The position numbers were made by a program, and so were the translations under genes. Shown here piece by piece: positions 1 to 64,000 of a stretch of 64,000 bases of DNA; the stretch's first letter is position 1; every line of letters begins with the position of its first letter. The stretch covers positions 3,162,001-3,226,000 of the forward strand of contig NZ_CP099490.1 of the NCBI RefSeq assembly GCF_023923205.1. The letters run 5' to 3'. Below the pieces are notes generated by a model. It searched no databases. It was not told the DNA's origin and saw only the letters and a program-made list of their open reading frames with translations. The DNA is from Ornithinimicrobium cryptoxanthini (GTDB taxonomy: Bacteria > Actinomycetota > Actinomycetes > Actinomycetales > Dermatophilaceae).

Positions 1-305
1 GCCCGCCCGGGGGCCAGCTCGGCCACTGTCCTGGGGAGCTGCTCGGCCAGCGCCGGGTCGATCTCGACCGCGGTCACCCGGTCCACGACGTGCAGCAGCG
101 CGAGGGTCAGCGACCCCAGACCCGGCCCCACCTCCAGCACGACGTCGTCAGGGCCGACGCCGGCCTGTCGGACGATCTTGCGGACGGTGTTGGGGTCGAT
201 GACGAAGTTCTGCCCCCAGCTCTTGGTCGGCCGGATCCCCAGACGTCCCGCCAGCTCGCGGATCTCGGCGGGGCCGAGCAGCTGGTCGTGCGGGTGCGGC
301 TCCAT
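1..305 (-). CDS. rsmA: 16S rRNA (adenine(1518)/(1519)-N6)-dimethyltransferase RsmA, 5' part
   Basis: Only the first 101 codons are inside the window; the gene runs off the left edge. The enzyme dimethylates two adjacent adenines near the 3' end of 16S rRNA with S-adenosylmethionine during 30S assembly. The ATG at 305 opens a protein with the family SWGQNF motif (residues 29-34), the SAM-binding loop [10 protein letters not shown] (57-66) and an acidic EIDPAL strand. No Shine-Dalgarno is visible. A TAGGCT hexamer lies 8 nt upstream of the ATG (314-319), so the transcript may be leaderless. In many actinomycetes rsmA sits beside tatD, often with rpfB between; here sodA lies between and no rpfB is present. 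Confidence 0.93.
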
Positions 306-480
306 GACCGGCCAGCCTAATCGGACTTCGGCTGCCCTCCCGGCAGGAGGGGCGCACTCGTGCACTCGGTCCGGTGGGCCCCACTGACCCCCGGCCGGGG
401 AATGCTCCACGGTTGCAACTATGTTGCAGGTAGGACAGGCTCGAAGCCTGTGGACATCGACAACAGAGGAGCTGTTTGCT

Positions 481-1110
481 GTGGCTGACTATGCACTTCC
501 CGACCTTCCGTATGACTATGGCGCCCTCGCACCGCACATCTCCGGCGAGATCATGGAGCTGCACCACTCCAAGCACCACAACGCCTATGTCACGGGCGCC
601 AACACGGCGCTGGAGAAGTTGGCCGAGGCCCGCGACAAGGACTCCTTCGACTCCGTCAACATGCTGTCCAAGAACCTCGCGTTCAACCTGGCCGGGCACG
701 TGAACCACACGGTCTTCTGGCCCAACATGTCCCCGGACGGTGGCGACAAGCCGGTCGGTGAGTTGGCCTCCGCGATCGACGACACCTTCGGCTCGTTCGA
801 CGCCTTCCGCGCCCACTTCACCGCCAACGCGCTGGGCATCCAGGGCTCCGGCTGGTCGATCCTGGCCTGGGACACCCTGGGCGAGAAGCTCATCCTCTGC
901 CAGCTCTACGACCACCAGGGCAACCTGTCCGCCGGTCTGGTGCCGCTGCTGATGCTGGACATGTGGGAGCACGCGTTCTATCTGCAATACAAGAACGTCA
1001 AGGCCGACTACGTCAAGGCGTGGTGGAACATCGCCAACTGGGCCGACGTGCAGGAGCGCTTCGACGGCGCCCGCACCAAGACTGCTGGTCTGATCACGCC
1101 CCACGCCTGA
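481..1110 (+). CDS. sodA: superoxide dismutase (Mn/Fe family)
   Basis: This is a 209-aa cytoplasmic superoxide dismutase that converts superoxide to oxygen and hydrogen peroxide at a mononuclear Mn or Fe site. Family metal ligands are visible: His28 in LHHSKHH, His76 in HVNHTVFW, and Asp160/His164 in DMWEHAFY. The GTG at 481 is chosen because GAGGAG lies about 9 nt upstream and the protein then begins [12 protein letters not shown] as the family does. An upstream ATG at 421 would add an unrelated 20-residue tail. The gene is monocistronic and ends in a strong hairpin terminator. The metal cannot be decided from sequence alone. Confidence 0.95.
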
Positions 1111-1128
1111 TCGACCCCGTTCCACACC

Positions 1129-1161
1129 GAAGGCCCCGGCGCGAGGTGCGCTGGGGCCTTC
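1129..1161 (+). terminator. rho-independent-type hairpin after sodA
   Basis: GAAGGCCCC at 1129-1137 pairs perfectly with GGGGCCTTC at 1153-1161 around a 15-nt loop. It starts 19 nt after the sodA stop. There is no long T run, which is common in high-GC actinobacterial terminators. It also lies between sodA and the oppositely oriented tatD, so it could serve both. Confidence 0.75.
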
Positions 1162-1218
1162 GTGTGCGTCTGGCGCCCACGGCCCGCCCACGACATCACT
1201 GGTTGCCACGATTGCCCC

Positions 1219-2061
1219 CTACCAGGGGCCGTAGACCGCCTCGGAGTTGGCGGACAGCGCCTCGCAGAGCGTGGGCACGGCGACGTTGAGCGTCTCGGCC
1301 ATCGCGCGCACCGTGTGCGGCACCAGATAGGGCGCGTTGAGCTGACCGCGGTGCGGGCTCGGCGTCAGATAGGGCGCGTCGGTCTCGACCAGCAGGTGCT
1401 CCAGCGGGGTCACCGCGAGCGCGTTGCGCAGGTCCCTGGCGTTCTTGAAGGTGACCGTCCCGGCGAACGACAGGAAGTAGCCGCGCCGCACACACTCGCG
1501 GGCCATCTCCATGTCACCGGAGAAGCAGTGCAGTACCACCCGCTCTGGCGTCTCCTCCTCAGCCAGGATGCGGAGCACGTCGTCGTGCGCGTCGCGGTCG
1601 TGGATCTGCAGCGCCAGTCCGGTGCGCCTGGCGATCGCGATGTGCGCCCGGAAGGACTCGTGCTGTGCCGCGACGCCGTCCGGCCCGGTGCGGAAGTAGT
1701 CCAGCCCGGTCTCACCGATGACTCGCACCCGCGGGTGGGCGGCCAGCTCCTCGATCTCGGCCAGCGCCTCGTCGAGCTCGCCCGCGTCAGCATGCTTCGG
1801 CGCCTCGTTGGGGTGGATCGCCACCCCACCCAGGAGGGCAGGGTGATCATCGAGTATGCCGACCGTCCAGCGAGCGCTCTCCCGGTCACACCCCACCTGC
1901 ACCAGTCGGTTGACGCCGACCCGCGCGGCCGCCGCGACCTGCTCGGCAACCGGAACCGGCTCACCGTCCCGGCCGATGTCCAGATGGCAGTGGTTGTCCA
2001 CCACCGGGATCGGCAGCGGCGTGGGCGCAGGTGGCGCCTGCCCCCGCGAGCTGTCGCTCAT
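1219..2061 (-). CDS. tatD: TatD family metal-dependent hydrolase / DNase
   Basis: This is a 280-aa amidohydrolase-fold nuclease of the TatD family, known for Mg-dependent 3'-5' exonuclease activity in DNA repair or turnover. The metal-site motifs occur in order: DNHCHLD (His24/His26), GETGLDY, LQIHDRD, VLHCFSGD and LVETDAPYL. The gene follows metG by 38 nt and is probably cotranscribed with it, the usual actinobacterial order. The ATG at 2061 is the last of four ATGAGC units spaced 14 bp apart. The in-frame ATG at 2103 runs into a stop after five codons, so 2061 is the usable start. Confidence 0.94.
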   Translation of the reverse strand: MSDSSRGQAPPAPTPLPIPVVDNHCHLDIGRDGEPVPVAEQVAAAARVGVNRLVQVGCDRESARWTVGILDDHPALLGGVAIHPNEAPKHADAGELDEALAEIEELAAHPRVRVIGETGLDYFRTGPDGVAAQHESFRAHIAIARRTGLALQIHDRDAHDDVLRILAEEETPERVVLHCFSGDMEMARECVRRGYFLSFAGTVTFKNARDLRNALAVTPLEHLLVETDAPYLTPSPHRGQLNAPYLVPHTVRAMAETLNVAVPTLCEALSANSEAVYGPW

Positions 2062-2105
2062 GTCTCGGTGCTCATGTCTCGGCGCTCATTCGTCGGTGCT
2101 CATTC
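2059..2105 (-). repeat. 14-bp tandem repeat carrying four ATGAGC starts, metG-tatD junction
   Basis: On the minus strand ATG triplets begin at 2103, 2089, 2075 and 2061, exactly 14 bp apart, each followed by AGC and then an ACCGA/GCCGA-like tail. The first ATG overlaps the metG stop as ATGA. Because 14 is not a multiple of 3, successive ATGs fall in different frames. Only the last one opens tatD. Confidence 0.8.
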
Positions 2106-3908
2106 CTCGGGCAGCCCCAGGCGGCGCCGCTCCTCGCCAGCAGTGCCCGGGTCGAGCTTGGTGAAGATGGGCGTGGGCTTGGCCACGGGGGTGCCGACGC
2201 GGATCGGCCGGTGCTCCCAGCGGGGCGCGGTGGAGTAGTCGCCGGTGATGACCGGATAGTCCGGGCGCGTCGGGTCGTCCAGGTCAGTGACCTTCTCCAC
2301 GACCGGCATCGGCTGGAAGACGCCCTCGCCGCCGAGTGCCTGGTGCACCGCGGTGGAGCTGTGCGGCAGATAGGGCGACAGGATCGTGTTGAGGTCGACC
2401 ACGACCTGGGCGAGGACGTGCAGCACCGTCGCCAGCCGTTCGCGCTGGTCCTCGCCCTTGAGCTTGAACGGCTCAGTGGCGGAGACATAGGCGTTGGCCT
2501 CGCCGACCAGACGCATCGCCTCGGCGAGCCCGGCCTTCTGCCGGTGGGCTCCGATGAGTCGGCCGACCGCGTCGAACCCGTCGGCGACCTGCTGGAGGAG
2601 GGCACGGTCGATCTCCTCGAGCTCGCCGGCGGCCGGGACCTCCCCGAAGTTCTTGGCGACCATCGAGGCGGTGCGGTTGACCAGGTTGCCCCAGCCGGCC
2701 ACGAGCTCGTTGTTGGTGCGCTTGACGAACTCCGGCCAGCTGAAGTCGGAGTCTGCCGTCTCCGGTGCCGCGGCCGAGAGGAAGTAGCGCAGGGCGTCGG
2801 GCTGATAGCGATCCAGGACGTCGCGCACCAGGATGACGATGCTGCGCGAGGTGGAGAACGCCCTGCCCTCCATCGTCAGGAACTCGCTGGACACGACCTC
2901 GGTGGGCAGGTTCAGGTGCCCGAAGGGCCCTTCCTGCCCGCCGCGGGCGCCCTCGCCGTTGTGCGCGAGCATCTCGGCGGGCCAGATCTGGGAGTGGAAG
3001 GTGATGTTGTCCTTGCCCATGAAGTAGTAGGACAGGGCCTTGGGATCGTTCCACCAGTCGCGCCAGCGCTCGGGCTCCCCCTGGCGTCGGGCCCACTCGA
3101 CCGACGCCGAGAGATAGCCGATGACGGCGTCGAACCAGACATAGAGCTTCTTGGAGGGGTTGTCCGCCCAGCCGTCGAGCGGGACGGTGATGCCCCAGTC
3201 GATGTCGCGGGTCATCGCCCGCGGCCGGATCTCCTCCAGGATGTTCTGGGAGAACTTGATGACGTTGGGACGCCACAGACCACTGGCCTCGCGTCCGTCG
3301 AGCCAGGCGCCCAGCGCCTCGGCGAGCGCCGGCAGGTCGAGGAAGAAGTGCTGGGTGTCCTTGAACTCCGGTGTCTCGCCGTTGATCTTGGAGTGCGGGT
3401 TCACCAGGTCCGTCGGGTCGAGCTGGTTGCCGCAGTTGTCGCACTGGTCGCCCCGAGCCTCGGCATACCCGCAGATCGGGCAGGTGCCCTCGATGAACCG
3501 GTCCGGCAGCGTGCGCCCTGTCGAGGGGCTGATCGCAACCTGCTGCGACTGCTCGACCATGTAGCCGTTGGCGTGACAGGCCAGGAACATCTGCTGCACC
3601 ACGTGGTGGTGGTTGGCCGTGGTGGTGCGGGTGTAGAGGTCGTAGGAGACGCCGAGCGCGACGAGGTCCTTGGCGATCAGGCCGTGGTTGAGGTCGATGA
3701 ACTCCTGGGGGCTCATCCCGCCCTTGTCGGCCTGGACCAGGATCGGGGTCCCGTGCTCGTCGGATCCCGACACCATGAGCACGTCGTGACCGGCCATCCG
3801 CATGAACCTGCTGAACACGTCGGAGGGGACGCCGAAACCGGCGACGTGGCCGATGTGACGGGGTCCGTTGGCATAGGGCCAGGCGACGGCAGACAGGACA
3901 TGGCTCAT
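2100..3908 (-). CDS. metG: methionyl-tRNA synthetase
   Basis: This 602-aa class I aminoacyl-tRNA synthetase charges tRNA-Met. The signature HIGH is at residues 18-21. A zinc knuckle CPIC...CDNC is at 143-159, and the KMSKS-equivalent loop reads FSTSRS near residue 350, the usual actinobacterial variant. A helical anticodon-binding domain follows, and there is no C-terminal EMAP-like tRNA-binding domain. The ATG at 3908 starts [15 protein letters not shown] as in the family. A longer frame from 3953 adds non-homologous residues. TAGACT at 3917-3922, 8 nt before the ATG, is a candidate leaderless -10 box. The stop overlaps the first ATGAGC repeat before tatD. Confidence 0.97.
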
Positions 3909-4063
3909 GGTGGGCGAGTCTAGTTCGCCGCAGGGGGCCGGTCGGACGACCACCCCAGGTCACGAATCGATAACGCCCCCCTCGGAGGTCTGGCAAGTGT
4001 CGGGACGACTCCATAGTGTCGAGGAGGCCGGTGATACGCACCGGGACTAATCAGGGAGAAGAC

Positions 4064-7000
4064 ATGACACGAGCGAGAAGCAGGGCTTCCTCGCGCGGTC
4101 TTCGCCGCATGACGACTGGGGCGGCGGCGCTTGCGCTCGCCATCACCACAGTCAGCAGCGGCGGAGCCTTCGCGGACGGGTCCGACTCCGAACTGACACC
4201 ACTTGAGCAGCCCGGTGCCCCCGCGAGCCAGTCCAAGTTCCAGGACGGCACTCTGCAGGGGGTCGAGCAGACCCCCTCGGCCTACTTCGTCCAACTCCGC
4301 GCCAACCCCGCGATCAAGGGCGGCTCCACCGCCGCGGTCCAGAGCCAGGCAGACACCTTCCTGGCGCACGCCGAGTCGGTCGGAGCCGACCTGCAGGTGC
4401 GGGAGACCTATCAGTCAGTCTGGAGCGGCATCTCTGTCTCCGGCTCACGCGCCGACGTCGAGCGCGCCGCCGGCTCACGCGACGTCGTCGCGGTGTTCCC
4501 GGTCTATCAGCTCGAGGTCCCTGACGTCCCCGCCGCGGGCATGCAGCCCCAGATGGCCTTCGCCAAGGGCATGACCGGCGTCGACGAGGCACACGACATG
4601 GGCTACACCGGCGACGGGATGCGGATCGGCATCATCGACACCGGTGTCGACATCGACCACCCCGACTTCGGCGGTTCGGGCACTCCCACCGACGGCCTCC
4701 ACCAGGACTGGCGCACAGCCCAGGTCCGGTTCGGATATGACCTGGTAGGCGATGCCTATGACGCGTCCAACCCTGAGACCGACCACCCGGTCGGTGACGG
4801 CAACCCGGACGACTGCCAGGGACACGGCACCCACGTGGCCGGCATCGCAGCCGGCAACGGCGACGAGACGTCAGGTGGCGTCGTCGGGGTCGCCCCGGAC
4901 GCCCTGATCGGCGCCTACCGCGTCTTCGGCTGCAACGGCTCGACCAACACCGACATCATGCTCTCGGCGATGGAGCTCGCCTACGAGGACGGCATGGACG
5001 TGGTCAACATGTCCCTCGGGATCGGCTGGTCGTCCTGGAAGCAGTACCCCAGCGCACAGGCGTCCGACTCGATGGTCGACGCCGGCATCGTCGTCGTGAA
5101 CTCCATCGGCAACGAGGGCGCCAGCGGCACCTTCTCGGCCGGCGCCCCCGGCGTGTCCGACAAGGCCATCGGTGTGGCCTCCTACGACAACATCCAGATG
5201 ACCGTCAACTCGGTCACCATCAGCCCGGACGACACCCCGGTCGGCTACGTCAACGCCACCGGTGCCGCCCCGACGCCGACGGAAGGCACCACGGTGCTCT
5301 CCACGCTCGGTGCCCCCGGCAGCGCCGAGGCGCGGGCCTGCGTGCCCGTCACCGCCGACCTCACCGGCACCACGGTCCTGATCGAGCGCGGCGCCCATGC
5401 CGACTACCCCGACTGTGACGCCTCGTTCTACAACAAGGCGTTGCAGGGCCAGGAGGCTGGCGCGGAGGCCGTGATCATCTACAACAACGTCCCCGGCCTG
5501 ATCAACCCGACGGTCGAGCCCCCGACGCCGGCGGACCCGGCCATCACCATCCCGGTCATCTTCATCCAGCAGGCTGACGGCGTCATGATCAGCGACCGCG
5601 TCGCGGCCGGTGAGACGACCCTGACCTGGACCGACGAGCGGACCACCATCCCGACGCCGACCGCAGGGCTGATCTCCTCGTTCAGCTCCTACGGCATGAC
5701 CGCCGAGCTGGAGCTCAAGCCGGACCTGGGTGCACCCGGTGGCCACATCTTGTCCACCTACCCGCTGGAGCAGGGCGGCTACGCCTCCCTGGGCGGCACC
5801 TCGATGTCGTCCCCGCACGTGGCCGGCACTGCTGCTCTGCTGCTGCAGGCCCGCCCCGAGCTCAGCACCGAGCAGATCCGCACGGTGCTGCAGAACAGCG
5901 CCGACCCGGCCGTCTGGTCGCTCAACCCAGGGATCGGTCTCCTGGACTCCGTGCACCGTCAGGGTGCCGGCATGGTCGACATCGACGATGCCATCCTCTC
6001 CTCGGCCATCGTCTCCCCCGGCAAGCTCTCGCTGGGTGAGACTGACGCCGGTCCGGTGACCCGCACGATCGCGATCACCAACACCAGCGACGCTGAGATC
6101 AGTTATGCCCTCGCCAACAATGACGCCACCATCGCCACCGACGGGATCGACTACACCCCCGGCTACTGGGGCGCGGCTGTGGGCGTCGCTGCACCGGCGA
6201 CGGTGACTGTCGCACCGGGCGCCACGCAGGTCTTCGACGTGACGTTTACCGGCCCGGCGATGGACCCCGCGATGCAGGTCGGCCTGCAGTATGGCGGCTA
6301 CCTCGAGTTCGAGCCCACCGGCGGGACCGCTGGTGACATCCTGCGGGTTCCCTATGCCGGTTATGCCGGTGACTACCAGGACCGCCCGGTCCTGATGGAC
6401 GGCCCGTATGCGTTCACCATGCCGGTCCTCGGCGTGCATCTCGGTGGAGGCAGCTACGACGTGTTCCCGGAGACCGGGACCGGCGACGAGCCCGTCTACA
6501 CCCTGGTGGGCGAGGACGACCCCGTGATCCTGGCCGAGTTCGGGCACCAGGCACGACAGGTCGAGCTGACCGCCTACCAGGCCACCGCGGACGGTTCCCA
6601 GGGCGCCGAGGTCGGTGTCGTCTACACGGAGGACTACCTCCGTCGGAGCGAGGCACCGGGTGACTTCCTGGCGTTCGCGTGGGACGGCACGTTCGAGGGC
6701 GAGACGGTCGCTGACGGCAAGTACCTGCTGGAGATGACCATCACCAAGGCCCAGGCCTTCAACGACACCGGCGCAGCGGCCACGGAGACCTACCTCTCCG
6801 AGCCGTTCACCATCGATGACGCACAGACCGCTCCCACCGCCCCGGAGGTCACCCGTTACGACGGCTACGACCGCTACTCCACGGCGGCGAAGATCTCGGC
6901 GCAGAACTACGACGCCGGTGTCGACACGGTCTACATCGCCACGGGCGACACCTTCCCGGACGCGCTGGCTGGCGCCGCCCGAGCAGGGAGCGAGGGCGCA

Positions 7001-7744
7001 CCGGTCCTGCTGGTGAAGTCCTCCTCGATCCCGGCCGCGACGCAGTTCGAGCTGGACCGGCTCCAGCCGGGCAGCATCGTGATCTTCGGTGGGGACACCA
7101 CGGTCACCGGTGCTGTCGAGTCCCTGCTGCGGGACTACACCGACGGGACCGTCTCCCGGATGGCCGGCATCAACCGGTTCGAGACCGCAGCGGCGATCTC
7201 TGCCGATCTGGCTCCGGGCGTCGACACCGTCTTCATCGCGAACGGGTATGACTTCCCGGACGCGCTGACCGGTGCGGCACGCGCCGGCACGGTGGACGCT
7301 CCGGTCCTGCTCACCCGCACGGGCTCGCTGCCGGCAGCCACCCGCGCCGAGCTGGACCGGCTCAACCCGGACACGGTCGTCATCCTCGGCGGCCCGAACT
7401 CGGTGTCCGGCACGGTCCAGACCCAGCTGGCGACCTACGGAGACGTGGAGCGCAGGGCCGGGGCCAACCGTTATGACACCGCTGTCGAGGTCTCCTCGGA
7501 CTTCTCCGCTGGTCTCGACACGGTGTTCGTGGCCACCGGGGAGAACTTCCCCGACGCGCTGACCGGCGCTGCCCTGGCCGGCCACGTGCACAGCCCCGTG
7601 CTGCTGGTGAAGCCCAACTCGATCCCGGCATCGGTGGTGACCGAGCTCAAGCGGCTCGGCGCTGGCGAGATCCAGATCCTGGGTGGTCACTCCTCCGTCT
7701 CGCAGGCGGTCGAGGACCAGCTGATGGCGCTGACCTACCCGTGA
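4064..7744 (+). CDS. secreted S8 subtilase with PA domain and three cell-wall-binding-2 repeats
   Basis: This is a 1226-aa predicted extracellular serine protease. After a twin-arginine-free signal peptide (about residues 1-38, ending near AFADG) comes a prodomain. The subtilisin catalytic triad follows: Asp192 in IIDTGVDIDHPDF, His254 in GHGTHVAG and Ser580 in GGTSMSSPHVAG. A protease-associated insert lies between His and Ser, and beta-sandwich domains come after. Residues from about 929 to the end are three cell-wall-binding-2 repeats (NRY/DRY-TAA...FPDAL...PVLLV...VVILGG), which in other Gram-positives anchor proteins to the wall. The ATG at 4064 has AGGGAGAAG just upstream. It stands alone and ends in a strong terminator. 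A second, longer subtilase with the same tail is at 35.95-41.31 kb. Confidence 0.93.
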   Translation: MTRARSRASSRGLRRMTTGAAALALAITTVSSGGAFADGSDSELTPLEQPGAPASQSKFQDGTLQGVEQTPSAYFVQLRANPAIKGGSTAAVQSQADTFLAHAESVGADLQVRETYQSVWSGISVSGSRADVERAAGSRDVVAVFPVYQLEVPDVPAAGMQPQMAFAKGMTGVDEAHDMGYTGDGMRIGIIDTGVDIDHPDFGGSGTPTDGLHQDWRTAQVRFGYDLVGDAYDASNPETDHPVGDGNPDDCQGHGTHVAGIAAGNGDETSGGVVGVAPDALIGAYRVFGCNGSTNTDIMLSAMELAYEDGMDVVNMSLGIGWSSWKQYPSAQASDSMVDAGIVVVNSIGNEGASGTFSAGAPGVSDKAIGVASYDNIQMTVNSVTISPDDTPVGYVNATGAAPTPTEGTTVLSTLGAPGSAEARACVPVTADLTGTTVLIERGAHADYPDCDASFYNKALQGQEAGAEAVIIYNNVPGLINPTVEPPTPADPAITIPVIFIQQADGVMISDRVAAGETTLTWTDERTTIPTPTAGLISSFSSYGMTAELELKPDLGAPGGHILSTYPLEQGGYASLGGTSMSSPHVAGTAALLLQARPELSTEQIRTVLQNSADPAVWSLNPGIGLLDSVHRQGAGMVDIDDAILSSAIVSPGKLSLGETDAGPVTRTIAITNTSDAEISYALANNDATIATDGIDYTPGYWGAAVGVAAPATVTVAPGATQVFDVTFTGPAMDPAMQVGLQYGGYLEFEPTGGTAGDILRVPYAGYAGDYQDRPVLMDGPYAFTMPVLGVHLGGGSYDVFPETGTGDEPVYTLVGEDDPVILAEFGHQARQVELTAYQATADGSQGAEVGVVYTEDYLRRSEAPGDFLAFAWDGTFEGETVADGKYLLEMTITKAQAFNDTGAAATETYLSEPFTIDDAQTAPTAPEVTRYDGYDRYSTAAKISAQNYDAGVDTVYIATGDTFPDALAGAARAGSEGAPVLLVKSSSIPAATQFELDRLQPGSIVIFGGDTTVTGAVESLLRDYTDGTVSRMAGINRFETAAAISADLAPGVDTVFIANGYDFPDALTGAARAGTVDAPVLLTRTGSLPAATRAELDRLNPDTVVILGGPNSVSGTVQTQLATYGDVERRAGANRYDTAVEVSSDFSAGLDTVFVATGENFPDALTGAALAGHVHSPVLLVKPNSIPASVVTELKRLGAGEIQILGGHSSVSQAVEDQLMALTYP

Positions 7745-7774
7745 GGTAGGCCACCAGCCAGCACAACGCAGCAC

Positions 7775-7815
7775 GGCGGGCCCGCAGGGAGCACCATCTC
7801 CCCTGCGGGCCTGCC
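7775..7815 (+). terminator. strong hairpin terminator after the first subtilase
   Basis: GGCGGGCCCGCAGGGAG pairs with CTCCCCTGCGGGCCTGCC with a single mismatch and one bulge around a six-base loop. It begins 31 nt after the subtilase stop. Confidence 0.8.
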
Positions 7816-7921
7816 GCTGTCTGGGCCTTCCGCTACCTGGGCTTTCCGCCATCCGGGACCACGTGACGCAGGTCACGGTGCAGGCGCGGAACCTGGGCAA
7901 ACGGGAACACATCAGAGCAGC

Positions 7922-7952
7922 GCCGTGGTTGACTGTCAGCCGTGGTTGACTG
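7922..7952 (+). repeat. direct repeat GCCGTGGTTGACTG, 17-bp period, upstream of DUF4126 gene
   Basis: Two identical 14-mers lie at 7922-7935 and 7939-7952. Each holds a TTGACT, which resembles a -35 element, but no convincing -10 lies at the right distance. They could be operator half-sites for the DUF4126 gene 57 nt downstream. Function is not known. Confidence 0.4.
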
Positions 7953-8008
7953 ACAAGACGGTGCCCCAGCTCGGGGCCTGCTGACCGACGAAGGGGGCGA
8001 GGCTCTCC

Positions 8009-8617
8009 ATGCTCGCTGCACTCACCGGCACGGGACTGTCCGCTGCCGCCGGCCTCAACGCCTACATCCCGTTCCTGATCGTGGCGGTGATCGCCCGTTT
8101 CACGGACTTCATCAACCTGCCGACGCAGTTTGCCTGGATCGAGTCCGGCTGGGCGATCGGCGCCGCGGCGGTGCTGCTGCTGGGTGAGGTCGTCTTCGAC
8201 AAGATCCCGGTGGTCGACCACATCAACGATGCGGTGGGCACCTTCGTCCGCCCCGCCACGGGCGGTCTGATCTTTGCCGCCACCCAGGCGGCGGAGGACC
8301 TGGAGCAGGGCTCCTCGTTCATGCAGGACAACCCGTGGGTCGGCGTCGTCCTCGGCATCATCACCGCCGGTATCGTGCACACCGGCAAGGCGGTGACCCG
8401 TCCTGTCGTCAACGCCAGCACGATGGGCATCGGGGCTCCCCTGGTCTCCACCGCCGAGGACACCGCCTCGGTCGGCCTGAGCTTCGTGGCAATCTTCTTC
8501 CCCATCATCGTGATCTTCGTGCTGCTCCTCCTGCTCTGGGGGGGCTTCGCTCTGTGGCGCAGCGGACGACGCCGACGACGAGAGCGAGAGAGCGCCGTGA
8601 GCGCCTACTACGGCTGA
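8009..8617 (+). CDS. DUF4126 family integral membrane protein
   Basis: This is a 202-aa membrane protein of unknown function. It opens MLAALTGTGLSAAAGLNAYIP, the conserved start of DUF4126 proteins, and shows about five hydrophobic segments. The last of these is near residues 160-180 and is followed by an Arg-rich tail (SGRRRRRERES), which suggests a cytoplasmic C-terminus. The start has GGGGGCGAGG about 8 nt upstream. It ends 24 nt before the oppositely oriented WD40 gene, so the two converge. No function is assigned. Confidence 0.85.
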   Translation: MLAALTGTGLSAAAGLNAYIPFLIVAVIARFTDFINLPTQFAWIESGWAIGAAAVLLLGEVVFDKIPVVDHINDAVGTFVRPATGGLIFAATQAAEDLEQGSSFMQDNPWVGVVLGIITAGIVHTGKAVTRPVVNASTMGIGAPLVSTAEDTASVGLSFVAIFFPIIVIFVLLLLLWGGFALWRSGRRRRRERESAVSAYYG

Positions 8618-8641
8618 GCGGAGCGATCTGCCCCCACAGCG

Positions 8642-11600
8642 CTACGGCGGTCCTGCTCCAGAGTTCGGAGCTTCTGCCAGGCGTTCCACGGGCTTGGCAC
8701 TCCACATCACGGCGTCGAAGGAGTCGCCTCGGAACTCCTCGTGTGGCAGGGACAGCGCAGCGCCCGCAAGCTCCCAGCCGATCTCGGCGTAGTGGAAGTC
8801 GGTCGCACAGCCCGGGCCGCTGTCGACACCCAGCAGCAGCCGATCCGGTCGCTGGTCGGACGTGGTCACCTGACCGCGGCACCAGACCGCTCCGTCCCGA
8901 TGGATCACGTAGGCGTTCTCGCTGAGCTCAACCCGGTAGTCGCCCGACCTCTCGACGGCGAAGCCCCTGATCAGCTCCACGGACGCCGGATCTAGCTCCG
9001 CCCCGTAGGCCGCCTCGTAATATGCCACGACCGCTGACTCCAGGTCCTCGGCGGTCCAGCTCACGGCATACACACCACGCAGCTCCGGAGGGACCGTCGC
9101 CGGGCCACCGCGGAGGTCAGCGAGGCCAGGGCACGGTGTGATCGAGTAGTCCCGGCACTCGTTCTCCGAGATCCCACGGGTCAATGAGTCGCGCACCAGG
9201 GCGAGGAGACGATCGGGGTCTGTGGTGAACTCCGTCACGGCACCGCTCGCGCTCATGATGACCAGGTCCTGGTCATCCCGCCACTGCACCCCGTGGAGAC
9301 GACCGAGACCCGGAGTCGCGCGGTCGACGAACGCGCCGGTCCGAAGGTCCCAGACTCCGACGAACCCCTCCTGCGTCGCCATCGCTATCCGGGTGCCGTC
9401 CGGAGAGACAGCAGCGGACGACACGAGACCATCGACAAGCCTGGGCCAGACTGTGGTGATCGTCAGCGTCTCGGGGTCAATGAGCAGGACGTCCGTGTCT
9501 GTGAGGTTGTTGCGCCACGGGGTGACCGCCACGAGTGAGCCGTCCGCGGCAAAGCCGGTCAGCCCGCTCCACGAGTTGTCCTCGCCAAGGCTCTGACCCA
9601 GGACTGGCGCCCAGGTGCTGGTGTCGACCGTGACGATGTTCGAGGTGCCAGACCGGTTGCCGATGCTGGTGGTGAGGTAGAGGTGACGGGAGTCGGGTGC
9701 GAAGATCAGGTCCCAGACCGGTCCCCACTGCTCCACCGAGTCGGAGCCCTCCCCGAACAGAATGCTCTCCAGCTTCCCCGTCCTCGCGTCCCACACCGCG
9801 ACGCTGTAACCCTCGGCGCCAGCGATCCATCGGCCGTCCGGGGACCAGCGCACCCGCGTGGCGTCGAACGCAAACGGAAGCTCCGGAAGGTAGCCGCAGC
9901 CGGTGGAGTTGGCCTGCCACCTGGTGTGCTCACAGATCTGCTCCAGGGTGAGCCTCACCTTGCCCGTGGCGACATCGCGCACCTGCAAGGGGCCAAGGAC
10001 CGGTGGGCCGCCGCCGGGCGGTGCCGTGTCGGCCTGCGAGACCAACAAGGTGCCGTCCGGCGAGACGTCGAGCGCGTAGCTCGAGCTGACGGCCGGCACC
10101 GTGAGGTGACCACCCCCACCGATGTCGAAGATGTCCAGCTGTCCCTGACCACGGGAGCAGTCGCGGCCGACAACGACGCGGTCACCGGCGACCCGCAACT
10201 GGTCCATCGCGGCACCGCCTCCGCACGAGTCCACCGCCCACCCCTCACCGCGCGGCTTGGTGTCGACCACCACCGCTCCGCCGGCATCCATGCGGGTGAC
10301 CAGAGCCCACCGGTCACCGGCCCCGGAGGGCCGGCCACTCCCCGTCGCCGCCACTCGGCGGAGCTCCTGACCGGTGTGCGCGTCCCACACGGTCAGGACG
10401 TTGTCCCGCCCTGTCGTGAGGACGGTGTCCCCGCCGGGACCAAAGGCCCCATAGGAAGTGGCGCCGTGCCCGCCGAACTCGACCAACGTGCGACCGTCCG
10501 GCACCGAAAGGACCTTCCAGGTCGTCGTGACCTGCTCGTTCGTGGGGTAGGGCTCGGAGTCCTTGACGAGGATCCGCTCGCCCGTGGGATCGAGGTCGAA
10601 GGGGAAGGTGCTCTTAAGGCGCGCTAGCTCGGCGCCGCTAGTCGCGTCAAGAATCCTCGTGGTCTCGACCTCCGGTCGATCGCCCAGCGAGTGGTCATCT
10701 GTGGGCTGGTCCACGACCGCCGCCACAGATCCGTCCTCGCTCAGCGCGAACCCGAGGTTCCAGGTCAGGCCGAGGTTGGTCACCCCGACCAGCGTCATCT
10801 TGCCGCTTTCTCGGTCCACGAGATAGTTGCCCACGCCTCCCTCGAACCAGCGGCACCCGGTGACCACTGGGTGATCTTGATCCGTCGCCCAGGCGGGGTC
10901 GGTGGATGGCACCAGCGTGCGCACCAGGACGACATCCTCCGAGATCTCCAACGGCCAGCCACCACACGGACCGACGTCGATCACGCCGAGGGGCTCGTGG
11001 GTCGAGCCGTCCCACAGGTGGATGCCCAGCGCTCCCCCGCGCGGTGACGACGCCTCGAGCGCTGGCCCCAGCCGCGTCGATCCCGTCGGGTCCCACGCGA
11101 CGCCGCTGGCGAGGACAGATCCATCGGCTGAGTAGACCGCGCCCGCAAGCACTGCCGACTCAAACCCCGGCTCGTCGGGCCGCACCCATTCCCACACGAG
11201 CTCGCCGGTCTGCGCATCGTGCACCTCGAGGGCCCGGGAGGGCTCGTAGACGCTCTCCGCAGACATGGCGACCCGCGTCCCGTCCGGGTGCAGAACGGCC
11301 TGCAGGCGGTTGGTCTTGTGGTCCATGCTGATCCGGGAGACAACCGGGTCGGCAGCATAGGTCTGGTGCAGGGCACCGGTGGTCTGCAGACTCGACTGAG
11401 CGGTCTGCGCCGCGACCACCGCCAGGGTCTTGGCCAGGGCGGGATCCGTGGTGAGCTGGGCCAGGGCCGAGGCCGACAGCTCCTGGGCGCGAGTGCGGTC
11501 GGCCTCGGCGGCGAGGGCCGCACCCGCCTCCTGACTCTGCTGCCATTGCACGCGCGCGACCCCGCCGAAACCAGCCGCGAGGAGCGCGAGGACTGCCGCC

Positions 11601-12364
11601 CCCGCGACGAGTAGTCGGAGTCTGCGGTTGGTCCGCCGTTGCTGCCTCGCCTCGTCCTCGAGCCGTGCCAGGGTGCTGTTGTGCGCGGCCTCGCTCACAT
11701 CGAGGAAGCCCTGCTCCACGCGGCTGAGCCGGTGAGCGCCGCGGTCCCACCACTCGCGGGTCGCGGCCAGACGGGCGCCGCGGTAGAGCTCACTGTCTGG
11801 CCTGCCCATGACGTCCCACGCCTCGGCGGTCGCCGCGAGGTGGTGCCGGATCCGCTCACCCTCGATGTCGTCGGCCAGCCACGACTGCAGGCGAGGCCAC
11901 GCCTTGGCGAGCGCTTCGTGGGCGATCCCCACCCTGTCCCGCTCCATGGTGACCAGCCGGGCGCGGACCAGCCGCTCGAGCAGCTCCTCGTGCTGTGCGT
12001 CGGCCGTGAGCGCATCGCGTGAGACGCTCGTGCGGACCGGGTCCCCGCCCGGGTCCGCCTGCACCATCCGCAGCAGCATCTCCCGCATGGTGAGCCGCTG
12101 GGGCTCGGAGGCGTCCTCATAGACCTTCTCCGCCGACTGTGCCACCGCCCCTCGGATCCCTCCGGAGGATCGATAGCCGTCGACGGTCAGTGTCGTGCCC
12201 TGCCGTCGCTCCCAGGTTTCCCGCAACGCGTGGGCCAGCATCGGCAGCGACCCGGGCTCGCCCTCGACGTCACGGACGAGCAGGTCGACAAGACCCTGCT
12301 CGAGCAGCAGGCCCGCCCGTCGAGCTGGCTGTTCGATCGCGGCGCACAGCCCCTCGCGACCCAT
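8642..12364 (-). CDS. C-terminal part of a frameshifted BTAD/nSTAND/WD40 protein: nSTAND tail, membrane segment, WD40-type propeller
   Basis: This 1240-codon frame continues the protein begun by the BTAD gene upstream, but in a different frame. The first ATG at 12364 is internal to the original gene (AMGREGLCAAIEQPA). Residues 1-180 complete the signal-transduction NTPase, and RLRLLVAGAAVLALLAAGFG (around 225-245) is a single membrane helix. The rest is repeated WD40-like blades (SADGSVLASG, SPDGRWIAGAEG, VAVWDARTGKL) ending in a small extra domain. Intact relatives join BTAD, NTPase, membrane helix and propeller in one chain of about 1650 residues. The break at about 12394 looks like one missing base. 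Whether this part is translated alone is unknown. If the shift is a sequencing error the gene spans 8642-13596. Confidence 0.8.
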   Translation of the reverse strand: MGREGLCAAIEQPARRAGLLLEQGLVDLLVRDVEGEPGSLPMLAHALRETWERRQGTTLTVDGYRSSGGIRGAVAQSAEKVYEDASEPQRLTMREMLLRMVQADPGGDPVRTSVSRDALTADAQHEELLERLVRARLVTMERDRVGIAHEALAKAWPRLQSWLADDIEGERIRHHLAATAEAWDVMGRPDSELYRGARLAATREWWDRGAHRLSRVEQGFLDVSEAAHNSTLARLEDEARQQRRTNRRLRLLVAGAAVLALLAAGFGGVARVQWQQSQEAGAALAAEADRTRAQELSASALAQLTTDPALAKTLAVVAAQTAQSSLQTTGALHQTYAADPVVSRISMDHKTNRLQAVLHPDGTRVAMSAESVYEPSRALEVHDAQTGELVWEWVRPDEPGFESAVLAGAVYSADGSVLASGVAWDPTGSTRLGPALEASSPRGGALGIHLWDGSTHEPLGVIDVGPCGGWPLEISEDVVLVRTLVPSTDPAWATDQDHPVVTGCRWFEGGVGNYLVDRESGKMTLVGVTNLGLTWNLGFALSEDGSVAAVVDQPTDDHSLGDRPEVETTRILDATSGAELARLKSTFPFDLDPTGERILVKDSEPYPTNEQVTTTWKVLSVPDGRTLVEFGGHGATSYGAFGPGGDTVLTTGRDNVLTVWDAHTGQELRRVAATGSGRPSGAGDRWALVTRMDAGGAVVVDTKPRGEGWAVDSCGGGAAMDQLRVAGDRVVVGRDCSRGQGQLDIFDIGGGGHLTVPAVSSSYALDVSPDGTLLVSQADTAPPGGGPPVLGPLQVRDVATGKVRLTLEQICEHTRWQANSTGCGYLPELPFAFDATRVRWSPDGRWIAGAEGYSVAVWDARTGKLESILFGEGSDSVEQWGPVWDLIFAPDSRHLYLTTSIGNRSGTSNIVTVDTSTWAPVLGQSLGEDNSWSGLTGFAADGSLVAVTPWRNNLTDTDVLLIDPETLTITTVWPRLVDGLVSSAAVSPDGTRIAMATQEGFVGVWDLRTGAFVDRATPGLGRLHGVQWRDDQDLVIMSASGAVTEFTTDPDRLLALVRDSLTRGISENECRDYSITPCPGLADLRGGPATVPPELRGVYAVSWTAEDLESAVVAYYEAAYGAELDPASVELIRGFAVERSGDYRVELSENAYVIHRDGAVWCRGQVTTSDQRPDRLLLGVDSGPGCATDFHYAEIGWELAGAALSLPHEEFRGDSFDAVMWSAKPVERLAEAPNSGAGPP

Positions 12365-13596
12365 GGCCTTGAGCAGATAGAGCCCGTCCTCGACAAGGCG
12401 CGCGCGACGTCCGGGTAGGCCGCCACCTCACCGAGGCGGTCCGCCCGCAGGGTGACGACCACGGGGCGCAGTCTGACCTGCTCGACGATCGTGGCGATGA
12501 ACTCGGCCCGGGTCTCCTCGGCGACCCCGGCCGTGAACAGCTCCTCGAACTGGTCGACGACGAGGACCGGGGTCGCGCGGCTGCGCACCACGGCCGCGAG
12601 CTCGTCCACAGGGCGCAGCGCCGGCACGATCACGGCAACACTGCGGCCCTCGGCCCGGAGGTGGGCGGCCAGACCTGCTCGCACCAAGGAGGACTTGCCT
12701 GACCCGGACGGCCCGACCACGGTGAGGAAACCGTTGCGCGCGAGACGTTGCAGGCAGTCATCGACCTCATCGCCACGGCCGAAGAAGACATCTGCGTCAT
12801 CGACGTCGTAAGCCGCCAGACCGGGCCAGGGGCATGTCGCCGAGGATGGCGGTGCCTCAGGCACGGTCAGACCAGGTTCCTGCTGCAGGACCGCCTGCTC
12901 GAGCTCCACCAGCTCCCTGCCCGGGTCCAGGCCCAGCTCCTCGGCAAGGACCTCCCTGGCCCGTCGCAGCGTGCCAAGCGCCTCGGCCTGCCTGCCGTCC
13001 TGATACTGGGCCCTGGCCAGCAGCGCCCACCGGTGCTCCCGCAGCGGCTGGTCGCGCACCCGCAGCGCAGCTTCCGCGAGCACCTCACGGTGGCGACCCG
13101 AGGCCAGCAGTGCCGTCATCCGCAGCTCTTCCGCCAGGAGCCGCAGCTCCTCCAGGCGGATCGCCTCTCCGCGGCCGGGCTCCCAGTCCTCGAGATCCGC
13201 CAGGGCGCTTCCGTGCCAGAGCGCCAACGCCTCATCGGCGGCATACGCGGCCTGGTCGCTGTGCCCGAGCGCCGCGAGCTCGCGGGCCCGGGAGACCAGT
13301 CTCTCGAACCGTCCGGCATCCACGTCCTCCGCCGGCACCACCAGCCGGTAGCCACTGCGCCCCGTGAGGATCGCCTCCGGTCCCAGCCGGCGCCGCAACC
13401 GGGCAACACACCCCTGGACCACCTTGGCCCAGCTCGCGGGCAGCTCCTCACCCCACAACGCCTGCGCCAACGTCTCCGACGAGACTTCCTGGTGCCGGCG
13501 TGCGACCAGGACTGCGAGCACCTTGCGGTCCCGCGGCGAGAGGGCCGGGCCTGCGTCATCGACGGTCACAGGCCCCAGCACGGTGATGGCGGCCAT
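12187..13596 (-). CDS. N-terminal part of frameshifted regulator: OmpR-like DNA-binding domain, BTAD, nSTAND NTPase
   Basis: The protein starts at ATG 13596 (MAAITVLGPVTVDD) with GGGGGAGGA 9 nt upstream. An earlier in-frame GTG at 13644 lacks a ribosome site. Residues about 1-95 are the winged-helix domain of SARP-type regulators and 95-245 the BTAD helical repeat. From about 265 there is an NTPase with Walker A GPSGSGKSSLV and Walker B-like PVLVVDQFEELF. The reading frame stays homologous to YPDVARAL, then near 12394 it goes out of frame and the last 69 codons are nonsense. Restoring one base (GCCTTG-G-TCGAG) would fuse it to the WD40 half. As it stands it should give a regulator lacking the sensor half, or be a pseudogene. 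Confidence 0.8.
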   Translation of the reverse strand: MAAITVLGPVTVDDAGPALSPRDRKVLAVLVARRHQEVSSETLAQALWGEELPASWAKVVQGCVARLRRRLGPEAILTGRSGYRLVVPAEDVDAGRFERLVSRARELAALGHSDQAAYAADEALALWHGSALADLEDWEPGRGEAIRLEELRLLAEELRMTALLASGRHREVLAEAALRVRDQPLREHRWALLARAQYQDGRQAEALGTLRRAREVLAEELGLDPGRELVELEQAVLQQEPGLTVPEAPPSSATCPWPGLAAYDVDDADVFFGRGDEVDDCLQRLARNGFLTVVGPSGSGKSSLVRAGLAAHLRAEGRSVAVIVPALRPVDELAAVVRSRATPVLVVDQFEELFTAGVAEETRAEFIATIVEQVRLRPVVVTLRADRLGEVAAYPDVARALSRTGSICSRPWVARGCAPRSNSQLDGRACCSSRVLSTCSSVTSRASPGRCRCWPTRCGKPGSDGRARH

Positions 13597-13644
13597 AAAC
13601 GGATAGTCCTCCCCCATGAACCCCCACCGCAAGACCCCAACCAC

Positions 13645-13688
13645 AGGCTGATACCCGGCTGATACCGGCTGAGCACCGATGCGATACC
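13645..13688 (-). promoter_or_regulatory. four 11-bp direct repeats, candidate SARP-type operator
   Basis: Consecutive 11-mers at 13645-13655, 13656-13666, 13667-13677 and 13678-13688 all end in ACC. The first two share GGCTGATACC, the third is GGCTGAGCACC and the fourth GATGCGATACC. An 11-bp period places them on one face of the helix, the spacing that SARP-family regulators use for heptamer sites. They lie between the BTAD regulator and the divergent small lipoprotein operon. Confidence 0.5.
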
Positions 13689-13751
13689 GGCCTGTCCCAC
13701 GGTGGACCGATCAGACCTCCAACCGGGGGCCACACCACGAGAGGACAAGGC

Positions 13752-14036
13752 ATGAAACTCAGCACCAGCACCGCCGTGATCGCCCTCCTCGTCGGCAGCG
13801 TCGCCCTCGGCGCCTGCGGGCAGGAGGACGCGGAGAGTGACACGGCCGACGCCGCACGCGCGAACTCACTGGGCTACGGCAACTACGCACCCCGTGGGCC
13901 CGCCGTCGTCGCTGCCCAGCCGCCCTACAGCCGGGGCAACTCGGTGGACGCGGGACAGAACTTCTCGTGCAGCGACCAGACCCAGGCGCCGCGCCGCTCG
14001 TCTCGGGACCCCGACAAGGTCAGCAGGTTCGAGTGA
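13752..14036 (+). CDS. small lipoprotein, first gene of a two-gene operon divergent from the BTAD regulator
   Basis: This is a 94-aa predicted lipoprotein. A hydrophobic signal ends in the lipobox VALGAC, with Cys22 as the lipidated residue, followed by an acidic linker and a Pro/Tyr/Gly-rich tail with one more Cys. GAGAGGA lies 7 nt before the ATG. I recognise no family. Being divergent from a SARP-like regulator across a repeat array suggests that regulator controls it, an inference from layout. The next gene starts 75 nt after its stop. Confidence 0.7.
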   Translation: MKLSTSTAVIALLVGSVALGACGQEDAESDTADAARANSLGYGNYAPRGPAVVAAQPPYSRGNSVDAGQNFSCSDQTQAPRRSSRDPDKVSRFE

Positions 14037-14111
14037 CCCCGATGCGCACCCCGGAGCCCACGCACCACGCACGCACATTTATCGGCAGTTCGAGAACAAG
14101 GAGTTGTACCC

Positions 14112-14300
14112 ATGTCCCAACTGGACTACCTGGCGGCGCAGAGCATCGCTCGCGAGCGCGAGCACAATCTGCAGCTGAGCCTGCGGCAGGACGCCGCCGA
14201 CCGCGCACGACCCGTCGCACCGACGGCTCGGGCGCACACACCCTCGTGGGTTCACGATGCGCTGGTGCACCTGCACCTGGCGCACGCAACAACTCACTGA
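14112..14300 (+). CDS. hypothetical 62-aa protein
   Basis: This short soluble protein starts MSQLDYLAAQSIARE and is helical and Arg/His-rich, ending in a His-containing tail (HLHLAHATTH). It has no signal peptide or membrane segment. AAGGAG lies 7 nt upstream of the ATG, a strong ribosome site that supports it as real. It follows the small lipoprotein gene and precedes a shared terminator, so the two form a short operon. Function is unknown. Confidence 0.6.
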   Translation: MSQLDYLAAQSIAREREHNLQLSLRQDAADRARPVAPTARAHTPSWVHDALVHLHLAHATTH

Positions 14301-14327
14301 GGCTACCCACAACAACACGCCGCACGC

Positions 14328-14360
14328 CGGGCCGGGGACACTGCAGACGTCCCCGGCCCG
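14328..14360 (+). terminator. bidirectional hairpin terminator
   Basis: CGGGCCGGGGAC (14328-14339) pairs perfectly with GTCCCCGGCCCG (14349-14360) around a 9-nt loop. It sits between the rightward small operon and the leftward rsmI gene, so it can end both. Confidence 0.8.
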
Positions 14361-14380
14361 CGTGGCACCAGGCCGCGAGA

Positions 14381-15229
14381 TCAGCTGCGTGCGGCTACCG
14401 CAGCGTCGTAGAGCGCCTTCACAGACAGGCCGGTCCGGCTGGCGACCTCGCGGCATACGTCCTTGAGCCGCTCTCCTGCAGCAGCCCGGCGCAGGATCTC
14501 CGGCAGCACGTCTGCGGCCTCGACGGCAGGGCCAGCAGCCGGGTCGAGCCCGGAGACGACCACCGTGACCTCCCCCCGGACCCCGTCGGCCGCCCACTCC
14601 GCCAGCTCCGCCAGCCCACCGCGGCGGACCTCCTCGTAGGTCTTGGTGAGCTCGCGGCAGACGGCCGCCGGCCGGTCCTCACCCAGCACGGTCGCCATGG
14701 ACGTCAGGGTCGCTGCCAGCCGGTGGGGGGCCTCGAAGAAGACCATCGTGCGCGGTTCGCTGGCCAGCTGCGCCAGCGCCCGCTCCCGCTCGCCCGTCCT
14801 GCGCGGCAGGAACCCTTCGAAGCAGAACCGGTCGACCGGCAGACCCGAGACCGCCAGCGCCATCAGCACCGCCGACGGACCTGGCACACACGTGACCGGC
14901 AGGTCAGCGGCCACACACGCACTGACGAGGCGATAGCCAGGATCGGACACCGACGGCATGCCCGCGTCGGTCACCAGCAGCAGTCGCTGACCTCCGGCGA
15001 TGCGCGCGACAAGGTCGGGGGTGCGGGCGGCCTCGTTGTGCTCGTGATAGCTGAGCACCTCGCCCCCGACGCTCACGCCCAGCCGGTCGGTGAGCCGACG
15101 CAGCCGCCGGGTGTCCTCGGCCGCGACGACGTCGGCGCCCACCAGCTCCTCGAGCAGGCGCGGTGAGGCGTCGCGGGAGTCGCCGATGGGTGTGGCGGCC
15201 AGGACCAGGGCCGCACGCTCGCGCGGCAC
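14381..15229 (-). CDS. rsmI: 16S rRNA (cytidine(1402)-2'-O)-methyltransferase RsmI
   Basis: This 282-aa SAM-dependent methyltransferase modifies the ribose of C1402 in the ribosomal decoding centre. Family motifs are ATPIGD (about residue 11), AEDTRRLRRL, YHEHNE, VTDAGMPSVSDPG and the SAM-site stretch VPGPSAVLMALAVSGLP. The GTG at 15229 is chosen because GGAGGG lies about 6 nt upstream and the homologous region begins right after it. The open frame extends a further 99 codons upstream without homology. It starts 24 nt after the sdhB stop and may be cotranscribed with sdhCAB. In related actinomycetes rsmI is usually next to pmt; here sdhCAB lies between. Confidence 0.93.
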   Translation of the reverse strand: MPRERAALVLAATPIGDSRDASPRLLEELVGADVVAAEDTRRLRRLTDRLGVSVGGEVLSYHEHNEAARTPDLVARIAGGQRLLLVTDAGMPSVSDPGYRLVSACVAADLPVTCVPGPSAVLMALAVSGLPVDRFCFEGFLPRRTGERERALAQLASEPRTMVFFEAPHRLAATLTSMATVLGEDRPAAVCRELTKTYEEVRRGGLAELAEWAADGVRGEVTVVVSGLDPAAGPAVEAADVLPEILRRAAAGERLKDVCREVASRTGLSVKALYDAAVAARS

Positions 15230-15252
15230 TGGCGACCCTCCGTGCTCCTCGA

Positions 15253-15996
15253 TCAGCGGCCGTGCCGCAGGGAGCGCAGCAGGTCGCCGTTCATCTGCGA
15301 GATGACGTTGAGCGGGATGCCCTTGGGACAGGCACGCGTGCACTCCCCGAGGTTGGTGCACCCGCCGAAGCCCTCCGCGTCGTGCTGCGCGCTCATCGAC
15401 TGCACGCGCGCGTCCCGCTCGGGCTGTCCCTGTGGGAACTCGCCGAGGTGGGTGATCTTGGCACCCATGAAAAGGCTCGCCGAGCCGTTGGGGCAGGCGG
15501 CGACACAAGCACCGCAGCTGATGCACTCGGCGGCCATGAAGGCGCGGTCGGCCTGGTCCTTGGGGACGGGGGTGGCGTGCGCGTCGGGGGCCGAGCCGGT
15601 GTTGGCCGAGATGTAGCCGCCCGACTGGATGATCCGGTCGAACGCACCGCGGTCAACGACCAGGTCCTTGATGACAGGGAACGCGTCGGCGCGCCAGGGC
15701 TCGATCACGATCTCGTCACCGTCGCGGAACGAGCGCATGTGCAGCTGGCACGTGGTGGTCCGCTCCGGCCCGTGGGCCTCACCATTGATCATCACGCCAC
15801 ACGTGCCGCAGATGCCCTCGCGACAGTCGCTGTCGAAGGCGACCGGCTCCTCGCCCTCAGCGATGAGGCCCTCGTTGAGGACGTCCAGCATCTCCAGGAA
15901 GGACATGTCGTCGGACACGCCCTCGATGGGATACGTGGCCATGCCGCCCTTGTCGCTCGGGCCGCTCTGCCGCCAGATCTTCAGAGTGAGGTTCAT
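15253..15996 (-). CDS. sdhB: succinate dehydrogenase iron-sulfur subunit
   Basis: This 247-aa SdhB carries electrons from the SdhA flavin to the membrane cytochrome b. The 2Fe-2S ligands are in CREGICGTC, and the 4Fe-4S ([11 protein letters not shown]) and 3Fe-4S ([14 protein letters not shown]) motifs are near the C-terminus. The start codon is the last ATG of a 62-bp tandem array and overlaps a 21-codon upstream frame as ATGA, so translation may depend on coupling. The only Shine-Dalgarno-like stretch is GCGGGGG 5 nt before the ATG. It is the third gene of sdhC-sdhA-sdhB. Confidence 0.96.
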
Positions 15997-16182
15997 CGGG
16001 GCCCCCGCGAAGTATCGGAGTGAGGAACGAACGTAGAACTTTGTGGGGTGATCTTCATCGGGGCCCCCGCGAAGTATCGGAGTGAGGAACGAACGTAGAA
16101 CTTTGTGGGGTGATCTTCATCGGGGCCCCCGCGAAGTATCGGAGTGAGGAACGAACGTAGAACTTTGTGGGGTGATCTTCAT
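15993..16182 (-). other. three chained identical 21-codon ORFs upstream of sdhB
   Basis: Frames starting at ATG 16182, 16120 and 16058 each encode the same 21-residue peptide beginning MKITPQSS and ending SRGPR. Each stop TGA overlaps the next ATG (ATGA), and the last overlaps the sdhB start at 15996. This follows directly from the 62-bp unit length, which is 20 codons plus 2 bases. Whether they are translated is not known. If they are, sdhB would be reached by serial coupled reinitiation. Confidence 0.5.
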
Positions 16183-16220
16183 CGGGGCCCCCGCAAAGTA
16201 TCGGAGTGAGGAACGAACGT
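15994..16220 (-). repeat. 62-bp tandem repeat, 3.7 copies, between sdhA and sdhB
   Basis: Units lie at 15994-16055, 16056-16117 and 16118-16179, with a 41-bp partial unit at 16180-16220. The full units are identical. The partial copy, nearest sdhA, differs by one base (GCAAAG for GCGAAG). The sdhB start codon is the end of the sdhB-proximal unit. Perfect identity indicates recent expansion or a variable-number repeat. Confidence 0.95.
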
Positions 16221-16237
16221 CGGACGTGCTGGGCTGG

Positions 16238-18220
<1,983 letters not shown>

Positions 18221-18251
18221 CGTGTCTGCTCCGTCCGGGTGCGCCGAGCGA

Positions 18252-18947
18252 TCATGGGATAAGTCCGAGGAGGATGGCCACTGGGGGCGCCGCAAAGCCG
18301 ACCACGACGACGGACGCCACGAGGATGGCGGCCAGTCGCAGCCGCTCGGCAGCCTCCAGGCTGGTGTTCAGGCCCAGCGTCATCCCCGCGGACCACACCC
18401 CGTGCAGCAGGTGCATGCCCAGGGCCACCACGGCGAACAAGTAGATGAGGACGGCCCACCACTGCTCGAAGCTGGCGACCAGCCGGTCAGCCGGGTTGTC
18501 ATAGGAGCCGCCGATGTTGATGGTGTGCGTCGTGAAGTGCAGCAGGTGGAAGATCACGAAGATGAAGATCGCGACCCCACCCCAGCGCATCGAGTTCTTC
18601 ACGAAGCGGGCCCACTGACCCTTGCGCTGGTAGTAGCCCTTGGTGCGGGCAGAGCCGGCGCGGCGCCAGAGGGTGACGGCCGAGGCGACGTGCAGCACGA
18701 GGCTGACCAGCAGCGTCACGCGCATCACCCAGAGGAACCCGCCCTCGGGCAGCATCGGGGAGCCGAAGGTGCGCAGGTGGTGGGCATACTCGTTGAACTG
18801 CTCCTCGCCCCCGAAGATCATCAGGTTGCCATACATGTGCGCGAGGATGAACCCAAGGAAGATCAGCCCGGTGACAGCCATCACCGTCTTGAGCACGATG
18901 CTCGAGGTCCTGGGCCGCGTGCCTGCGGAAATCGTTGAGGTGGCCAC
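18252..18947 (-). CDS. sdhC: succinate dehydrogenase cytochrome b subunit (b558 type)
   Basis: This 231-aa integral membrane subunit has five hydrophobic helices. Membrane His residues ([38 protein letters not shown]) are positioned to bind two hemes. It anchors SdhAB and passes electrons to quinone. A single large subunit replaces SdhC plus SdhD, so no sdhD is expected. The GTG at 18947 is chosen because the homologous part starts right after it. TACAGT at 18956-18961 lies 8 nt upstream, suggesting a leaderless promoter that drives the operon. It is divergent from pmt across 52 bp. Confidence 0.93.
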
Positions 18948-18999
18948 GGCACAGGACTGTACTACCCACGTCAGCGTCCGGTGAGGAAGGCCACCTACT

Positions 19000-20586
19000 A
19001 TGAGCGCCGTGACCGAACCGTCGGGGGCGCCTTCGCGCCTGCGCGAGCGGCTCCTCGGCCCGGCGGTCAGCAGGCGTGCGGCAGCCTGGGGGTGGTGGGG
19101 GCCGCTGCTCGTGATGGCCGTCGGGGGCGTGGCGCGCTTCATCAACCTCGGACACCCGACCTCGTTGGTCTTCGACGAGACCTACTACGTCAAGCAGGGT
19201 TGGTCGTTGATCCGGTTCGGCACCGAGATGGACATCAGGGAGGGGCTGGAAGAGCCCGACGAGCTCTTCACCGCGGGCAACCCAGATGTCTTCGGCACGA
19301 CACCCGACATGGTGGTGCACCCGCCGATCGGCAAGTGGATGATCGGCGCGGGTGAGTGGCTCTTCGGCGTGGAGAACCCGTTCAGCTGGCGGTTCGCCGC
19401 CGCGGTGGTGGGCACCCTGTCGATCCTGCTGATCGGACGCGCGGCGTGGCGGATGTTCCACAACCCGCTCCTGGCGACGGCTGCCGCGACGCTGCTGGCC
19501 GCTGACGGCCACCACTTCGTGCACTCCCGGACCGGGCTGCTCGACGTGTTCGTGATGTTCTGGGCACTCGCGGCGTTCTGCCTCCTGCTCGTCGACCGGG
19601 ACCATGGCCGGGCTCGTCTGGCCGCGCGGGTCAGCGCCCTGGCACCACCACCCGGGAGTATGTCGTGGGGCCCGGGGCTCGGGATCCGCTGGTGGCGCGT
19701 GGCCGCGGGCGTGAGCCTGGGGCTGTGCATCGGCACCAAGTGGTCGGGGCTGTTCTTCCTGGCCGCCTTCGGCCTGATGACGGTCTGGTGGGACATCGGT
19801 GCCCGTCGCGCTGCCGGGGCGCAGAACTGGTTCCGCGGCTCGGTCGTGCGCGACGGCATACCCGCCTTCCTGCAGCTGGTGCCGGTCGCCCTGGTGACCT
19901 ACCTGCTCAGCTGGAGCGGATGGTTCCTGACCGACCACGGCTACAAGCGGCAGTGGGCCGCCGACCACCCGGCCACCGGCCTGGCCTCCCTGGTGCCGGA
20001 CCCGCTGCGGTCGCTGTGGTCCTATCACCAAGAGGTCATGGGCTTCCACGTCGGCCTGCACAACGAGCACGCGTGGTCCTCCAACCCCTGGTCGTGGATC
20101 GTGCAGGGACGGCCGACACTGTTCTACTCCCGCTGGCCCAAGCTCGGGGAGAGCGGATGCGAGGTGAACGACTGCGTCACCTACATCGCCTCGCTGGGCA
20201 ACCTGCTGGTCTGGTGGGGTGCCACGGCCGGGCTGCTCGTCGTCGCCTTCATGTGGCTCATCGGCCGGGACTGGCGCGCCGGTGCCGCGCTGTCCGGGCT
20301 GATCGCCGGGTGGCTGCCGTGGTTCATGTATCAGACCCGCACCATCTACAGCTTCTATGCGGTCGCCTTCGTGCCCTGGCTGGTCCTGATCGTCACCTAC
20401 TGTCTCTCGCTGGCGCTCGGCCGCGCCGATGACCCGCTGGTGCGACGGCGCTGGGGCGCGGCGATCGTGATCGTCTATGTGACCGCGGCCGTGGCGCTGT
20501 TCATCTGGTACTACCCGGTCTATACGGCCCAGACGATCCCGCGCGAGCAGTGGAGCCTGCGCCTGTGGTTCGACTTCTGGACCTGA
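19000..20586 (+). CDS. pmt: polyprenyl-phosphate-mannose--protein mannosyltransferase (PMT family)
   Basis: This 528-aa multispanning GT39 enzyme transfers mannose from polyprenyl-phosphate-mannose to exported proteins during Sec translocation. The acidic catalytic loop FDETYYVKQGW is near residue 57, a second loop carries GADGHHFVHSRTGLLD-like residues, and about ten hydrophobic helices follow. The ATG at 19000 has AGGAAGG about 9 nt upstream. It is often adjacent to rsmI in actinomycetes. The two secreted subtilases in this window are plausible kinds of substrate, which is inference only. Confidence 0.92.
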   Translation: MSAVTEPSGAPSRLRERLLGPAVSRRAAAWGWWGPLLVMAVGGVARFINLGHPTSLVFDETYYVKQGWSLIRFGTEMDIREGLEEPDELFTAGNPDVFGTTPDMVVHPPIGKWMIGAGEWLFGVENPFSWRFAAAVVGTLSILLIGRAAWRMFHNPLLATAAATLLAADGHHFVHSRTGLLDVFVMFWALAAFCLLLVDRDHGRARLAARVSALAPPPGSMSWGPGLGIRWWRVAAGVSLGLCIGTKWSGLFFLAAFGLMTVWWDIGARRAAGAQNWFRGSVVRDGIPAFLQLVPVALVTYLLSWSGWFLTDHGYKRQWAADHPATGLASLVPDPLRSLWSYHQEVMGFHVGLHNEHAWSSNPWSWIVQGRPTLFYSRWPKLGESGCEVNDCVTYIASLGNLLVWWGATAGLLVVAFMWLIGRDWRAGAALSGLIAGWLPWFMYQTRTIYSFYAVAFVPWLVLIVTYCLSLALGRADDPLVRRRWGAAIVIVYVTAAVALFIWYYPVYTAQTIPREQWSLRLWFDFWT

Positions 20587-20625
20587 TCGGCCGGGTCGGT
20601 GCCGTCAGCGGTCGCGTGCCGTCGG

Positions 20626-21084
20626 TCAGCGCCCGTAGCGGTCGGGGTGCTGCCACGGCCAGTCGGTCCTGATCCAGTCGGCCACCGCGTCGGCGAGCGG
20701 GACGTCGAGACCGGCGTGACTGGCGCGCACCCACGACTGGACGCTGACGTCGTGGCCCGACTCGGTCGTCGGATAGAGATAGACGCACCCGATGACATCT
20801 CCATCGCCCGGGTCAAGCACCGTGAAGGTGAACCCCTTGCGGGCCGCGAAATCCGCCTCGTGGCGGGTCAGGTCCTGCAGGTTCCGCTCGGGAGTCATCC
20901 CGTCCGGGAGCGGCCAGCTGCCGTCCGGATAGCCAGGCGTGGACCGGATGTGCTCGGTGCTGGACATCCACGCGGCGAGGTCGGCGTCGTTGTGCTGCGG
21001 ACCGAGCGGCTCGAGACGGAAGCGGTCCCTGCTCAGCGTGCGGGGTGGCTCGAAGCCGTCGGGCACGAAGTCGCTGGGGGTCAT
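20626..21084 (-). CDS. GNAT-like N-acetyltransferase domain protein
   Basis: This 152-aa protein has the central strand-turn of the GNAT fold (FTVLDPGDGDVIGCVYLYP) and a following SVQSWVRASHAGLDVPL segment where the acetyl-CoA site would be. The usual Q/RxxGxG/A loop is not clear, so catalytic competence is uncertain. The start ATG is at 21084. It is 28 nt downstream of the TPR gene and may be the last gene of the argF operon. It converges with pmt. The substrate is unknown. Confidence 0.75.
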   Translation of the reverse strand: MTPSDFVPDGFEPPRTLSRDRFRLEPLGPQHNDADLAAWMSSTEHIRSTPGYPDGSWPLPDGMTPERNLQDLTRHEADFAARKGFTFTVLDPGDGDVIGCVYLYPTTESGHDVSVQSWVRASHAGLDVPLADAVADWIRTDWPWQHPDRYGR

Positions 21085-21112
21085 GGTGCGACCGTAGCCC
21101 GAGCCGGCGGAC

Positions 21113-21436
21113 CTAGGTGGTCAGCCCCATCGCCTCAGCAAGGAGCAGGTGCTGGCGACCGTCCTGGGCCCGACCTGCTCGCTGGAGCGTGCGCGCGAGG
21201 AGCAGGTGAGCATAGGCCTCGCTCGGCCACCGTCCCACCACGGTCGACAACACGTCCTCGGCCCGCCCGAGCTGCGCAGAGTGGTAGTAGGCCCGCGCCA
21301 GCCAGATCTGCAGCTCGACCTGGTCCGGCTCCTCGACGACCAGGGTCTCGAAGATCTCCGCGGCCTTGGTGAACTGCTTGTTCTCGAAGAGGAACGTGGC
21401 GCGGTCGTAGGTCCCGCTCAGGTCCTGCTCCATCAT
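21113..21436 (-). CDS. tetratricopeptide repeat protein
   Basis: This is a 107-aa soluble protein made of about two and a half TPR units (ATFLFENKQFTKAAEIFETLV, LARAYYHSAQLGRAEDVLSTVV, LLARTLQRAGRAQDGRQHLL). These fold into helical pairs that bind other proteins. Its ATG at 21436 overlaps the stop of the preceding PH-domain gene as ATGA, so the two are translationally coupled. A second Met follows immediately. The binding partner may be one of the adjacent PH-domain proteins, an inference from coupling. Confidence 0.85.
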   Translation of the reverse strand: MMEQDLSGTYDRATFLFENKQFTKAAEIFETLVVEEPDQVELQIWLARAYYHSAQLGRAEDVLSTVVGRWPSEAYAHLLLARTLQRAGRAQDGRQHLLLAEAMGLTT

Positions 21437-23163
21437 GACTCCTTCCCGGTCGTGGCCACTCGCGTCGCGATGAACTGGTCGATCACCGCCGGTGTGCCGG
21501 CACTGGCTAGTTCAACAGCCCAGGGCAGCGGAATATTGCTGATGGTGACGACCTCCGGACCGGCGGCTGTCGTGGCCAGCAGATCAGCCAGTCCGCGTCG
21601 CCGCTGGAAGAAGGACTGCTGGACGACCCAACCGATGACGCCGCCGCGCTCCAGGACCACCCGCTGGCGCTGGAGAGCGCCGCTGCGGCTGACCAGGTGC
21701 GCCGGGGTGAGCACGTGTCCCAGGTTGCGGAAGGCCAGCTCGGCCAGGCCCAGGCTGACCAGCCCGACCCCGACGGCAACCGCTCCCACCGTCCACCAGG
21801 GCAGGTCGCGCCACCAGGTCAGGCCGGCCATGACGGCGGTGAAGAACGCTGTCGGCCACACGCTCTGGAACAGCAGTCGCCGGTGCGCCATCGGCCCGTG
21901 GCCGCGGACCGGCACTGTGAGTGGTCCATCGGCCCCGAGCACGCTGTGGCCTACCGACTCCGCCACCACGCGCGGGCAGGGCGGGAGCAGCTTGGTGGCG
22001 CCGCCGGAACCGACCCCCGTCGCCAGGGACGTCAGCTCACCGCCCCGGACCGCGCGCAGCAGCAACGGCTCGGTCAGCTGGACGCCCCGGATCCGGGCCT
22101 CCTCGACCGTGGTGGACGTGGTGGTGAGCAGGCCACGCGTGAGTCGGATCGTCCCGCCCGGCTCCCGGACGAGTTTCAGGTTCCACCACTGCAGCACATA
22201 GTTCAGGGTCGACACCACGAGCCAGCCGACCACCAGGACGAGGAGCAGCCCCAGCACGACCGCCACGACCGCCTGGGCGAGCACCCAGTCGTAGGCACCG
22301 GTCACGCTGTCCTGGTCGAGGAAGCCGAGGTCGTCGCCGAACTGCATGAGCAGACCGAAGGCCGTCGCGACGATCACCAGGCTGGACAGGCTGAACGGCG
22401 CGAACCGCAACCAGGACCAGTTGATCTCGGCGAGCACCTCGTCCTCGGCCAGCACCGGCTGACCGGGAGGTGCCGGTGGGACCGGAGCGTCCGGCATACT
22501 CCCTGCGGTTGCTGGGTCGGACGCACTGTCCGCAGCCGCCTCGGCAGGACCGAGCCCTGCGGCCCCGCGGCCCCGTGCGCCGCGCAGCAGGAGGTATTCG
22601 CGCAGCCGGGCAGCGTCCTCCTGAGCGAGGCCGTCGAGCTCGAGCCGGGTGTCGTCGACCCCCGTGCCGACCTTGGCGCGCGCCAGCCCCAGGAGCCGGT
22701 GCAGGGGCGGCGACTCCAGGTCGACGCTGCGCACCCGGTCCAGCGGGGCGGTCTTCTCGGACTTGTTGATCAGCCCCGTCTTCACCTGCAGCTGGGTGTC
22801 GGTGAATCGGTAGTGCGTCGTGAACCACGGGATCAGGCCGAAGGCGAGGGCGGCGACCACCAGGAGCGGCAGCACGCGCACCGACCAGCCGTTGTCGGAC
22901 TGGCTGACCCCGATGAAGGCGATCAGGATCGGGAAGGCCATCGACCAGAGCACGCGCACCGGGTGCACCAGGAGCATGCGCGGGGACTGCCGGTGCCACT
23001 CCCGGTCGCGAACGGCCTCCGGTGGCGGCAGGTCGTAGGCCGGACCCGCGGGCGGTCCGGGGTGCTGCGGACCTGAAGGCTCGGGCTGCGCCAGCCCGGG
23101 CGGTTGCGGCCCGGGGTGCTGCGGTCCGGTCGGCGGCTCCATGGGCGGGCCTTGCGCTGTCAC
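21433..23163 (-). CDS. membrane protein with bacterial PH-like (DUF304/YdbT) domains
   Basis: This 576-aa protein starts with a Pro/Gly/Gln-rich cytoplasmic tail (about 1-60). Membrane helices then alternate with PH-like beta domains. HYRFTDTQLQVKTGLINKSEK followed by PLDRVRSVDLESPPLHRLLG marks the first domain, and two more copies occur near 320-390 and 470-560. YdbT-type proteins of this architecture occur widely but their function is unclear. The start is GTG at 23163, overlapping the upstream stop as GTGA. It sits with a single-domain PH protein upstream, the usual pairing. Confidence 0.85.
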   Translation of the reverse strand: MTAQGPPMEPPTGPQHPGPQPPGLAQPEPSGPQHPGPPAGPAYDLPPPEAVRDREWHRQSPRMLLVHPVRVLWSMAFPILIAFIGVSQSDNGWSVRVLPLLVVAALAFGLIPWFTTHYRFTDTQLQVKTGLINKSEKTAPLDRVRSVDLESPPLHRLLGLARAKVGTGVDDTRLELDGLAQEDAARLREYLLLRGARGRGAAGLGPAEAAADSASDPATAGSMPDAPVPPAPPGQPVLAEDEVLAEINWSWLRFAPFSLSSLVIVATAFGLLMQFGDDLGFLDQDSVTGAYDWVLAQAVVAVVLGLLLVLVVGWLVVSTLNYVLQWWNLKLVREPGGTIRLTRGLLTTTSTTVEEARIRGVQLTEPLLLRAVRGGELTSLATGVGSGGATKLLPPCPRVVAESVGHSVLGADGPLTVPVRGHGPMAHRRLLFQSVWPTAFFTAVMAGLTWWRDLPWWTVGAVAVGVGLVSLGLAELAFRNLGHVLTPAHLVSRSGALQRQRVVLERGGVIGWVVQQSFFQRRRGLADLLATTAAGPEVVTISNIPLPWAVELASAGTPAVIDQFIATRVATTGKES

Positions 23164-23666
23164 GTCGCATCACCCTCGTCATGTCCGGTGATCTCGGTCA
23201 GGTCGGCCACGATCCGCTTGGCGGTCTGCTGGTCGAGGCAGTTGATCGAGATGGGCCCGGACGCCGAGGCGGTGGTCACGGTGATGGAGGCCAGGCCAAA
23301 CATTCGCTGGATCGCACCCTGCGTCGAGTCGACCGTCTGCACCCGCGAGAGGGGGGCGATGCGCTGCTCGATGTTGAGCCAGCCCGAGCGGGTATAGATG
23401 GCGGTGGGGGTCACCTCCCACCGGTGCACGGCATATTTGAACCGCGGGACGACCAGGGTCTCGACGAGTGCGCCGAGCACGAGCAGCACGAGGATCGCGG
23501 TCGCCCACCACCACTTCTCGGGGAGTACGACGAAATAGACCACCGCCGCGACGACCAGCAGGATCCCCTCCCAGATCAGGGCACTGGTGCGCCAGTAGCC
23601 GATCGCGCGGGGCGAGACCTTGTTGATGGGCTCCCGCAGGGCCGGGTCGCCGGTCACCGTGCTCAT
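23160..23666 (-). CDS. small membrane protein with one bacterial PH-like domain
   Basis: This 168-aa protein has two N-terminal membrane helices (around 25-70), then a PH-like domain with the family pattern [17 protein letters not shown]...[12 protein letters not shown]...[14 protein letters not shown]. It pairs with the longer YdbT-like gene downstream. Its ATG at 23666 overlaps the argF stop as ATGA and its stop overlaps the next GTG, so three genes are coupled without gaps. Function is unknown. Confidence 0.87.
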
Positions 23667-24676
23667 GACTGACCCCCGATCGTCGCGACCATCAGGGCCT
23701 TGATCGTGTGCATCCGGTTCTCCGCCTGGTCGAAGACGATGCTGGCCGGTGACTCGAAGACCTCGTCGGTCACCTCGGCACCCTGGGCCAGGTGGGGATA
23801 CCGCCTCACCAGGTCACGGCCGGTCTTGGTCCCGGTGTCGTGGAAGGCCGGTAGGCAGTGCATGAACTTGGCGTCCGGATTGCCGGTGGCTTCCATCAGG
23901 GTGGTGTTGACCTGATAGGGCAGCAGGAGATCGACCCGCTCCGCCCACGCCTCCGCAGGCTCACCCATCGAGACCCAGATGTCGGTATGCACGAAGTCGA
24001 CCCCGTCGACCGCCTCCCGCACGTCCTCGGTCAGGGTGAGGCGAGCGCCGGTCTGGTCCGCGATCGCCTGGCACTGCGCGACGAGCTCGTCGGTGGGCTG
24101 CAACGCCCCGGGGGCCCCGATCCGGACGTCCATGCCGAGCTTGGCACCGATCAGCAGCAGCGAGTTGCCCATGTTGTTGCGGGCGTCCCCGACGTAGGCG
24201 TAGGCGATCTGCTCCAGCGGCTTGTCGGTGTGCTCTGTCATGGTGAGCACGTCGGCCAGCATCTGGGTGGGGTGCCAGTCGTCGGTGAGGCCGTTGTAGA
24301 CCGGCACCCCGGCATACTCGGCGAGCTCCTCGACGACGGCCTGCTCTGACCCGCGGTACTGGATGGCGTCGAACATGCGACCCAGCACCCGCGCGGTGTC
24401 CCGGATCGACTCCTTGTGCCCGATCTGGGTGGAGGCGGGCTCCAGGAAGGTCGTCGAGCCGCCCTGGTCGTGCGCGGCGACCTCGAAGGCGCTGCGGGTG
24501 CGGGTGGAGGTCTTCTCAAAGATCAGCGCGATGTTCTTGCCGACCAGGAGTCGCTCCTCAGTGCCGGCTCGCTTGGCGGCCTTGAGCTGTGCGGCGAGGT
24601 CCAGCAGATCGCGGATCTCCTCGGGGCTCTCCTCGACCAGGCTCAACAGACTGCGGCCCCGTAGGTCTCGTGCCAT
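23663..24676 (-). CDS. argF: ornithine carbamoyltransferase
   Basis: This 337-aa transcarbamylase forms citrulline from ornithine and carbamoyl phosphate, or runs in reverse in the arginine deiminase pathway. Family motifs are STRTRS for carbamoyl phosphate binding, HPTQMLAD, the ornithine loop SMGE and HCLPAFHD with the reactive Cys. The longer chain with GTKTG resembles the ArgI/ArcB branch, so the catabolic form cannot be excluded. The ATG at 24676 has GGAAGGAC upstream. No other arg or arc gene is near; it leads an operon with PH-domain and TPR genes. Confidence 0.92.
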
Positions 24677-24743
24677 CTCGCGTCCTTCCCACCTTCCACT
24701 CACACGCGACCAGGGCGGGTGTCACCGTGGTCCTCGCCGGGCG

Positions 24744-24757
24744 CCCCGACGTCGGGG
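24744..24757. promoter_or_regulatory. perfect 14-bp palindrome between argF and the glycosylase gene
   Basis: CCCCGACGTCGGGG is a perfect palindrome in the 124-bp divergent region. It lies 44 nt from the glycosylase start and 68 nt from the argF start. It could be a regulator site or a small hairpin. It does not match the AT-rich ARG box I would expect for ArgR. Confidence 0.3.
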
Positions 24758-24800
24758 TCTATCGTCGCACTGCCGGACCTGCTGGCCTACGCTGCACCTC

Positions 24801-25676
24801 GTGACCCGCCTGGAGCTGCCCGCCACCGGTGGCCTCGAGGCGGACGCGACCCTGACGACCCTGGCCAACCACGCGACGCCGGGCAGCGAGGTCGTGACGA
24901 TGGGCGCTCCTGGGCAGCGCGGCACCTACCGACGTCTCCTGGACCTGGCGGGTCGGCCCACCGCGGTCACGTTCGAGATCCATGCCGGCGGCATCACCCT
25001 GACCGCTCACCCAGACGACGCTGCCACCGCGCCCTTGCTTGCCGAGGCTGCAGACCTGACCCGTTGGTGGTTCGACCTGGACACCGATCCCGCACCGGTC
25101 AGCGCCCGCCTCGCTGCCGACCCCCGTCTGGCTTCCCTGGTGGCACGGCGCCCCGCGCTGCGGCCGGTGCGCCACCCGGCGGGCTTCGAGGCATCAGTCG
25201 ACACGGTCCTGGGCCAACAGGTGACCCTCGCCTCGGCGCGACTGTTCGGGGAACGGTTGCGGGCGGCATACTCCCCCGGCGTCGTGGCTGGCCTGCGCGT
25301 CTTCCCCGGTCCCACGGCACTGCTGGCCGCGCCCCTGGAGGAGCTGCGCGCGGCGGTCGGCCTCACTACCAGTCGGGCCAGGACGGTCCAGGCAGTGGCC
25401 CAGCTGTTTGCCGACGGGTTCGAGCTGGTGGCCGGGACGGATCCTTGTCTCGCCCGGGTGGGGCTGCTGCAGGTGCCGGGTATCGGCCCGTGGACCGTGG
25501 AGTACCTCGCGCTGCGGGCCCTCGGTGACGCCGATGCGTTCCCTGCCTCAGACGCCGTGGTGCGGCGGGTCCTCGGCGGTGCCGGGTCCCGGGCCGCCGA
25601 GGAGGAGTCGCAGGCGTGGCGCCCCTACCGAGCCTGGGCCACGGCGCACCTGTGGGCAGCCCAGACCACCACGTGA
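24801..25676 (+). CDS. DNA-3-methyladenine glycosylase, AlkA-like
   Basis: This 291-aa base-excision enzyme excises alkylated bases. The N-terminal region (about 1-110) resembles the AlkA N domain. The HhH-GPD core contains GQQVTLASARL, the helix-hairpin-helix LQVPGIGPWTVEYLALRALG and the catalytic Asp in FPASDAVVRR. No ribosome site precedes the GTG at 24801. TACGCT at 24788-24793 lies 7 nt upstream, fitting a leaderless transcript. It has no Ada or Ogt partner nearby. A longer upstream frame lacks homology. Confidence 0.9.
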   Translation: MTRLELPATGGLEADATLTTLANHATPGSEVVTMGAPGQRGTYRRLLDLAGRPTAVTFEIHAGGITLTAHPDDAATAPLLAEAADLTRWWFDLDTDPAPVSARLAADPRLASLVARRPALRPVRHPAGFEASVDTVLGQQVTLASARLFGERLRAAYSPGVVAGLRVFPGPTALLAAPLEELRAAVGLTTSRARTVQAVAQLFADGFELVAGTDPCLARVGLLQVPGIGPWTVEYLALRALGDADAFPASDAVVRRVLGGAGSRAAEEESQAWRPYRAWATAHLWAAQTTT

Positions 25677-25688
25677 GCGTGGGGTCGG

Positions 25689-28553
25689 TCAGCGCACCAC
25701 GGCACGGCGCGCGTCGAGCCGGCGCTCCACGAACTTGAGCGCCTCGTCGAACCAGAGCACGGAGCTGGCCATGACCGCGCACACCAGCCAGTGCCAGAGA
25801 TCGAGCGAGGCCGTGCCGAAGGCTTGCTGCAGCACGGGCAGGTGCACGACCGCGACCTGAGAGGCGACACCGAAAGCGACAGCGGCCAGCAACCACCTGT
25901 TGCTCAGCAGCCCGTGGAAGGCGCTGGTGGTCTGCGATCGGGAGTTGAAGACGTTGTAGAGCTGGGCCAGCACCAGGGTCGTGAAGCCAGCGGTGCGGGC
26001 CACCTCGAGGGTGTCGCTGCCCTCGACCAGACCGCCCGGCAGGAAGATGTCGATCGTGAGCAGCGTGGCCACGGCCATCACCGCCCCGACCGCCACGATG
26101 CCTCCCCACATGCGGGCGTCGATGACGCGCTCACCGACCGCCCGGGGCCGCCGCGCCATCACATCGTCGGTCTCGGGGTCCACCCCCAGCGCCAGCGCGG
26201 GTGCCGAGTCGGTGACCAGGTTGATCCACAGGATCTGGGTCGCCAGCAGCGGCAGCACGACCGCGTCCTGGCTGGCCGCGGTCAGTCCGATGACACCGGC
26301 GAGCACCACCCCGAGGAAAACCGTGAGGACCTCGCCCATGTTGGACGACAGCAGGTAGCGCAGGAACTTCTTGATGTTGTCGAAGATCACCCGGCCCTGC
26401 CGGACGGCGGCGACGATCGTGGCGAAGTTGTCGTCAGCCAGGATCATCGACCCGGCCTCCTTGGTGACCTCGGTGCCGGTGATGCCCATCGCGACACCGA
26501 TGTCGGCCGACTTCAGTGCGGGCGCGTCATTGACGCCGTCGCCGGTCATCGCGACGATCTCCCCCGCCTCCTGCAGGGCGTCCACGATCCGCAGCTTGTG
26601 CTCGGGCGCGACGCGGGCGAAGACGTTGACCCGGGAGACCACGTCGGCGAACCCGGGCCGGTCGAGAGCGTCCAGGTCGATGCCTGTCACCGCCTCCGCG
26701 CCCTCCTCGGCGATCCCGAGGTCCTGCGCGATCCGCAGGGCCGTGGAGGGGTGGTCGCCGGTGATCATCACGACCCGTATGCCGGCCCGGTGCGCCTCGC
26801 GGACCGCCTCACCGGCTGAGTCGCGCGGCGGGTCGATCATGCCGACGGTGCCGACGTAGACCAGATCGTGCTCAAGCTGCTCCGCCGCCTCCGCCGGAAC
26901 CTGGCCGGAGGCGATCGCCTCGACGCCGACCTCCTCGACCCGCAGGGAGCGGTAGGCGACGCCCATCGTGCGCATGGCCCGACCGGAGAGCACCTCGACG
27001 TCGGCGAGGATCGCGGCGCGGGTTCCCTCGTCCAGCGGCCGGGTCTGCAGTCCGTCGCGCACCGCGGTGCACCGCTGCAGCAGGATGTCCGGGGCGCCCT
27101 TGCTGATCAGCACCGGCCGGTCGTCGTGCTCATGGTCCAGATGCAGCGTGGACATCCGCTTCCGCTCTGAGGTGAAGGGCACCTCACCGACGCGGGTGAA
27201 GCGGGCGGTGCGCCGTTCGGTCAGTCCCATCTTGCGCTCGGCCACGAGGAAAGCCGCTTCGGTGGGGTCCCCCAGGATCTGCCACTCCCCGTCCTCCTCC
27301 CGCAGCTCGGAGTTGGAGGCCAGCGAGCCCCCCGCCAGGACCACGACGTCCTCGGCGCGCTGGGCCTCGAGGCCGCCGCCACCGCCCTCGGTGGTGGCTG
27401 CCAGCACCACGCCGTTGGCGATGACGTCCCCCTCGGGGCGATAGCCCACCCCGGTGACCTCGGCCGTCCCCGAGGAGGTGAGGACCGTCTGGAGGGTCAT
27501 CTCGTTGTTGGTCAGGGTGCCGGTCTTGTCCGAGCAGATCACCGAGGCGGAGCCCAGTGTCTCGACGGAGCTGAGGTTCTTGACGATGGCGTTGCGCTGG
27601 GCCATCCGCTGCACGCCGATGGACAGCACGACGGACAGGATCGCCGGCAGGCCCTCCGGGACGGCGGCGACGGCCAGCGAGACTCCCAGCAGGAGCACGG
27701 TGACCGCGTCGTCGAGGGTGTTGACCCCGCTGATCAGCCACACGGTCCCCATGACCACCGCCGCGATCACGATCACAATGGCCCCGAGCATCTTGCCGAT
27801 CAGCGCGATCTCGCGCTCCAGGGGTGTCGGCTCACGCTGGGTCTGCTCCAGCATCGTGGCGATGGCACCCATCTCGGTGTCCATCGCGGTCCCCGTCACG
27901 ACCGTCCGCCCGGTGCCCTGAGTGACAGCCGTGCCCTTGAAGACCATGTTGGTGCGGTCGCCGAGGGGTTCCCCACCGGCAAGCACCCCGGGCCTCTTGG
28001 TCACGGCGGTCGACTCACCAGTGAGCGACGCCTCGGCGACCCGGAGGGCGTTGGCCTGGACCACGCGGGCGTCCGCGCCGATGCTGTCCCCCTCGGCGAG
28101 CACCAGCAGGTCGCCGCGGACCAGGTCCGAGGCGGGCACGAGCTGGGTCCGCCCGTCACGGACGACCGTCGCGTGCGACGCGGTCATCCGCTGCAGCGCC
28201 GCCACGGCCTCCTCGGCCCGGGCCTCCTGGCTATAGCCCAGGATCGCGTTGGCGATGACGATGAGGGTGATGACGATCGAGTCCGTGGGGAGGCCGTTGG
28301 CGCCCTCGACGACCCAGGCGAAGGTGGCGATCACGACGGCTGCGAGCAGCAGATAGATCAGCGGGTCCTGGAACTGGGCCAGGACCTTGCGCCAGGTGGG
28401 CACCGGTGGGGCAGAACGGAGCTCGTTGGGCCCGTCGGAGTCCAGACGGGCGGCGGCCTCCACCTGCGTCAGGCCTCGTTCCGGGTCGGTGTCGACTGCG
28501 GAGACGACCTCGGCGAGCTCGGTGGTGGACGGGTTCCCCTGGATGGCGGCCAC
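25689..28553 (-). CDS. calcium-type (P2A) cation-transporting P-type ATPase
   Basis: This 954-aa P-type ATPase has the full cation-ATPase layout. It comprises an N-terminal regulatory segment, the actuator loop with LTGEST, the M4 motif AAVPEGLPA typical of Ca2+/SERCA-like pumps, the phosphorylated Asp in SDKTGTLTN, the hinge TGDGVNDAPALKSADIGVAMG and a C-terminal four-helix domain. It probably exports Ca2+ or Mn2+. Metal choice cannot be settled here. The first codon is GTG at 28553. It converges with the glycosylase gene and is divergent from fhs. Confidence 0.9.
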   Translation of the reverse strand: MAAIQGNPSTTELAEVVSAVDTDPERGLTQVEAAARLDSDGPNELRSAPPVPTWRKVLAQFQDPLIYLLLAAVVIATFAWVVEGANGLPTDSIVITLIVIANAILGYSQEARAEEAVAALQRMTASHATVVRDGRTQLVPASDLVRGDLLVLAEGDSIGADARVVQANALRVAEASLTGESTAVTKRPGVLAGGEPLGDRTNMVFKGTAVTQGTGRTVVTGTAMDTEMGAIATMLEQTQREPTPLEREIALIGKMLGAIVIVIAAVVMGTVWLISGVNTLDDAVTVLLLGVSLAVAAVPEGLPAILSVVLSIGVQRMAQRNAIVKNLSSVETLGSASVICSDKTGTLTNNEMTLQTVLTSSGTAEVTGVGYRPEGDVIANGVVLAATTEGGGGGLEAQRAEDVVVLAGGSLASNSELREEDGEWQILGDPTEAAFLVAERKMGLTERRTARFTRVGEVPFTSERKRMSTLHLDHEHDDRPVLISKGAPDILLQRCTAVRDGLQTRPLDEGTRAAILADVEVLSGRAMRTMGVAYRSLRVEEVGVEAIASGQVPAEAAEQLEHDLVYVGTVGMIDPPRDSAGEAVREAHRAGIRVVMITGDHPSTALRIAQDLGIAEEGAEAVTGIDLDALDRPGFADVVSRVNVFARVAPEHKLRIVDALQEAGEIVAMTGDGVNDAPALKSADIGVAMGITGTEVTKEAGSMILADDNFATIVAAVRQGRVIFDNIKKFLRYLLSSNMGEVLTVFLGVVLAGVIGLTAASQDAVVLPLLATQILWINLVTDSAPALALGVDPETDDVMARRPRAVGERVIDARMWGGIVAVGAVMAVATLLTIDIFLPGGLVEGSDTLEVARTAGFTTLVLAQLYNVFNSRSQTTSAFHGLLSNRWLLAAVAFGVASQVAVVHLPVLQQAFGTASLDLWHWLVCAVMASSVLWFDEALKFVERRLDARRAVVR

Positions 28554-28661
28554 ACCCTATTGTCTCGCGCCGGCGCCCGTTCCCACCGGCGGGGCCGGCT
28601 CGACTGGGCTGGCGGCTGCCCAGCGTGCCCAGGTTGGCGGGGGGCGCAATACGCTCGCCCT

Positions 28662-30362
28662 ATGAGCCGTCCCGCTGCCCTGCCGACCGATCTGGAGATC
28701 GCGAGCGCCGCCACCCTGCGACCGATCGCCGACGTCGCCACCGACCTGGGCATCGCCCCCGAGCACGTCGAGCCCTATGGCCGGGACGTCGCCAAGATCG
28801 ACCTCGCCGCCGCGGCAGCCGCACCCCGCGGGAAGTATGTCGTGGTGTCGGCGATCACCCCCACTCCCCTGGGTGAGGGCAAGACGACCGTGGTCGTCGG
28901 TCTCAGCCAGGCCCTGCGGCGGCTCGGGACCAACGCGGTAGCAACGTTGCGGCAGCCCTCGATGGGCCCGACCTTCGGGATCAAGGGCGGCGCCGCCGGT
29001 GGCGGCTACAGCCAGGTGGTGCCGATGGAGCGGCTCAACCTGCATCTGACCGGCGACTTCCACGCCATCACGGCGGCGCACAACCTGCTGGCCGCCGCAG
29101 TGGACAACCACCTGCACTTCGGCAACGAGCTCGGCCTGGACGTGCGCAACATCACCTGGCGCCGCGTGATGGACGTCAACGACCGCTCGCTGCGCAACGT
29201 CGTGGTGGGACTGGGCGCCCGCGCGGATGGTCTCGTGCGGGAGACGGGCTTCGACATCACCGCCGCCTCCGAGGTGATGGTGCTGATGACTCTGGCCACG
29301 TCATACCAGGATCTGCGGGCGAGGCTGGGCCGGATCGTGGTCGGCTACAAGGGCGTGGGCAAGCCGGTGAGCGCCGAGGATCTCGGGGTCGCCGGCGCGA
29401 TGGCTGTCATCCTCAAGGACGCGCTCAAACCCAACCTGCTCCAGACGCTCGAAGGGGGGCCCGCCCTGATCCACTGCGGGCCGTTCGGCAACATCGCCAC
29501 CGGCACGTCCTCGGTCGTGGCTGACCAGGTGGCGCTGAGCCACGCGGAGGTGGTGGTCACCGAGGCCGGGTTCGGCGCCGACATGGGCGCCGAGAGGTTC
29601 TTCAACGTCAAGTGTCGGCTGGGGGGTCTGCAGCCCGACGCCGTCGTCCTGGTGGCCACGGTGCGTGCCCTCAAGGTGCACTCCGGCAACTACGACATCA
29701 GGGCTGGTCGCGCTCTCCCGCAGGAGCTCTTCGCGGAGAACCCGGAGGAGGTCAGGGCTGGCCTGGCGAACCTGCGCAAGCACCTCGAGATCATCCAGGC
29801 CTTCGGCGTCAGTCCGGTCGTGGCCATCAACGCCTTTCCTCAGGACCACGACAGCGAGCACGCGGTGATTGCTGAGCTCGCGGCCGAGCTGGGCGTCCGC
29901 TGCGCGGTGAGTCGGCACGTCGCCGAGGGTGGAGCCGGAGCCGAGGACCTGGCCCGCGAGGTGCTGGCCGCTGCGGAGGAACCGACCCGGTTCACCACGA
30001 CATACGCGCTGGAGGACACCCTCGCGGAGAAGATCGAGGCGATCGCGACCAAGGTCTACGGGGCTGACGGGGTCGACTACTCCCCGGACGCAGCCAAGGC
30101 CCTGCAGACCTATGAGGACGCGGGCTTTGGTGACCTGCCCGTTGTGATCGCCAAGACCCACCTGTCGATCAGCTCCGACCCGGCCCTGATGGGAGCCCCC
30201 AGCGGGTGGCGCCTGCCGGTGCGCGAGGTCCGGGCCAACGTCGGCGCCGGCTATGTCTATGCCATCGCCGGAGACATGCGCACGATGCCCGGCCTCAGCC
30301 GCCACCCCAACGCCGAGCGCATCGAGCTGGCACCAGACGGGACGGTCAGCGGGCTGTCCTGA
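28662..30362 (+). CDS. fhs: formate--tetrahydrofolate ligase
   Basis: This 566-aa enzyme makes 10-formyltetrahydrofolate from formate, tetrahydrofolate and ATP for purine and formyl-Met-tRNA synthesis. The P-loop TPLGEGKTT is near residue 70. The family segments TLRQPSMGPTFGIKGG, LTGDFHAITAAHNLL and EAGFGADMGAERF are intact. TACGCT at 28650-28655 precedes the ATG by 6 nt and no Shine-Dalgarno is present, consistent with a leaderless transcript. The stop is 43 nt before the IS30 transposase stop, so the insertion spared it. Confidence 0.96.
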   Translation: MSRPAALPTDLEIASAATLRPIADVATDLGIAPEHVEPYGRDVAKIDLAAAAAAPRGKYVVVSAITPTPLGEGKTTVVVGLSQALRRLGTNAVATLRQPSMGPTFGIKGGAAGGGYSQVVPMERLNLHLTGDFHAITAAHNLLAAAVDNHLHFGNELGLDVRNITWRRVMDVNDRSLRNVVVGLGARADGLVRETGFDITAASEVMVLMTLATSYQDLRARLGRIVVGYKGVGKPVSAEDLGVAGAMAVILKDALKPNLLQTLEGGPALIHCGPFGNIATGTSSVVADQVALSHAEVVVTEAGFGADMGAERFFNVKCRLGGLQPDAVVLVATVRALKVHSGNYDIRAGRALPQELFAENPEEVRAGLANLRKHLEIIQAFGVSPVVAINAFPQDHDSEHAVIAELAAELGVRCAVSRHVAEGGAGAEDLAREVLAAAEEPTRFTTTYALEDTLAEKIEAIATKVYGADGVDYSPDAAKALQTYEDAGFGDLPVVIAKTHLSISSDPALMGAPSGWRLPVREVRANVGAGYVYAIAGDMRTMPGLSRHPNAERIELAPDGTVSGLS

Positions 30363-30404
30363 AGGGCACCTGCATGGATCCTTCCCACGATCTGCCCGGC
30401 GAAT

Positions 30405-31901
30405 TCAAGGGGTCTGCGCAACGGTGAGTAGTTCGGCGAGTCTAGCGGCGGGAGTCGCGAAGCCGAGTGTTTTGCGGGGTCGGGTGTTCAGGAGGTCCTG
30501 GGCGTCACGGACTTCTTCGTCGGTGACCTTGGCGAAGTCGGTGCCTTTGGGGAAGAAGTCACGGATCAGGCCGTTGGTGTTCTCGTTGGTGCCGCGTTGC
30601 CAGGGTGAGTGCGGGTCACAGAAGTAGACCTGGCAGTCACTGGCCAGTGTGAAATCAGCGTGCTCAGCCAGCTCAGATCCTTGGTCCCAGGTGATGGTTC
30701 GGCGCAGGTCGCCCGGGAGGTCGGCGACCATCTGGATCAGGGCCTGGGTCACGGTCGGGGCGTCGTGGCGGTCCGGGAGTCGGTAGATCAGCACGTTGCG
30801 GGTGGCCCGCTCGGCCAGGGTGATCAACGCGGTGGCGCCCTTGGCACCGATGACGAGGTCTCCTTCCCAGTGGCCGGGCACGGCCCGGTCGGCCACCTCG
30901 GCAGGTCGGGCGCTGATGTGGTTGTCCTCATCGATCCAGGACCGGCTGCTGGCCTTGGGCGGCAGCTTGGAGCGGGGCTTGCGGCTCGTGCGGCCGGTGC
31001 GGGTGGCCTTGGCCACCTTCACCTCGTGACGCAGGGAGCCTTTGCCCTGGACGTACAGCGCTTGGTAGATCGTCTCGTGGGACACCCACATATCTTCCTC
31101 GTCCGGGTAGCTGAGACGCAGGTCAGCAGCGACCTGCTCGGGCGACCACCTCTTGTTCAGCCGCTCGATCACCGCGGCTCGCAACCGCGGGCAGGACAAC
31201 CGGCGGGCCTGCGGACGGGCCGCCGCGGCAGTGGCAAGGTCCTGCGCGGCCCGAGCGCGGTAGCCGGCTCGGTCAGCGAACCGGGCCAGCTCCCGACCGA
31301 TCGTGGAGCGGTGCACGCCCAGCACCCTGGCGATATGGGCGTTGGTCGCGGTGGTGCCAGCCAGGTGCTGGAGCACCCCGCGCCCGGCCTGGGTCAACCG
31401 GCCCCGCTCATCGCGGTAGTCCTCATCCATAGGTACAGCAGGTACCAGGCTCGCGCGAGCCGCCGCCCGCGACGCGCCGTCCAACCCCCCGATCCCACCG
31501 GGTTGCCCGGACCACCCCTGCGCGACGATCCACCGGTACAGGGTCGACTCGTTGATGCCGAGCGTGCGGGCGACCGCTGTCAGGCTCTTTCCCTCGGCAA
31601 GCATTCCGAACGCTTCGGCGCGACGCTGTGCACTGCTCGGCTGGCCCACCTGACCGGCCACCCGCACCGGAGCGATCAACTCCTCCCCGGCCGGGGTCAG
31701 CAAGCCCCGGGCATCGACATAACCGCCCTCAAGGAAGCCAGCCGGCAACAGCTCCGGTCGCAAGACGAGCTGGTCGGCGGCCACACCCGTGGCCCGCACC
31801 CAACGAAGCACCGACGACCGGTCCCGGGCCAAGACCCTGCCCACCTCCTCCAGAGCCATCCCAGCAGCCACCAAACCCAGACCATACGAACGCAGCACCA
31901 T
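30405..31901 (-). CDS. IS30 family transposase
   Basis: This 498-aa DDE transposase has N-terminal helix-turn-helix regions (GKSLTAVARTLGINESTLYRW and a second one with ATNAHIARVLGVHRSTIGREL), the IS30 HWEGDLVIG motif with the first Asp, TWDQGSE with the second Asp and QRGTNENTNGLIRDFFPKG with the catalytic Glu. All catalytic residues and the frame are intact, so it may be active. The ATG at 31901 has GGGAGG close upstream. Its TGA stop is formed at the outer edge of the left inverted repeat. Confidence 0.95.
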   Translation of the reverse strand: MVLRSYGLGLVAAGMALEEVGRVLARDRSSVLRWVRATGVAADQLVLRPELLPAGFLEGGYVDARGLLTPAGEELIAPVRVAGQVGQPSSAQRRAEAFGMLAEGKSLTAVARTLGINESTLYRWIVAQGWSGQPGGIGGLDGASRAAARASLVPAVPMDEDYRDERGRLTQAGRGVLQHLAGTTATNAHIARVLGVHRSTIGRELARFADRAGYRARAAQDLATAAAARPQARRLSCPRLRAAVIERLNKRWSPEQVAADLRLSYPDEEDMWVSHETIYQALYVQGKGSLRHEVKVAKATRTGRTSRKPRSKLPPKASSRSWIDEDNHISARPAEVADRAVPGHWEGDLVIGAKGATALITLAERATRNVLIYRLPDRHDAPTVTQALIQMVADLPGDLRRTITWDQGSELAEHADFTLASDCQVYFCDPHSPWQRGTNENTNGLIRDFFPKGTDFAKVTDEEVRDAQDLLNTRPRKTLGFATPAARLAELLTVAQTP

Positions 31902-31934
31902 GCCTCCCGGCAGATTGGTGTTGCGCTGACCCCT
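30408..31934. mobile_element. IS30-family insertion sequence
   Basis: One transposase gene is bounded by imperfect terminal inverted repeats. GGGGTCTGCGCAAC at 30409-30422 matches the reverse complement of GTTGCGCTGACCCC at 31920-31933 with one mismatch, and the match extends by one outer base. The flanking bases (TTCA left, GAAC right) give no convincing target duplication, so the exact tips are uncertain by a few bases. It lies between fhs and tRNA-Ala and interrupts no recognisable gene. Confidence 0.8.
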
Positions 31935-32020
31935 GAACCCAAGCCCTCAGCGTGTGAAGGATGCGCTCAACTGCACGCCAGGGACCGTGACGACGCGCGG
32001 GCGTCCGCGTCCGGAACGCA

Positions 32021-32048
32021 CTGAGGCCGCCCGCTCGGACGGCCTCAG
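32021..32048 (-). terminator. hairpin terminator downstream of tRNA-Ala
   Basis: CTGAGGCCG (32021-32029) pairs with CGGCCTCAG (32040-32048) around a 10-nt loop. It lies 33 nt beyond the tRNA 3' end on the transcribed side. Confidence 0.7.
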
Positions 32049-32080
32049 TGATGCTTCTCAGCTCTGTGCGGAGAGCAACC

Positions 32081-32156
32081 TGGTGGAGCTGAGGGGAATC
32101 GAACCCCTGACCTTCTCATTGCGAACGAGACGCGCTACCAACTGCGCCACAGCCCC
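32081..32156 (-). tRNA. tRNA-Ala (anticodon CGC)
   Basis: The reverse strand folds as a cloverleaf. Acceptor GGGGCTG pairs with CAGCTCC, the D arm has GCGC...GCGC, and the anticodon stem TCTCG/TGAGA (first pair T-A, one G-T pair) holds the loop TTCGCAA with anticodon CGC. The T arm is AGGGG-TTCGATT-CCCCT. CCA is encoded at 32081-32083. It reads GCG codons, frequent in this high-GC genome. Confidence 0.95.
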
Positions 32157-32237
32157 AGGTGCAGCAACAGACTGTAGCACCGGGAACGGCGATTCTCCGA
32201 TTCCCGGGAGGCGCGCAACGGCGCTCAGGTCAGCCGC

Positions 32238-33173
32238 TCATCCGAGCTCGGCGAGGTCGTCAGCCGTCGGCTCCCACAGACCAGCGTCCGCGTTGGCCCG
32301 GACCTGCTCGCCGCTGGTCACACCGGCGATGACCGATGCCACGGCGGGCTGGGCAGCCAGGCCACCGATCGCGACCTGCAGCATGGTCAGGCCGCGCCCG
32401 TCGGCAAAGGTCTGCAGGCGCTCGATCTCGTCCCAGTCCGCGCCAGCCAGGCGCTCAGCCTGGTTGTCGGCCGCGAGCCGGCTCCCCTCGGGTGCGGCCT
32501 GGCCCCGGCTGTATTTCCCCGTCAGCAGGCCGTACTCGAGCGGAAAGAACGGGAGTATGCCGACCCCCACCGTCTCGCAGGCCGGCACCAGCTCGTCCTC
32601 GGCCGCGCGGTCCAGCAGGGAGTACTTGTTCTGTGCGGAGATGAAGGCGCTGTAGCCGCTGGTCCGGGCGGTCCAGTCGGCCTCAACGACCTGCCAGCCG
32701 GCGAGGTTGGAGGAGCCGATGTAACGCACCTTGCCCTCGGCGACGAGCTCGGTCAGGGCAGCCAGGGTCTCGTCGATCGGGGTGACCGGGTCGGGGCGGT
32801 GCAGCTGGTAGAGGTCGATCCACTCCGTGTCCAGCCGCCGCAGGCTCGCCTCGACCGCCTTGCGGATGTAACGCCGCGAGCCGCGAGCGCCCCAGTCGGG
32901 GCCGTTGCCTCCCTGCATGTCCATCCCGAACTTGGTCGCGACGACGACCTCCTCGCGGCGTGCGCCCAGGGCGCGTCCCAGCAGCTCCTCGGACTGCCCC
33001 AGGCCATAGGTGTCAGAGGTGTCGAACAGCGTGATCCCCGAGTCGATCGCGGCATCGACGATCTCACGCACGATGTCTCCGTCGATGCGGGTGCCGAATG
33101 CATTGCACCCGATGCCGACCGTGCTGACGCGCAGGCCGGAGTCACCCAGTGGGCGATAGGTCATCTCAGTCAT
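32238..33173 (-). CDS. aldo/keto reductase
   Basis: This 311-aa NAD(P)H-dependent oxidoreductase has a TIM-barrel fold. Catalytic Tyr (FDTSDTYGLGQSE), Lys (VVVATKFG) and His (YQLHRPDP) are visible, with the cofactor-binding SVIAGVTSGEQV segment near the C-terminus. The substrate is unknown. The ATG at 33173 (MTEMTYRPLGDSGL) is chosen. TACGGT at 33181-33186, 7 nt upstream, suggests a leaderless transcript. An extended frame to 33533 overlaps the next gene and is not homologous. Confidence 0.9.
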   Translation of the reverse strand: MTEMTYRPLGDSGLRVSTVGIGCNAFGTRIDGDIVREIVDAAIDSGITLFDTSDTYGLGQSEELLGRALGARREEVVVATKFGMDMQGGNGPDWGARGSRRYIRKAVEASLRRLDTEWIDLYQLHRPDPVTPIDETLAALTELVAEGKVRYIGSSNLAGWQVVEADWTARTSGYSAFISAQNKYSLLDRAAEDELVPACETVGVGILPFFPLEYGLLTGKYSRGQAAPEGSRLAADNQAERLAGADWDEIERLQTFADGRGLTMLQVAIGGLAAQPAVASVIAGVTSGEQVRANADAGLWEPTADDLAELG

Positions 33174-33219
33174 GACACCAACCGTACGTGCCGGCACCGC
33201 CTCACGATGCCGTGGCCGG

Positions 33220-33672
33220 TTAGGACGCGGCCGCTGCGGCGCGCCGGCGGATGAGGTGCGAGATCCACAGCAGGAACAGCTGGTGCACCGGCGGCACGGA
33301 CGGGTCCAGGTCGAGGGTCGCCCGTGACGACCAGGTGCTCGCCTGCTTCCCGACCCCGACGGACCTGCCGTCGCGCTGGACCCGGTGGGTCGTCTGCCAG
33401 AACCCCTCGGGTCCGATCTCATAGGTCGCACCGTCGCCGGTGATGGTCCACGCGGAGCGCCAAGCGCTCGCCCTGGTGGCTCGCAGGACCACGCGCGGGT
33501 TGCGTGCGAGTCGGGCGACCCGGTCTCTGCCATCGCGACCGAACGTCCAGGCCTGGCCGCCGATCACGAGCTCGGCTCCCTCACGCCAGGTCTCCGGGTC
33601 CACTGTGGCGACCTGCTCCCCGTCCAGAAGGATCGGCACGACGCCGCCCTTCTTTGCTCCCCACTCCAACAT
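33220..33672 (-). CDS. hypothetical 150-aa protein
   Basis: This is a soluble protein rich in beta-strand-like segments (MLEWGAKKGGVVPILLDGEQV, ELVIGGQAWTFGRDG, YEIGPEGFWQTTHRV), ending in a hydrophobic helix (VPPVHQLFLLWISHLIRRR) that could lie on the membrane. The LURP-one-like pattern of repeated strands is only a faint resemblance and I do not assign it. TATCGT at 33679-33684 lies 6 nt before the ATG. It is divergent from the polymerase gene and 46 nt upstream of the aldo/keto reductase. Confidence 0.65.
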   Translation of the reverse strand: MLEWGAKKGGVVPILLDGEQVATVDPETWREGAELVIGGQAWTFGRDGRDRVARLARNPRVVLRATRASAWRSAWTITGDGATYEIGPEGFWQTTHRVQRDGRSVGVGKQASTWSSRATLDLDPSVPPVHQLFLLWISHLIRRRAAAAAS

Positions 33673-33728
33673 GCCTCCACGATAGCCAGCCCCCAGGGAG
33701 CGTCAGACCCACGGCATACGGTGACACC

Positions 33729-35405
33729 GTGGACCAACCCGTCGCGCCGACCCGTGAGGGGCTCCTCGTCGCGGACGGCACTGCCGGTGACCAGCTGATC
33801 CCGTGGGAGGACGCGGCGAGGTGGGTCCGCGGGCAAGAGGTGGCGGGCGAGATCCGTTGGGTGTGGCCCGACACGGCGTCGGTCTATCCCCGGCTCCTGG
33901 CCGCGGGGGTCCGGCTCGAGCGCTGCCACGACCTGCGGCTGTGTCACGCGATCCTCGCGCTCGCCTCCCCCGCACCGTGGTCGGCGCCGCCCTGGCTGTC
34001 CCGCGCGGCGCCAGAGCCACTCGTGCCGGCTGCGCCGACGCTGCTCGACGACCTGACCCCGGACAGCTCCCCATCACTGGCCGACGTGGTCGCCGAGCAC
34101 CAGCAGCAGCTGGCAGCGGTCGCCGCCTCCGCGGACCCAGGACGTCTGCGGTTGCTGCTCGCCGCCGAGTCGGCGGGAGCTCTCATCGCCGCCGAGATGC
34201 GCCACGACGGACTGCCCTGGGACCGAGCGAGGCACGAGGTGATCCTCACCGCTGAGCTCGGACCCCGCCCGCCCCAGGACCGCCGCCCCGAGCGGTTGGA
34301 GCAGCTCGCCGCACAGGTCCGGGAGCTGCTGCACAGCCCGGACCTGAACCCCGACTCGCAGGTGTCACTGCTCAAGGCCCTGCGCAACGCCGGGCTCAAC
34401 ATCACCTCCACCGCCAAGTGGGAGCTCACCAGGCAGTCGCACCCGGTGGTGGCGCCGCTGCTGGACTACAAGCGACTGGCGCGCCTGCTCTCCGCCAACG
34501 GGTGGCACTGGCTGGACAAGTGGGTGGACCCTGGCGAGGGCGGCCGACAGGGTCGGTTCCGCACCGACTATGTGCCCGGCGGCGTGGTGACCGGACGCTG
34601 GGCCACGAGCGGCGGGGGTGCGATGCAGATCCCCCGGACCGTCCGGGGCGCGGTCGTCGCCGACCCGGGGTGGCGGCTTGTGGTCGCGGATGCCGCGCAG
34701 GTCGAGCCCCGGGCACTCGCCGGCATGGCGGCCGACCTCGCCCTGGCCACGGCCGGACAGGACGGCGACCTGTATGCCGGGCTGGTCACCTCTGGGGTCG
34801 TCGACACCCGGGAGCGGGCCAAGGTCGGCATGCTCTCGGCGCTCTATGGCGGCACCTCGGGCGAGGCCGGGGTGCTGCTCCCACAGCTGCGCCGCGCCTA
34901 TCCCCGGGCGACGGGGTTGGTGGACCACGCGGCCGGTGTCGGGGAGCGCGGAGGCACCGTGCGCACCTGGCTCGGACGCACCAGTCCACCCCCAGGCTCG
35001 GGCTGGCACGCCGTCCAGGGCAGGGCCGGGGAGTCCGACGCAGCGGCGCCCGACGAGCGGATGGCGCGCAGCCAGGCCCGCAACCGCGGCCGGTTCACCC
35101 GCAACTTCGTGGTCCAGGGCACGGCCGCGGAGTGGGCGCTCTGCTGGATGGCCGAGACCCGGCGCCGGTTGCGCGCGCTCGATCCGGTGGAGCACGACGA
35201 CGGGCCGGGCCAGGGCCACCCGCACCTGGTCTTCTTCCTCCACGACGAGGTCGTGGTCCACACCCCTGAGGGGCTCGCTGCCGAGGTGGCGGACATCCTG
35301 CGGGAGTCCGCCGAGAGTGCGGGGCGGCTGCTGTTCGGCGGCTTCCCGATCACCTTCCCGTTGCACGTGGCGACGGTCACGAGTTATGACCAGGCCGACA
35401 AATAG
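33729..35405 (+). CDS. Pol I-like (family A) DNA polymerase with degenerate exonuclease domain
   Basis: This 558-aa protein resembles the shorter actinobacterial proteins annotated as bifunctional 3'-5' exonuclease/DNA polymerase. The C-terminal palm has motif A VVADAAQVEPR (the usual DYSQIE changed but Asp and Glu kept), motif B RERAKVGMLSALYGG and motif C FLHDEVVVH, so polymerase residues are present. The N-terminal 200 residues lack clear exonuclease DxE/D motifs. The role may be in damage tolerance or gap repair. The GTG at 33729 follows TACGGT at 33717-33722 by 6 nt. Confidence 0.87.
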   Translation: MDQPVAPTREGLLVADGTAGDQLIPWEDAARWVRGQEVAGEIRWVWPDTASVYPRLLAAGVRLERCHDLRLCHAILALASPAPWSAPPWLSRAAPEPLVPAAPTLLDDLTPDSSPSLADVVAEHQQQLAAVAASADPGRLRLLLAAESAGALIAAEMRHDGLPWDRARHEVILTAELGPRPPQDRRPERLEQLAAQVRELLHSPDLNPDSQVSLLKALRNAGLNITSTAKWELTRQSHPVVAPLLDYKRLARLLSANGWHWLDKWVDPGEGGRQGRFRTDYVPGGVVTGRWATSGGGAMQIPRTVRGAVVADPGWRLVVADAAQVEPRALAGMAADLALATAGQDGDLYAGLVTSGVVDTRERAKVGMLSALYGGTSGEAGVLLPQLRRAYPRATGLVDHAAGVGERGGTVRTWLGRTSPPPGSGWHAVQGRAGESDAAAPDERMARSQARNRGRFTRNFVVQGTAAEWALCWMAETRRRLRALDPVEHDDGPGQGHPHLVFFLHDEVVVHTPEGLAAEVADILRESAESAGRLLFGGFPITFPLHVATVTSYDQADK

Positions 35406-35425
35406 TCCAGGCACTACCGAGCCTG

Positions 35426-35442
35426 TGCTAGCACCGCTAGCA
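35426..35442 (+). promoter_or_regulatory. perfect dyad TGCTAGC-ACC-GCTAGCA overlapping a -10 box
   Basis: TGCTAGC at 35426-35432 and GCTAGCA at 35436-35442 form a 7-bp inverted repeat with a 3-bp centre. TAGCAT at 35438-35443 is a candidate -10 lying 5 nt before the GTG at 35449. Related FitA antitoxins bind TGCTATCA-type half-sites in their own promoters. Autorepression by the downstream protein is therefore likely, by analogy. Confidence 0.6.
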
Positions 35443-35448
35443 TCAACT

Positions 35449-35829
35449 GTGGCGACAATCACCATTCGACAGCTCGACGACGAGGTGCGTCGGCTGCTCA
35501 AGGTGCGGGCCGCACTCCACAACAGGTCCATGGAGGCCGAGGTCCGGCACATCCTCACCTCCGCCGCACTGGATGTCGACGGTCAGTGGTCCACTGCCCG
35601 CACGCGCCGGCCGACGGACGACCCTCGGCCCACCCTCCGCCTCACGGAGCGTGAGGAGGAGGTCTGCGACCTCGTCGCCCTGGGTCTGAGCAACCGGCGC
35701 ATCGCCGCTCGGCTCTATCTGTCCGAGCGCACCGTGGAGAGCCACGTCAGCGCCATCCTGCGCAAGCTGGACTTCCCGAGTCGCTCCTCGATCGCGCACT
35801 GGCACGCCAGGCGTCCGCCCCAGAGCTGA
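35449..35829 (+). CDS. ribbon-helix-helix (FitA-like) / LuxR-type HTH fusion regulator
   Basis: This 126-aa protein joins two DNA-binding modules. Residues 1-40 (ATITIRQLDDEVRRLLKVRAA, NRSMEAEVRHIL) match FitA/VapB-type ribbon-helix-helix antitoxins. Residues about 62-122 (LTEREEEVCDLVALGLSNRRIAARLYLSERTVESHVSAILRKL) are a GerE/LuxR helix-turn-helix. No receiver or ligand domain is present and no PIN-domain toxin follows. A perfect dyad overlaps its presumed promoter. The GTG start leaves no leader. It may be a domesticated antitoxin turned regulator. Targets are unknown. Confidence 0.85.
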   Translation: MATITIRQLDDEVRRLLKVRAALHNRSMEAEVRHILTSAALDVDGQWSTARTRRPTDDPRPTLRLTEREEEVCDLVALGLSNRRIAARLYLSERTVESHVSAILRKLDFPSRSSIAHWHARRPPQS

Positions 35830-35907
35830 CGTCCCGAGACCGGGTGTTTCCACTGATGCTGGCCGTCAAGAGCCGCCCTAGGTTCGTGTCAGGTGTAGCC
35901 ATGCCCT

Positions 35908-35923
35908 CGGGGTGATGACCCCG
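35908..35923 (+). other. small hairpin in the leader of the second subtilase gene
   Basis: CGGGGT (35908-35913), GATG loop, ACCCCG (35918-35923) form a 6-bp stem 27 nt before the start codon. It may affect mRNA stability or translation. There is no further evidence. Confidence 0.3.
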
Positions 35924-35950
35924 GCTGAGCACACAGACAGGGGAACGCGC

Positions 35951-38900
35951 ATGTCACAGACACTGAGCACGGGTCGGGGGGCGCGGGGCCGGGACCGGCT
36001 GGTCCGGCGGTGGGTCGCCTCGAGCGCGGGCGCCGCCCTGGTCCTCACCGGCTCGCTGGCGGCCGGAGTGACGGCCAGTGCCACGCCCCCGACGCCCGCC
36101 GAGGTCCTCGCGCCGGTTTCGGCGGACAAGATCCAGCCAGAGGTCACGACCGAGTTGGAGGAGGCCGGCCGGGCGACCGTGCTGATCCGGTTCGCCGACC
36201 GGCCGGACATGGGGGCGTTCGCCGCGGTCGATGACTGGGACGCCCGGGGACAGGCGGTGTATGACGCGCTGACCAGCACTGCGGACCGGAGCCAGCGGGG
36301 GGCCCGGACCAAGCTGGAAGCCGCGGGGGTTGACTACACGAGCTTCTTCATCAGCAACGCCATCCTGGTCCGGGGCGGGAACGAAGCGCTGCTGACCACT
36401 CTGGCGGCCGACCCGGAGATCGAGGGGGTGTATCTGCCGGCCGACTACGAGGTGCCCGAGCTCGCTGTGGGTGAGGAGCTGCCCGCTCCCCACGCGGTGG
36501 AGTGGGGCATTGCCAACATCAACGCCGACGACGTGTGGACGCAGTTCGGCGTGACCGGCGAGGAGCTGGTCATCGCCAACATCGACACCGGTGTCGACTA
36601 CACGCACCCGGCTCTGGTCAACCAGTACAGGGGCAACAACGGCGACGGCACCTTCGACCACAGCTACAACTGGTTCGACGCCGCCGGCGCAGGCTCCGAC
36701 GAGCCCGTCGACTTCGTCGGCCACGGCACCCACACGATGGGCACCATGGTCGGCAGCGACGGCGGGGCCAACCAGATCGGGGTCGCGCCCGGCGCTCGCT
36801 GGATCGCCGCCAACGGCTGCTGCCCCTCCGACGAGGCCCTGATCACCTCCGGCCAGTGGCTGCTGGCGCCCACCGACCTCAACGGTGAGAACCCGTTGCC
36901 ATCCATGCGCCCGCACATCATCAACAACTCCTGGGGCAGCGAGCTGCCCAGCAACGACCCGTTCATGGAGGACATCTCGCAGGCATGGGCCGCGGCCGGG
37001 ATCTTCGGGGTGTGGTCCAACGGCAACGCGGGCCCGGAGTGCGAGACCTCGGGCTCTCCCGGCAGCCGGACTCTCAACTACTCAGTCGGTGCGTATGACG
37101 TGGGCAACGCGATCACCGGCTTCTCCTCCCGCGGGGCGGGCCAGGACGGGGAGACCAAGCCCAACATCTCCGCTCCGGGGGCCAATGTGCGCTCTGCCGT
37201 GCCCGGCGGCGACTACCTGGCCGCGGACGGGACGTCGATGGCGGCACCACACGTGGCCGGGACCATCGCTCTGCTGTGGTCGGCGGCCCCCGACCTGATC
37301 GGGGACACCGAGCTCACCAAGGAGCTGCTGGACGGCACGGCGGTCGACACCGCCGATGACCAGTGCGGGGGCACCGAGGCTGACAACAACGTCTACGGCG
37401 AGGGCCGGCTGGACGCGCTGGCTCTGCTGGAGTCCGCTCCGATCGGCCCGACCGGCAACATCGCCGGCACGGTGACCGACGCCTCGACCGACGGCCCGAT
37501 CGCCGGGGCGGGCGTCACCCTCGTCGGCGAGCGGACCCGTTCCACCGCCACCGCCGCCGACGGCACCTATGCCCTGCGGCTGGGGACGGGCGAGTGGGAC
37601 GCCACCATCAGCAAGTTCGGCTATCTGCCGCAGACGGACACCGTGACGATCCCGCTCGACGAGACCCTCGTGCACGACGTCGACCTCACCCCGGCGTCGT
37701 CCGGCATGCTGACCGGCACGGTCACTGACGGATCCGGGCAGGGGTGGCCGCTCTATGCGCGGATCAGTGTCGTCGGCGTGTCCGGCGTGGCGGCATACAC
37801 CGATCCGGAGACCGGGGACTTTGCGCTCTCCCTCCCCGTGGGCACCCACACGGTCCAGGCGACCTCGCAGCTGCCCGGCTACGTCTCGCAGACCCGTGAC
37901 GTGGTGATCACCGAGTCCGGGGCGGTCGCCGACTTCGCCCTCACCATCAACCCGATGAGCTGCAACGCGCCGGGCTACGACCTGGTCCTGGGCGGGGTCA
38001 GCGAGGCGTTCGATGACTTCCAGCTTCCGGCCGGATGGGCCCTGGAGGACCTCAACGGGTCCGGCAACAACTGGGAGTTCCTTGACCCCTACGGCATCCC
38101 CAACGGGACCGGAGGGGACGGTGGCTTCGCGGTCGCCAACAGTGACTTCACCGGCCCGGGGTCAACGTGGGACGCGGCGCTGGTCAGCCCGGCTGTCGAC
38201 ATCACCGGCGACACCAACACGACGCTGACTTTCAAGACCCTCTATGAGACGGTGCAGAACGTGGGCGACCAGGCCTCCGTCGAGATCACCACGGACGGGG
38301 GCGCGTCCTGGGATGTGGTGTGGGCGAGCACGTCATTTGCCATCGGCGACGTTCACCTCGACCTGACCGACAGTCTCGCCGGCGCGACCGAGATCCAGAC
38401 GCGCTTTCGCTACCAGGGGACCTTTGACCTGTGGTGGCAGGTCGATGACGTCTTCCTCGGTGAGCGCACCTGTGTGCCAGGTGGCGGAGGCCTCGTCGTG
38501 GGCTACGTCCACAACGACGTGGACGGCGCCGGGATCATCGGTGCCAAGGTCACCTCGCTGGACCAGCCCGCAGACTCGGGCACGACGCGGGCCACCCCCG
38601 ACGACGAGAACCTCGACGACGGCTTCTACTGGCTCTACTCCTCCCTGGAGGGTGTCCACCCGTTTGAGGCGAGCGCCCGCAACCACGGCACGGACCAGCA
38701 GGACGTGACGGTCCCGGCGGGCGCCGTGGGACGGGCGGACTTCGTCCTCGGGCAGGCGCTGCTGGAGATCGACCCGACGTCCATCGAGACGACGGTGGCC
38801 CTCGGTGCCGCGGACACTGGTGAGTTCACGGTGACGAACACCGGCACGAGCCCTGCGGAGCTGACCTTCACCGAGAACCGCGGCGGCTTCGAGATCCTGC

Positions 38901-41314
38901 GGGCCGACGGAACCAGGATGACGACCCAGCAGCTGGCCGACGCTGCGGGGACACCGCTGATCGCCAAGGACATCGAGCGGTCGCTGGAGGCCTCTGCCCT
39001 CAGTGCCGGGCCCACCGGATCCGCATTTTCCCCGGCGGCGGCTCCCACCGACGAACCCTGGACCGACCTGACGCAGCTGCCGCTCCAGATCACCGGCAAC
39101 CGCGTCGTCACCATCGACGGAGTCTGGTTCAGCGTCGGCGGCTTCACCTACGAGAACTCCCCGGGTCTCTACCGCTATGACGCTGTGGCGATGGAGTGGA
39201 TGCCGCTCGCCGCGATCCCCGCTCCCGTGGAGATGCCGCTGGCCGCCGCCGTCGACGGCCAGATCGTCGTCGCGGGTGGCTGGTCCATGACCGGCGATCC
39301 CACGTCCGACACCTGGATCTATGACCCCGAGACGGACAGCTGGTCCTCCGGCGCCCCCATGCCGACCCCCGTGTCGTCCATGGGTGTTGCCGTCGTCGAC
39401 GGGGCGGTCTTCGCGATCGGGGGATGCACGACCGGATTCTGCGAGCCCGTCGCAGACACCGTCCAGGCCTACGACCTCTCGACGGACACCTGGAGTGAGT
39501 TCTCGCCCGCTCCGTCAGCCACGGCGTTCCCGGCCTGCGGCGCCCTCGAGGGCGTCGTGGTCTGCGCGGGCGGTGTCGACGGTGCCGGTCAGGATGTCCC
39601 AGACACGTGGGCCTTCGACCCCAGCGCGGACAGCTGGTCGCCGCTGGCACCGGCTCCGGTGGCACTCTTCGCTCCGGCCTCCGCGGGCGCCAACGGCCAG
39701 CTCATCGCGGTTGGTGGCATCCAGGACGGACAGCTGACCAACGCGTCCTGGGCCTATGACCCCACGACGGACAGCTGGTCACCGCTGCCGAACGCCAACC
39801 ACGCGGTCTACCGCGGCGGTGGGGCGTGCGGTGTGGTGCGGGCGGGCGGCCAGGACGACGTCGACCTCGTCACCTCTGCGGAGCTGCTCCCGGGCTTCGA
39901 CCTCTGCAGCGAGGGCGGGGGTGATGTCGACTGGCTCTCACTCGACATCACCGAGGCCGTCCTGGACCCGGGCGAGAGCGTGACGGTGCAGGTGACGACC
40001 GACGGCGCGGCGGTCAACCAGCCAGGCACCTACACCGCAGCCGTCGGGATCGTGGCCAACGTCGCGATCCGACCCACCCCGGTCGATGTCACCATGCACG
40101 TCACGCCGCCGCTCTCCTGGGGCAAGGTCGAGGGCACCGCCTACCTCGCCTACTGCGACGGCGGTCAGGTGGCCGGCGACGGCATCACGATCGACATCGC
40201 CCCGGTGCGAGAGGACGTCGGCCAGGGCTGGGTGATCTCCACCAACAGCGAGGGCTACTACGCGCGGTGGATCAACACCCAGGTGGGGACCCTGCGGATG
40301 ACTGCCACGCTCGGTGGCTACCGGCCGGACGCACACCTGGTCGACCTGCTCCGCGGGTCGAGCGTGACCCAGGACTTCTCGCTGCTCGAGGCCTCGTGTC
40401 AGGAAAATCCGGATCCGGTGCCACCAGAGGTGATCCGGCTGGCTGGGCAGGACCGCTATGCGACGGCCACCCGGATCTCAGCGCAGTTTGCCCCGGGCGT
40501 GGACACGGTCTATGTCGCCACGGGAGTCACCTTCCCCGACGCCCTCGCGGCCGCTGCCCGAGCGGGCAGCCTGGGCGGCCCCGTGCTGCTGGTCCGGCCC
40601 ACCTCGGTGCCGGCCGTGACCAGCGTCGAGCTGGCCCGCCTCGACCCGGCCAACCTGGTCGTCGTCGGCGGCACGACGTCGGTGTCCAACCTGGTCGCCA
40701 ACCGGCTGCGCGCCGTGGTGCCGGACGCCACCTTCACCCGGCACGCGGGCGCGAACCGCTATGAGACCGCCGCCCTGATCGCCGGTGACCTCGCCGCTGC
40801 GGACGTGGCCTATGTCGTCACGGGCGAGGACTTCCCCGACGCGCTCACTGCGGCGTCCCGGGCCGGGTCGATCGATGGTCCGGTGCTCCTGGTGAAGCAG
40901 GGGTCGGTGCCGGCCGCGACCGCCGCGCAGCTGACCCGGCTCGCCCCGGAGCGGATCGTCATCGTCGGTGGCACCACGTCGGTCTCACCCGCGGTCGCTG
41001 GCATCCTCGCGGGCTATGGCACGGTCGAGCGCGTCGCCGGAGCGAACCGCTATGAGACCGCCGCCGCGTTGACCCAGGACTGGCAGACGTCGCAGGACGT
41101 CTTCGTCGCGACCGGCCAGGACTGGCCGGACGCGCTCGCCGGAGCCGCCCGAGCAGGTGCGACGGTCTCCCCTGTGCTGCTCGTGCGCCAGGCCACGATC
41201 CCACCCGTCACCTGGGCCGAGCTCGAGCGGCTCGACCCGGGCCGGATCTTCGTCCTCGGCGGTGAGACGACCATCAGCCCGGCCGTGGAGGAGCTGTTGC
41301 GGACGCTGGAGTAG
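35951..41314 (+). CDS. large secreted S8 subtilase with carboxypeptidase-like, Kelch and cell-wall-binding-2 domains
   Basis: This is a 1787-aa exported serine protease. The signal peptide ends near ASATPPTP. The triad is Asp212 (NIDTGVDYTHP), His258 (GHGTHTMG) and Ser429 (GTSMAAPHVAG). After the catalytic domain come two or three carboxypeptidase-regulatory-like beta domains (about 500-660), a MAM/laminin-like sandwich (about 690-840) and a bacterial Kelch/beta-propeller region (about 1035-1310, repeats of TWIYDPETDSW type). Another carboxypeptidase-like domain and three cell-wall-binding-2 repeats (about 1496-1787) follow. It is much longer than common subtilases. The ATG at 35951 has AGGGGA upstream. 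An upstream ATG at 35912 adds 13 residues before the signal peptide. Confidence 0.92.
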   Translation: MSQTLSTGRGARGRDRLVRRWVASSAGAALVLTGSLAAGVTASATPPTPAEVLAPVSADKIQPEVTTELEEAGRATVLIRFADRPDMGAFAAVDDWDARGQAVYDALTSTADRSQRGARTKLEAAGVDYTSFFISNAILVRGGNEALLTTLAADPEIEGVYLPADYEVPELAVGEELPAPHAVEWGIANINADDVWTQFGVTGEELVIANIDTGVDYTHPALVNQYRGNNGDGTFDHSYNWFDAAGAGSDEPVDFVGHGTHTMGTMVGSDGGANQIGVAPGARWIAANGCCPSDEALITSGQWLLAPTDLNGENPLPSMRPHIINNSWGSELPSNDPFMEDISQAWAAAGIFGVWSNGNAGPECETSGSPGSRTLNYSVGAYDVGNAITGFSSRGAGQDGETKPNISAPGANVRSAVPGGDYLAADGTSMAAPHVAGTIALLWSAAPDLIGDTELTKELLDGTAVDTADDQCGGTEADNNVYGEGRLDALALLESAPIGPTGNIAGTVTDASTDGPIAGAGVTLVGERTRSTATAADGTYALRLGTGEWDATISKFGYLPQTDTVTIPLDETLVHDVDLTPASSGMLTGTVTDGSGQGWPLYARISVVGVSGVAAYTDPETGDFALSLPVGTHTVQATSQLPGYVSQTRDVVITESGAVADFALTINPMSCNAPGYDLVLGGVSEAFDDFQLPAGWALEDLNGSGNNWEFLDPYGIPNGTGGDGGFAVANSDFTGPGSTWDAALVSPAVDITGDTNTTLTFKTLYETVQNVGDQASVEITTDGGASWDVVWASTSFAIGDVHLDLTDSLAGATEIQTRFRYQGTFDLWWQVDDVFLGERTCVPGGGGLVVGYVHNDVDGAGIIGAKVTSLDQPADSGTTRATPDDENLDDGFYWLYSSLEGVHPFEASARNHGTDQQDVTVPAGAVGRADFVLGQALLEIDPTSIETTVALGAADTGEFTVTNTGTSPAELTFTENRGGFEILRADGTRMTTQQLADAAGTPLIAKDIERSLEASALSAGPTGSAFSPAAAPTDEPWTDLTQLPLQITGNRVVTIDGVWFSVGGFTYENSPGLYRYDAVAMEWMPLAAIPAPVEMPLAAAVDGQIVVAGGWSMTGDPTSDTWIYDPETDSWSSGAPMPTPVSSMGVAVVDGAVFAIGGCTTGFCEPVADTVQAYDLSTDTWSEFSPAPSATAFPACGALEGVVVCAGGVDGAGQDVPDTWAFDPSADSWSPLAPAPVALFAPASAGANGQLIAVGGIQDGQLTNASWAYDPTTDSWSPLPNANHAVYRGGGACGVVRAGGQDDVDLVTSAELLPGFDLCSEGGGDVDWLSLDITEAVLDPGESVTVQVTTDGAAVNQPGTYTAAVGIVANVAIRPTPVDVTMHVTPPLSWGKVEGTAYLAYCDGGQVAGDGITIDIAPVREDVGQGWVISTNSEGYYARWINTQVGTLRMTATLGGYRPDAHLVDLLRGSSVTQDFSLLEASCQENPDPVPPEVIRLAGQDRYATATRISAQFAPGVDTVYVATGVTFPDALAAAARAGSLGGPVLLVRPTSVPAVTSVELARLDPANLVVVGGTTSVSNLVANRLRAVVPDATFTRHAGANRYETAALIAGDLAAADVAYVVTGEDFPDALTAASRAGSIDGPVLLVKQGSVPAATAAQLTRLAPERIVIVGGTTSVSPAVAGILAGYGTVERVAGANRYETAAALTQDWQTSQDVFVATGQDWPDALAGAARAGATVSPVLLVRQATIPPVTWAELERLDPGRIFVLGGETTISPAVEELLRTLE

Positions 41315-41320
41315 CTCGCT

Positions 41321-41362
41321 GCCGCCACCGGCACGGCCGCCACCGGCACGGCCGCCACCGGC
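41321..41362 (+). repeat. 15-bp tandem repeat GCCGCCACCGGCACG, 2.8 copies
   Basis: Copies lie at 41321-41335 and 41336-41350, with a partial at 41351-41362, just after the subtilase stop. The last copy forms ACGGCCG-CCAC-CGGCCGT (41348-41365), a 7-bp hairpin that may act as the terminator for the subtilase. Confidence 0.7.
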
Positions 41363-41388
41363 CGTCGCGTGGCTCGCGACTCCTAGAG

Positions 41389-42453
41389 TCAGCCGACGTG
41401 GTGGACCGAGGGCAGCTCCTCGAACTCCTCATCCAGCGCGAGGGCGTGGCCGTCGAAGGGCAGGTCCTCGACCGCGACGGGTGCCGCAGCCCCGCCCGGA
41501 GCACGGATCGCCTTGGCCTTGAGCGTGTAGGTCGGTGGCGGCACCGGGACCGGCGCCCAGGTCCCGGGCTCCAGCTCTGCGCCGGTCTCCACGTCGTCGC
41601 CGAGCAGCTCGGCAGACTCGACGGCGGAAGCGGCAGCCAGTCGCGCGGTGCCGTCCTGCGCGGCAGCGTCGGCCGCGCTCGCGCCCTCCATGGCTTCGAC
41701 GTCATAGAGCTCGACAGCCACCGCCCCGGCGTGGGCGACAGCGTGAGCAGGAGCCGCAGCCGCAGCGTCGGCAGGAGGTGCCCCCCGGCGGCCCCGGGCG
41801 GAAGCCATATCCGGGCGGCGCTGACCGCTATGGGTCCGGCCTGCGCGGTGGGACTCACCGGCGGCCCTGGCCCGCACCGGCGATGTGGCGCGACGCTGCT
41901 GGGTGCCCACCGAGAAGCGCACGAAAGTCAGGGCCAGGAGCAGTGCCCCGGCGCCGGCGACGGCGGCCCACCACTGGGTCAGGCCGATCGCCCACACTGT
42001 GACGCCGGCAGCGAGCGCCAGGACGCCGAGGGCCAGCGCAACCGCGCGCAGCAGCGGCGTCCTCGACCGGGACGAGCCGGTCGGCACAGACCCACGAGCG
42101 GTCGATCGAGCCGCAGGACGACTCACGGGGCGAGCCGCAGGACGCGCGACCCGGCGCGCCGCAGCGGGAGCGGGAGAGCCGCTGACAGCCACGGCAGCAC
42201 TCCCGTGCTGGGCGCGCTTGACCATGACCTCAGGGTGCGCGGGGCGGGTCACCGAGATCGAGTAGGACCGCGGAGCGGCCGCGGACAGGTCAGCACGCGG
42301 CATACGCTGCCGGCGCTCGAGCACCCGCATCGCCTCGGAGAACCGGTCGACGGACCGGGCCGTGGCGACATGGTCACGTCGCCGGATCCAGTGCTGGATG
42401 AGATAGGCAGCCCACACCGCGAGGATGACCACGAAGATCAGACTGTTGGGCAC
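41389..42453 (-). CDS. sepX: divisome protein SepX/GlpR-like, membrane-anchored
   Basis: This 354-aa protein has an N-terminal membrane helix (PNSLIFVVILAVWAAYLIQHW), then a conserved cytoplasmic SVDRFSEAMRVLERR segment and an Ala/Arg/Pro-rich linker. Two further helices (LLRAVALALGVLALAAGVTVWAIG, WWAAVAGAGALLLALTF) and a disordered acidic tail follow. This layout fits SepX of Streptomyces and GlpR of Corynebacterium, which help build the division septum. GlpR binds the gephyrin-like MoeA encoded three genes away here. The GTG at 42453 follows TAAGGT (42460-42465) by 6 nt. The length of linker and tail is typical of fast-evolving divisome proteins. Confidence 0.8.
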   Translation of the reverse strand: MPNSLIFVVILAVWAAYLIQHWIRRRDHVATARSVDRFSEAMRVLERRQRMPRADLSAAAPRSYSISVTRPAHPEVMVKRAQHGSAAVAVSGSPAPAAARRVARPAARPVSRPAARSTARGSVPTGSSRSRTPLLRAVALALGVLALAAGVTVWAIGLTQWWAAVAGAGALLLALTFVRFSVGTQQRRATSPVRARAAGESHRAGRTHSGQRRPDMASARGRRGAPPADAAAAAPAHAVAHAGAVAVELYDVEAMEGASAADAAAQDGTARLAAASAVESAELLGDDVETGAELEPGTWAPVPVPPPTYTLKAKAIRAPGGAAAPVAVEDLPFDGHALALDEEFEELPSVHHVG

Positions 42454-42570
42454 ACCCAAACCTTAGGTAGCCGCACGATGGTTACCGGGGAGTTCTCGTG
42501 CGTGTCGCGGAAGTGGCGCGTGTGACGGGAGTTGCGGCGAGCGCGGGACGTCCTCCTCGCTCCCGAACCG

Positions 42571-43176
42571 TCAGGTCGCCGACCGCAGCCGCTCCACCAG
42601 CCGCTGCGACCCCAGCTGCTCCGCGGTGACCGCGAACTCGATGTGATCCCGCCAGGCCCCGTCGACGTGCACCTGTCCGGCCCGGAACCCCTCGTCGGGC
42701 AGCCCGAGCCTGTGGGCCACGGCCAGGCTCGAGGCGTTCTCGGGGCGGATGCCGACCTCGACCCGGTGCAGCCCCACCTCAAAGATGGCGTGGTCGATGG
42801 CCATCGCCAGGGCCCAGGTCGCCAGGCCGCGGCCGGTCGAGCGCCGATCCAGCCAGTAGCCCGCCGCCGCCGTCCACCGCGAGCCCCACACGATGTCAAA
42901 CAGGTGCATCTGCCCCACCAGCAGGCCGTTCGCCTCGATCACGAAGGGGAGCACCAGACCCTCGCGGGCCGCGCGGTCCAGCAGCCGGCGCAACCGGTTG
43001 AGTGAGATCGGGGGCTCGGGCCCGGTCGGCAGCGTCGCCTCCCAGGGGCGCAGCCAGTCCACGTTGTCGGCGCGCAGCTCCTGCCATCGCGCCCTGTCGG
43101 AGCGAGCCATGGGCCGCAGCACGATCTCGACGCCGTCGTCGCGCACCTCACGCAGGCTGACCGGCCAGACCAGCAT
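42571..43176 (-). CDS. GNAT family (RimJ/RimL-like) N-acetyltransferase
   Basis: This 201-aa acetyltransferase has the RimJ/L layout. It has an initial strand VEIVLRPMARSDRARWQELRADN, VGQMHLFDIVWG, the acetyl-CoA loop RRSTGRGLATWALAMAIDHAIF (R-x-x-G-x-G/A pattern) and HRVEVGIRPENASSLAVAHRLGL. It may acetylate a ribosomal protein N-terminus. The target is unknown. Its ATG overlaps the moaC stop by one base (TGATG), making it the last gene of galU-moeA-moaC-GNAT. Confidence 0.9.
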   Translation of the reverse strand: MLVWPVSLREVRDDGVEIVLRPMARSDRARWQELRADNVDWLRPWEATLPTGPEPPISLNRLRRLLDRAAREGLVLPFVIEANGLLVGQMHLFDIVWGSRWTAAAGYWLDRRSTGRGLATWALAMAIDHAIFEVGLHRVEVGIRPENASSLAVAHRLGLPDEGFRAGQVHVDGAWRDHIEFAVTAEQLGSQRLVERLRSAT

Positions 43177-43658
43177 CAGGACCTGGTCCAGTCCCCAGAG
43201 CGGCCGCCGGACTTGGCCACGACCATCACGTCGGTGATGACCGCCAGCTTGTCGACGGCCTTGATCATGTCGACCATCGCGAGCGCGGCGACGCTCACGC
43301 AGGTCAACGCCTCCATCTCGATGCCCGTGCGGTCGGCCGTGCGCACCGTCGCCCGGATCAGCACGCCGTCGTCGACCACGTCGAGGTTGACCTCGACACC
43401 GTGCAGCGCGACAGGGTGGGCGAGCGGCACCAGGTCCGGTGTCTTCTTGGCAGCCTGTATGCCGGCCAGCCGGGCGACGCCCACCGCGTCACCCTTGGGG
43501 GCGGTCCCCTCCCGCAGGGCGCGGACCGCCTCTGCGGACAGCTCCACCTTGCCGGTGGCGGTGGCCTCTCGTGCGGTGACCGCCTTGGCGCTGATGTCCA
43601 CCATGTGGGCGGTCCCGTCGGCCCGCAGGTGGCTGAGTGGCTGCGACGACTCGCTCAC
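43176..43658 (-). CDS. moaC: cyclic pyranopterin monophosphate synthase MoaC
   Basis: This 160-aa enzyme forms cyclic pyranopterin monophosphate from 3',8-cyclo-GTP in molybdenum cofactor synthesis. Conserved KTPDLVPLAHP, TGIEMEALTCVSVAALAMVD and the catalytic Lys region IKAVDK are present. The GTG start overlaps the moeA stop as GTGA. No moaA, moaE or moaD occurs in the window, so the rest of the pathway must lie elsewhere. Confidence 0.96.
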   Translation of the reverse strand: MSESSQPLSHLRADGTAHMVDISAKAVTAREATATGKVELSAEAVRALREGTAPKGDAVGVARLAGIQAAKKTPDLVPLAHPVALHGVEVNLDVVDDGVLIRATVRTADRTGIEMEALTCVSVAALAMVDMIKAVDKLAVITDVMVVAKSGGRSGDWTRS

Positions 43659-44980
43659 GACGCACCCCGGTGGCGCCCCCGCGGGCGGCCGGCCTCGGAC
43701 CCTGCGCCCTCGGCTCCGTCCTGGTCGGTCGCAGACTCCTGGGCCAGCTCGGCCTCGATCTCCCAGAGCGGGCGCAGTGGCAGGACCTGCACCTGTGAGC
43801 CGGTCAGCACCTCGGACTCCTCGGCGGGCACGATGGCCAGCCCGTCGGCGACGGCGAGACCAGCGACCAGGTGCGACCCCGGCCCGCCGGCCGGCTCCGC
43901 CGCATAGGCGCCGCTGACGTCACGGAGCAACCGGACCCGGTGGTACTGCTGGCGTCCCGCAGGCGAGGTCCAGCCGGACAGCACCACGGCCGGGACCGTG
44001 ACCTGCTCATAGCGCTGCTCGGACAGACGGGCCAGCGCCGGCCGGACAAAGACCTCAAAGCTGACCAGCACGCTCACCGGGTTGCCGGGCAGGGTGAAGA
44101 CCGGCACCTTGCGCCGGCCGAGCAGGCCGAAGCCCTGGGGCTTGCCGGGCTGCATGTCGACCTCGGTGAACTCCATCGAACCGGCGCCGGTCAGCACCGC
44201 CTTCACCGCGTCATACGCCCCTTTGCTCACCCCGCCGCTGGTGATGACCAGGTCGGCGGACGTGAGGTGGTGGTCCAGCTCCTTCTTGATCGACTTCTCG
44301 TCGTCGGGCAGGTGGCCCACATGGGTCGTGTAGTGCCCCGCGGCTCGCACCAGCGCGGCCAGCATCGGGCCGTTGGAGTCATGGATCTGGCCCGGACCGA
44401 CCGGCTCACCCACCGGCACCAGCTCGTCACCGGTGGACAGGACCACAACCCGCACGGCGTCACGCACCGTCACCTCGGCCACGCCCGCCGAGGCCAGCAC
44501 CGCGACCTGCGCCGGTCCGATCCGCGAGCCGGCCGACAGGATCCGCTCTCCGGCGCGCACGTCCTCCCCCGCTCGGCGCACGTGGGTGCCCGGCTCGACG
44601 GAGGCGCTGATCAGCACCTCGTGGCTGTGCCCGTCGGTGTCCTCCACCTTGACGATCGCGTCGGCCTCCTCCGGCATCGGCGCGCCGGTCATGATCCGCC
44701 AGGTCATGCCCTCTCCGAGGGTGTGTCCCTCACCGTCGCCGGCAGGGATGTCGCCGGCCACGGGCACCAGCTTCGGGCTCTCCGGGGAGGCGCCGGCAAC
44801 GTCGGCGGCCCGCACGGCATAACCGTCCATCGCCGAGTTGGCGAACCTCGGCAGGTCAACGGGGCTGGTGACGTCCTGGGTCAGCACCAGCCCGTGGGCC
44901 TGGGCCAGCGGCAGCGTCACCTCTCGCACGGGCGTGATCTGGTCCAGGACGGCCGCGAGGTGCTCATCGACAGTGGTCAT
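43655..44980 (-). CDS. moeA: molybdopterin molybdotransferase MoeA / gephyrin-like Glp
   Basis: This 441-aa MoeA-fold protein inserts molybdate into adenylylated molybdopterin. The family motifs FANSAMDGYA, RIMTGAPMPEEADAIV, STGDELV, DSNGPML, SGGVSKGAYD and TLPGNPVSVLVSFE are all intact. In Corynebacteriales a homologue in this neighbourhood (Glp) has a second job in cell division through the membrane receptor GlpR. A GlpR/SepX gene lies three genes downstream here, so this copy may share that role. The C-terminal tail is Gly/Arg-rich and variable. Start and stop overlap its neighbours (ATGA, GTGA). Confidence 0.92.
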   Translation of the reverse strand: MTTVDEHLAAVLDQITPVREVTLPLAQAHGLVLTQDVTSPVDLPRFANSAMDGYAVRAADVAGASPESPKLVPVAGDIPAGDGEGHTLGEGMTWRIMTGAPMPEEADAIVKVEDTDGHSHEVLISASVEPGTHVRRAGEDVRAGERILSAGSRIGPAQVAVLASAGVAEVTVRDAVRVVVLSTGDELVPVGEPVGPGQIHDSNGPMLAALVRAAGHYTTHVGHLPDDEKSIKKELDHHLTSADLVITSGGVSKGAYDAVKAVLTGAGSMEFTEVDMQPGKPQGFGLLGRRKVPVFTLPGNPVSVLVSFEVFVRPALARLSEQRYEQVTVPAVVLSGWTSPAGRQQYHRVRLLRDVSGAYAAEPAGGPGSHLVAGLAVADGLAIVPAEESEVLTGSQVQVLPLRPLWEIEAELAQESATDQDGAEGAGSEAGRPRGRHRGAS

Positions 44981-45882
44981 CGGCTCTCTCCCGCCACGAA
45001 GTTGTCCAGCCAGGTGCTGAAGTCCGCTCCGAGCTCGGGGTGCTCTCGGCCCAGGCGGACCACCGCCTTGAGGTAGTCGAGCCGGTCCCCGGTGTCATAG
45101 CGCCGACCCCGGAAGACCACGCCGGTCATCCCCGCCCCGTCACCGTCAGCCTCCGCCAGCTCGAGCAGCGCGTCGGTCAGCTGGATCTCCCCTCCGCGTC
45201 CCGGCTCGAGCCGCTCGAGGACGTCAAAGACCCGCGGGTGCAGCACATAGCGGCCGATCACCGCCAGGTTCGACGGCGCGTCCTCCACGGGCGGCTTCTC
45301 CACCAGCCCGGTCACCCGCACGACGTCGCTGTCCTCGTCTGCCGGGTCGATGGCGGCGCAGCCATAGAGGTTCACCTGCTCGCGCGGCACCTCCATCAGC
45401 GCCACGACGGAGCCCCCGCGCTGCGCCTGGACCTGGATCATCTCCTCCAGCAGGTGGTCCCGGGCGTCGATCATGTCGTCGCCGAGGAGCACCGCAAACG
45501 GCTCGTCCCCGACGTGCGAGCGGCCGCAGAGCACCGCGTGGCCCAGCCCCTTGGGCACCCCCTGCCGCACGAAGTGCACCTCGGTCTCGGTCGTGGCGTT
45601 GACCCGGTCGAGGCGGGCCTGGTCACCCTTGGCCTCCAGGGCCCGCTCGATCTCGGGATGGCCGTCGAAGTGGTCCTCGATCGCTCCCTTGCCGCGTCCA
45701 GTCACCATCAGGACATCGGTCAGGCCGGCGCGGACCGCCTCCTCCACGATGTACTCGATGGCGGGGCGGTCCACCACGGGCAGGAGTTCCTTGGGCACGG
45801 CCTTGGTCGCGGGCAGGAACCGGGTGCCGAGACCGGCCACCGGGATCACTGCCTTGCGCGGGCGCTGTGTGGGCTCGCTCAT
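44977..45882 (-). CDS. galU: UTP--glucose-1-phosphate uridylyltransferase
   Basis: This 301-aa nucleotidyltransferase makes UDP-glucose for cell-envelope glycans, glycogen and trehalose. The signature GLGTRFLPATKAVPKELLP begins at about residue 17. VTGRGKGAIEDHFD, LLGDDMID and VEKP follow. The ATG at 45882 has TAGGGT 7 nt upstream (45890-45895) and no Shine-Dalgarno. It heads the galU-moeA-moaC-GNAT operon and is divergent from the formyltetrahydrofolate cyclo-ligase gene, a common actinobacterial arrangement. Confidence 0.96.
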   Translation of the reverse strand: MSEPTQRPRKAVIPVAGLGTRFLPATKAVPKELLPVVDRPAIEYIVEEAVRAGLTDVLMVTGRGKGAIEDHFDGHPEIERALEAKGDQARLDRVNATTETEVHFVRQGVPKGLGHAVLCGRSHVGDEPFAVLLGDDMIDARDHLLEEMIQVQAQRGGSVVALMEVPREQVNLYGCAAIDPADEDSDVVRVTGLVEKPPVEDAPSNLAVIGRYVLHPRVFDVLERLEPGRGGEIQLTDALLELAEADGDGAGMTGVVFRGRRYDTGDRLDYLKAVVRLGREHPELGADFSTWLDNFVAGESR

Positions 45883-45937
45883 GGCGCCAACCCTAGTCGT
45901 CGCCGCGGCGCGGCTCAGGTCGAGGACAATGGCCCTC

Positions 45938-46552
45938 ATGGTCGATGTGCGCGCCGCCAAGAAGCAGGCCCGGACGCTGGCCCGGGCGCGCCGCCGGGAA
46001 CTGGTCGAGAGCCAGACCGCAGCTGATCGTGGTGCGCAGGGTGACGCGCTGGCGCGGGCTTTCCTCACCTGGCTGCGGGAGTATGCCGAGGCGCTGGGTC
46101 GGGCTGACCTGGCCGGTCTGACGGTGACCGCCTATGAGGAGATGCCGACCGAGCCCCCGGTCAGCGGGCTCGTGCGGGCGGCGCAGGAGGTGGGGATGCG
46201 GGTGCTGCTGCCGGTGACGATCCTGGAGACCCGCACGCTGCGGTGGGTCGACGCCGCAGGCGGCAGCCCCGCGGATGAGGGGCCCGAGGCCCTGCTGGGC
46301 GTGGACATCGCCCTGATCCCCGGTCTGGCTGTCGACCCGGAGGGATACCGTCTCGGCCAGGGCGGCGGGTTCTATGACCGGGCGCTGCCGATGGTGCGCA
46401 CCGGGGTGCCCGTCATCGTGGCCCTGCACGACCACGAGCTGCCGGGGAGTGACACCGCCCCGGTGCCGCAGGTGCCGCACGAGAGCCACGACATACGGGT
46501 CGACGGGGTGCTGACGAGCGCAGGGGTGCGGCTGACCAGGCAGCCGCACTGA
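45938..46552 (+). CDS. 5-formyltetrahydrofolate cyclo-ligase
   Basis: This 204-aa ATP-dependent enzyme converts 5-formyltetrahydrofolate to 5,10-methenyltetrahydrofolate. The family hallmark LGQGGGFYDRAL and the preceding DIALIPGLAVD are clear, and the Lys/Arg-rich N-terminus (RAAKKQARTLARARRREL) binds the nucleotide. Starts at 45929 and 45938 are both in frame. The second is chosen because GACAAT lies 7 nt upstream. Together with fhs at 28.7 kb it makes a second one-carbon gene in the window, though not linked. Confidence 0.92.
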   Translation: MVDVRAAKKQARTLARARRRELVESQTAADRGAQGDALARAFLTWLREYAEALGRADLAGLTVTAYEEMPTEPPVSGLVRAAQEVGMRVLLPVTILETRTLRWVDAAGGSPADEGPEALLGVDIALIPGLAVDPEGYRLGQGGGFYDRALPMVRTGVPVIVALHDHELPGSDTAPVPQVPHESHDIRVDGVLTSAGVRLTRQPH

Positions 46553-46559
46553 CCGGAGG

Positions 46560-49175
46560 CTACGGACGCAGCGTCAGGGTGTGGACCGCCGAGGCCTCGA
46601 CCGCGGCGCGGGTGTGCGCCCACGGGAAGGTCTCGTTGGCCAGCCACGCGGCCGTCTGGTCGTTGTAGTTGGGGTGGAACGCATGGCCGGAGTTGCCCGT
46701 CTGGTTCACCCAGGTCGAGGCGTCCAGGTCCGCCAGGTCGACCACCATGCGCATCGATGGCGCCGCCGTGACCCGCTGTCCCTCACTCGCGTCCCAGCTG
46801 AAGGCGTTGACCAGCGCCGAGCCGCCCGGCGCCGGGAAGGGCCCGTCATTGAACGCCCACCGGACCAGGCCCGGCACGTCGTCGCTGCCGAGGACCTCGT
46901 GGCGCATCGGGACCCGGTGCAGCTGGCCCCAGGACCAGTCGGACGGGTCCTTGCCGTTCTTGCGGGTCAGTTCCAGGCGGGCGTTGATCATCGCCTGGCG
47001 CAGGACCTCGTCACGGGTCTCGACCACGCCGGCGGTGCGCTTGTCGTCCCACCAGTCGTCCTCGGGACGGTCGAGCAGGTTGGTCACCACGAGCATCCAC
47101 CGCGAGTTGCCGTCCGGCGACATGTCCGCAGGCAGCTGGTCCTCGAAGGTCAGCTCCAGGATGTGGCCCCAGACCGAGTAGAAGTACATCGCGGCCGCCG
47201 ACTGCTCCCCGTCGACCGGTGCCGTGCGGTCCCAGTCGGTGAGCATCTGCTGCGGCTCGCGATAGAAGTCGGAGGGGACCTCGACCTCCAGGAGGGCGGG
47301 GATGAGAGCGTCGGCGAACGAGCTGTAGGTGTCCCCCTGGATCTGACGCATGTCGTCGACGGTCAGCGCTCCCTCACCCAGCTTCTGGGTGAGCAGGTCA
47401 CTGATCCGCTGGGAGCGGTAGCCCTTGGCGGGCTCCGAGGTCAGGAAGGGGCGCGAGCCCTCGGTCACGGCCTGGTTGGCGGTGACGATCACACCATCTG
47501 TCGGGTTGAACGTCGAGGGCATCTGGCTGAAGGGCACCCAGCCCTTCCAGTCATAGGCCGGGAGCCAGCCTGGTGCGGGATAGAACCCGGGAGGAGCCCC
47601 GTTGGTGCTTGTCTCGCGCACCGGCACCAGCCCGGGTGCCTGATAGCCGATGTTGCCCTCGGTGTCGGCATAGACGAGGTTCTGGCTCGGCACGGCGAAC
47701 TGGCGGGCGGCCCCGCGGAAGGAGTCCCAGTCGCTCGCCTGGTTCATCAGGAACACCGCGTCGGCAGTGCGGTTCGGTTCCAGCCCGGTCCAGGCCAGCG
47801 ACACGTCATACGAGGTCAGGGACTCGACCCCGTTGATCGGCGCGGTCAGGCCCGCGTCGCGCACGCTGCCCACGACGTCCGACAGGATCGGGCCGTGCCT
47901 AGTCTCGCGGACAGTGATGGTGACGTCGTCGTCGCCGGCAACGGTGATCACCTCGTGGCGCTCCTCGACCGGGACCCAACCGTCCCCTCGGCGGACCCGG
48001 CCGTCCTCGTCGATCTCCTCGAGATAGAAGTCGGTCACGTCCGGGTCGAGGTTGGTGAAGCCCCAGGCGATGTCGCTGTTGTGCCCGATGATGATGCCGG
48101 GGAAGCCGGCGAAGGAGAAGCCCGTCACGTCAAAGGGGCACGCATCACTGACCTCGCGGCAGTGCAGGCCGGTCTGCATCCAGATGCCCGGCTGGGTGAC
48201 CCCGAGGTGCGGGTCGTTGGCCAGCAGCGGCAGGCCGCTCTCGGTGTGCTCGCCGGAGACGACCCACGAGTTGGAACCAATCCCCTCGCCCTCGCCGAGC
48301 AGGTTGGGCACCGCGGCGAGCGCCTGGAGCGTGCTGTCATAGGTCGCCTGCGCGCCGGCGACGGCGGTGGACCCGCCACCGGCCCGCCCCCTCGTGGTGT
48401 CGCTCGACCCACCCCCGCGCGACTGGTCCCCGCGCGACGGCTCAGCGTCGTCGACGGGAGCGGGCTTCCACTCGTCCTCCGACAGGATCGGCGCGTGCTG
48501 CTCAACGGGAAACTCGGGATAGAGCGAGAGCAGCTGCTGCCTCGAGACACTGCCGACCAGGCGGGCGCGGTCAAGCTCATTGGTGTAGTTGCCCCGCAGG
48601 TCCCAGGCCATCGCCTTCAGCCAGGCGAGGGAGTCGAGGTCGTTCCACGGCTCGATCCGGTAGTCGGGCACGCTCTGCCCGAGCACGACATACTCCAGCG
48701 ACACCTGCGACGGTGCCGGGTTCTGCTCGAGGTAGGCGTTGACCCCGGCCGTGTAGGCCGCAAGGTAGCGGCGCGTGGTCGGGTCGAGCATCGGCAGCTC
48801 GGCCTCGGCGACGCGGCGCCACCCCATCGTCCGGATCACCTTGTCGGTGTCCAGGCCGGGGGCGCCGACCAGCTCACTGAGTCGTCCGGACGTCACGTGC
48901 CGGCGCAGGTCCATCTGGAAGAACCGGTCCTGGGCGGCCGTGAAGCCCTGCCCCATGAAGAGGTCCTCGGAGGTGTCCGCATAGATGTGCGTGATGCCGC
49001 GCTCATCGCGCAGCACCTCGATCGGCGCACTCAGCCCGGTCAGCGTCAGCTCACCGTCCACCTGGGGGAAGCTGCGGCGCACCAGGCCGACACCGAGCAC
49101 GCCCGCGGCAGCGGTCACCAGCACGAGGGCCGCGACCAGGGGGACGATCACTCGACGCAGGACACTTCGGGACAC
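46560..49175 (-). CDS. penicillin acylase family protein (Ntn hydrolase)
   Basis: This 871-aa precursor opens with a signal anchor (VIVPLVAALVLVTAAAGVLGVGL) and is probably exported. Self-cleavage would occur before Ser301 in GIGSNSWVVSG, which becomes the N-terminal nucleophile of the beta chain, with an alpha chain, spacer peptide (Gly/Ser/Arg-rich, about 255-285) and beta chain. The acyl substrate is unknown; many relatives cleave acyl-homoserine lactones or cell-wall amides rather than penicillin. The GTG at 49175 follows TACGCT (49182-49187) by 6 nt. It converges with the cyclo-ligase gene 7 nt away. Confidence 0.92.
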   Translation of the reverse strand: MSRSVLRRVIVPLVAALVLVTAAAGVLGVGLVRRSFPQVDGELTLTGLSAPIEVLRDERGITHIYADTSEDLFMGQGFTAAQDRFFQMDLRRHVTSGRLSELVGAPGLDTDKVIRTMGWRRVAEAELPMLDPTTRRYLAAYTAGVNAYLEQNPAPSQVSLEYVVLGQSVPDYRIEPWNDLDSLAWLKAMAWDLRGNYTNELDRARLVGSVSRQQLLSLYPEFPVEQHAPILSEDEWKPAPVDDAEPSRGDQSRGGGSSDTTRGRAGGGSTAVAGAQATYDSTLQALAAVPNLLGEGEGIGSNSWVVSGEHTESGLPLLANDPHLGVTQPGIWMQTGLHCREVSDACPFDVTGFSFAGFPGIIIGHNSDIAWGFTNLDPDVTDFYLEEIDEDGRVRRGDGWVPVEERHEVITVAGDDDVTITVRETRHGPILSDVVGSVRDAGLTAPINGVESLTSYDVSLAWTGLEPNRTADAVFLMNQASDWDSFRGAARQFAVPSQNLVYADTEGNIGYQAPGLVPVRETSTNGAPPGFYPAPGWLPAYDWKGWVPFSQMPSTFNPTDGVIVTANQAVTEGSRPFLTSEPAKGYRSQRISDLLTQKLGEGALTVDDMRQIQGDTYSSFADALIPALLEVEVPSDFYREPQQMLTDWDRTAPVDGEQSAAAMYFYSVWGHILELTFEDQLPADMSPDGNSRWMLVVTNLLDRPEDDWWDDKRTAGVVETRDEVLRQAMINARLELTRKNGKDPSDWSWGQLHRVPMRHEVLGSDDVPGLVRWAFNDGPFPAPGGSALVNAFSWDASEGQRVTAAPSMRMVVDLADLDASTWVNQTGNSGHAFHPNYNDQTAAWLANETFPWAHTRAAVEASAVHTLTLRP

Positions 49176-49234
49176 GGACCGAGCGTATGCCACCGAATCG
49201 GCGCTCGGCCGCACGCCACGTACAATCGGTCCTC

Positions 49235-49618
49235 GTGCCGACCTACTCCTACGCCTGCAAGAGCTGCGACAACGCGTTCGACATCCAGCAGGCCTTCAGC
49301 GATGACGCCCTGACCGTGTGTCCGAAGTGCGGTGGCAGCCTGCGCAAGCGCTATGGCTCGGTGGGCGTCGTCTTCAAGGGGTCCGGCTTCTATCGCACCG
49401 ACTCGCGCAAGGGAGCGGTGGCAGCGGGCAAGGCGTCGACCGAGGCCGGGACCTCATCGGGTTCCGGGGAGTCGGGGTCGGGTGGTTCCTCCAGCACCTC
49501 GGGCGACTCGGCGTCGGGTGGCTCAGGTTCAGGCAGCTCTGGCTCGGGGGCGTCCACAGCGTCCACCTCGAGCGGTTCGAAGTCCACAGGTTCGTCGACG
49601 AGCGCCGCGAGCGCCTGA
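49235..49618 (+). CDS. FmdB family zinc ribbon protein with Ser/Gly-rich tail
   Basis: This 127-aa protein has a zinc ribbon at residues 1-45 (YACKSCDNAF ... VCPKCGGSLRKRY), typical of FmdB regulatory proteins, followed by VGVVFKGSGFYRTD. The last 60 residues are almost all Ser, Gly, Thr and Ala and are presumably disordered, a common actinobacterial feature. The precise role is unknown. The GTG at 49235 follows TACAAT (49221-49226) by 8 nt. The SAF-domain gene starts 21 nt later, so the two may be cotranscribed. Confidence 0.92.
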   Translation: MPTYSYACKSCDNAFDIQQAFSDDALTVCPKCGGSLRKRYGSVGVVFKGSGFYRTDSRKGAVAAGKASTEAGTSSGSGESGSGGSSSTSGDSASGGSGSGSSGSGASTASTSSGSKSTGSSTSAASA

Positions 49619-49639
49619 CCGAGTCCTAACCTCTCGTGT

Positions 49640-50278
49640 GTGACCAGGTCCATACGAGTGCCGCTGCGCGGCCACGACCGGCGATCGGTCTGGCGCCGTG
49701 GTGTCCTGCGCAGGATCCTCGCCGCTGTCCTCCTCGCCGCTGCGGTGTATGCCGTGACGACCGCCCTCGTCCCGGCTCCCCCGGACCCTGGTCCAGTCGT
49801 GGTCGTGGCGACCTCCGACCTGGCCGTCGGTGACGAGATCACGGCCGACTCCGTGCGCCCGGTCCGGATGCCCGTGGGTCTGGTGCCTGACGGCGCACTG
49901 TCGGACCCTGCCTCAGCCCATGGCGCCCTCACCACCGCTCCGCTGCGGGCAGGCGAGGTGATCACCGACCTGCGGGTCTCACCCCGCGGCCCCCTAGAGG
50001 GTCTCGACCCTGATCTCGTCCTGGCTCACCTGCCACTGACCGAGCCAGACCTGTCGGCCATCCTCGGGCCGGGGACGCGGGTCGATGTGCTGGCGACCGT
50101 CGACGGGGCGGTGCTGGCGACCGACATACTGGTCGTCCAACGGGTCCCGGGTGCCGACGCCACCGGGGTGACTCAGAGTTTCCTCGTGGCGGTGACGCCC
50201 TCCCAGGCGGCGCGGTTGGCGGCCGCAGCGGGCGCCGACCTGCCGGGACAGGGCCTCACGGTCGTCATCCGACGCTGA
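49640..50278 (+). CDS. SAF domain-containing membrane protein (RcpC/CpaB-like)
   Basis: This 212-aa protein has an Arg-rich N-terminus, one membrane helix (ILAAVLLAAAVYAVTTALV), then a SAF fold (VVVVATSDLAVGDEITADSVRP...LRAGEVITDLRV) and a second beta domain (LDPDLVLAHLPLTEPDLSAILGPGTRVDVLA). CpaB-like proteins assemble Tad pilus secretins, but no pilus gene is adjacent, so function here is open. The GTG at 49640 follows TAACCT by 7 nt (49627-49632). Confidence 0.88.
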   Translation: MTRSIRVPLRGHDRRSVWRRGVLRRILAAVLLAAAVYAVTTALVPAPPDPGPVVVVATSDLAVGDEITADSVRPVRMPVGLVPDGALSDPASAHGALTTAPLRAGEVITDLRVSPRGPLEGLDPDLVLAHLPLTEPDLSAILGPGTRVDVLATVDGAVLATDILVVQRVPGADATGVTQSFLVAVTPSQAARLAAAAGADLPGQGLTVVIRR

Positions 50279-50447
50279 CGGCTGTGACCAATTCCACGCC
50301 ACGAGAAGTGGGAACTGAACGCACGGCTGCGCTAGGGTCGCCGACGGCCTGCGCCAAGGACGGCGACAGTGTCCACCTGGCCCACACCGGTCTGGGCTTC
50401 GTTTGTGTCAACGTCGCGTCCGTAGGGATGCCATTCGGAGGAACCAT

Positions 50448-50840
50448 ATGCTTCAGGGATTCAAGGACTTCATCATGCGGGGCAACATCGTCGACCTCGC
50501 GGTTGCGGTGGTCATCGGCACCGCGTTCGCCAAGGTCGTCGAGGTCGTCGTCGGCTCTCTCATCACCCCGCTGCTCAACGCCATGGGTGGCGCCGAGGCT
50601 CGCGGCCTGGGCTTTGAGGTCATCAGCGGCAACTCCGCGACCTACATGGACTTCGCCGCGATCATCAACGCGCTGATCGTCTTCCTGCTGACCGCGCTGG
50701 TCGTCTACTTCGTCATCGTCGTCCCGATGAACAAGGTGAACACCCGCATGGGCTTCGGCGTCGCGGCGGACGAGGCTCCGGCCGAGGACGTCGCCCTGCT
50801 GACCGAGATCCGCGACCTGCTGGCCCGCGGCAACCGCTGA
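50448..50840 (+). CDS. mscL: large-conductance mechanosensitive channel MscL
   Basis: This 130-aa channel opens under membrane tension to relieve hypo-osmotic stress. It has the N-terminal amphipathic MLQGFKDFIMRGNIVDLAVAV, the first pore helix, an outer loop and the second helix, with KVNTRMGFGVA and a short cytoplasmic helix at the end. GGAGGAA lies 8 nt before the ATG. A TAGGGT hexamer at 50334-50339 could be the -10 for a leader of about 100 nt. A strong terminator follows. Confidence 0.95.
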   Translation: MLQGFKDFIMRGNIVDLAVAVVIGTAFAKVVEVVVGSLITPLLNAMGGAEARGLGFEVISGNSATYMDFAAIINALIVFLLTALVVYFVIVVPMNKVNTRMGFGVAADEAPAEDVALLTEIRDLLARGNR

Positions 50841-50881
50841 GGCCACCCCCGCTGCCGGTCAGCCTGGCTGCCGACTGACAC

Positions 50882-50916
50882 CAGAACCCGGTCCCACACA
50901 GTGGGGCCGGGTTCTG
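50882..50916 (+). terminator. hairpin terminator after mscL
   Basis: CAGAACCCGGTCCC (50882-50895) pairs with GGGGCCGGGTTCTG (50903-50916) apart from one mismatch. The loop is ACACAGT, and TCGTT follows. Confidence 0.85.
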
Positions 50917-50931
50917 TCGTTGCGGTGACTA

Positions 50932-50974
50932 GGGACTCACCGATCCGGGGACTCACCGATCCGGGGACTCATCC
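50932..50974 (+). repeat. 16-bp tandem repeat GGGACTCACCGATCCG, 2.7 copies
   Basis: Units start at 50932, 50948 and 50964, the last being partial. The third copy overlaps the stop of the small leftward gene. No function is evident. Confidence 0.7.
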
Positions 50975-51178
50975 CCAGTGCGGGGGGCGCTGTGCACGCC
51001 ACCACTCGTCGGTGCCGATCTCCTTGGCCAGGTCCCGCGACACCTCATCGAGGTCCTCCAGCTCGTGGGGCTCCGTGAAGTCTGGCGCGTCCTCCGGGGA
51101 GGCGTTGGTGGCCGGAGCCACCACCCTGCGGTGGGGCCGGCCCCTGGACGAGCGACGGGGCACCCCGTCCTCACTCAC
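50969..51178 (-). CDS. hypothetical acidic 69-aa protein
   Basis: This is a short soluble protein with a basic N-terminus (EDGVPRRSSRGRPHRRVV), an acidic middle (EPHELEDLDEVSRDLAKEIG) and the ending DEWWRAQRPPHWG. The GTG at 51178 has GGGGGT upstream. An alternative start at 51217 would add 13 residues and nearly reach the helicase stop. It lies 48 nt downstream of the helicase-like gene in the same direction, so it is probably cotranscribed. Function is unknown. Confidence 0.6.
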   Translation of the reverse strand: MSEDGVPRRSSRGRPHRRVVAPATNASPEDAPDFTEPHELEDLDEVSRDLAKEIGTDEWWRAQRPPHWG

Positions 51179-51226
51179 AGCTGGCACCCCCGCGATGTGT
51201 GCATCGCCCACCAGCACGTGACGTGG

Positions 51227-54200
51227 TCATCGCCCGCGCGCCTGAGCGGCCCGGCGGGCAACGTCGACGAGGCGGGCCACCTCTCGGGCGGGGTCGCGGA
51301 AGACGTCGGTGGTCCAGACCCGCACGGGCGTCCAGCCCAGCCGTCGCAGCTGGGTGCTGCGGGTGCGGAGGCGGTCCGGGTCGAGTCCGTCCCGCGCGGG
51401 CAGGGCGTCGGTGTCGATGGCCAACAGGGGACGCTCAGGTTCATCCGGGTCATCCACGACGAGCTCGATCCGGTGCGGTCCCTCACCGAAGTCGCAGCGG
51501 ACCGTCAGTCCCTCCGCGCGCAGCCGGGTTGCCAGGTCGGCGATCAGCGCCGGTGCTGCTGCACTCTCGCGGCCCACCTCAGATCGTGCCGCCGCGATCG
51601 TCTCGCGCACCATCGTGCGGCCTGGAGAGTCGGGCAGGCCCTCGAGCGGTCCGTCGCTGACCACCACCACTGATCTGCGCGCCGACCCCAGGGCAGCGCC
51701 GGCCCAGGCGGCGTCGAGGTCTGCTCGTCCGGTCAGCACCACGATCATCCGATCACGGACATCGCCCGCCGCAGACTCGACCGTGCTGAGCAGAAACGGC
51801 TCGCTGACGTCCTCCCGGAAGGCGCCGGCCACGTCTGCGGCTCCGGCCCGGTCCCGCAGCGCGTGCTCGAGAGCCTCGACGATGGCGATGTCGTCGACCA
51901 CGACGCCGAGCGAGTGGTCCGGCGTGCGTTGGCCGTGGTCGAGGACCACGTCAACGACGGTGCCGATCAAGGCCTCGAGGTCCGTTGCCTCCACATGGGT
52001 CACCCGCGAGGGCAGCCGCACGCCCGGGAAGCCTGCGACCGTGGAGCCCGCGCGTCGGGGCAGCATCCGCTGGTCCAGCGCCCGATAGTGGTTGGCCAGG
52101 CTCGCGGCCGGCAGCACCGCCGCGGCCGCAGCCAGCACCGAGTCTGACACGTCCTGCCGAGGTCTGGCCCGCTCGTCCACCACTGTCGTCAGCATGGTGG
52201 CGGGCAGGCCGCCGGAGTCGCCGACGACCAGCACCTGCTCGGCTCTGGTCAGCGCCGGGACAGCATGGGCCAGCGGCACGCGCTGTGCCTCGTCGATCAC
52301 CAGCAGGTCGACCGTGGTGCCCACGGGCACGGTCGCCGGGATGGTCAGGGTGCTGGCCAGCCAGCACGGCCGCAGCACCCGGATCAGGTCCGGAGCCGCC
52401 TCGAAGAGATCCGTCATGCGCAGCGGCGGTCCGGCATCCACGACCGACCGCAGTGCCTCCTCCTGCTCCTCGTGCCGGGCCACCGCCACGGCAACCCGCT
52501 GCCGAGCTGCCTCAAGCACAGCCGCCCGGGCGGCCTCCAGCCCCTCCCGCCCCAGGGTCTCGAGCTCGGTGAGGGCTGACCGCAGCTCGGCGCTAGTCGT
52601 CTGTCCCTCCCCAGCGGCGACCTGGTCGTGCAGGGATGCCCAGAAGACCAGGTCCGCCTCGGCCTCGACGTGCTCGGCGGCAACCCCGCGGCGTGCCAGG
52701 TCATCGACCAGCAGGCCAAGACCGCGATCGCGCAGTGGCTGCAGGTCGGCGTGGACCGCGGCCACGACCGGCAGGCGGTCGGCGCGGGCGTCCAGGCGGA
52801 TCAGCCGCTCGAGGAGCAGGTCCAGGTGAGTCGTCTCAAGATCCCGGCCGGCCGCAACGGGCTCCAGGACCTCGGCGAGCCAGGAGAGCTGCCCGTGCAG
52901 CTCGGCATACTCCTGCGCGGCCTCCTCCCACCCACGCGGTGTGCTCGGCCGGGCGGCTCGACCCGCGAGGGACTCCCACTCCGCGCGCTCCTCGCGCGCA
53001 TGGGTGAGGCGATCCGCGAGATCCGGGGGCGGGGTGCCGGGGCGCAGCAGGCTGCGCGCCTGGCGACGCAACCGGCTGCGCGCCATCGCCGGGAGCTTGT
53101 CCGCGCTGCCACGGGGGTGCTTCGTCCTCGCCTGGACCAGCTCGTCTAGGGGCGCCTCATAGACCTGCGGGGTGAAGACGTCCAGGGTGTCCCGCACGCG
53201 TCGCAGCAGGTCGAAGGTCCGGGACCACTGCTGGATGTTGACCGGTGGCGGCAGGCCAACCTTGTCGCACAGAGCGTTGACCTCCTCCCGGGCGGACGTG
53301 AACCTGCCGGTCACCAGGTCGCTGACGATCGTCGCCGCGCGGTCTGCGTCCTCGGGTGAGGTGATCTGCGCCCCGAACCAGGGATCCTCGCCGCGGCGCA
53401 CCCAAGCACCTGCGGACACTGCGCGGGTGAGCGCGTCCCGGACCTCACCCATCGCGTCAGTGGTGAGCTGGGTGAGGACATCACGCTCGAGCCGGACGTG
53501 GGAGGCGGGCGGCTGCTCCAGACCCGCGAGCCGGGTCAGCACATCCTGCGTCTCGGCGAGCGTGACCCCCCACGGCTCACGCACGCCGTGCAGGTAGTCC
53601 TCATGGCGCTGCAGCACGGCGAGCGGGTCGCCGGGGGTCCGGCTCTCGGTCGCCGCGCGGTCCACGTCCTCGGCCCCACCGGCTTCCACGTCCCGGGCCC
53701 CACCCGCGTCCTCGTCCTGGGCCCTAACCGCGTCCTCCTCGCCCGTGGCCAGCGCGGAGTGACGCGCCCGGTCCAGGTCGTCGACAAGTTCGGCGGCGGC
53801 ACGGCGAGCTGCGGCAGGCGACTCCCGGACGTCCAGCACCAGGTCGCCCATGCCAAGAGACCGCAGCTGCTGGTGGACGTCCTCGAGGGACTGGCGGTGC
53901 TCTGCTGCGACGAGGACCGTCCCCCCGTTAGCGAGTCGACGAGCGACGGCGTTGACGATGGTCTGGGTGCGCCCCGTGCCGGGCTCGGCATCCAGGACGA
54001 GCGAGCTCCCGGAGTCGAGGCGGTCAAGCACCTCGCGCTGGGACCGGTCCGCCTCCAGCACGGTGCTGTCGTCGTATGCCGCGACGCGGGTGGCCCCTGC
54101 TTCCGCCGACCCGAACTGCGTCGGTGTAGTGGAAGCCTCAGGGGCATCCTGTGATGCCAACCTGGTTGCGAGAGAGACGACCAGAGGGCGCTGAGCCAGT

Positions 54201-54904
54201 CGCTCCACAGGCCCAGACAGCTCAGCCACCAGCGGCAGCTTGGCGAGCGGATAGGTGCTGAGGACGAGCTGCGGTCCGATCCCGAACTCGGGGATGCCCT
54301 CGCAGGCCTGCTCCAGTGCGTCATACGTCGGCCGTGGGTCAAACCCGTGCCGTCCCGAGCTGCCACGCGCAAGCTCCTGACCGTCCAGCTCGATCCCCCG
54401 CTCGCCACGCAGGTAGTGCTCTAGGGCCGGGTTGAACACGACGTCCGAGTCGAGCCGGAGCACATAGTCCTGACGCGTCGCATCGGTCGGACGGATCCGC
54501 GCTCCCCGGAGCAGCACAGGCGCACGAGGAGGGATCGGTGCCCGAGGCAAGTGCCAGGAGGCCATCCCGACCGCGAGGAAGAGGACGCTCAGCCCGTGCT
54601 CACGCTGCAGCTCGAGGGCCTTGGCTCGGATCGCGGTCAGCCGGCGACGGGTCTCAGCCAGGGCGACGGACTCACGCACGAGCTCGGAGAGCAAGGTGCT
54701 GTGACCAGCCAGCAGCTTGGCGACGCCGCCGGGGTGCGCCACGGTCAGGTCGAGGGTGCCGGTGGGCATCTCGCGGTGCCACAACAGGCCGTTGCGACCG
54801 CCGAGCTCGGCAAGCTCCCCCCGCCAGATCGCCTGCGCGGACTCGAGGACGGACAGGGTCTCTTGGCCGACGCGGGACCCCGGGGCGTCGACTGGTTGCT
54901 TCAC
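51227..54904 (-). CDS. large SF1 helicase-like protein with altered P-loop and C-terminal nuclease-like domain
   Basis: This 1225-aa protein resembles AAA_11/AAA_12 helicases fused to a restriction-endonuclease-like C-terminus. The N-terminal 290 residues resemble the DUF4011-type region. The Walker A segment reads AEPGTGRTQT, with Arg312 in place of the usual Lys. The Walker B segment is LLVIDEAQRVP near residue 870. The last about 120 residues (HRIELVVDDPDEPERPLLAIDTD...LRRLGWTPVRVWTTDVFRDP) match the fold of VSR/PD-(D/E)XK-like domains, but the usual DGxxYH is replaced. GTG 54904 follows TAACCT (54911-54916) by 6 nt. It may be a nucleic-acid or defence protein. ATPase activity is in doubt. 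Confidence 0.8.
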   Translation of the reverse strand: MKQPVDAPGSRVGQETLSVLESAQAIWRGELAELGGRNGLLWHREMPTGTLDLTVAHPGGVAKLLAGHSTLLSELVRESVALAETRRRLTAIRAKALELQREHGLSVLFLAVGMASWHLPRAPIPPRAPVLLRGARIRPTDATRQDYVLRLDSDVVFNPALEHYLRGERGIELDGQELARGSSGRHGFDPRPTYDALEQACEGIPEFGIGPQLVLSTYPLAKLPLVAELSGPVERLAQRPLVVSLATRLASQDAPEASTTPTQFGSAEAGATRVAAYDDSTVLEADRSQREVLDRLDSGSSLVLDAEPGTGRTQTIVNAVARRLANGGTVLVAAEHRQSLEDVHQQLRSLGMGDLVLDVRESPAAARRAAAELVDDLDRARHSALATGEEDAVRAQDEDAGGARDVEAGGAEDVDRAATESRTPGDPLAVLQRHEDYLHGVREPWGVTLAETQDVLTRLAGLEQPPASHVRLERDVLTQLTTDAMGEVRDALTRAVSAGAWVRRGEDPWFGAQITSPEDADRAATIVSDLVTGRFTSAREEVNALCDKVGLPPPVNIQQWSRTFDLLRRVRDTLDVFTPQVYEAPLDELVQARTKHPRGSADKLPAMARSRLRRQARSLLRPGTPPPDLADRLTHAREERAEWESLAGRAARPSTPRGWEEAAQEYAELHGQLSWLAEVLEPVAAGRDLETTHLDLLLERLIRLDARADRLPVVAAVHADLQPLRDRGLGLLVDDLARRGVAAEHVEAEADLVFWASLHDQVAAGEGQTTSAELRSALTELETLGREGLEAARAAVLEAARQRVAVAVARHEEQEEALRSVVDAGPPLRMTDLFEAAPDLIRVLRPCWLASTLTIPATVPVGTTVDLLVIDEAQRVPLAHAVPALTRAEQVLVVGDSGGLPATMLTTVVDERARPRQDVSDSVLAAAAAVLPAASLANHYRALDQRMLPRRAGSTVAGFPGVRLPSRVTHVEATDLEALIGTVVDVVLDHGQRTPDHSLGVVVDDIAIVEALEHALRDRAGAADVAGAFREDVSEPFLLSTVESAAGDVRDRMIVVLTGRADLDAAWAGAALGSARRSVVVVSDGPLEGLPDSPGRTMVRETIAAARSEVGRESAAAPALIADLATRLRAEGLTVRCDFGEGPHRIELVVDDPDEPERPLLAIDTDALPARDGLDPDRLRTRSTQLRRLGWTPVRVWTTDVFRDPAREVARLVDVARRAAQARGR

Positions 54905-55001
54905 CGTGCCAGGTTAACCAGTGACGAGGCTGGTTCCCGCCAGGCGCCAGCCACCAGTCCGGTCCGGTAGCCTCTCCCAGTGGCCCACCACGGGATGGGC
55001 C

Positions 55002-55025
55002 TGAGGTCGACCGGTGTTGACCTCA
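55002..55025. promoter_or_regulatory. inverted repeat TGAGGTC-N10-GACCTCA just before tRNA-Arg
   Basis: The half-sites at 55002-55008 and 55019-55025 are perfect 7-bp complements. They lie 8 nt before the mature tRNA 5' end, so they would be in the leader or at the promoter. They may be an operator or a processing hairpin. The evidence is symmetry only. Confidence 0.3.
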
Positions 55026-55032
55026 ACGCCCC

Positions 55033-55105
55033 GCCCTCGTAGCTCAGGGGATAGAGCACCGCTCTCCTAAAGCGGGTGTCGCAGGTTCGAATCCTGCCGG
55101 GGGCA
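55033..55105 (+). tRNA. tRNA-Arg (anticodon CCT)
   Basis: The cloverleaf has acceptor GCCCTCG/CGGGGGC, D stem GCTC/GAGC, anticodon stem CCGCT/AGCGG with loop CTCCTAA (anticodon CCT) and T arm GCAGG-TTCGAAT-CCTGC. CCA is not encoded. It reads AGG codons. Its 3' 46 bases are repeated at 60.07 kb, marking it as the integration site of the island that follows. Confidence 0.95.
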
Positions 55106-55107
55106 CA
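55060..55107 (+). repeat. attL: 3' end of tRNA-Arg
   Basis: From CGCTCTCC in the anticodon arm through the T arm and acceptor, this stretch recurs at 60074-60120 with 43 identical bases and then one fewer G. A tRNA 3' half as the repeated site is typical of tyrosine-recombinase integration. Confidence 0.85.
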
Positions 55108-55427
55108 TTTGTGCGGGTCAGCCGCTTATCAGGCTTGTCCCTCTGGGTGGACGAGCACCGCTTTCGCGGTGGGTAACGACTCGCTCCCGTGTGGCTCGGA
55201 CAACGTTTGCGCTGGTCTAGGAGCGGGTATCAACGGCCCGGGCAACCGGCATCAACACTCCCATGCCCGCACGTCACAGCAAGTACGACCTTCTCAGCGA
55301 CCGCGCAGAGGTGAGCCCTACAACCGCTCTGGTCTGTGAGTGGTACGTGCTCGACAGTCCAGCTAGCCATGCCATGCCGCGCACGACAAGCCCAGGGTGG
55401 CTATGTCCTGAGCCTTGGATGGAGTCA

Positions 55428-55588
55428 CGATCCTTGCGGTTCGCCGCACGGCGGATGAGTACGAGATTGCGCAGGACAGCGGCATAGGCCAGCGAGGCGA
55501 ACTCATCGACTGCAAGATGGGGCTTGTAGTCCAGGCAACGCTGGATCGCCTGGCGGATGTCGGCGAACCGTTCTTGTTCAGATCGGGG
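55428..55588 (-). pseudogene. HepT-like (HEPN, DUF86) toxin remnant
   Basis: Directly after the mntA stop, and in the same frame, the minus strand reads RFADIRQAIQRCLDY, KPHLAVDEFASLAYAAV and LRNLVLIRRAA. This is the N-terminal half of a DUF86 HEPN protein. No start codon precedes it, and homology ends before the RxxxxH catalytic motif, so the toxin is dead. A second fragment of the same kind lies at 60.47-60.54 kb. Confidence 0.55.
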
Positions 55589-55909
55589 TCACACCGGCAC
55601 CGCATCAACCAGAGCACTGGACGACACCTCATCACGCAACAGCGATGCCGCCACCACGTCGACCCTTGACTCTAGGAGTTGGCTCAGTTCTTCGGCGACG
55701 CCGGCCACGCGCAGCAGATCGTTCCCACCGCTCGGCAGCAGGTCTACTAGCAGGTCGATGTCGCTGTCGGCAGTTGCATCGCCGCGTGCAACAGAGCCGA
55801 AGAGGCGGGGATTGACAGCCCGGTATCGCCGCAGGATGAGGTCCATGGCATCACGATGCGCCGCGATCGCTGCACGCAGCGAAACGCTCTCGGCCGTAAC
55901 CACGCTCAT
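55589..55909 (-). CDS. mntA: MNT-domain nucleotidyltransferase (MntA-like antitoxin)
   Basis: This 106-aa minimal nucleotidyltransferase has the signature LFGSVARGDATADSDIDLLVDL. In type VII toxin-antitoxin systems MntA AMPylates and silences a HEPN ribonuclease (HepT). Both Asp residues of GS-x-A-x-G...D-x-D are present. The ATG at 55909 follows TACGCT by 6 nt (55916-55921). An upstream ATG at 56017 gives unrelated residues. Its partner downstream is only a fragment, so this appears to be an orphan antitoxin kept after toxin loss. Confidence 0.85.
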   Translation of the reverse strand: MSVVTAESVSLRAAIAAHRDAMDLILRRYRAVNPRLFGSVARGDATADSDIDLLVDLLPSGGNDLLRVAGVAEELSQLLESRVDVVAASLLRDEVSSSALVDAVPV

Positions 55910-56079
55910 GCAACGAGCGTACCGGGCGACTCCGTCCCTGGGGTCTAAACGATCGGCACCACCGACGGGGGCTGGCCCTACCGCGTCCTCCACGCGGCGA
56001 AGTGACGCACTCACCATGCGATGTGGGTTGACACCAGAGAAGGCTTCCAGCCCGTAGTCGTTTGTTATACACTCGTGGC

Positions 56080-56394
56080 GTGGCTGAACTCCTCGACCTC
56101 GACCGGCTCGACGAAGCCGACCCGTTCGAGATCGAGGCGCAGGCCGCGCACCTGTTCAAGCATCCGCATCTTGGTGTCGAGGATGTGCTCGACGTTTGGG
56201 CGAGTGATCCGCTCTTCTACCCCGCGAAACCACCGGCCCACTGGCTGATGGTGGCCGAAGTCGGAGGAAGGGTCCTGATCGTGCCACTCGCACCTTCACG
56301 ATCTGGCGATCCCGCCAGATGCCGACCTATCGGCTGCTACGAGGCATCTTCGGGCCTCGCCACTACCTACCGGAGGGACCGCGATGACTACTGA
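56080..56394 (+). CDS. BrnT-like toxin candidate
   Basis: This 104-aa protein has the pattern of small RelE-fold BrnT/DUF4258 toxins: FEIEAQAAHLFKHPHLGVEDVL, a central strand WLMVAEVGGRVLIVPLAPS and a C-terminal RCRPIGCYEAS...YRRD. The identification is by pattern only. The GTG at 56080 has TATACA 8 nt upstream. Its stop overlaps the start of the next gene by 11 nt, the toxin-first order of brnTA loci. If active it would be an mRNA-cleaving toxin. Confidence 0.6.
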   Translation: MAELLDLDRLDEADPFEIEAQAAHLFKHPHLGVEDVLDVWASDPLFYPAKPPAHWLMVAEVGGRVLIVPLAPSRSGDPARCRPIGCYEASSGLATTYRRDRDDY

Positions 56395-56617
56395 ACCAAG
56401 GACGCCAGATCAGGAGTACGACTTTTACGCCCAGCCGACCAACCAGGAGCCGCAGGGCCCGCCGCGTCGCCGCAGCAAGCGACTGACCACGCCGATCGCA
56501 GTTCGGTTCCCGCCCGAGCTGCTCGCCGAAGTCAAGCGCCGCGCCGACGCCGACGACCGGTCAGTCTCGGCATGGATCCGACGCGCCGTCGAGCACGAAT
56601 TGAACAGACCAGCCTGA
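56384..56617 (+). CDS. ribbon-helix-helix antitoxin (BrnA/CopG-like)
   Basis: This 77-aa protein has an unstructured N-terminal half (EYDFYAQPTNQEPQGPPRRRS) and a C-terminal ribbon-helix-helix (LTTPIAVRFPPELLAEVKRRADADDRSVSAWIRRAVEHEL). The N-terminal tail would wrap the toxin and the C-terminal fold would bind the operator. It overlaps the toxin-like gene by 11 nt, which supports cotranslation. Confidence 0.75.
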   Translation: MTTEPRTPDQEYDFYAQPTNQEPQGPPRRRSKRLTTPIAVRFPPELLAEVKRRADADDRSVSAWIRRAVEHELNRPA

Positions 56618-56759
56618 CCGCAAAAGGAAGACAGTGCGGGCGGTACGCGGCGGTGTGACGCGGCCCCCGCGCGGGTTGCACCAGCCCAGCCCAGCGCGGC
56701 TCATCGACCATAGTTGAGGGGCCATTGACCGACTAGCCCAGGCAAGATAACTTGGAAGA

Positions 56760-56990
56760 GTGTTGGACGAGCCGATCATCGCCCCTTCCGCGCTCAAGCA
56801 TGGACTGGACAAAGACGGCATCCTTCACGCCTACCGCAACCCTGTCCGGGTCTGGGACCTGGGCGAAGGGTTCACCCTGATCGTGGGCCCGAACCAGGCC
56901 GCGATCTTCCTTGAGGTCGGCTACGTCGACGGCGAGCAGACCCACGTCATTGTCCATGCCATGTTGGCCCGCAAGAAGTTCCTGAGGTGA
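56760..56990 (+). CDS. small toxin-like protein, first gene of a second TA-type pair
   Basis: This 76-aa protein reads ALKHGLDKDGILHAYRNPVRV, a central EGFTLIVGPNQAAIFLEVGY and the ending THVIVHAMLARKKFL. The His and the alternating strands resemble compact BrnT/DUF4258-type folds, but I cannot name the family with certainty. The GTG at 56760 has GGAAGAG just upstream and TAACTT 6 nt away. Its TGA overlaps the next ATG (TGATG). Confidence 0.6.
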   Translation: MLDEPIIAPSALKHGLDKDGILHAYRNPVRVWDLGEGFTLIVGPNQAAIFLEVGYVDGEQTHVIVHAMLARKKFLR

Positions 56991-57265
56991 TGAAGATGCC
57001 ACGCACCGTAGAAGAGATCCTGGCCCACGCCGACGAGCTCGCCGCGCGATTCGAGTCTTACGAGCCGGACCCCGACCATGAGCTGGACGCCGCCGCCGTC
57101 TCGCTGCTGCGCTCCGCGATCGCGGAGCGATCCCAGGCTGAGCGTCACCTGCTCGAGGCAGTCCGTGCTGCTCGAAAATCCGGCATGCCCTGGTCTGCGA
57201 TCGGTTCTCTCGTCGGCACCACCGGCGAGGCAGCTCGCCAGCGTTACGCCAACAAGGTCGCGTAA
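56990..57265 (+). CDS. HTH protein, probable antitoxin partner
   Basis: This 91-aa helical protein starts MKMPRTVEEILAHADELAARFE and ends in a helix-turn-helix (SGMPWSAIGSLVGTTGEAARQRYA). The small size, the one-base overlap with the upstream gene and the C-terminal DNA-binding motif fit the antitoxin of a two-gene addiction module. It carries no ribbon-helix-helix fold, unlike the neighbouring pair. Confidence 0.6.
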   Translation: MKMPRTVEEILAHADELAARFESYEPDPDHELDAAAVSLLRSAIAERSQAERHLLEAVRAARKSGMPWSAIGSLVGTTGEAARQRYANKVA

Positions 57266-57391
57266 GGCCCGCAGCGCTGTAGATAGGCGCGTCCAGTCGC
57301 GGCGGATTGACGCGCATCCGGAGCGACGGAGCGAACGAGCGACCCGCGGCAAAGTAGTGCGTCTGGCGTCCAGCCTCTTAGGGTTCTCGGC

Positions 57392-57874
57392 ATGGCTGTT
57401 GGACGCGTGCATCTCTTCTATGGCTTCGCCGGCTCGGGCAAGACCATTCTCGCTCGCGAGCTCAGCAGCGGTGGTCGCGGCGTTCGCTTCACCCTCGACG
57501 AATGGATGCTGCGTCTGCACCCCGGCCTCCACTTTGAGTCCGCCGATTATGGCGAGAAGGCAGCTGAGGTACGTGAGGTGATCTGGACGATCGCCGAGCA
57601 AGTCCTGCTGGCCGGTGTTGACGTCGTTTTGGACTGGAACAGCTGGTCACAGGCTCGTCGCAGCTGGGCCGTCGAGCGGGCGTCAGCAATCGGCGCACCG
57701 GTCCTGTTGCACACGTTGACCGCTTCCATCGAAGTGGCCTCTGCCCGCGTCAAAGACCGCACGGCGAGTGGCGCTCAGTTCGCCCACCCCGTGACTACGG
57801 AGGGCAACGAGCACCTTGCCTCACTGATGGAAGAACCGTCCAGCACGGAGGGGATGGAAATTCACCGTCACTGA
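57392..57874 (+). CDS. P-loop kinase-like ATP-binding protein
   Basis: This 160-aa protein of the zeta-toxin/shikimate-kinase-like group has Walker A FYGFAGSGKTILA, a substrate-side TLDEWML motif, the Walker B-like strand VDVVLDWNSWSQARR and the lid region SARVKDRTASGAQF. Relatives phosphorylate small molecules or antibiotics. The substrate here is unknown. The ATG at 57392 follows TAGGGT by 7 nt (57379-57384). It lies inside the tRNA-Arg island and has no paired small antitoxin. Confidence 0.75.
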   Translation: MAVGRVHLFYGFAGSGKTILARELSSGGRGVRFTLDEWMLRLHPGLHFESADYGEKAAEVREVIWTIAEQVLLAGVDVVLDWNSWSQARRSWAVERASAIGAPVLLHTLTASIEVASARVKDRTASGAQFAHPVTTEGNEHLASLMEEPSSTEGMEIHRH

Positions 57875-58186
57875 GCGCGGCAGTACAGTGCGGCCAGCGA
57901 GGACGATGCAGGGATGCAAGGTCGGGTTGGATCTAGTGCGCGGATGGGCTGAGCATCGACCAGTGGGGGGGGCGAACTGATGTCGAAGCCACGCGCTCGG
58001 CGTCGCGTGTGGTGCGGAGGGCAGGAGCCCGTTTTCGACCTCGTCGGTAGCATCGGGGACAAGGACCAGTTGCGCGTCTAGCACAACCCGCAGATGCGGG
58101 CGCGGCTGCAGCGGTGGCACTCCTGCTCGCCGAACCGCCGGTGGTCGAGACCTTGACGTGCGCGGCTGAAACTACGTGGCGCCCAG
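57875..58186. other. gap of 312 nt inside the island
   Basis: Apart from the 33-codon frame at 57980-58081 I see no gene. The minus strand near 58083-58160 can be read as a Cys-rich fragment (FGEQECHRCSRARICGLC), but no start or family supports it. It is probably debris. Confidence 0.4.
57980..58081 (+). CDS. possible small ORF, 33 aa
   Basis: The ATG at 57980 has GGGGGGGGCG upstream and encodes a basic N-terminus (SKPRARRRVWCGGQ) and a short tail ending QLRV. No family is recognised. It may be a fragment. It is listed because it is the only candidate in the 312-nt gap between the kinase gene and the lipoprotein gene. Confidence 0.25.
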   Translation: MSKPRARRRVWCGGQEPVFDLVGSIGDKDQLRV

Positions 58187-58858
58187 TCACTCCCCGAAGA
58201 GCACGTCCTGGGGTGGCAGCCGCGGGCACACCGACTCCAGTGCTTCCTGCTCCTCGAACGTGATCGGGTCCATCCCGTCCTGGGGCAGCCACCAGGTCTG
58301 GGTTGCGCGGTAGTGCTCCAGAAAGGACTCAAGGGTCGGCATCCCGCTCACGTGGTGACCCCGCCCGGCGTAGCAGGGAACGGTCTGGTTGGCGACCCAG
58401 TTGTAGATGAGAGTCATCTGTTGGTCGGTGTATGGCTGTGAGTAGGCGAGGAGCCGTGGGTACTGCGCCGCGCAGCGGTAGTCGGCCAGGGTAAAGGCGT
58501 CTGACTGTGCCGCCGGGACCTGCCAGGTGTAGGAGTCGCCACTGACCTGAGGCGGGAATCCGACCGCGGTCAGGCACTCCGCCTGGACCGGCATGTACTC
58601 CGCATCGGAGACCTCGCGGATGAGGTCAATCTGCTCAGGCGGCCCCTCCAGCCCTCGCTCCTCCCACAGGAGTTGCAGCACATCTTCCCTCGTCACCGAC
58701 GTTAGGAGAGCGCTGTCCGTCTCACGGGGCTGTCCGGTCTGCGGTGCTGCAGGCTGGTTAGTGGGTTCCTGCGGCCCAGTCGGTGACTCCCCGGAACACG
58801 CCACGAGTATGCCGAGCATCAGGGCTAGAAGCCCCACCCGAACGGACGCTAAGGTCAT
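58187..58858 (-). CDS. secreted lipoprotein of unknown function
   Basis: This 223-aa predicted lipoprotein has a signal with the lipobox GILVAC (Cys about residue 19), then a Pro/Thr/Gln-rich linker and a soluble domain with several Cys and Tyr/Trp residues (AECLTAVGFPP, DYRCAAQYPR, YAGRGHHVSG, SVCPRLPP). The ATG at 58858 has GGAGGAGGGG about 5 nt upstream. An open frame continues further upstream without sense. No family is recognised. Confidence 0.75.
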   Translation of the reverse strand: MTLASVRVGLLALMLGILVACSGESPTGPQEPTNQPAAPQTGQPRETDSALLTSVTREDVLQLLWEERGLEGPPEQIDLIREVSDAEYMPVQAECLTAVGFPPQVSGDSYTWQVPAAQSDAFTLADYRCAAQYPRLLAYSQPYTDQQMTLIYNWVANQTVPCYAGRGHHVSGMPTLESFLEHYRATQTWWLPQDGMDPITFEEQEALESVCPRLPPQDVLFGE

Positions 58859-59478
58859 GGCCCCTCCTCCGATATTCGTCACCATGATCAGATGTGTAGC
58901 CCACAATTCCGTGGAGTGTCTCATAAGTCTGCCACGTCCGACTCCCTCTTCCCTGCTACCGACCTCATCGCGGCCGACCCCGGCATCACCGGGCTCCCGG
59001 AGAACTCGATCACCGAGTTCCTTCGACCTCAGCCAACTAGCCCGCGAATGACCTGACAGTTGCAGGACTAGGCACGACATGAATGTCCCCAAACGCGGCG
59101 ACGAAGCCGACAGCCTCAATTCGGCGGTTGAGTGATGTCACGACCCTCTGGTGCGCGACTCCCGGGGTGGGGACTGAGCCGCGCTCGTGGTAGCCCATTC
59201 TGGGCGCAATGACGCGGACGCCCACCGTTGTAGAGAGGCGACTACCGAGTTCTGCGAGACGCAGTCTCGCGCTGCCGTGCGCCGGGCACGCTGAGCTGGG
59301 GGACGGTCGCCGCACGCTGTGACCGAGGCGGCTCTTGCAGGTTGCTGCCAAGGGCCAGTGTGAGCTGCCAAGCGGACGCTAGCGGGAGTCGCAATCACTC
59401 CCATGGCATCGGGACGGTCGAGGCACTCAGGACCTCAGCGTCTCCGCTGAGGGCACTGGTCGCCGTAGGCTGGGAACC
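58859..59478. other. 620-nt stretch without an intact gene
   Basis: The minus strand at about 59037-59240 can be read as ARLRLAELGSRLSTTVGVRV...VPTPGVAHQRVVTSLNRRIE...FGDIHVVPSP, which faintly resembles a Uma2-type fold. It lacks a supported start. On the plus strand near 58945-59056 a short frame (DLIAADPGITGLPENSITEFL) ends at a TGA. Both look like gene debris inside the island. Confidence 0.35.
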
Positions 59479-59703
59479 ATGACTTCGACCGGTGACGTTT
59501 TCGAGGCCGCCCTGACCCTGCCCGAGAGCGACCGTGCTGAACTCGCCCACCGTCTCATCGCCACCCTGGGCGATCCTGCCGACGATCCCGACGTGGTCGC
59601 CGCGGAGTGGAGCATCGAGCTCAGCCGTCGGCTGGCCGACATCGAGGCAGGGACGACAACCGGTATTCCCTGGGAGGAGCTGCGCAAGCAGCTCAAGTCG
59701 TGA
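59479..59703 (+). CDS. addiction-module antitoxin (RelB/StbD-type)
   Basis: This 74-aa acidic protein has the standard look of small addiction-module antitoxins: DVFEAALTLPESDRAELAHRLIATL at the N-terminus, then PDVVAAEWSIELSRRLADIEAGTTTGIPWEELRKQL. The ATG at 59479 follows TAGGCT by 7 nt (59466-59471). Its stop overlaps the GTG of the downstream toxin gene as GTGA. Confidence 0.8.
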   Translation: MTSTGDVFEAALTLPESDRAELAHRLIATLGDPADDPDVVAAEWSIELSRRLADIEAGTTTGIPWEELRKQLKS

Positions 59704-59897
59704 CACTCCAGGTTCTCTTTGAGCCGGAGGCCATGAACGAACTACGCGAGGCCAGACGCTGGTACGACGATGAGCAGCCCGGACTGGGCGGCGACCTGCT
59801 GGTCGAGGTGGAGATGAACATCGAGCACGCCCTGCGCTGGCCCGAGTTGGCACCCCGCCTGCTAGTGCCCGGGTACCGGCGCCTACGCCACCCGTAG
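59700..59897 (+). pseudogene. RelE/ParE-type toxin, truncated
   Basis: The reading frame gives 65 residues starting VTLQVLFEPEAMNELREARRW. It includes the first two helices and the central strands (IEHALRWPELAPRLLVPGYRRLRHP), then meets TAG. Intact relatives run on about 30 residues with the last strands that carry catalytic residues. Sequence after the stop does not resume homology, so this is probably a deletion, not one mutation. The antitoxin is complete. Confidence 0.65.
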
Positions 59898-60073
59898 TGG
59901 GAAGGCTTGCGTCCGGGGAGAGGTGTCCACCCCGGCGCACGGGCACTCAACCTTTGGTACGTAGATGGTCCATGACCGACTGCGGATCACCACAACCATC
60001 CATCATGAACCACGCCGTCCAACGTCGTGACCTGCGGGTTCACCTAAAGCTCGCCTCGGAGTCCCGCGGGGGA

Positions 60074-60120
60074 CGCTCTCCTAAAGCGGGTGTCGCAGGT
60101 TCGAATCCTGCCGGGGCACA
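60074..60120 (+). repeat. attR: partial tRNA-Arg direct repeat
   Basis: This stretch repeats the anticodon loop, T arm and acceptor end of the tRNA at 55060-55107, with GGGG instead of GGGGG near the end. It lacks the 5' half of the tRNA, so it is not a second gene. It marks the right boundary of the island. Confidence 0.85.
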
Positions 60121-60141
60121 CTGTATTTCTGCAGGTCAGCG

Positions 60142-60460
60142 TCATTGCACGGTCTCCGTGGTCGAGTGCAGACCTGATGACGAGCCCGGATTGTTGCCTG
60201 ATTGGTTCCCGAGCGTCCGGTTGATCCGGTCGATTGCGGCCCGTTCGGCGTCGGTCCCATCAGGTTGCCGTGGGTGTCGAGCGTGAGCTTCGTGGAGGTG
60301 TGTCCGAGCCAGGAGGCGATCGTCTTGATGCCCAACCTCGCAGTTCACCGAACCGCAGCCCGGTCAGTCCCAGGATGAGCGTGACGTCAGATAGATCACC
60401 CGCCGCTGTTGATGGTCAATGACCAGTTCGAGCAACTCGTCCAACGTGCACGGTGCCACG
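60142..60460 (-). pseudogene. tyrosine recombinase (integrase) remnant
   Basis: Pieces of one integrase appear in different frames on the minus strand: TLDELLELVIDHQQRRVIY, then LILGLTGLRFGELRG with the catalytic Arg, then GIKTIASWLGHTSTKLTLDTHGNLMG, then TDAERAAIDRINRTLGNQ. Box I is joined directly to the C-terminal box, so the middle is deleted. The Tyr nucleophile is His in LDTHGNL. At least two frameshifts are needed. It lies just outside attR and probably once moved the island. It is now inactive. Confidence 0.7.
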
Positions 60461-60468
60461 CCGCCCTG

Positions 60469-60540
60469 TTAGATGTCGCGGAGGCGCTCGGCCAGCGGGG
60501 CGAACTCTTCCGACTGCAGATGGGGCTTGTAGTCCAACCC
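60469..60540 (-). pseudogene. second HepT (DUF86) fragment
   Basis: The minus strand reads LDYKPHLQSEEFAPLAERLRD and stops. This matches the LDYKPHLAVDEFASLA part of the remnant at 55.43-55.59 kb, and the DNA of the two segments is also clearly related. It is too short to be a gene. Confidence 0.45.
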
Positions 60541-60684
60541 ATGTACGTCCGGTCTGCCCGGCCGCGGCGGACCGTCAGACCCCGCCGTGGTCAGTCGCGA
60601 TGGCGCTCGGGGTGGCCTGGTGCCGGCAGAGGTGTGCATGGAACAGCTGAGTGGCGGTTCCGAGCGGTCAGAGGCAAGGGATAC

Positions 60685-60713
60685 TTGACATGACAACTAT
60701 TTTCTGTCATTGT
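60685..60713 (+). promoter_or_regulatory. yceI promoter with inverted repeat operator
   Basis: TTGACA at 60685-60690 is a consensus -35, and CATTGT at 60708-60713 is a possible -10 with 17-bp spacing. ATGACA (60690-60695) and TGTCAT (60705-60710) form a dyad within it, the usual position for a repressor such as a MarR-type protein. The area is AT-rich compared with its surroundings. Confidence 0.5.
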
Positions 60714-60753
60714 ATTGATTGAAAGAACAACCAACTGACGCGAAGGACACAAC

Positions 60754-61377
60754 ATGGGCCTGTTCAACCGCTCCAAGAAGACCACCACCGAAGCAGCGAC
60801 CGTCGTCTCCGAGCCAGGCACGAGCTTCGTCTCGGACCTCGCCGGCGACTACGTGCTCGACCCGAGCCACACCCGCCTGGGCTTCTCCGCCCGCCACGCG
60901 ATGGTCACGAAGGTTCGCGGCAACTTCGAGGACTTCGAGGGATCGGCCCACATCGACACCACGACCCCGGCCAACTCCAAGGTTGAGGTGAGCATCCAGG
61001 CAGCATCCGTCACCACGGGCAACGAGCAGCGCGATGGCCACCTCAAGACCCCCGACTTCTTCGACATCGAGAACCACCCGACGATCAGCTTCACCTCCAC
61101 CAACGTGAAGCGCGACGGTTCCGAGTGGGCCATCACCGGCGACCTCACCATCAACGGTGTCAGCAAGCCCGTCACAATCGACTTCGAGGAGACCGGATCG
61201 GCCAAGGACCCTTACGGCAACACCCGCATCGGGTTCGAGGGCGCCACGACGATCGACCGAACCGACTGGAACCTCAACTTCAACACGACGCTCGAGACTG
61301 GCGGCGTCCTAGTGAGCGAGAAGGTCAAGCTCGAGTTCGACATCTCCGCGATCGCCCAGGTCCCGACCGTCGCCTGA
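60754..61377 (+). CDS. YceI family protein
   Basis: This 207-aa lipocalin-like YceI protein binds polyisoprenoid-type lipids in known members. It carries YVLDPSHTRLGFSARHAMVTKVRGNFEDFEG, SVTTGNEQRDGHLKTPDFFDIENHPTISFTS and the closing FNTTLETGGVLVSEKVKLEFDISA. No signal peptide is present; it starts MGLFNRSKKTTTEA, so it is cytoplasmic. GAAGGAC lies upstream of the ATG. It lies just right of the island remnants and has its own promoter and terminator. In related genomes it is stress- or MarR-controlled. Confidence 0.9.
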   Translation: MGLFNRSKKTTTEAATVVSEPGTSFVSDLAGDYVLDPSHTRLGFSARHAMVTKVRGNFEDFEGSAHIDTTTPANSKVEVSIQAASVTTGNEQRDGHLKTPDFFDIENHPTISFTSTNVKRDGSEWAITGDLTINGVSKPVTIDFEETGSAKDPYGNTRIGFEGATTIDRTDWNLNFNTTLETGGVLVSEKVKLEFDISAIAQVPTVA

Positions 61378-61409
61378 CCTCACCTGCCAACAGCAGCATC
61401 ACTCTGAGA

Positions 61410-61433
61410 GGCGTGGACCGAGAGGTCCACGCC
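61410..61433 (+). terminator. hairpin terminator after yceI
   Basis: GGCGTGGACC (61410-61419) and GGTCCACGCC (61424-61433) form a perfect 10-bp stem with a GAGA loop, 33 nt after the yceI stop, followed by CTTCAGT. Confidence 0.85.
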
Positions 61434-61662
61434 CTTCAGTCGTGCTGGTGTTCGGGATATGCCAGCTCCTCGCGAATGACTCGCCTGGAAAACTCCGATG
61501 GGTAGCCCTTGCGCGCCGCCTGGTCGCTCTACTGATCGGGCAGCGACCGGACCTGGGCGTAGGCTGGCGGATTGATGCGCGGTGGAACGTTACTCGCGGG
61601 GAGGAATGAGAGCCACGCTGTGTCAGCTGCAGGGTCTCCGGGTACTCCGCCACAGGTTCGCC

Positions 61663-61863
61663 CTATCGTCCGTTGCCTCCGACCCGTCGAGCGCCGCGGA
61701 CGAGGAGCACCATCCCGACTAGCGCGGCCAGCGGACCGAGCACCGCCCACAGTGTCACTCCGGTCATGGGACTGCCCCCGATCCACCCCAGACCCTGGCC
61801 CGTCCAGAGCAAGCCGATGAGCACCAGAACGGCACCGGGCAGTAATGTCAGCGACCGCCTCAT
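61663..61863 (-). CDS. small two-helix membrane protein
   Basis: This is a 66-aa protein with two hydrophobic segments (LTLLPGAVLVLIGLLWTGQGL and VTLWAVLGPLAALVGMVLLV), a short loop and a basic C-terminus (RGARRVGGNGR). The ATG at 61863 follows TAGTCT (61870-61875) by 6 nt. No family is recognised. Possible roles range from envelope stress to membrane insertion and cannot be chosen. Confidence 0.55.
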   Translation of the reverse strand: MRRSLTLLPGAVLVLIGLLWTGQGLGWIGGSPMTGVTLWAVLGPLAALVGMVLLVRGARRVGGNGR

Positions 61864-62039
61864 CCTCGCAGACTACTGCTGTCCCCACTCCCCGCCCGGG
61901 AGTGCCCGCACGGACGGTCGCCCCAGCCTCGAAATCGGCGGCGGCCAGAGGCGCCAGCCCGAACGCCGGCGATGTGGCGCACCCGTGGCGGCGGAAGGGC
62001 GCGTGGCTGAAGAGTGCGTGCGGCGGGCTGTAGGGGCTC

Positions 62040-62450
62040 TCACACGTGGAGTCGTTCGGCACGCTGACCGGTGATGCTGGCGATGAGGTCGAACTCCTTG
62101 TCCAGGTGAAGCACGCTGAGTCCGGCCAGTTCTGCGGCAGCGGCGATGAAAAGGTCCGGGATCGAGGGTGCTCGGCGCAAGCCCCTCCCGGCCAGGAGGA
62201 GCTGCACTTGAAGTGCCCGGTCCTCGATCGTGGGAGTCAGGTACTCCACCGGCATTGCCGCCACTGGAAGGGCGGCAAACAACGACCGGGCGTCATCCTC
62301 GTTCCGTGCGGAGTAGCCGATCTCCAGCCTGGTGACGTTAGTGACGCGCACCAGGCCTCGGTGGATCCGACCTGCCCACTCCTGGGCATCGGGACTGTCG
62401 GCCAGGCGCACCAGTGCCAACTTGTCAATGAGCCACTCGCTCACTGCCAC
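62040..62450 (-). CDS. vapC: PIN-domain ribonuclease toxin VapC
   Basis: This 136-aa PIN toxin has the acidic residues of the active site: Asp in [10 protein letters not shown], Glu in RLEIGYSAR, Asp in [12 protein letters not shown] and Asp in [10 protein letters not shown]. VapC enzymes cleave specific tRNAs or rRNA and stop growth when the antitoxin is lost. The GTG at 62450 is favoured because GGAG lies 5 nt upstream. A GTG at 62444 that overlaps the vapB stop is an alternative. The usual Ser after Lys (IDKS) is Leu here. Confidence 0.9.
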
Positions 62451-62665
62451 ACCGACTCCATCACTTCGGGATCGGCGAGGTCAGCAAACCGGTTGGCGAA
62501 GGCCCGCAGGTCGCCAACAGACACCGGCGAACCCTCGCTGGCCGCGTCCGCAGCGAGACGTCGGCGGATGTACTCCACCCGGGATAGGCCCAATCGAGCG
62601 GCGCGCGCGTCGACGCGCGCCAACACCGCTTCGGGCACGTCTCTGATCAACACGTCAGCCATCAT
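62441..62665 (-). CDS. vapB: ribbon-helix-helix antitoxin VapB
   Basis: This 74-aa FitA-type antitoxin has the N-terminal ribbon-helix-helix [37 protein letters not shown] flexible C-terminal part ([26 protein letters not shown]) would block the toxin active site. Two ATGs at 62665 and 62662 are possible. It overlaps vapC by 10 nt. It lies outside the tRNA-Arg island but close to it. Confidence 0.9.
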
Positions 62666-62791
62666 GACGGTCGTCGTTCAGCGCACGCTCGACGGTCGTG
62701 CGGCTCGGGAACGCTTGTGAAGTGCCTCGACGTCATACCCGCCCCGGCCTCGTCCGCTCGGGAACGCGCGCTGAAGGATAGACTCCGCTTC

Positions 62792-63172
62792 ATGCCTCGG
62801 GAGGTCGTCCACACCGACCAAGCGCCGTCCTCTCCAATGTGGAGCCAGGGCGTCAAGGCCGGTGACCACGTCTTCGTATCAGGCATGGTTGGCATCGACG
62901 CGACGACCGGGAAGCTCGCCGGCGAGACGATCCAAGAGCAAACGCTGAAAGCGCTTGCGAACTGCCTCGCCGTCGTCGAGGCTGCTGGCGGGACTGCTGA
63001 CGATGTCGTCGACGTCACCGTGCTGCTGGCAGATCCGGATGACTTCCAGGGGATGAACGAGGTGTACGCGTCCGTGTTCACGACGGACCCGCCGGCGCGC
63101 AACACGCCGCGGTTAGGCCCGGCGCTGCCTGGCGTCCGCGTATCGATTCGGATGACCGCAATCCTCAAGTAA
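62792..63172 (+). CDS. ridA: RidA family protein (2-iminobutanoate/2-iminopropanoate deaminase-like)
   Basis: This 126-aa protein has the RidA fold pattern: SQGVKAGDHVFVSGMVGIDATTGKLAGETI near the start, Asp/Gly-rich DDVVDVTVLLADPDDFQGMNEVYASVF, then PARNTPRLGPALPGVRVSIRMTAI with the conserved Arg of the substrate site. Known members hydrolyse reactive enamines/imines from PLP enzymes. The ATG at 62792 follows TAGACT by 7 nt (62779-62784). A frame starting at 62717 adds 25 unrelated residues. Confidence 0.9.
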   Translation: MPREVVHTDQAPSSPMWSQGVKAGDHVFVSGMVGIDATTGKLAGETIQEQTLKALANCLAVVEAAGGTADDVVDVTVLLADPDDFQGMNEVYASVFTTDPPARNTPRLGPALPGVRVSIRMTAILK

Positions 63173-63379
63173 GGGAAACCCGGTGAGGTAAACCCGGCGT
63201 CAGGCGCCTGGAGACAGTGCGCATTCTGCCAATCGCCTCGACCGCGGCAAGGGGCTCAGGGCTCCCCCAGTTGCAGCCGTAGCGCCGCGTGGTCGGTCAG
63301 CCCGGCCACGCGTAGGTTCATGAGGATACGGATGCCGATGTGACCCATCTCATGCCCGGACTGCAGGGCCACGACGTGG
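63173..63379. other. region between ridA and the carD promoter
   Basis: No intact gene is seen. On the minus strand at about 63256-63375 a short frame gives SGHEMGHIGIRILMNLRVAGLTDHAALRLQLG followed by TGA. It may be the tail of an old gene but has no supported start or family. It ends against the carD promoter. Confidence 0.35.
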
Positions 63380-63524
63380 GATAATGGAGTCTGCAGGTCC
63401 CGCGGAGGGCGGGCGTCACCACCCGGTGACTGTCTCCCTTCGCGCTCCCCACACCGTGCCGGGTGGTGGACGCCTCTCGTGGGGCGGGAGTCCGCTCCCG
63501 CTTGTTAGTGAGGCTCGATCACAC
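63380..63524 (+). promoter_or_regulatory. carD promoter and structured 5' leader
   Basis: GATAAT at 63380-63385 is a strong -10 and places transcription start near 63392, giving a leader of about 130 nt. In it CACCACCCGG (63417-63426) can pair with CCGGGTGGTG (63459-63468). Close to the start, GCGGGAG-TCCG-CTCCCGC (63484-63501) forms a 7-bp stem followed by TTGTT, which looks like a terminator or attenuator. No known riboswitch is recognised. Confidence 0.5.
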
Positions 63525-64000
63525 ATGCAGTTCGTTCCCGATCAGGTTGTCGTCCACCCCCACCACGGTCCCGCCCGAGTCGTCGGCTTCACCGAGAGGG
63601 AACTGCGCGGCCGCTCCTTGAGCTACCTACGGCTGGAGGTCGAGGGCAGCAACCTGTCCATCGCCGTGCCGCTCGGCAGCATCGAAGAGGTGGGAGTCCG
63701 GGAGCCGATGTCCCGCGAAGAGCTGGATGACCTGTTCGGCGTGCTCACCGCCCCCGACGCAGTCCAGGAGAAGCAGTGGGCTCGACGGATCAAGGACGAG
63801 GTCCAGCGCTTGCGCACCGGAGACGTCCTGACCATCGCCGGGGTCGTGCGCGACCTGATCCGGCGCCGTGAGGAGCGTGGTCTGTCGCTGGGTGAGCGCG
63901 ACCTGCTGCGCGACGCCAGGCGGCCGTTGGTCTCCGAGCTGGTCGGGTGCCTGCGGATGAGCGAGGAGCAGTGTGAGGCCGTCGTCGATGAGGCCGTGCT
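63525..64000 (+). CDS. carD: CarD family transcriptional regulator, 5' part
   Basis: The first 158 residues are in the window; the gene continues to the right. CarD binds RNA polymerase beta through its N-terminal Tudor-like domain and stabilises open complexes at promoters such as rRNA. The RNAP-binding part MQFVPDQVVVHPHHGPARVVGF and the C-terminal helices (KQWARRIKDEVQRLRTGDVLTIAGVVRDLIRRREERGLSLGERDLL) match the family. The ATG at 63525 has only a weak AGTGAGG upstream. A structured leader precedes it. Confidence 0.92.
   Translation, partial: MQFVPDQVVVHPHHGPARVVGFTERELRGRSLSYLRLEVEGSNLSIAVPLGSIEEVGVREPMSREELDDLFGVLTAPDAVQEKQWARRIKDEVQRLRTGDVLTIAGVVRDLIRRREERGLSLGERDLLRDARRPLVSELVGCLRMSEEQCEAVVDEAV

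Follow-up and report, generated by a model that had tools for sequence, protein, structure and literature searches.

A tandem array of a probably mobile, MIRU-like element between sdhA and sdhB in Ornithinimicrobium cryptoxanthini

The tandem array that separates sdhA from sdhB in the window (the whole 64,000-nucleotide stretch of Ornithinimicrobium cryptoxanthini DNA that was analyzed) is very probably an amplified copy of a mobile cassette that inserts precisely at NTGA overlaps, preserving translational coupling. We call it MIRU-like by analogy with the mycobacterial interspersed repetitive units (MIRU), reportedly the subject of Supply et al. 1997 (reference 77 of PMC12548453). The family to which the array belongs, the positions that it occupies, its empty and filled sites, and a reading phase that is kept while the peptide changes are all apparent in the DNA itself. 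The array is real, and the view that the system is an apparently separate, multi-genus family of NTGA-targeted relay elements is well supported.

All of the genes, units, and mini-ORFs of this junction lie on the minus strand of the window. Upstream, sdhA (16238-18220) encodes an SdhA/FrdA flavoprotein of 660 aa and is 91 to 94% identical to its six closest relatives (C-terminal part compared); downstream, sdhB (15253-15996) encodes the iron-sulfur subunit of 247 aa, which has its nearest named relatives in Ornithinimicrobium species. TRF analysis placed a period-62 array at 15992-16220, with 3.7 copies, 99% matches, and a score of 451, versus 103 for the runner-up among the window's arrays. 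Three identical 62-base units are found at 15997-16058, 16059-16120, and 16121-16182, as the sequence-only reading had stated, but the 41-bp partial unit that it placed beside them is a whole, diverged copy of 59 bases proximal to sdhA (16183-16241), which agrees with the 62-base unit at 49 of 59 positions in an ungapped alignment anchored at the 3' end. On the coding strand sdhA ends AAG TGA, and the GTG that overlaps this TGA (16238-16240) opens mini-ORF 1 (16179-16241, 20 codons), which is the diverged copy and matches the core model with 45.9 bits. Mini-ORF 2 (16117-16182; element copy 2, unit 16121-16182; 78.7 bits), mini-ORF 3 (16055-16120; copy 3, unit 16059-16120; also a core-model match), and mini-ORF 4 (15993-16058; copy 4, unit 15997-16058) each start with ATG and have 21 codons. 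In the last copy, the conserved core of 54 nt occupies 15997-16050, as defined by alignment A2, model R1, the match in its own genome, and pair counts. Every mini-ORF ends in a TGA that overlaps the following start by four bases, the last one overlapping the ATG of sdhB. The earlier arithmetic of 20 codons plus 2 bases per unit was right, and the chain of TGA/ATG-coupled ORFs ending on the sdhB ATG is confirmed, with a phase that fits the genes. Its three 21-codon ORFs also stand, but the first link, the GTG over the sdhA TGA, had been missed; the chain from sdhA to sdhB comprises four mini-ORFs (20, 21, 21, and 21 codons) and five NTGA stop/start junctions, sdhA included. Because copies 2 to 4 are identical, the amplification appears recent, in agreement with the same reading.

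The element is dispersed. R1, a model restricted to the 54-nt core and excluding the flanking sequence, was run on 186 genomes from the window's GTDB family and matched 71 of them, in 26 of 53 genera. It gave at least 26 to 31 matches in each of nine family genomes, with the best 31 or fewer candidates per genome being scored. The mean column identity of the core alignment (A2) was 90%. Close relatives of the unit occur in other genera, at sdhA-sdhB and at many further junctions, and the array at sdhB is one locus of a dispersed family rather than an invention of that site. Within the window's own genome, four R1 matches were obtained from the best 150 of 2290 first-look candidates, all of them at sdhAB. 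The element was found in 19 of 297 genomes of an order-wide sample and in 18 of 394 genomes of a class-wide sample, both of which include members of the family; distant relatives have their ends in common and differ in the middle, with cores of 38 to 77 nt. From the matches listed, rather than from every copy, we collected 135 distinct arrays, leaving out the rows G143 C96 and G031 C1 and dropping arrays 60 bases or less from a locus end, matches below 14 bits, and duplicates. Among these, 114 arrays were single-copy, 14 had two copies, six had three, and one had four; the last is the window's array, the longest of the collection.

A same-strand gene stop lay no more than a few bases from the 5' edge of 82 of the 135 arrays and a start codon at the 3' edge of 54, with both present in 41 arrays and neither edge at a gene end in 40. 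The TGA ended one base before the core in 34 arrays and four bases before it in 18, and ATG directly followed the core in 33. Both flanks were oriented along the element (++) in 51 arrays versus 10 scored --, where the coding strand comes from a simple codon-usage score that mislabels some flanks (11 arrays with both edges at genes were scored +-). The full chain of NTGA, mini-ORF, and NTGA ran through one to four copies in 35 of the 41 two-sided arrays; two more had a last stop overlapping the start by one base, and four failed. At two loci (L164 and L288) the core is one base longer, which is offset by two bases 3' of it. The 41 arrays fall into 25 gene-pair types, including sdhA-sdhB, ruvC-ruvA, dnaK-grpE, zwf-opcA, nuoE-nuoF, nirB-nirD, pyrR-pyrB, pup-prcB, hutF-hutI, and livH-livM (names being our reading of the translations). 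Some of the arrays are orthologous, and the 25 gene-pair clusters are the better sample size; at least one intact chain was present in 22 of them by hand count (binomial P ~2e-8 at a chance of 1/3, ignoring remaining dependence). Nineteen of the two-sided arrays came from a query that included the flanking ATG, which favors coupled sites; the other 22 were found with the core model, which is blind to the flanks, and a hand count gives an intact chain in 18 of them. The chain is also intact in 12 of 19 relatives that belong to another family or differ in core length, the core being read in different frames (MNHPTKF..., MSSPHDV..., and MSTPRSS...), these 19 being drawn from 40 fetched distant loci, of which 21 were left out as seemingly located elsewhere. 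The phase is evidently kept where the sequence has changed. The peptide, by contrast, is not the conserved feature: the coupled copies (40 distinct cores) have 131 nonsynonymous versus 55 synonymous codon changes against the consensus and nearly equal variation across codon positions (0.31, 0.32, and 0.39 bits). A conserved peptide is ruled out by these codon changes together with the differing frames among relatives. As a separate observation, the element frame at L364, L371, and L317 runs without a stop into the downstream gene, whose product is thereby extended at the N terminus by element-derived sequence.

Sister species differ in copy number at the ruvC-ruvA junction. In three species of genus g74, each represented by one genome, this junction carries no copy (G206), one copy (G205), and three copies in 62-base units (G207). 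It reads ...CG-ATGA-TT... in G206 and ...CG-ATGA-cc...ccccg-ATGA-TT... in G205, and ATGA is present at every junction in all three. Of 27 other ruvA loci, 23 have -4 or -1 overlaps like that of G206, and four (L342, L356, L360, and L361) have longer gaps without the window's element. The empty and filled sites at ruvC-ruvA and at sdhA-sdhB point to insertion at start/stop overlaps, from which we infer that the element moves.

At sdhA-sdhB itself, a plain GTGA (-4) overlap was found in 24 of 30 genus-set loci, a count that includes G003 (L012), where the sequence has GTGA and the "gap 205" assigned to L012 and L039 is a parsing effect. Spacers of 52 to 241 bases were present in the other six, namely, those of the window's genome (G000), G018, G008, G023, G019, and G010. 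By hand count, 39 of 80 named loci overlap by four bases and 10 by one, 16 have 2 to 26 bases between the genes, and 15 have 41 to 109; these loci derive partly from the same genomes as the genus set, and L039 was counted as an overlap. Species closely related to that of the window have zero or one link at sdhAB. In a tree of 56 SdhA+SdhB rows, from which four named loci repeating genus-set genomes were left out, species with and without a spacer are mixed in the unresolved Terrabacter group. The plain GTGA overlap of G006 (L009) is nested among spacer-bearing genomes, and its grouping with the window has 89/69 support. The spacer has evidently been gained repeatedly, lost, or both, and G006 is a possible case of precise loss of the element.

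Among the long spacers between sdhA and sdhB, 18 were submitted and 17 parsed (all but L094), and 15 of the 17 have an unbroken chain. The chain is kept in the G010 and G019 spacers, where the core model finds no copy, and in unrelated Nocardioides spacers. Nocardioides soli (L049) has TAATGAAGG at this junction versus TAATGA-67 nt-ATGAAGG in Nocardioides sp. YIM 152315 (L054), its sister in the SdhA+SdhB tree; the two form a second pair of empty and filled sites. The L054 spacer gave, in 16 genomes searched, one match in its own genome and one at 74% identity elsewhere in another Nocardioides, and the 79-bp spacer of L062 gave, in nine genomes searched, four matches in three genomes, one of the four away from sdhAB. 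Dispersal of these two spacers is little supported. The spacers of L062, L102, and L094 (79 bp) and of L105 and L112 (73 bp), all from Nocardioides or other Nocardioidaceae, are unrelated in sequence to the window's element and keep an unbroken GTG mini-ORF relay of 28 and 26 codons (L094 was not parsed); they may represent a second kind of relay element. Further observations concern the sdhAB loci. In Ornithinimicrobium sp. CNJ-824 (L012/L039), the sdhA alignment ends early and the remainder is in another frame, suggesting that sdhA may carry a frameshift in this assembly. The contigs DVLP01000235.1 ("Candidatus Avipropionibacterium"; L037) and QEUR01000007.1 ("Acidobacteria"; L041) carry sdhAB of the Ornithinimicrobium group, according to the tree and an 83% SdhB match, respectively, and are likely to be misbinned or misnamed MAG contigs.

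The element carries NTGA at its 5' edge and again at its 3' edge, the second following the first at a distance of 3n+2 bases. Once it is inserted, the gene before it would keep its TGA and the gene after it its own start codon. Ribosomes ending the upstream gene would restart at the overlapping NTG, translate a mini-ORF of some 20 codons, terminate at its TGA, and begin again at the downstream gene, so that the mini-ORFs would be translated and SdhB synthesis would depend on the relay; extra copies would simply be more links. The element end, GAGG/GGGG-nCCCCG-ATG, could act as a Shine-Dalgarno sequence at normal spacing. In the window a GGGG tract (GAGG in other copies) lies 6 nt before the sdhB ATG, and this purine tract may aid reinitiation downstream. 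The tract can pair with the element's own 5' CCCC arm, and passage of ribosomes might expose it; this arm-pairing step is a guess, because the covariation is modest, the alignment folds differently, and four of five single folds are no better than those of shuffled sequences. Since the relay would preserve coupling, insertion into an operon could be nearly harmless. Units may then be multiplied in tandem, either through recombination between them or through slippage.

Rather than being a tolerated cassette, the array could be under selection as a means of adjusting the level of SdhB to that of SdhA, with some ribosomes lost at each link; tuning by copy number had been suggested in the sequence-only reading. 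Four serial reinitiations are, on general grounds, expected to cost output, the window's array is the longest of the 135, its copies 2 to 4 are identical, and copy number differs among species at ruvC-ruvA, all of which would fit such a device. However, the same element lies between 25 gene-pair types, 114 of the 135 arrays are single-copy, closely related species have zero or one link at sdhAB, and SdhA and SdhB are needed in a 1:1 ratio. We regard this explanation as unlikely; tuning of SdhB by copy number is possible but unsupported, and the range of gene pairs suits a tolerated cassette better.

The core could also be conserved as a regulatory site acting in cis (an RNA, a promoter, or a binding site for a protein), its place between genes being incidental. 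Strong nucleotide conservation is indeed seen in alignment A2. The core contains inverted arms (CCCCaCAAAG / CTTcGcGGGG), the 10 pairs of which are paired in 91% of cells, with changes on both sides in two of the 10 pairs, and this limited covariation also fits a structured site. The alignment fold, however, differs from the arms and has no covarying pair, and in single folds four of five copies were no better than shuffles, the fifth (L159) being somewhat better in another fold; an RNA hairpin is a weak candidate for the main function. No Rfam match at E ≤ 1 was found in 15000-16600, ruling out a known RNA family there, and a scan of 15900-16350 for sigma-70-type promoter-like sites (other promoter types being outside its scope) and for terminator-like sites found neither. 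Promoter activity has been reported for the region between senX3 and regX3, where tandem MIRU units of 77 and 53 bp are located (PMC4213456). The many gene-pair types and the relay phase kept despite changed sequence nevertheless make a cis-regulatory site improbable as the basis of the array.

Two other origins are very improbable. Slippage at the locus itself could have duplicated the original spacer of sdhA and sdhB without the help of a mobile element, leaving identical tandem copies at one locus of this genome (best 150 of 2290 candidates scored), but the sequence is dispersed over many loci in 26 genera and the orthologous junctions of sister species are plain overlaps. A duplication private to sdhB is ruled out by the dispersal of the unit over loci and genera, although slippage may account for the step from one copy to four. 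The second origin is a REP- or IS200/IS605-like element that would owe its mobility to a Y1 (HUH) single-strand transposase targeting NTGA. REP/RAYT elements and IS200/IS605-derived repeats are short, dispersed, and oriented and have inverted arms, and the window's family resembles them in these respects, including a fixed orientation to a tetranucleotide and the occurrence of tandem arrays; it differs in lying at NTGA junctions with an ORF phase. Y1 transposases are the enzymes of the REP and IS200/IS605 elements. A search for Y1_Tnp (PF01797, E ≤ 1e-5) was positive in four of the 186 family genomes and in none of the 71 element carriers, as compared with five of 14 control genomes, and a Y1 partner was rejected on this basis. 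Spread on plasmids or phages was likewise rejected, a two-unit, 124-base piece of L159 having no match in collections of either at E ≤ 0.01. An assembly artefact, which identical copies could suggest, is extremely improbable, since arrays with periods of 59 to 63 bp occur at other loci of other genomes, the assembly is a single 3.77-Mb contig, and the chain ends fit the genes exactly.

Insertion of a mobile cassette is our preferred explanation, and several observations weigh against it. At the RNA level the inverted arms are unremarkable, whether judged by the folds, by the alignment fold, or by covariation; many copies lie away from NTGA junctions, including the 40 arrays with neither edge at a gene end, and about half of the fetched distant relatives (21 of 40) seem to be located elsewhere; Y1_Tnp was found in none of the carriers; the plain overlap of G006 within a spacer-bearing clade implies losses or repeated gains; and the window's genome has one locus among the candidates scored.

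The closest comparison is with MIRU. These are described as repeats of 46 to 101 bp at 41 loci of one strain, used in strain typing of mycobacteria (PMC3914561), and, in a review, as apparently mobile sequences that insert at start codons and contain an ORF whose coupling to the gene has a spacing of -4 (PMC12548453). Like MIRU, the window's family is a short, dispersed, intergenic repeat that is tandem at some loci (59/62-bp units here; two to four copies in 21 of 135 arrays), has an internal ORF overlapping the flanking stop and start at -4 (35 of 41 two-sided arrays and that of the window), and appears to insert at start/stop overlaps, as its empty and filled sites suggest. In contrast to MIRU, it occurs in a different set of hosts, drawn from the GTDB family of the window and from further families in the same class, and has a 54-nt core with inverted arms in 59/62-bp units, with relatives' cores of 38 to 77 nt; MIRU are, to our knowledge, without dyad symmetry. 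We use the term MIRU-like, and not MIRU, with reference to architecture and apparent behavior. Plain NTGA (-4) coupling has the same stop/start geometry as each end of the element and corresponds to its empty-site state, whereas here an inserted relay ORF, present up to four times, parts the two genes. Titles and abstract openings, which made up most of the literature consulted on such elements, contained no recognized description of the present family in these genera. Insertion of the MIRU type into coupled genes is already described for mycobacteria (PMC12548453); the apparently separate family studied here shows clean empty and filled sites, and sister species with zero, one, and three copies, in housekeeping operons of other actinomycete genera. 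Of more interest than the tuning of SdhB is this multi-genus system with its empty, single, and triple states, which makes two questions directly testable: how such elements enter NTGA sites and whether ribosomes are relayed through serial mini-ORFs. Annotators should bear in mind that a short ORF at a junction of this kind may be a relay frame with an unconserved peptide.

A broader scheme can be offered tentatively, and we hold it to be somewhat less probable than its negation. The elements could form a single superfamily of mobile coupling cassettes extending across the class Actinomycetes, with common end motifs (CACCCCACgAAgt ... CgGGGACCCCG), free middles (cores of 38 to 77 nt), and NTGA targeting. 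Selection would keep the relay phase only, decayed copies would become permanent mini-genes or N-terminal extensions, and tandem gain and loss would provide reversible coupling steps for essential enzyme subunits. Separately, relatives in G407 and G251, which belong to another family (L307-L315), and in G158 and G160 (L270, L273, L274, L283, and L285) have the same ends with a longer 3' tail. Their surroundings are of another kind, often with a CTAG or CTA motif close by and not an NTGA overlap, and the module may there be part of a mobile element of a different type.
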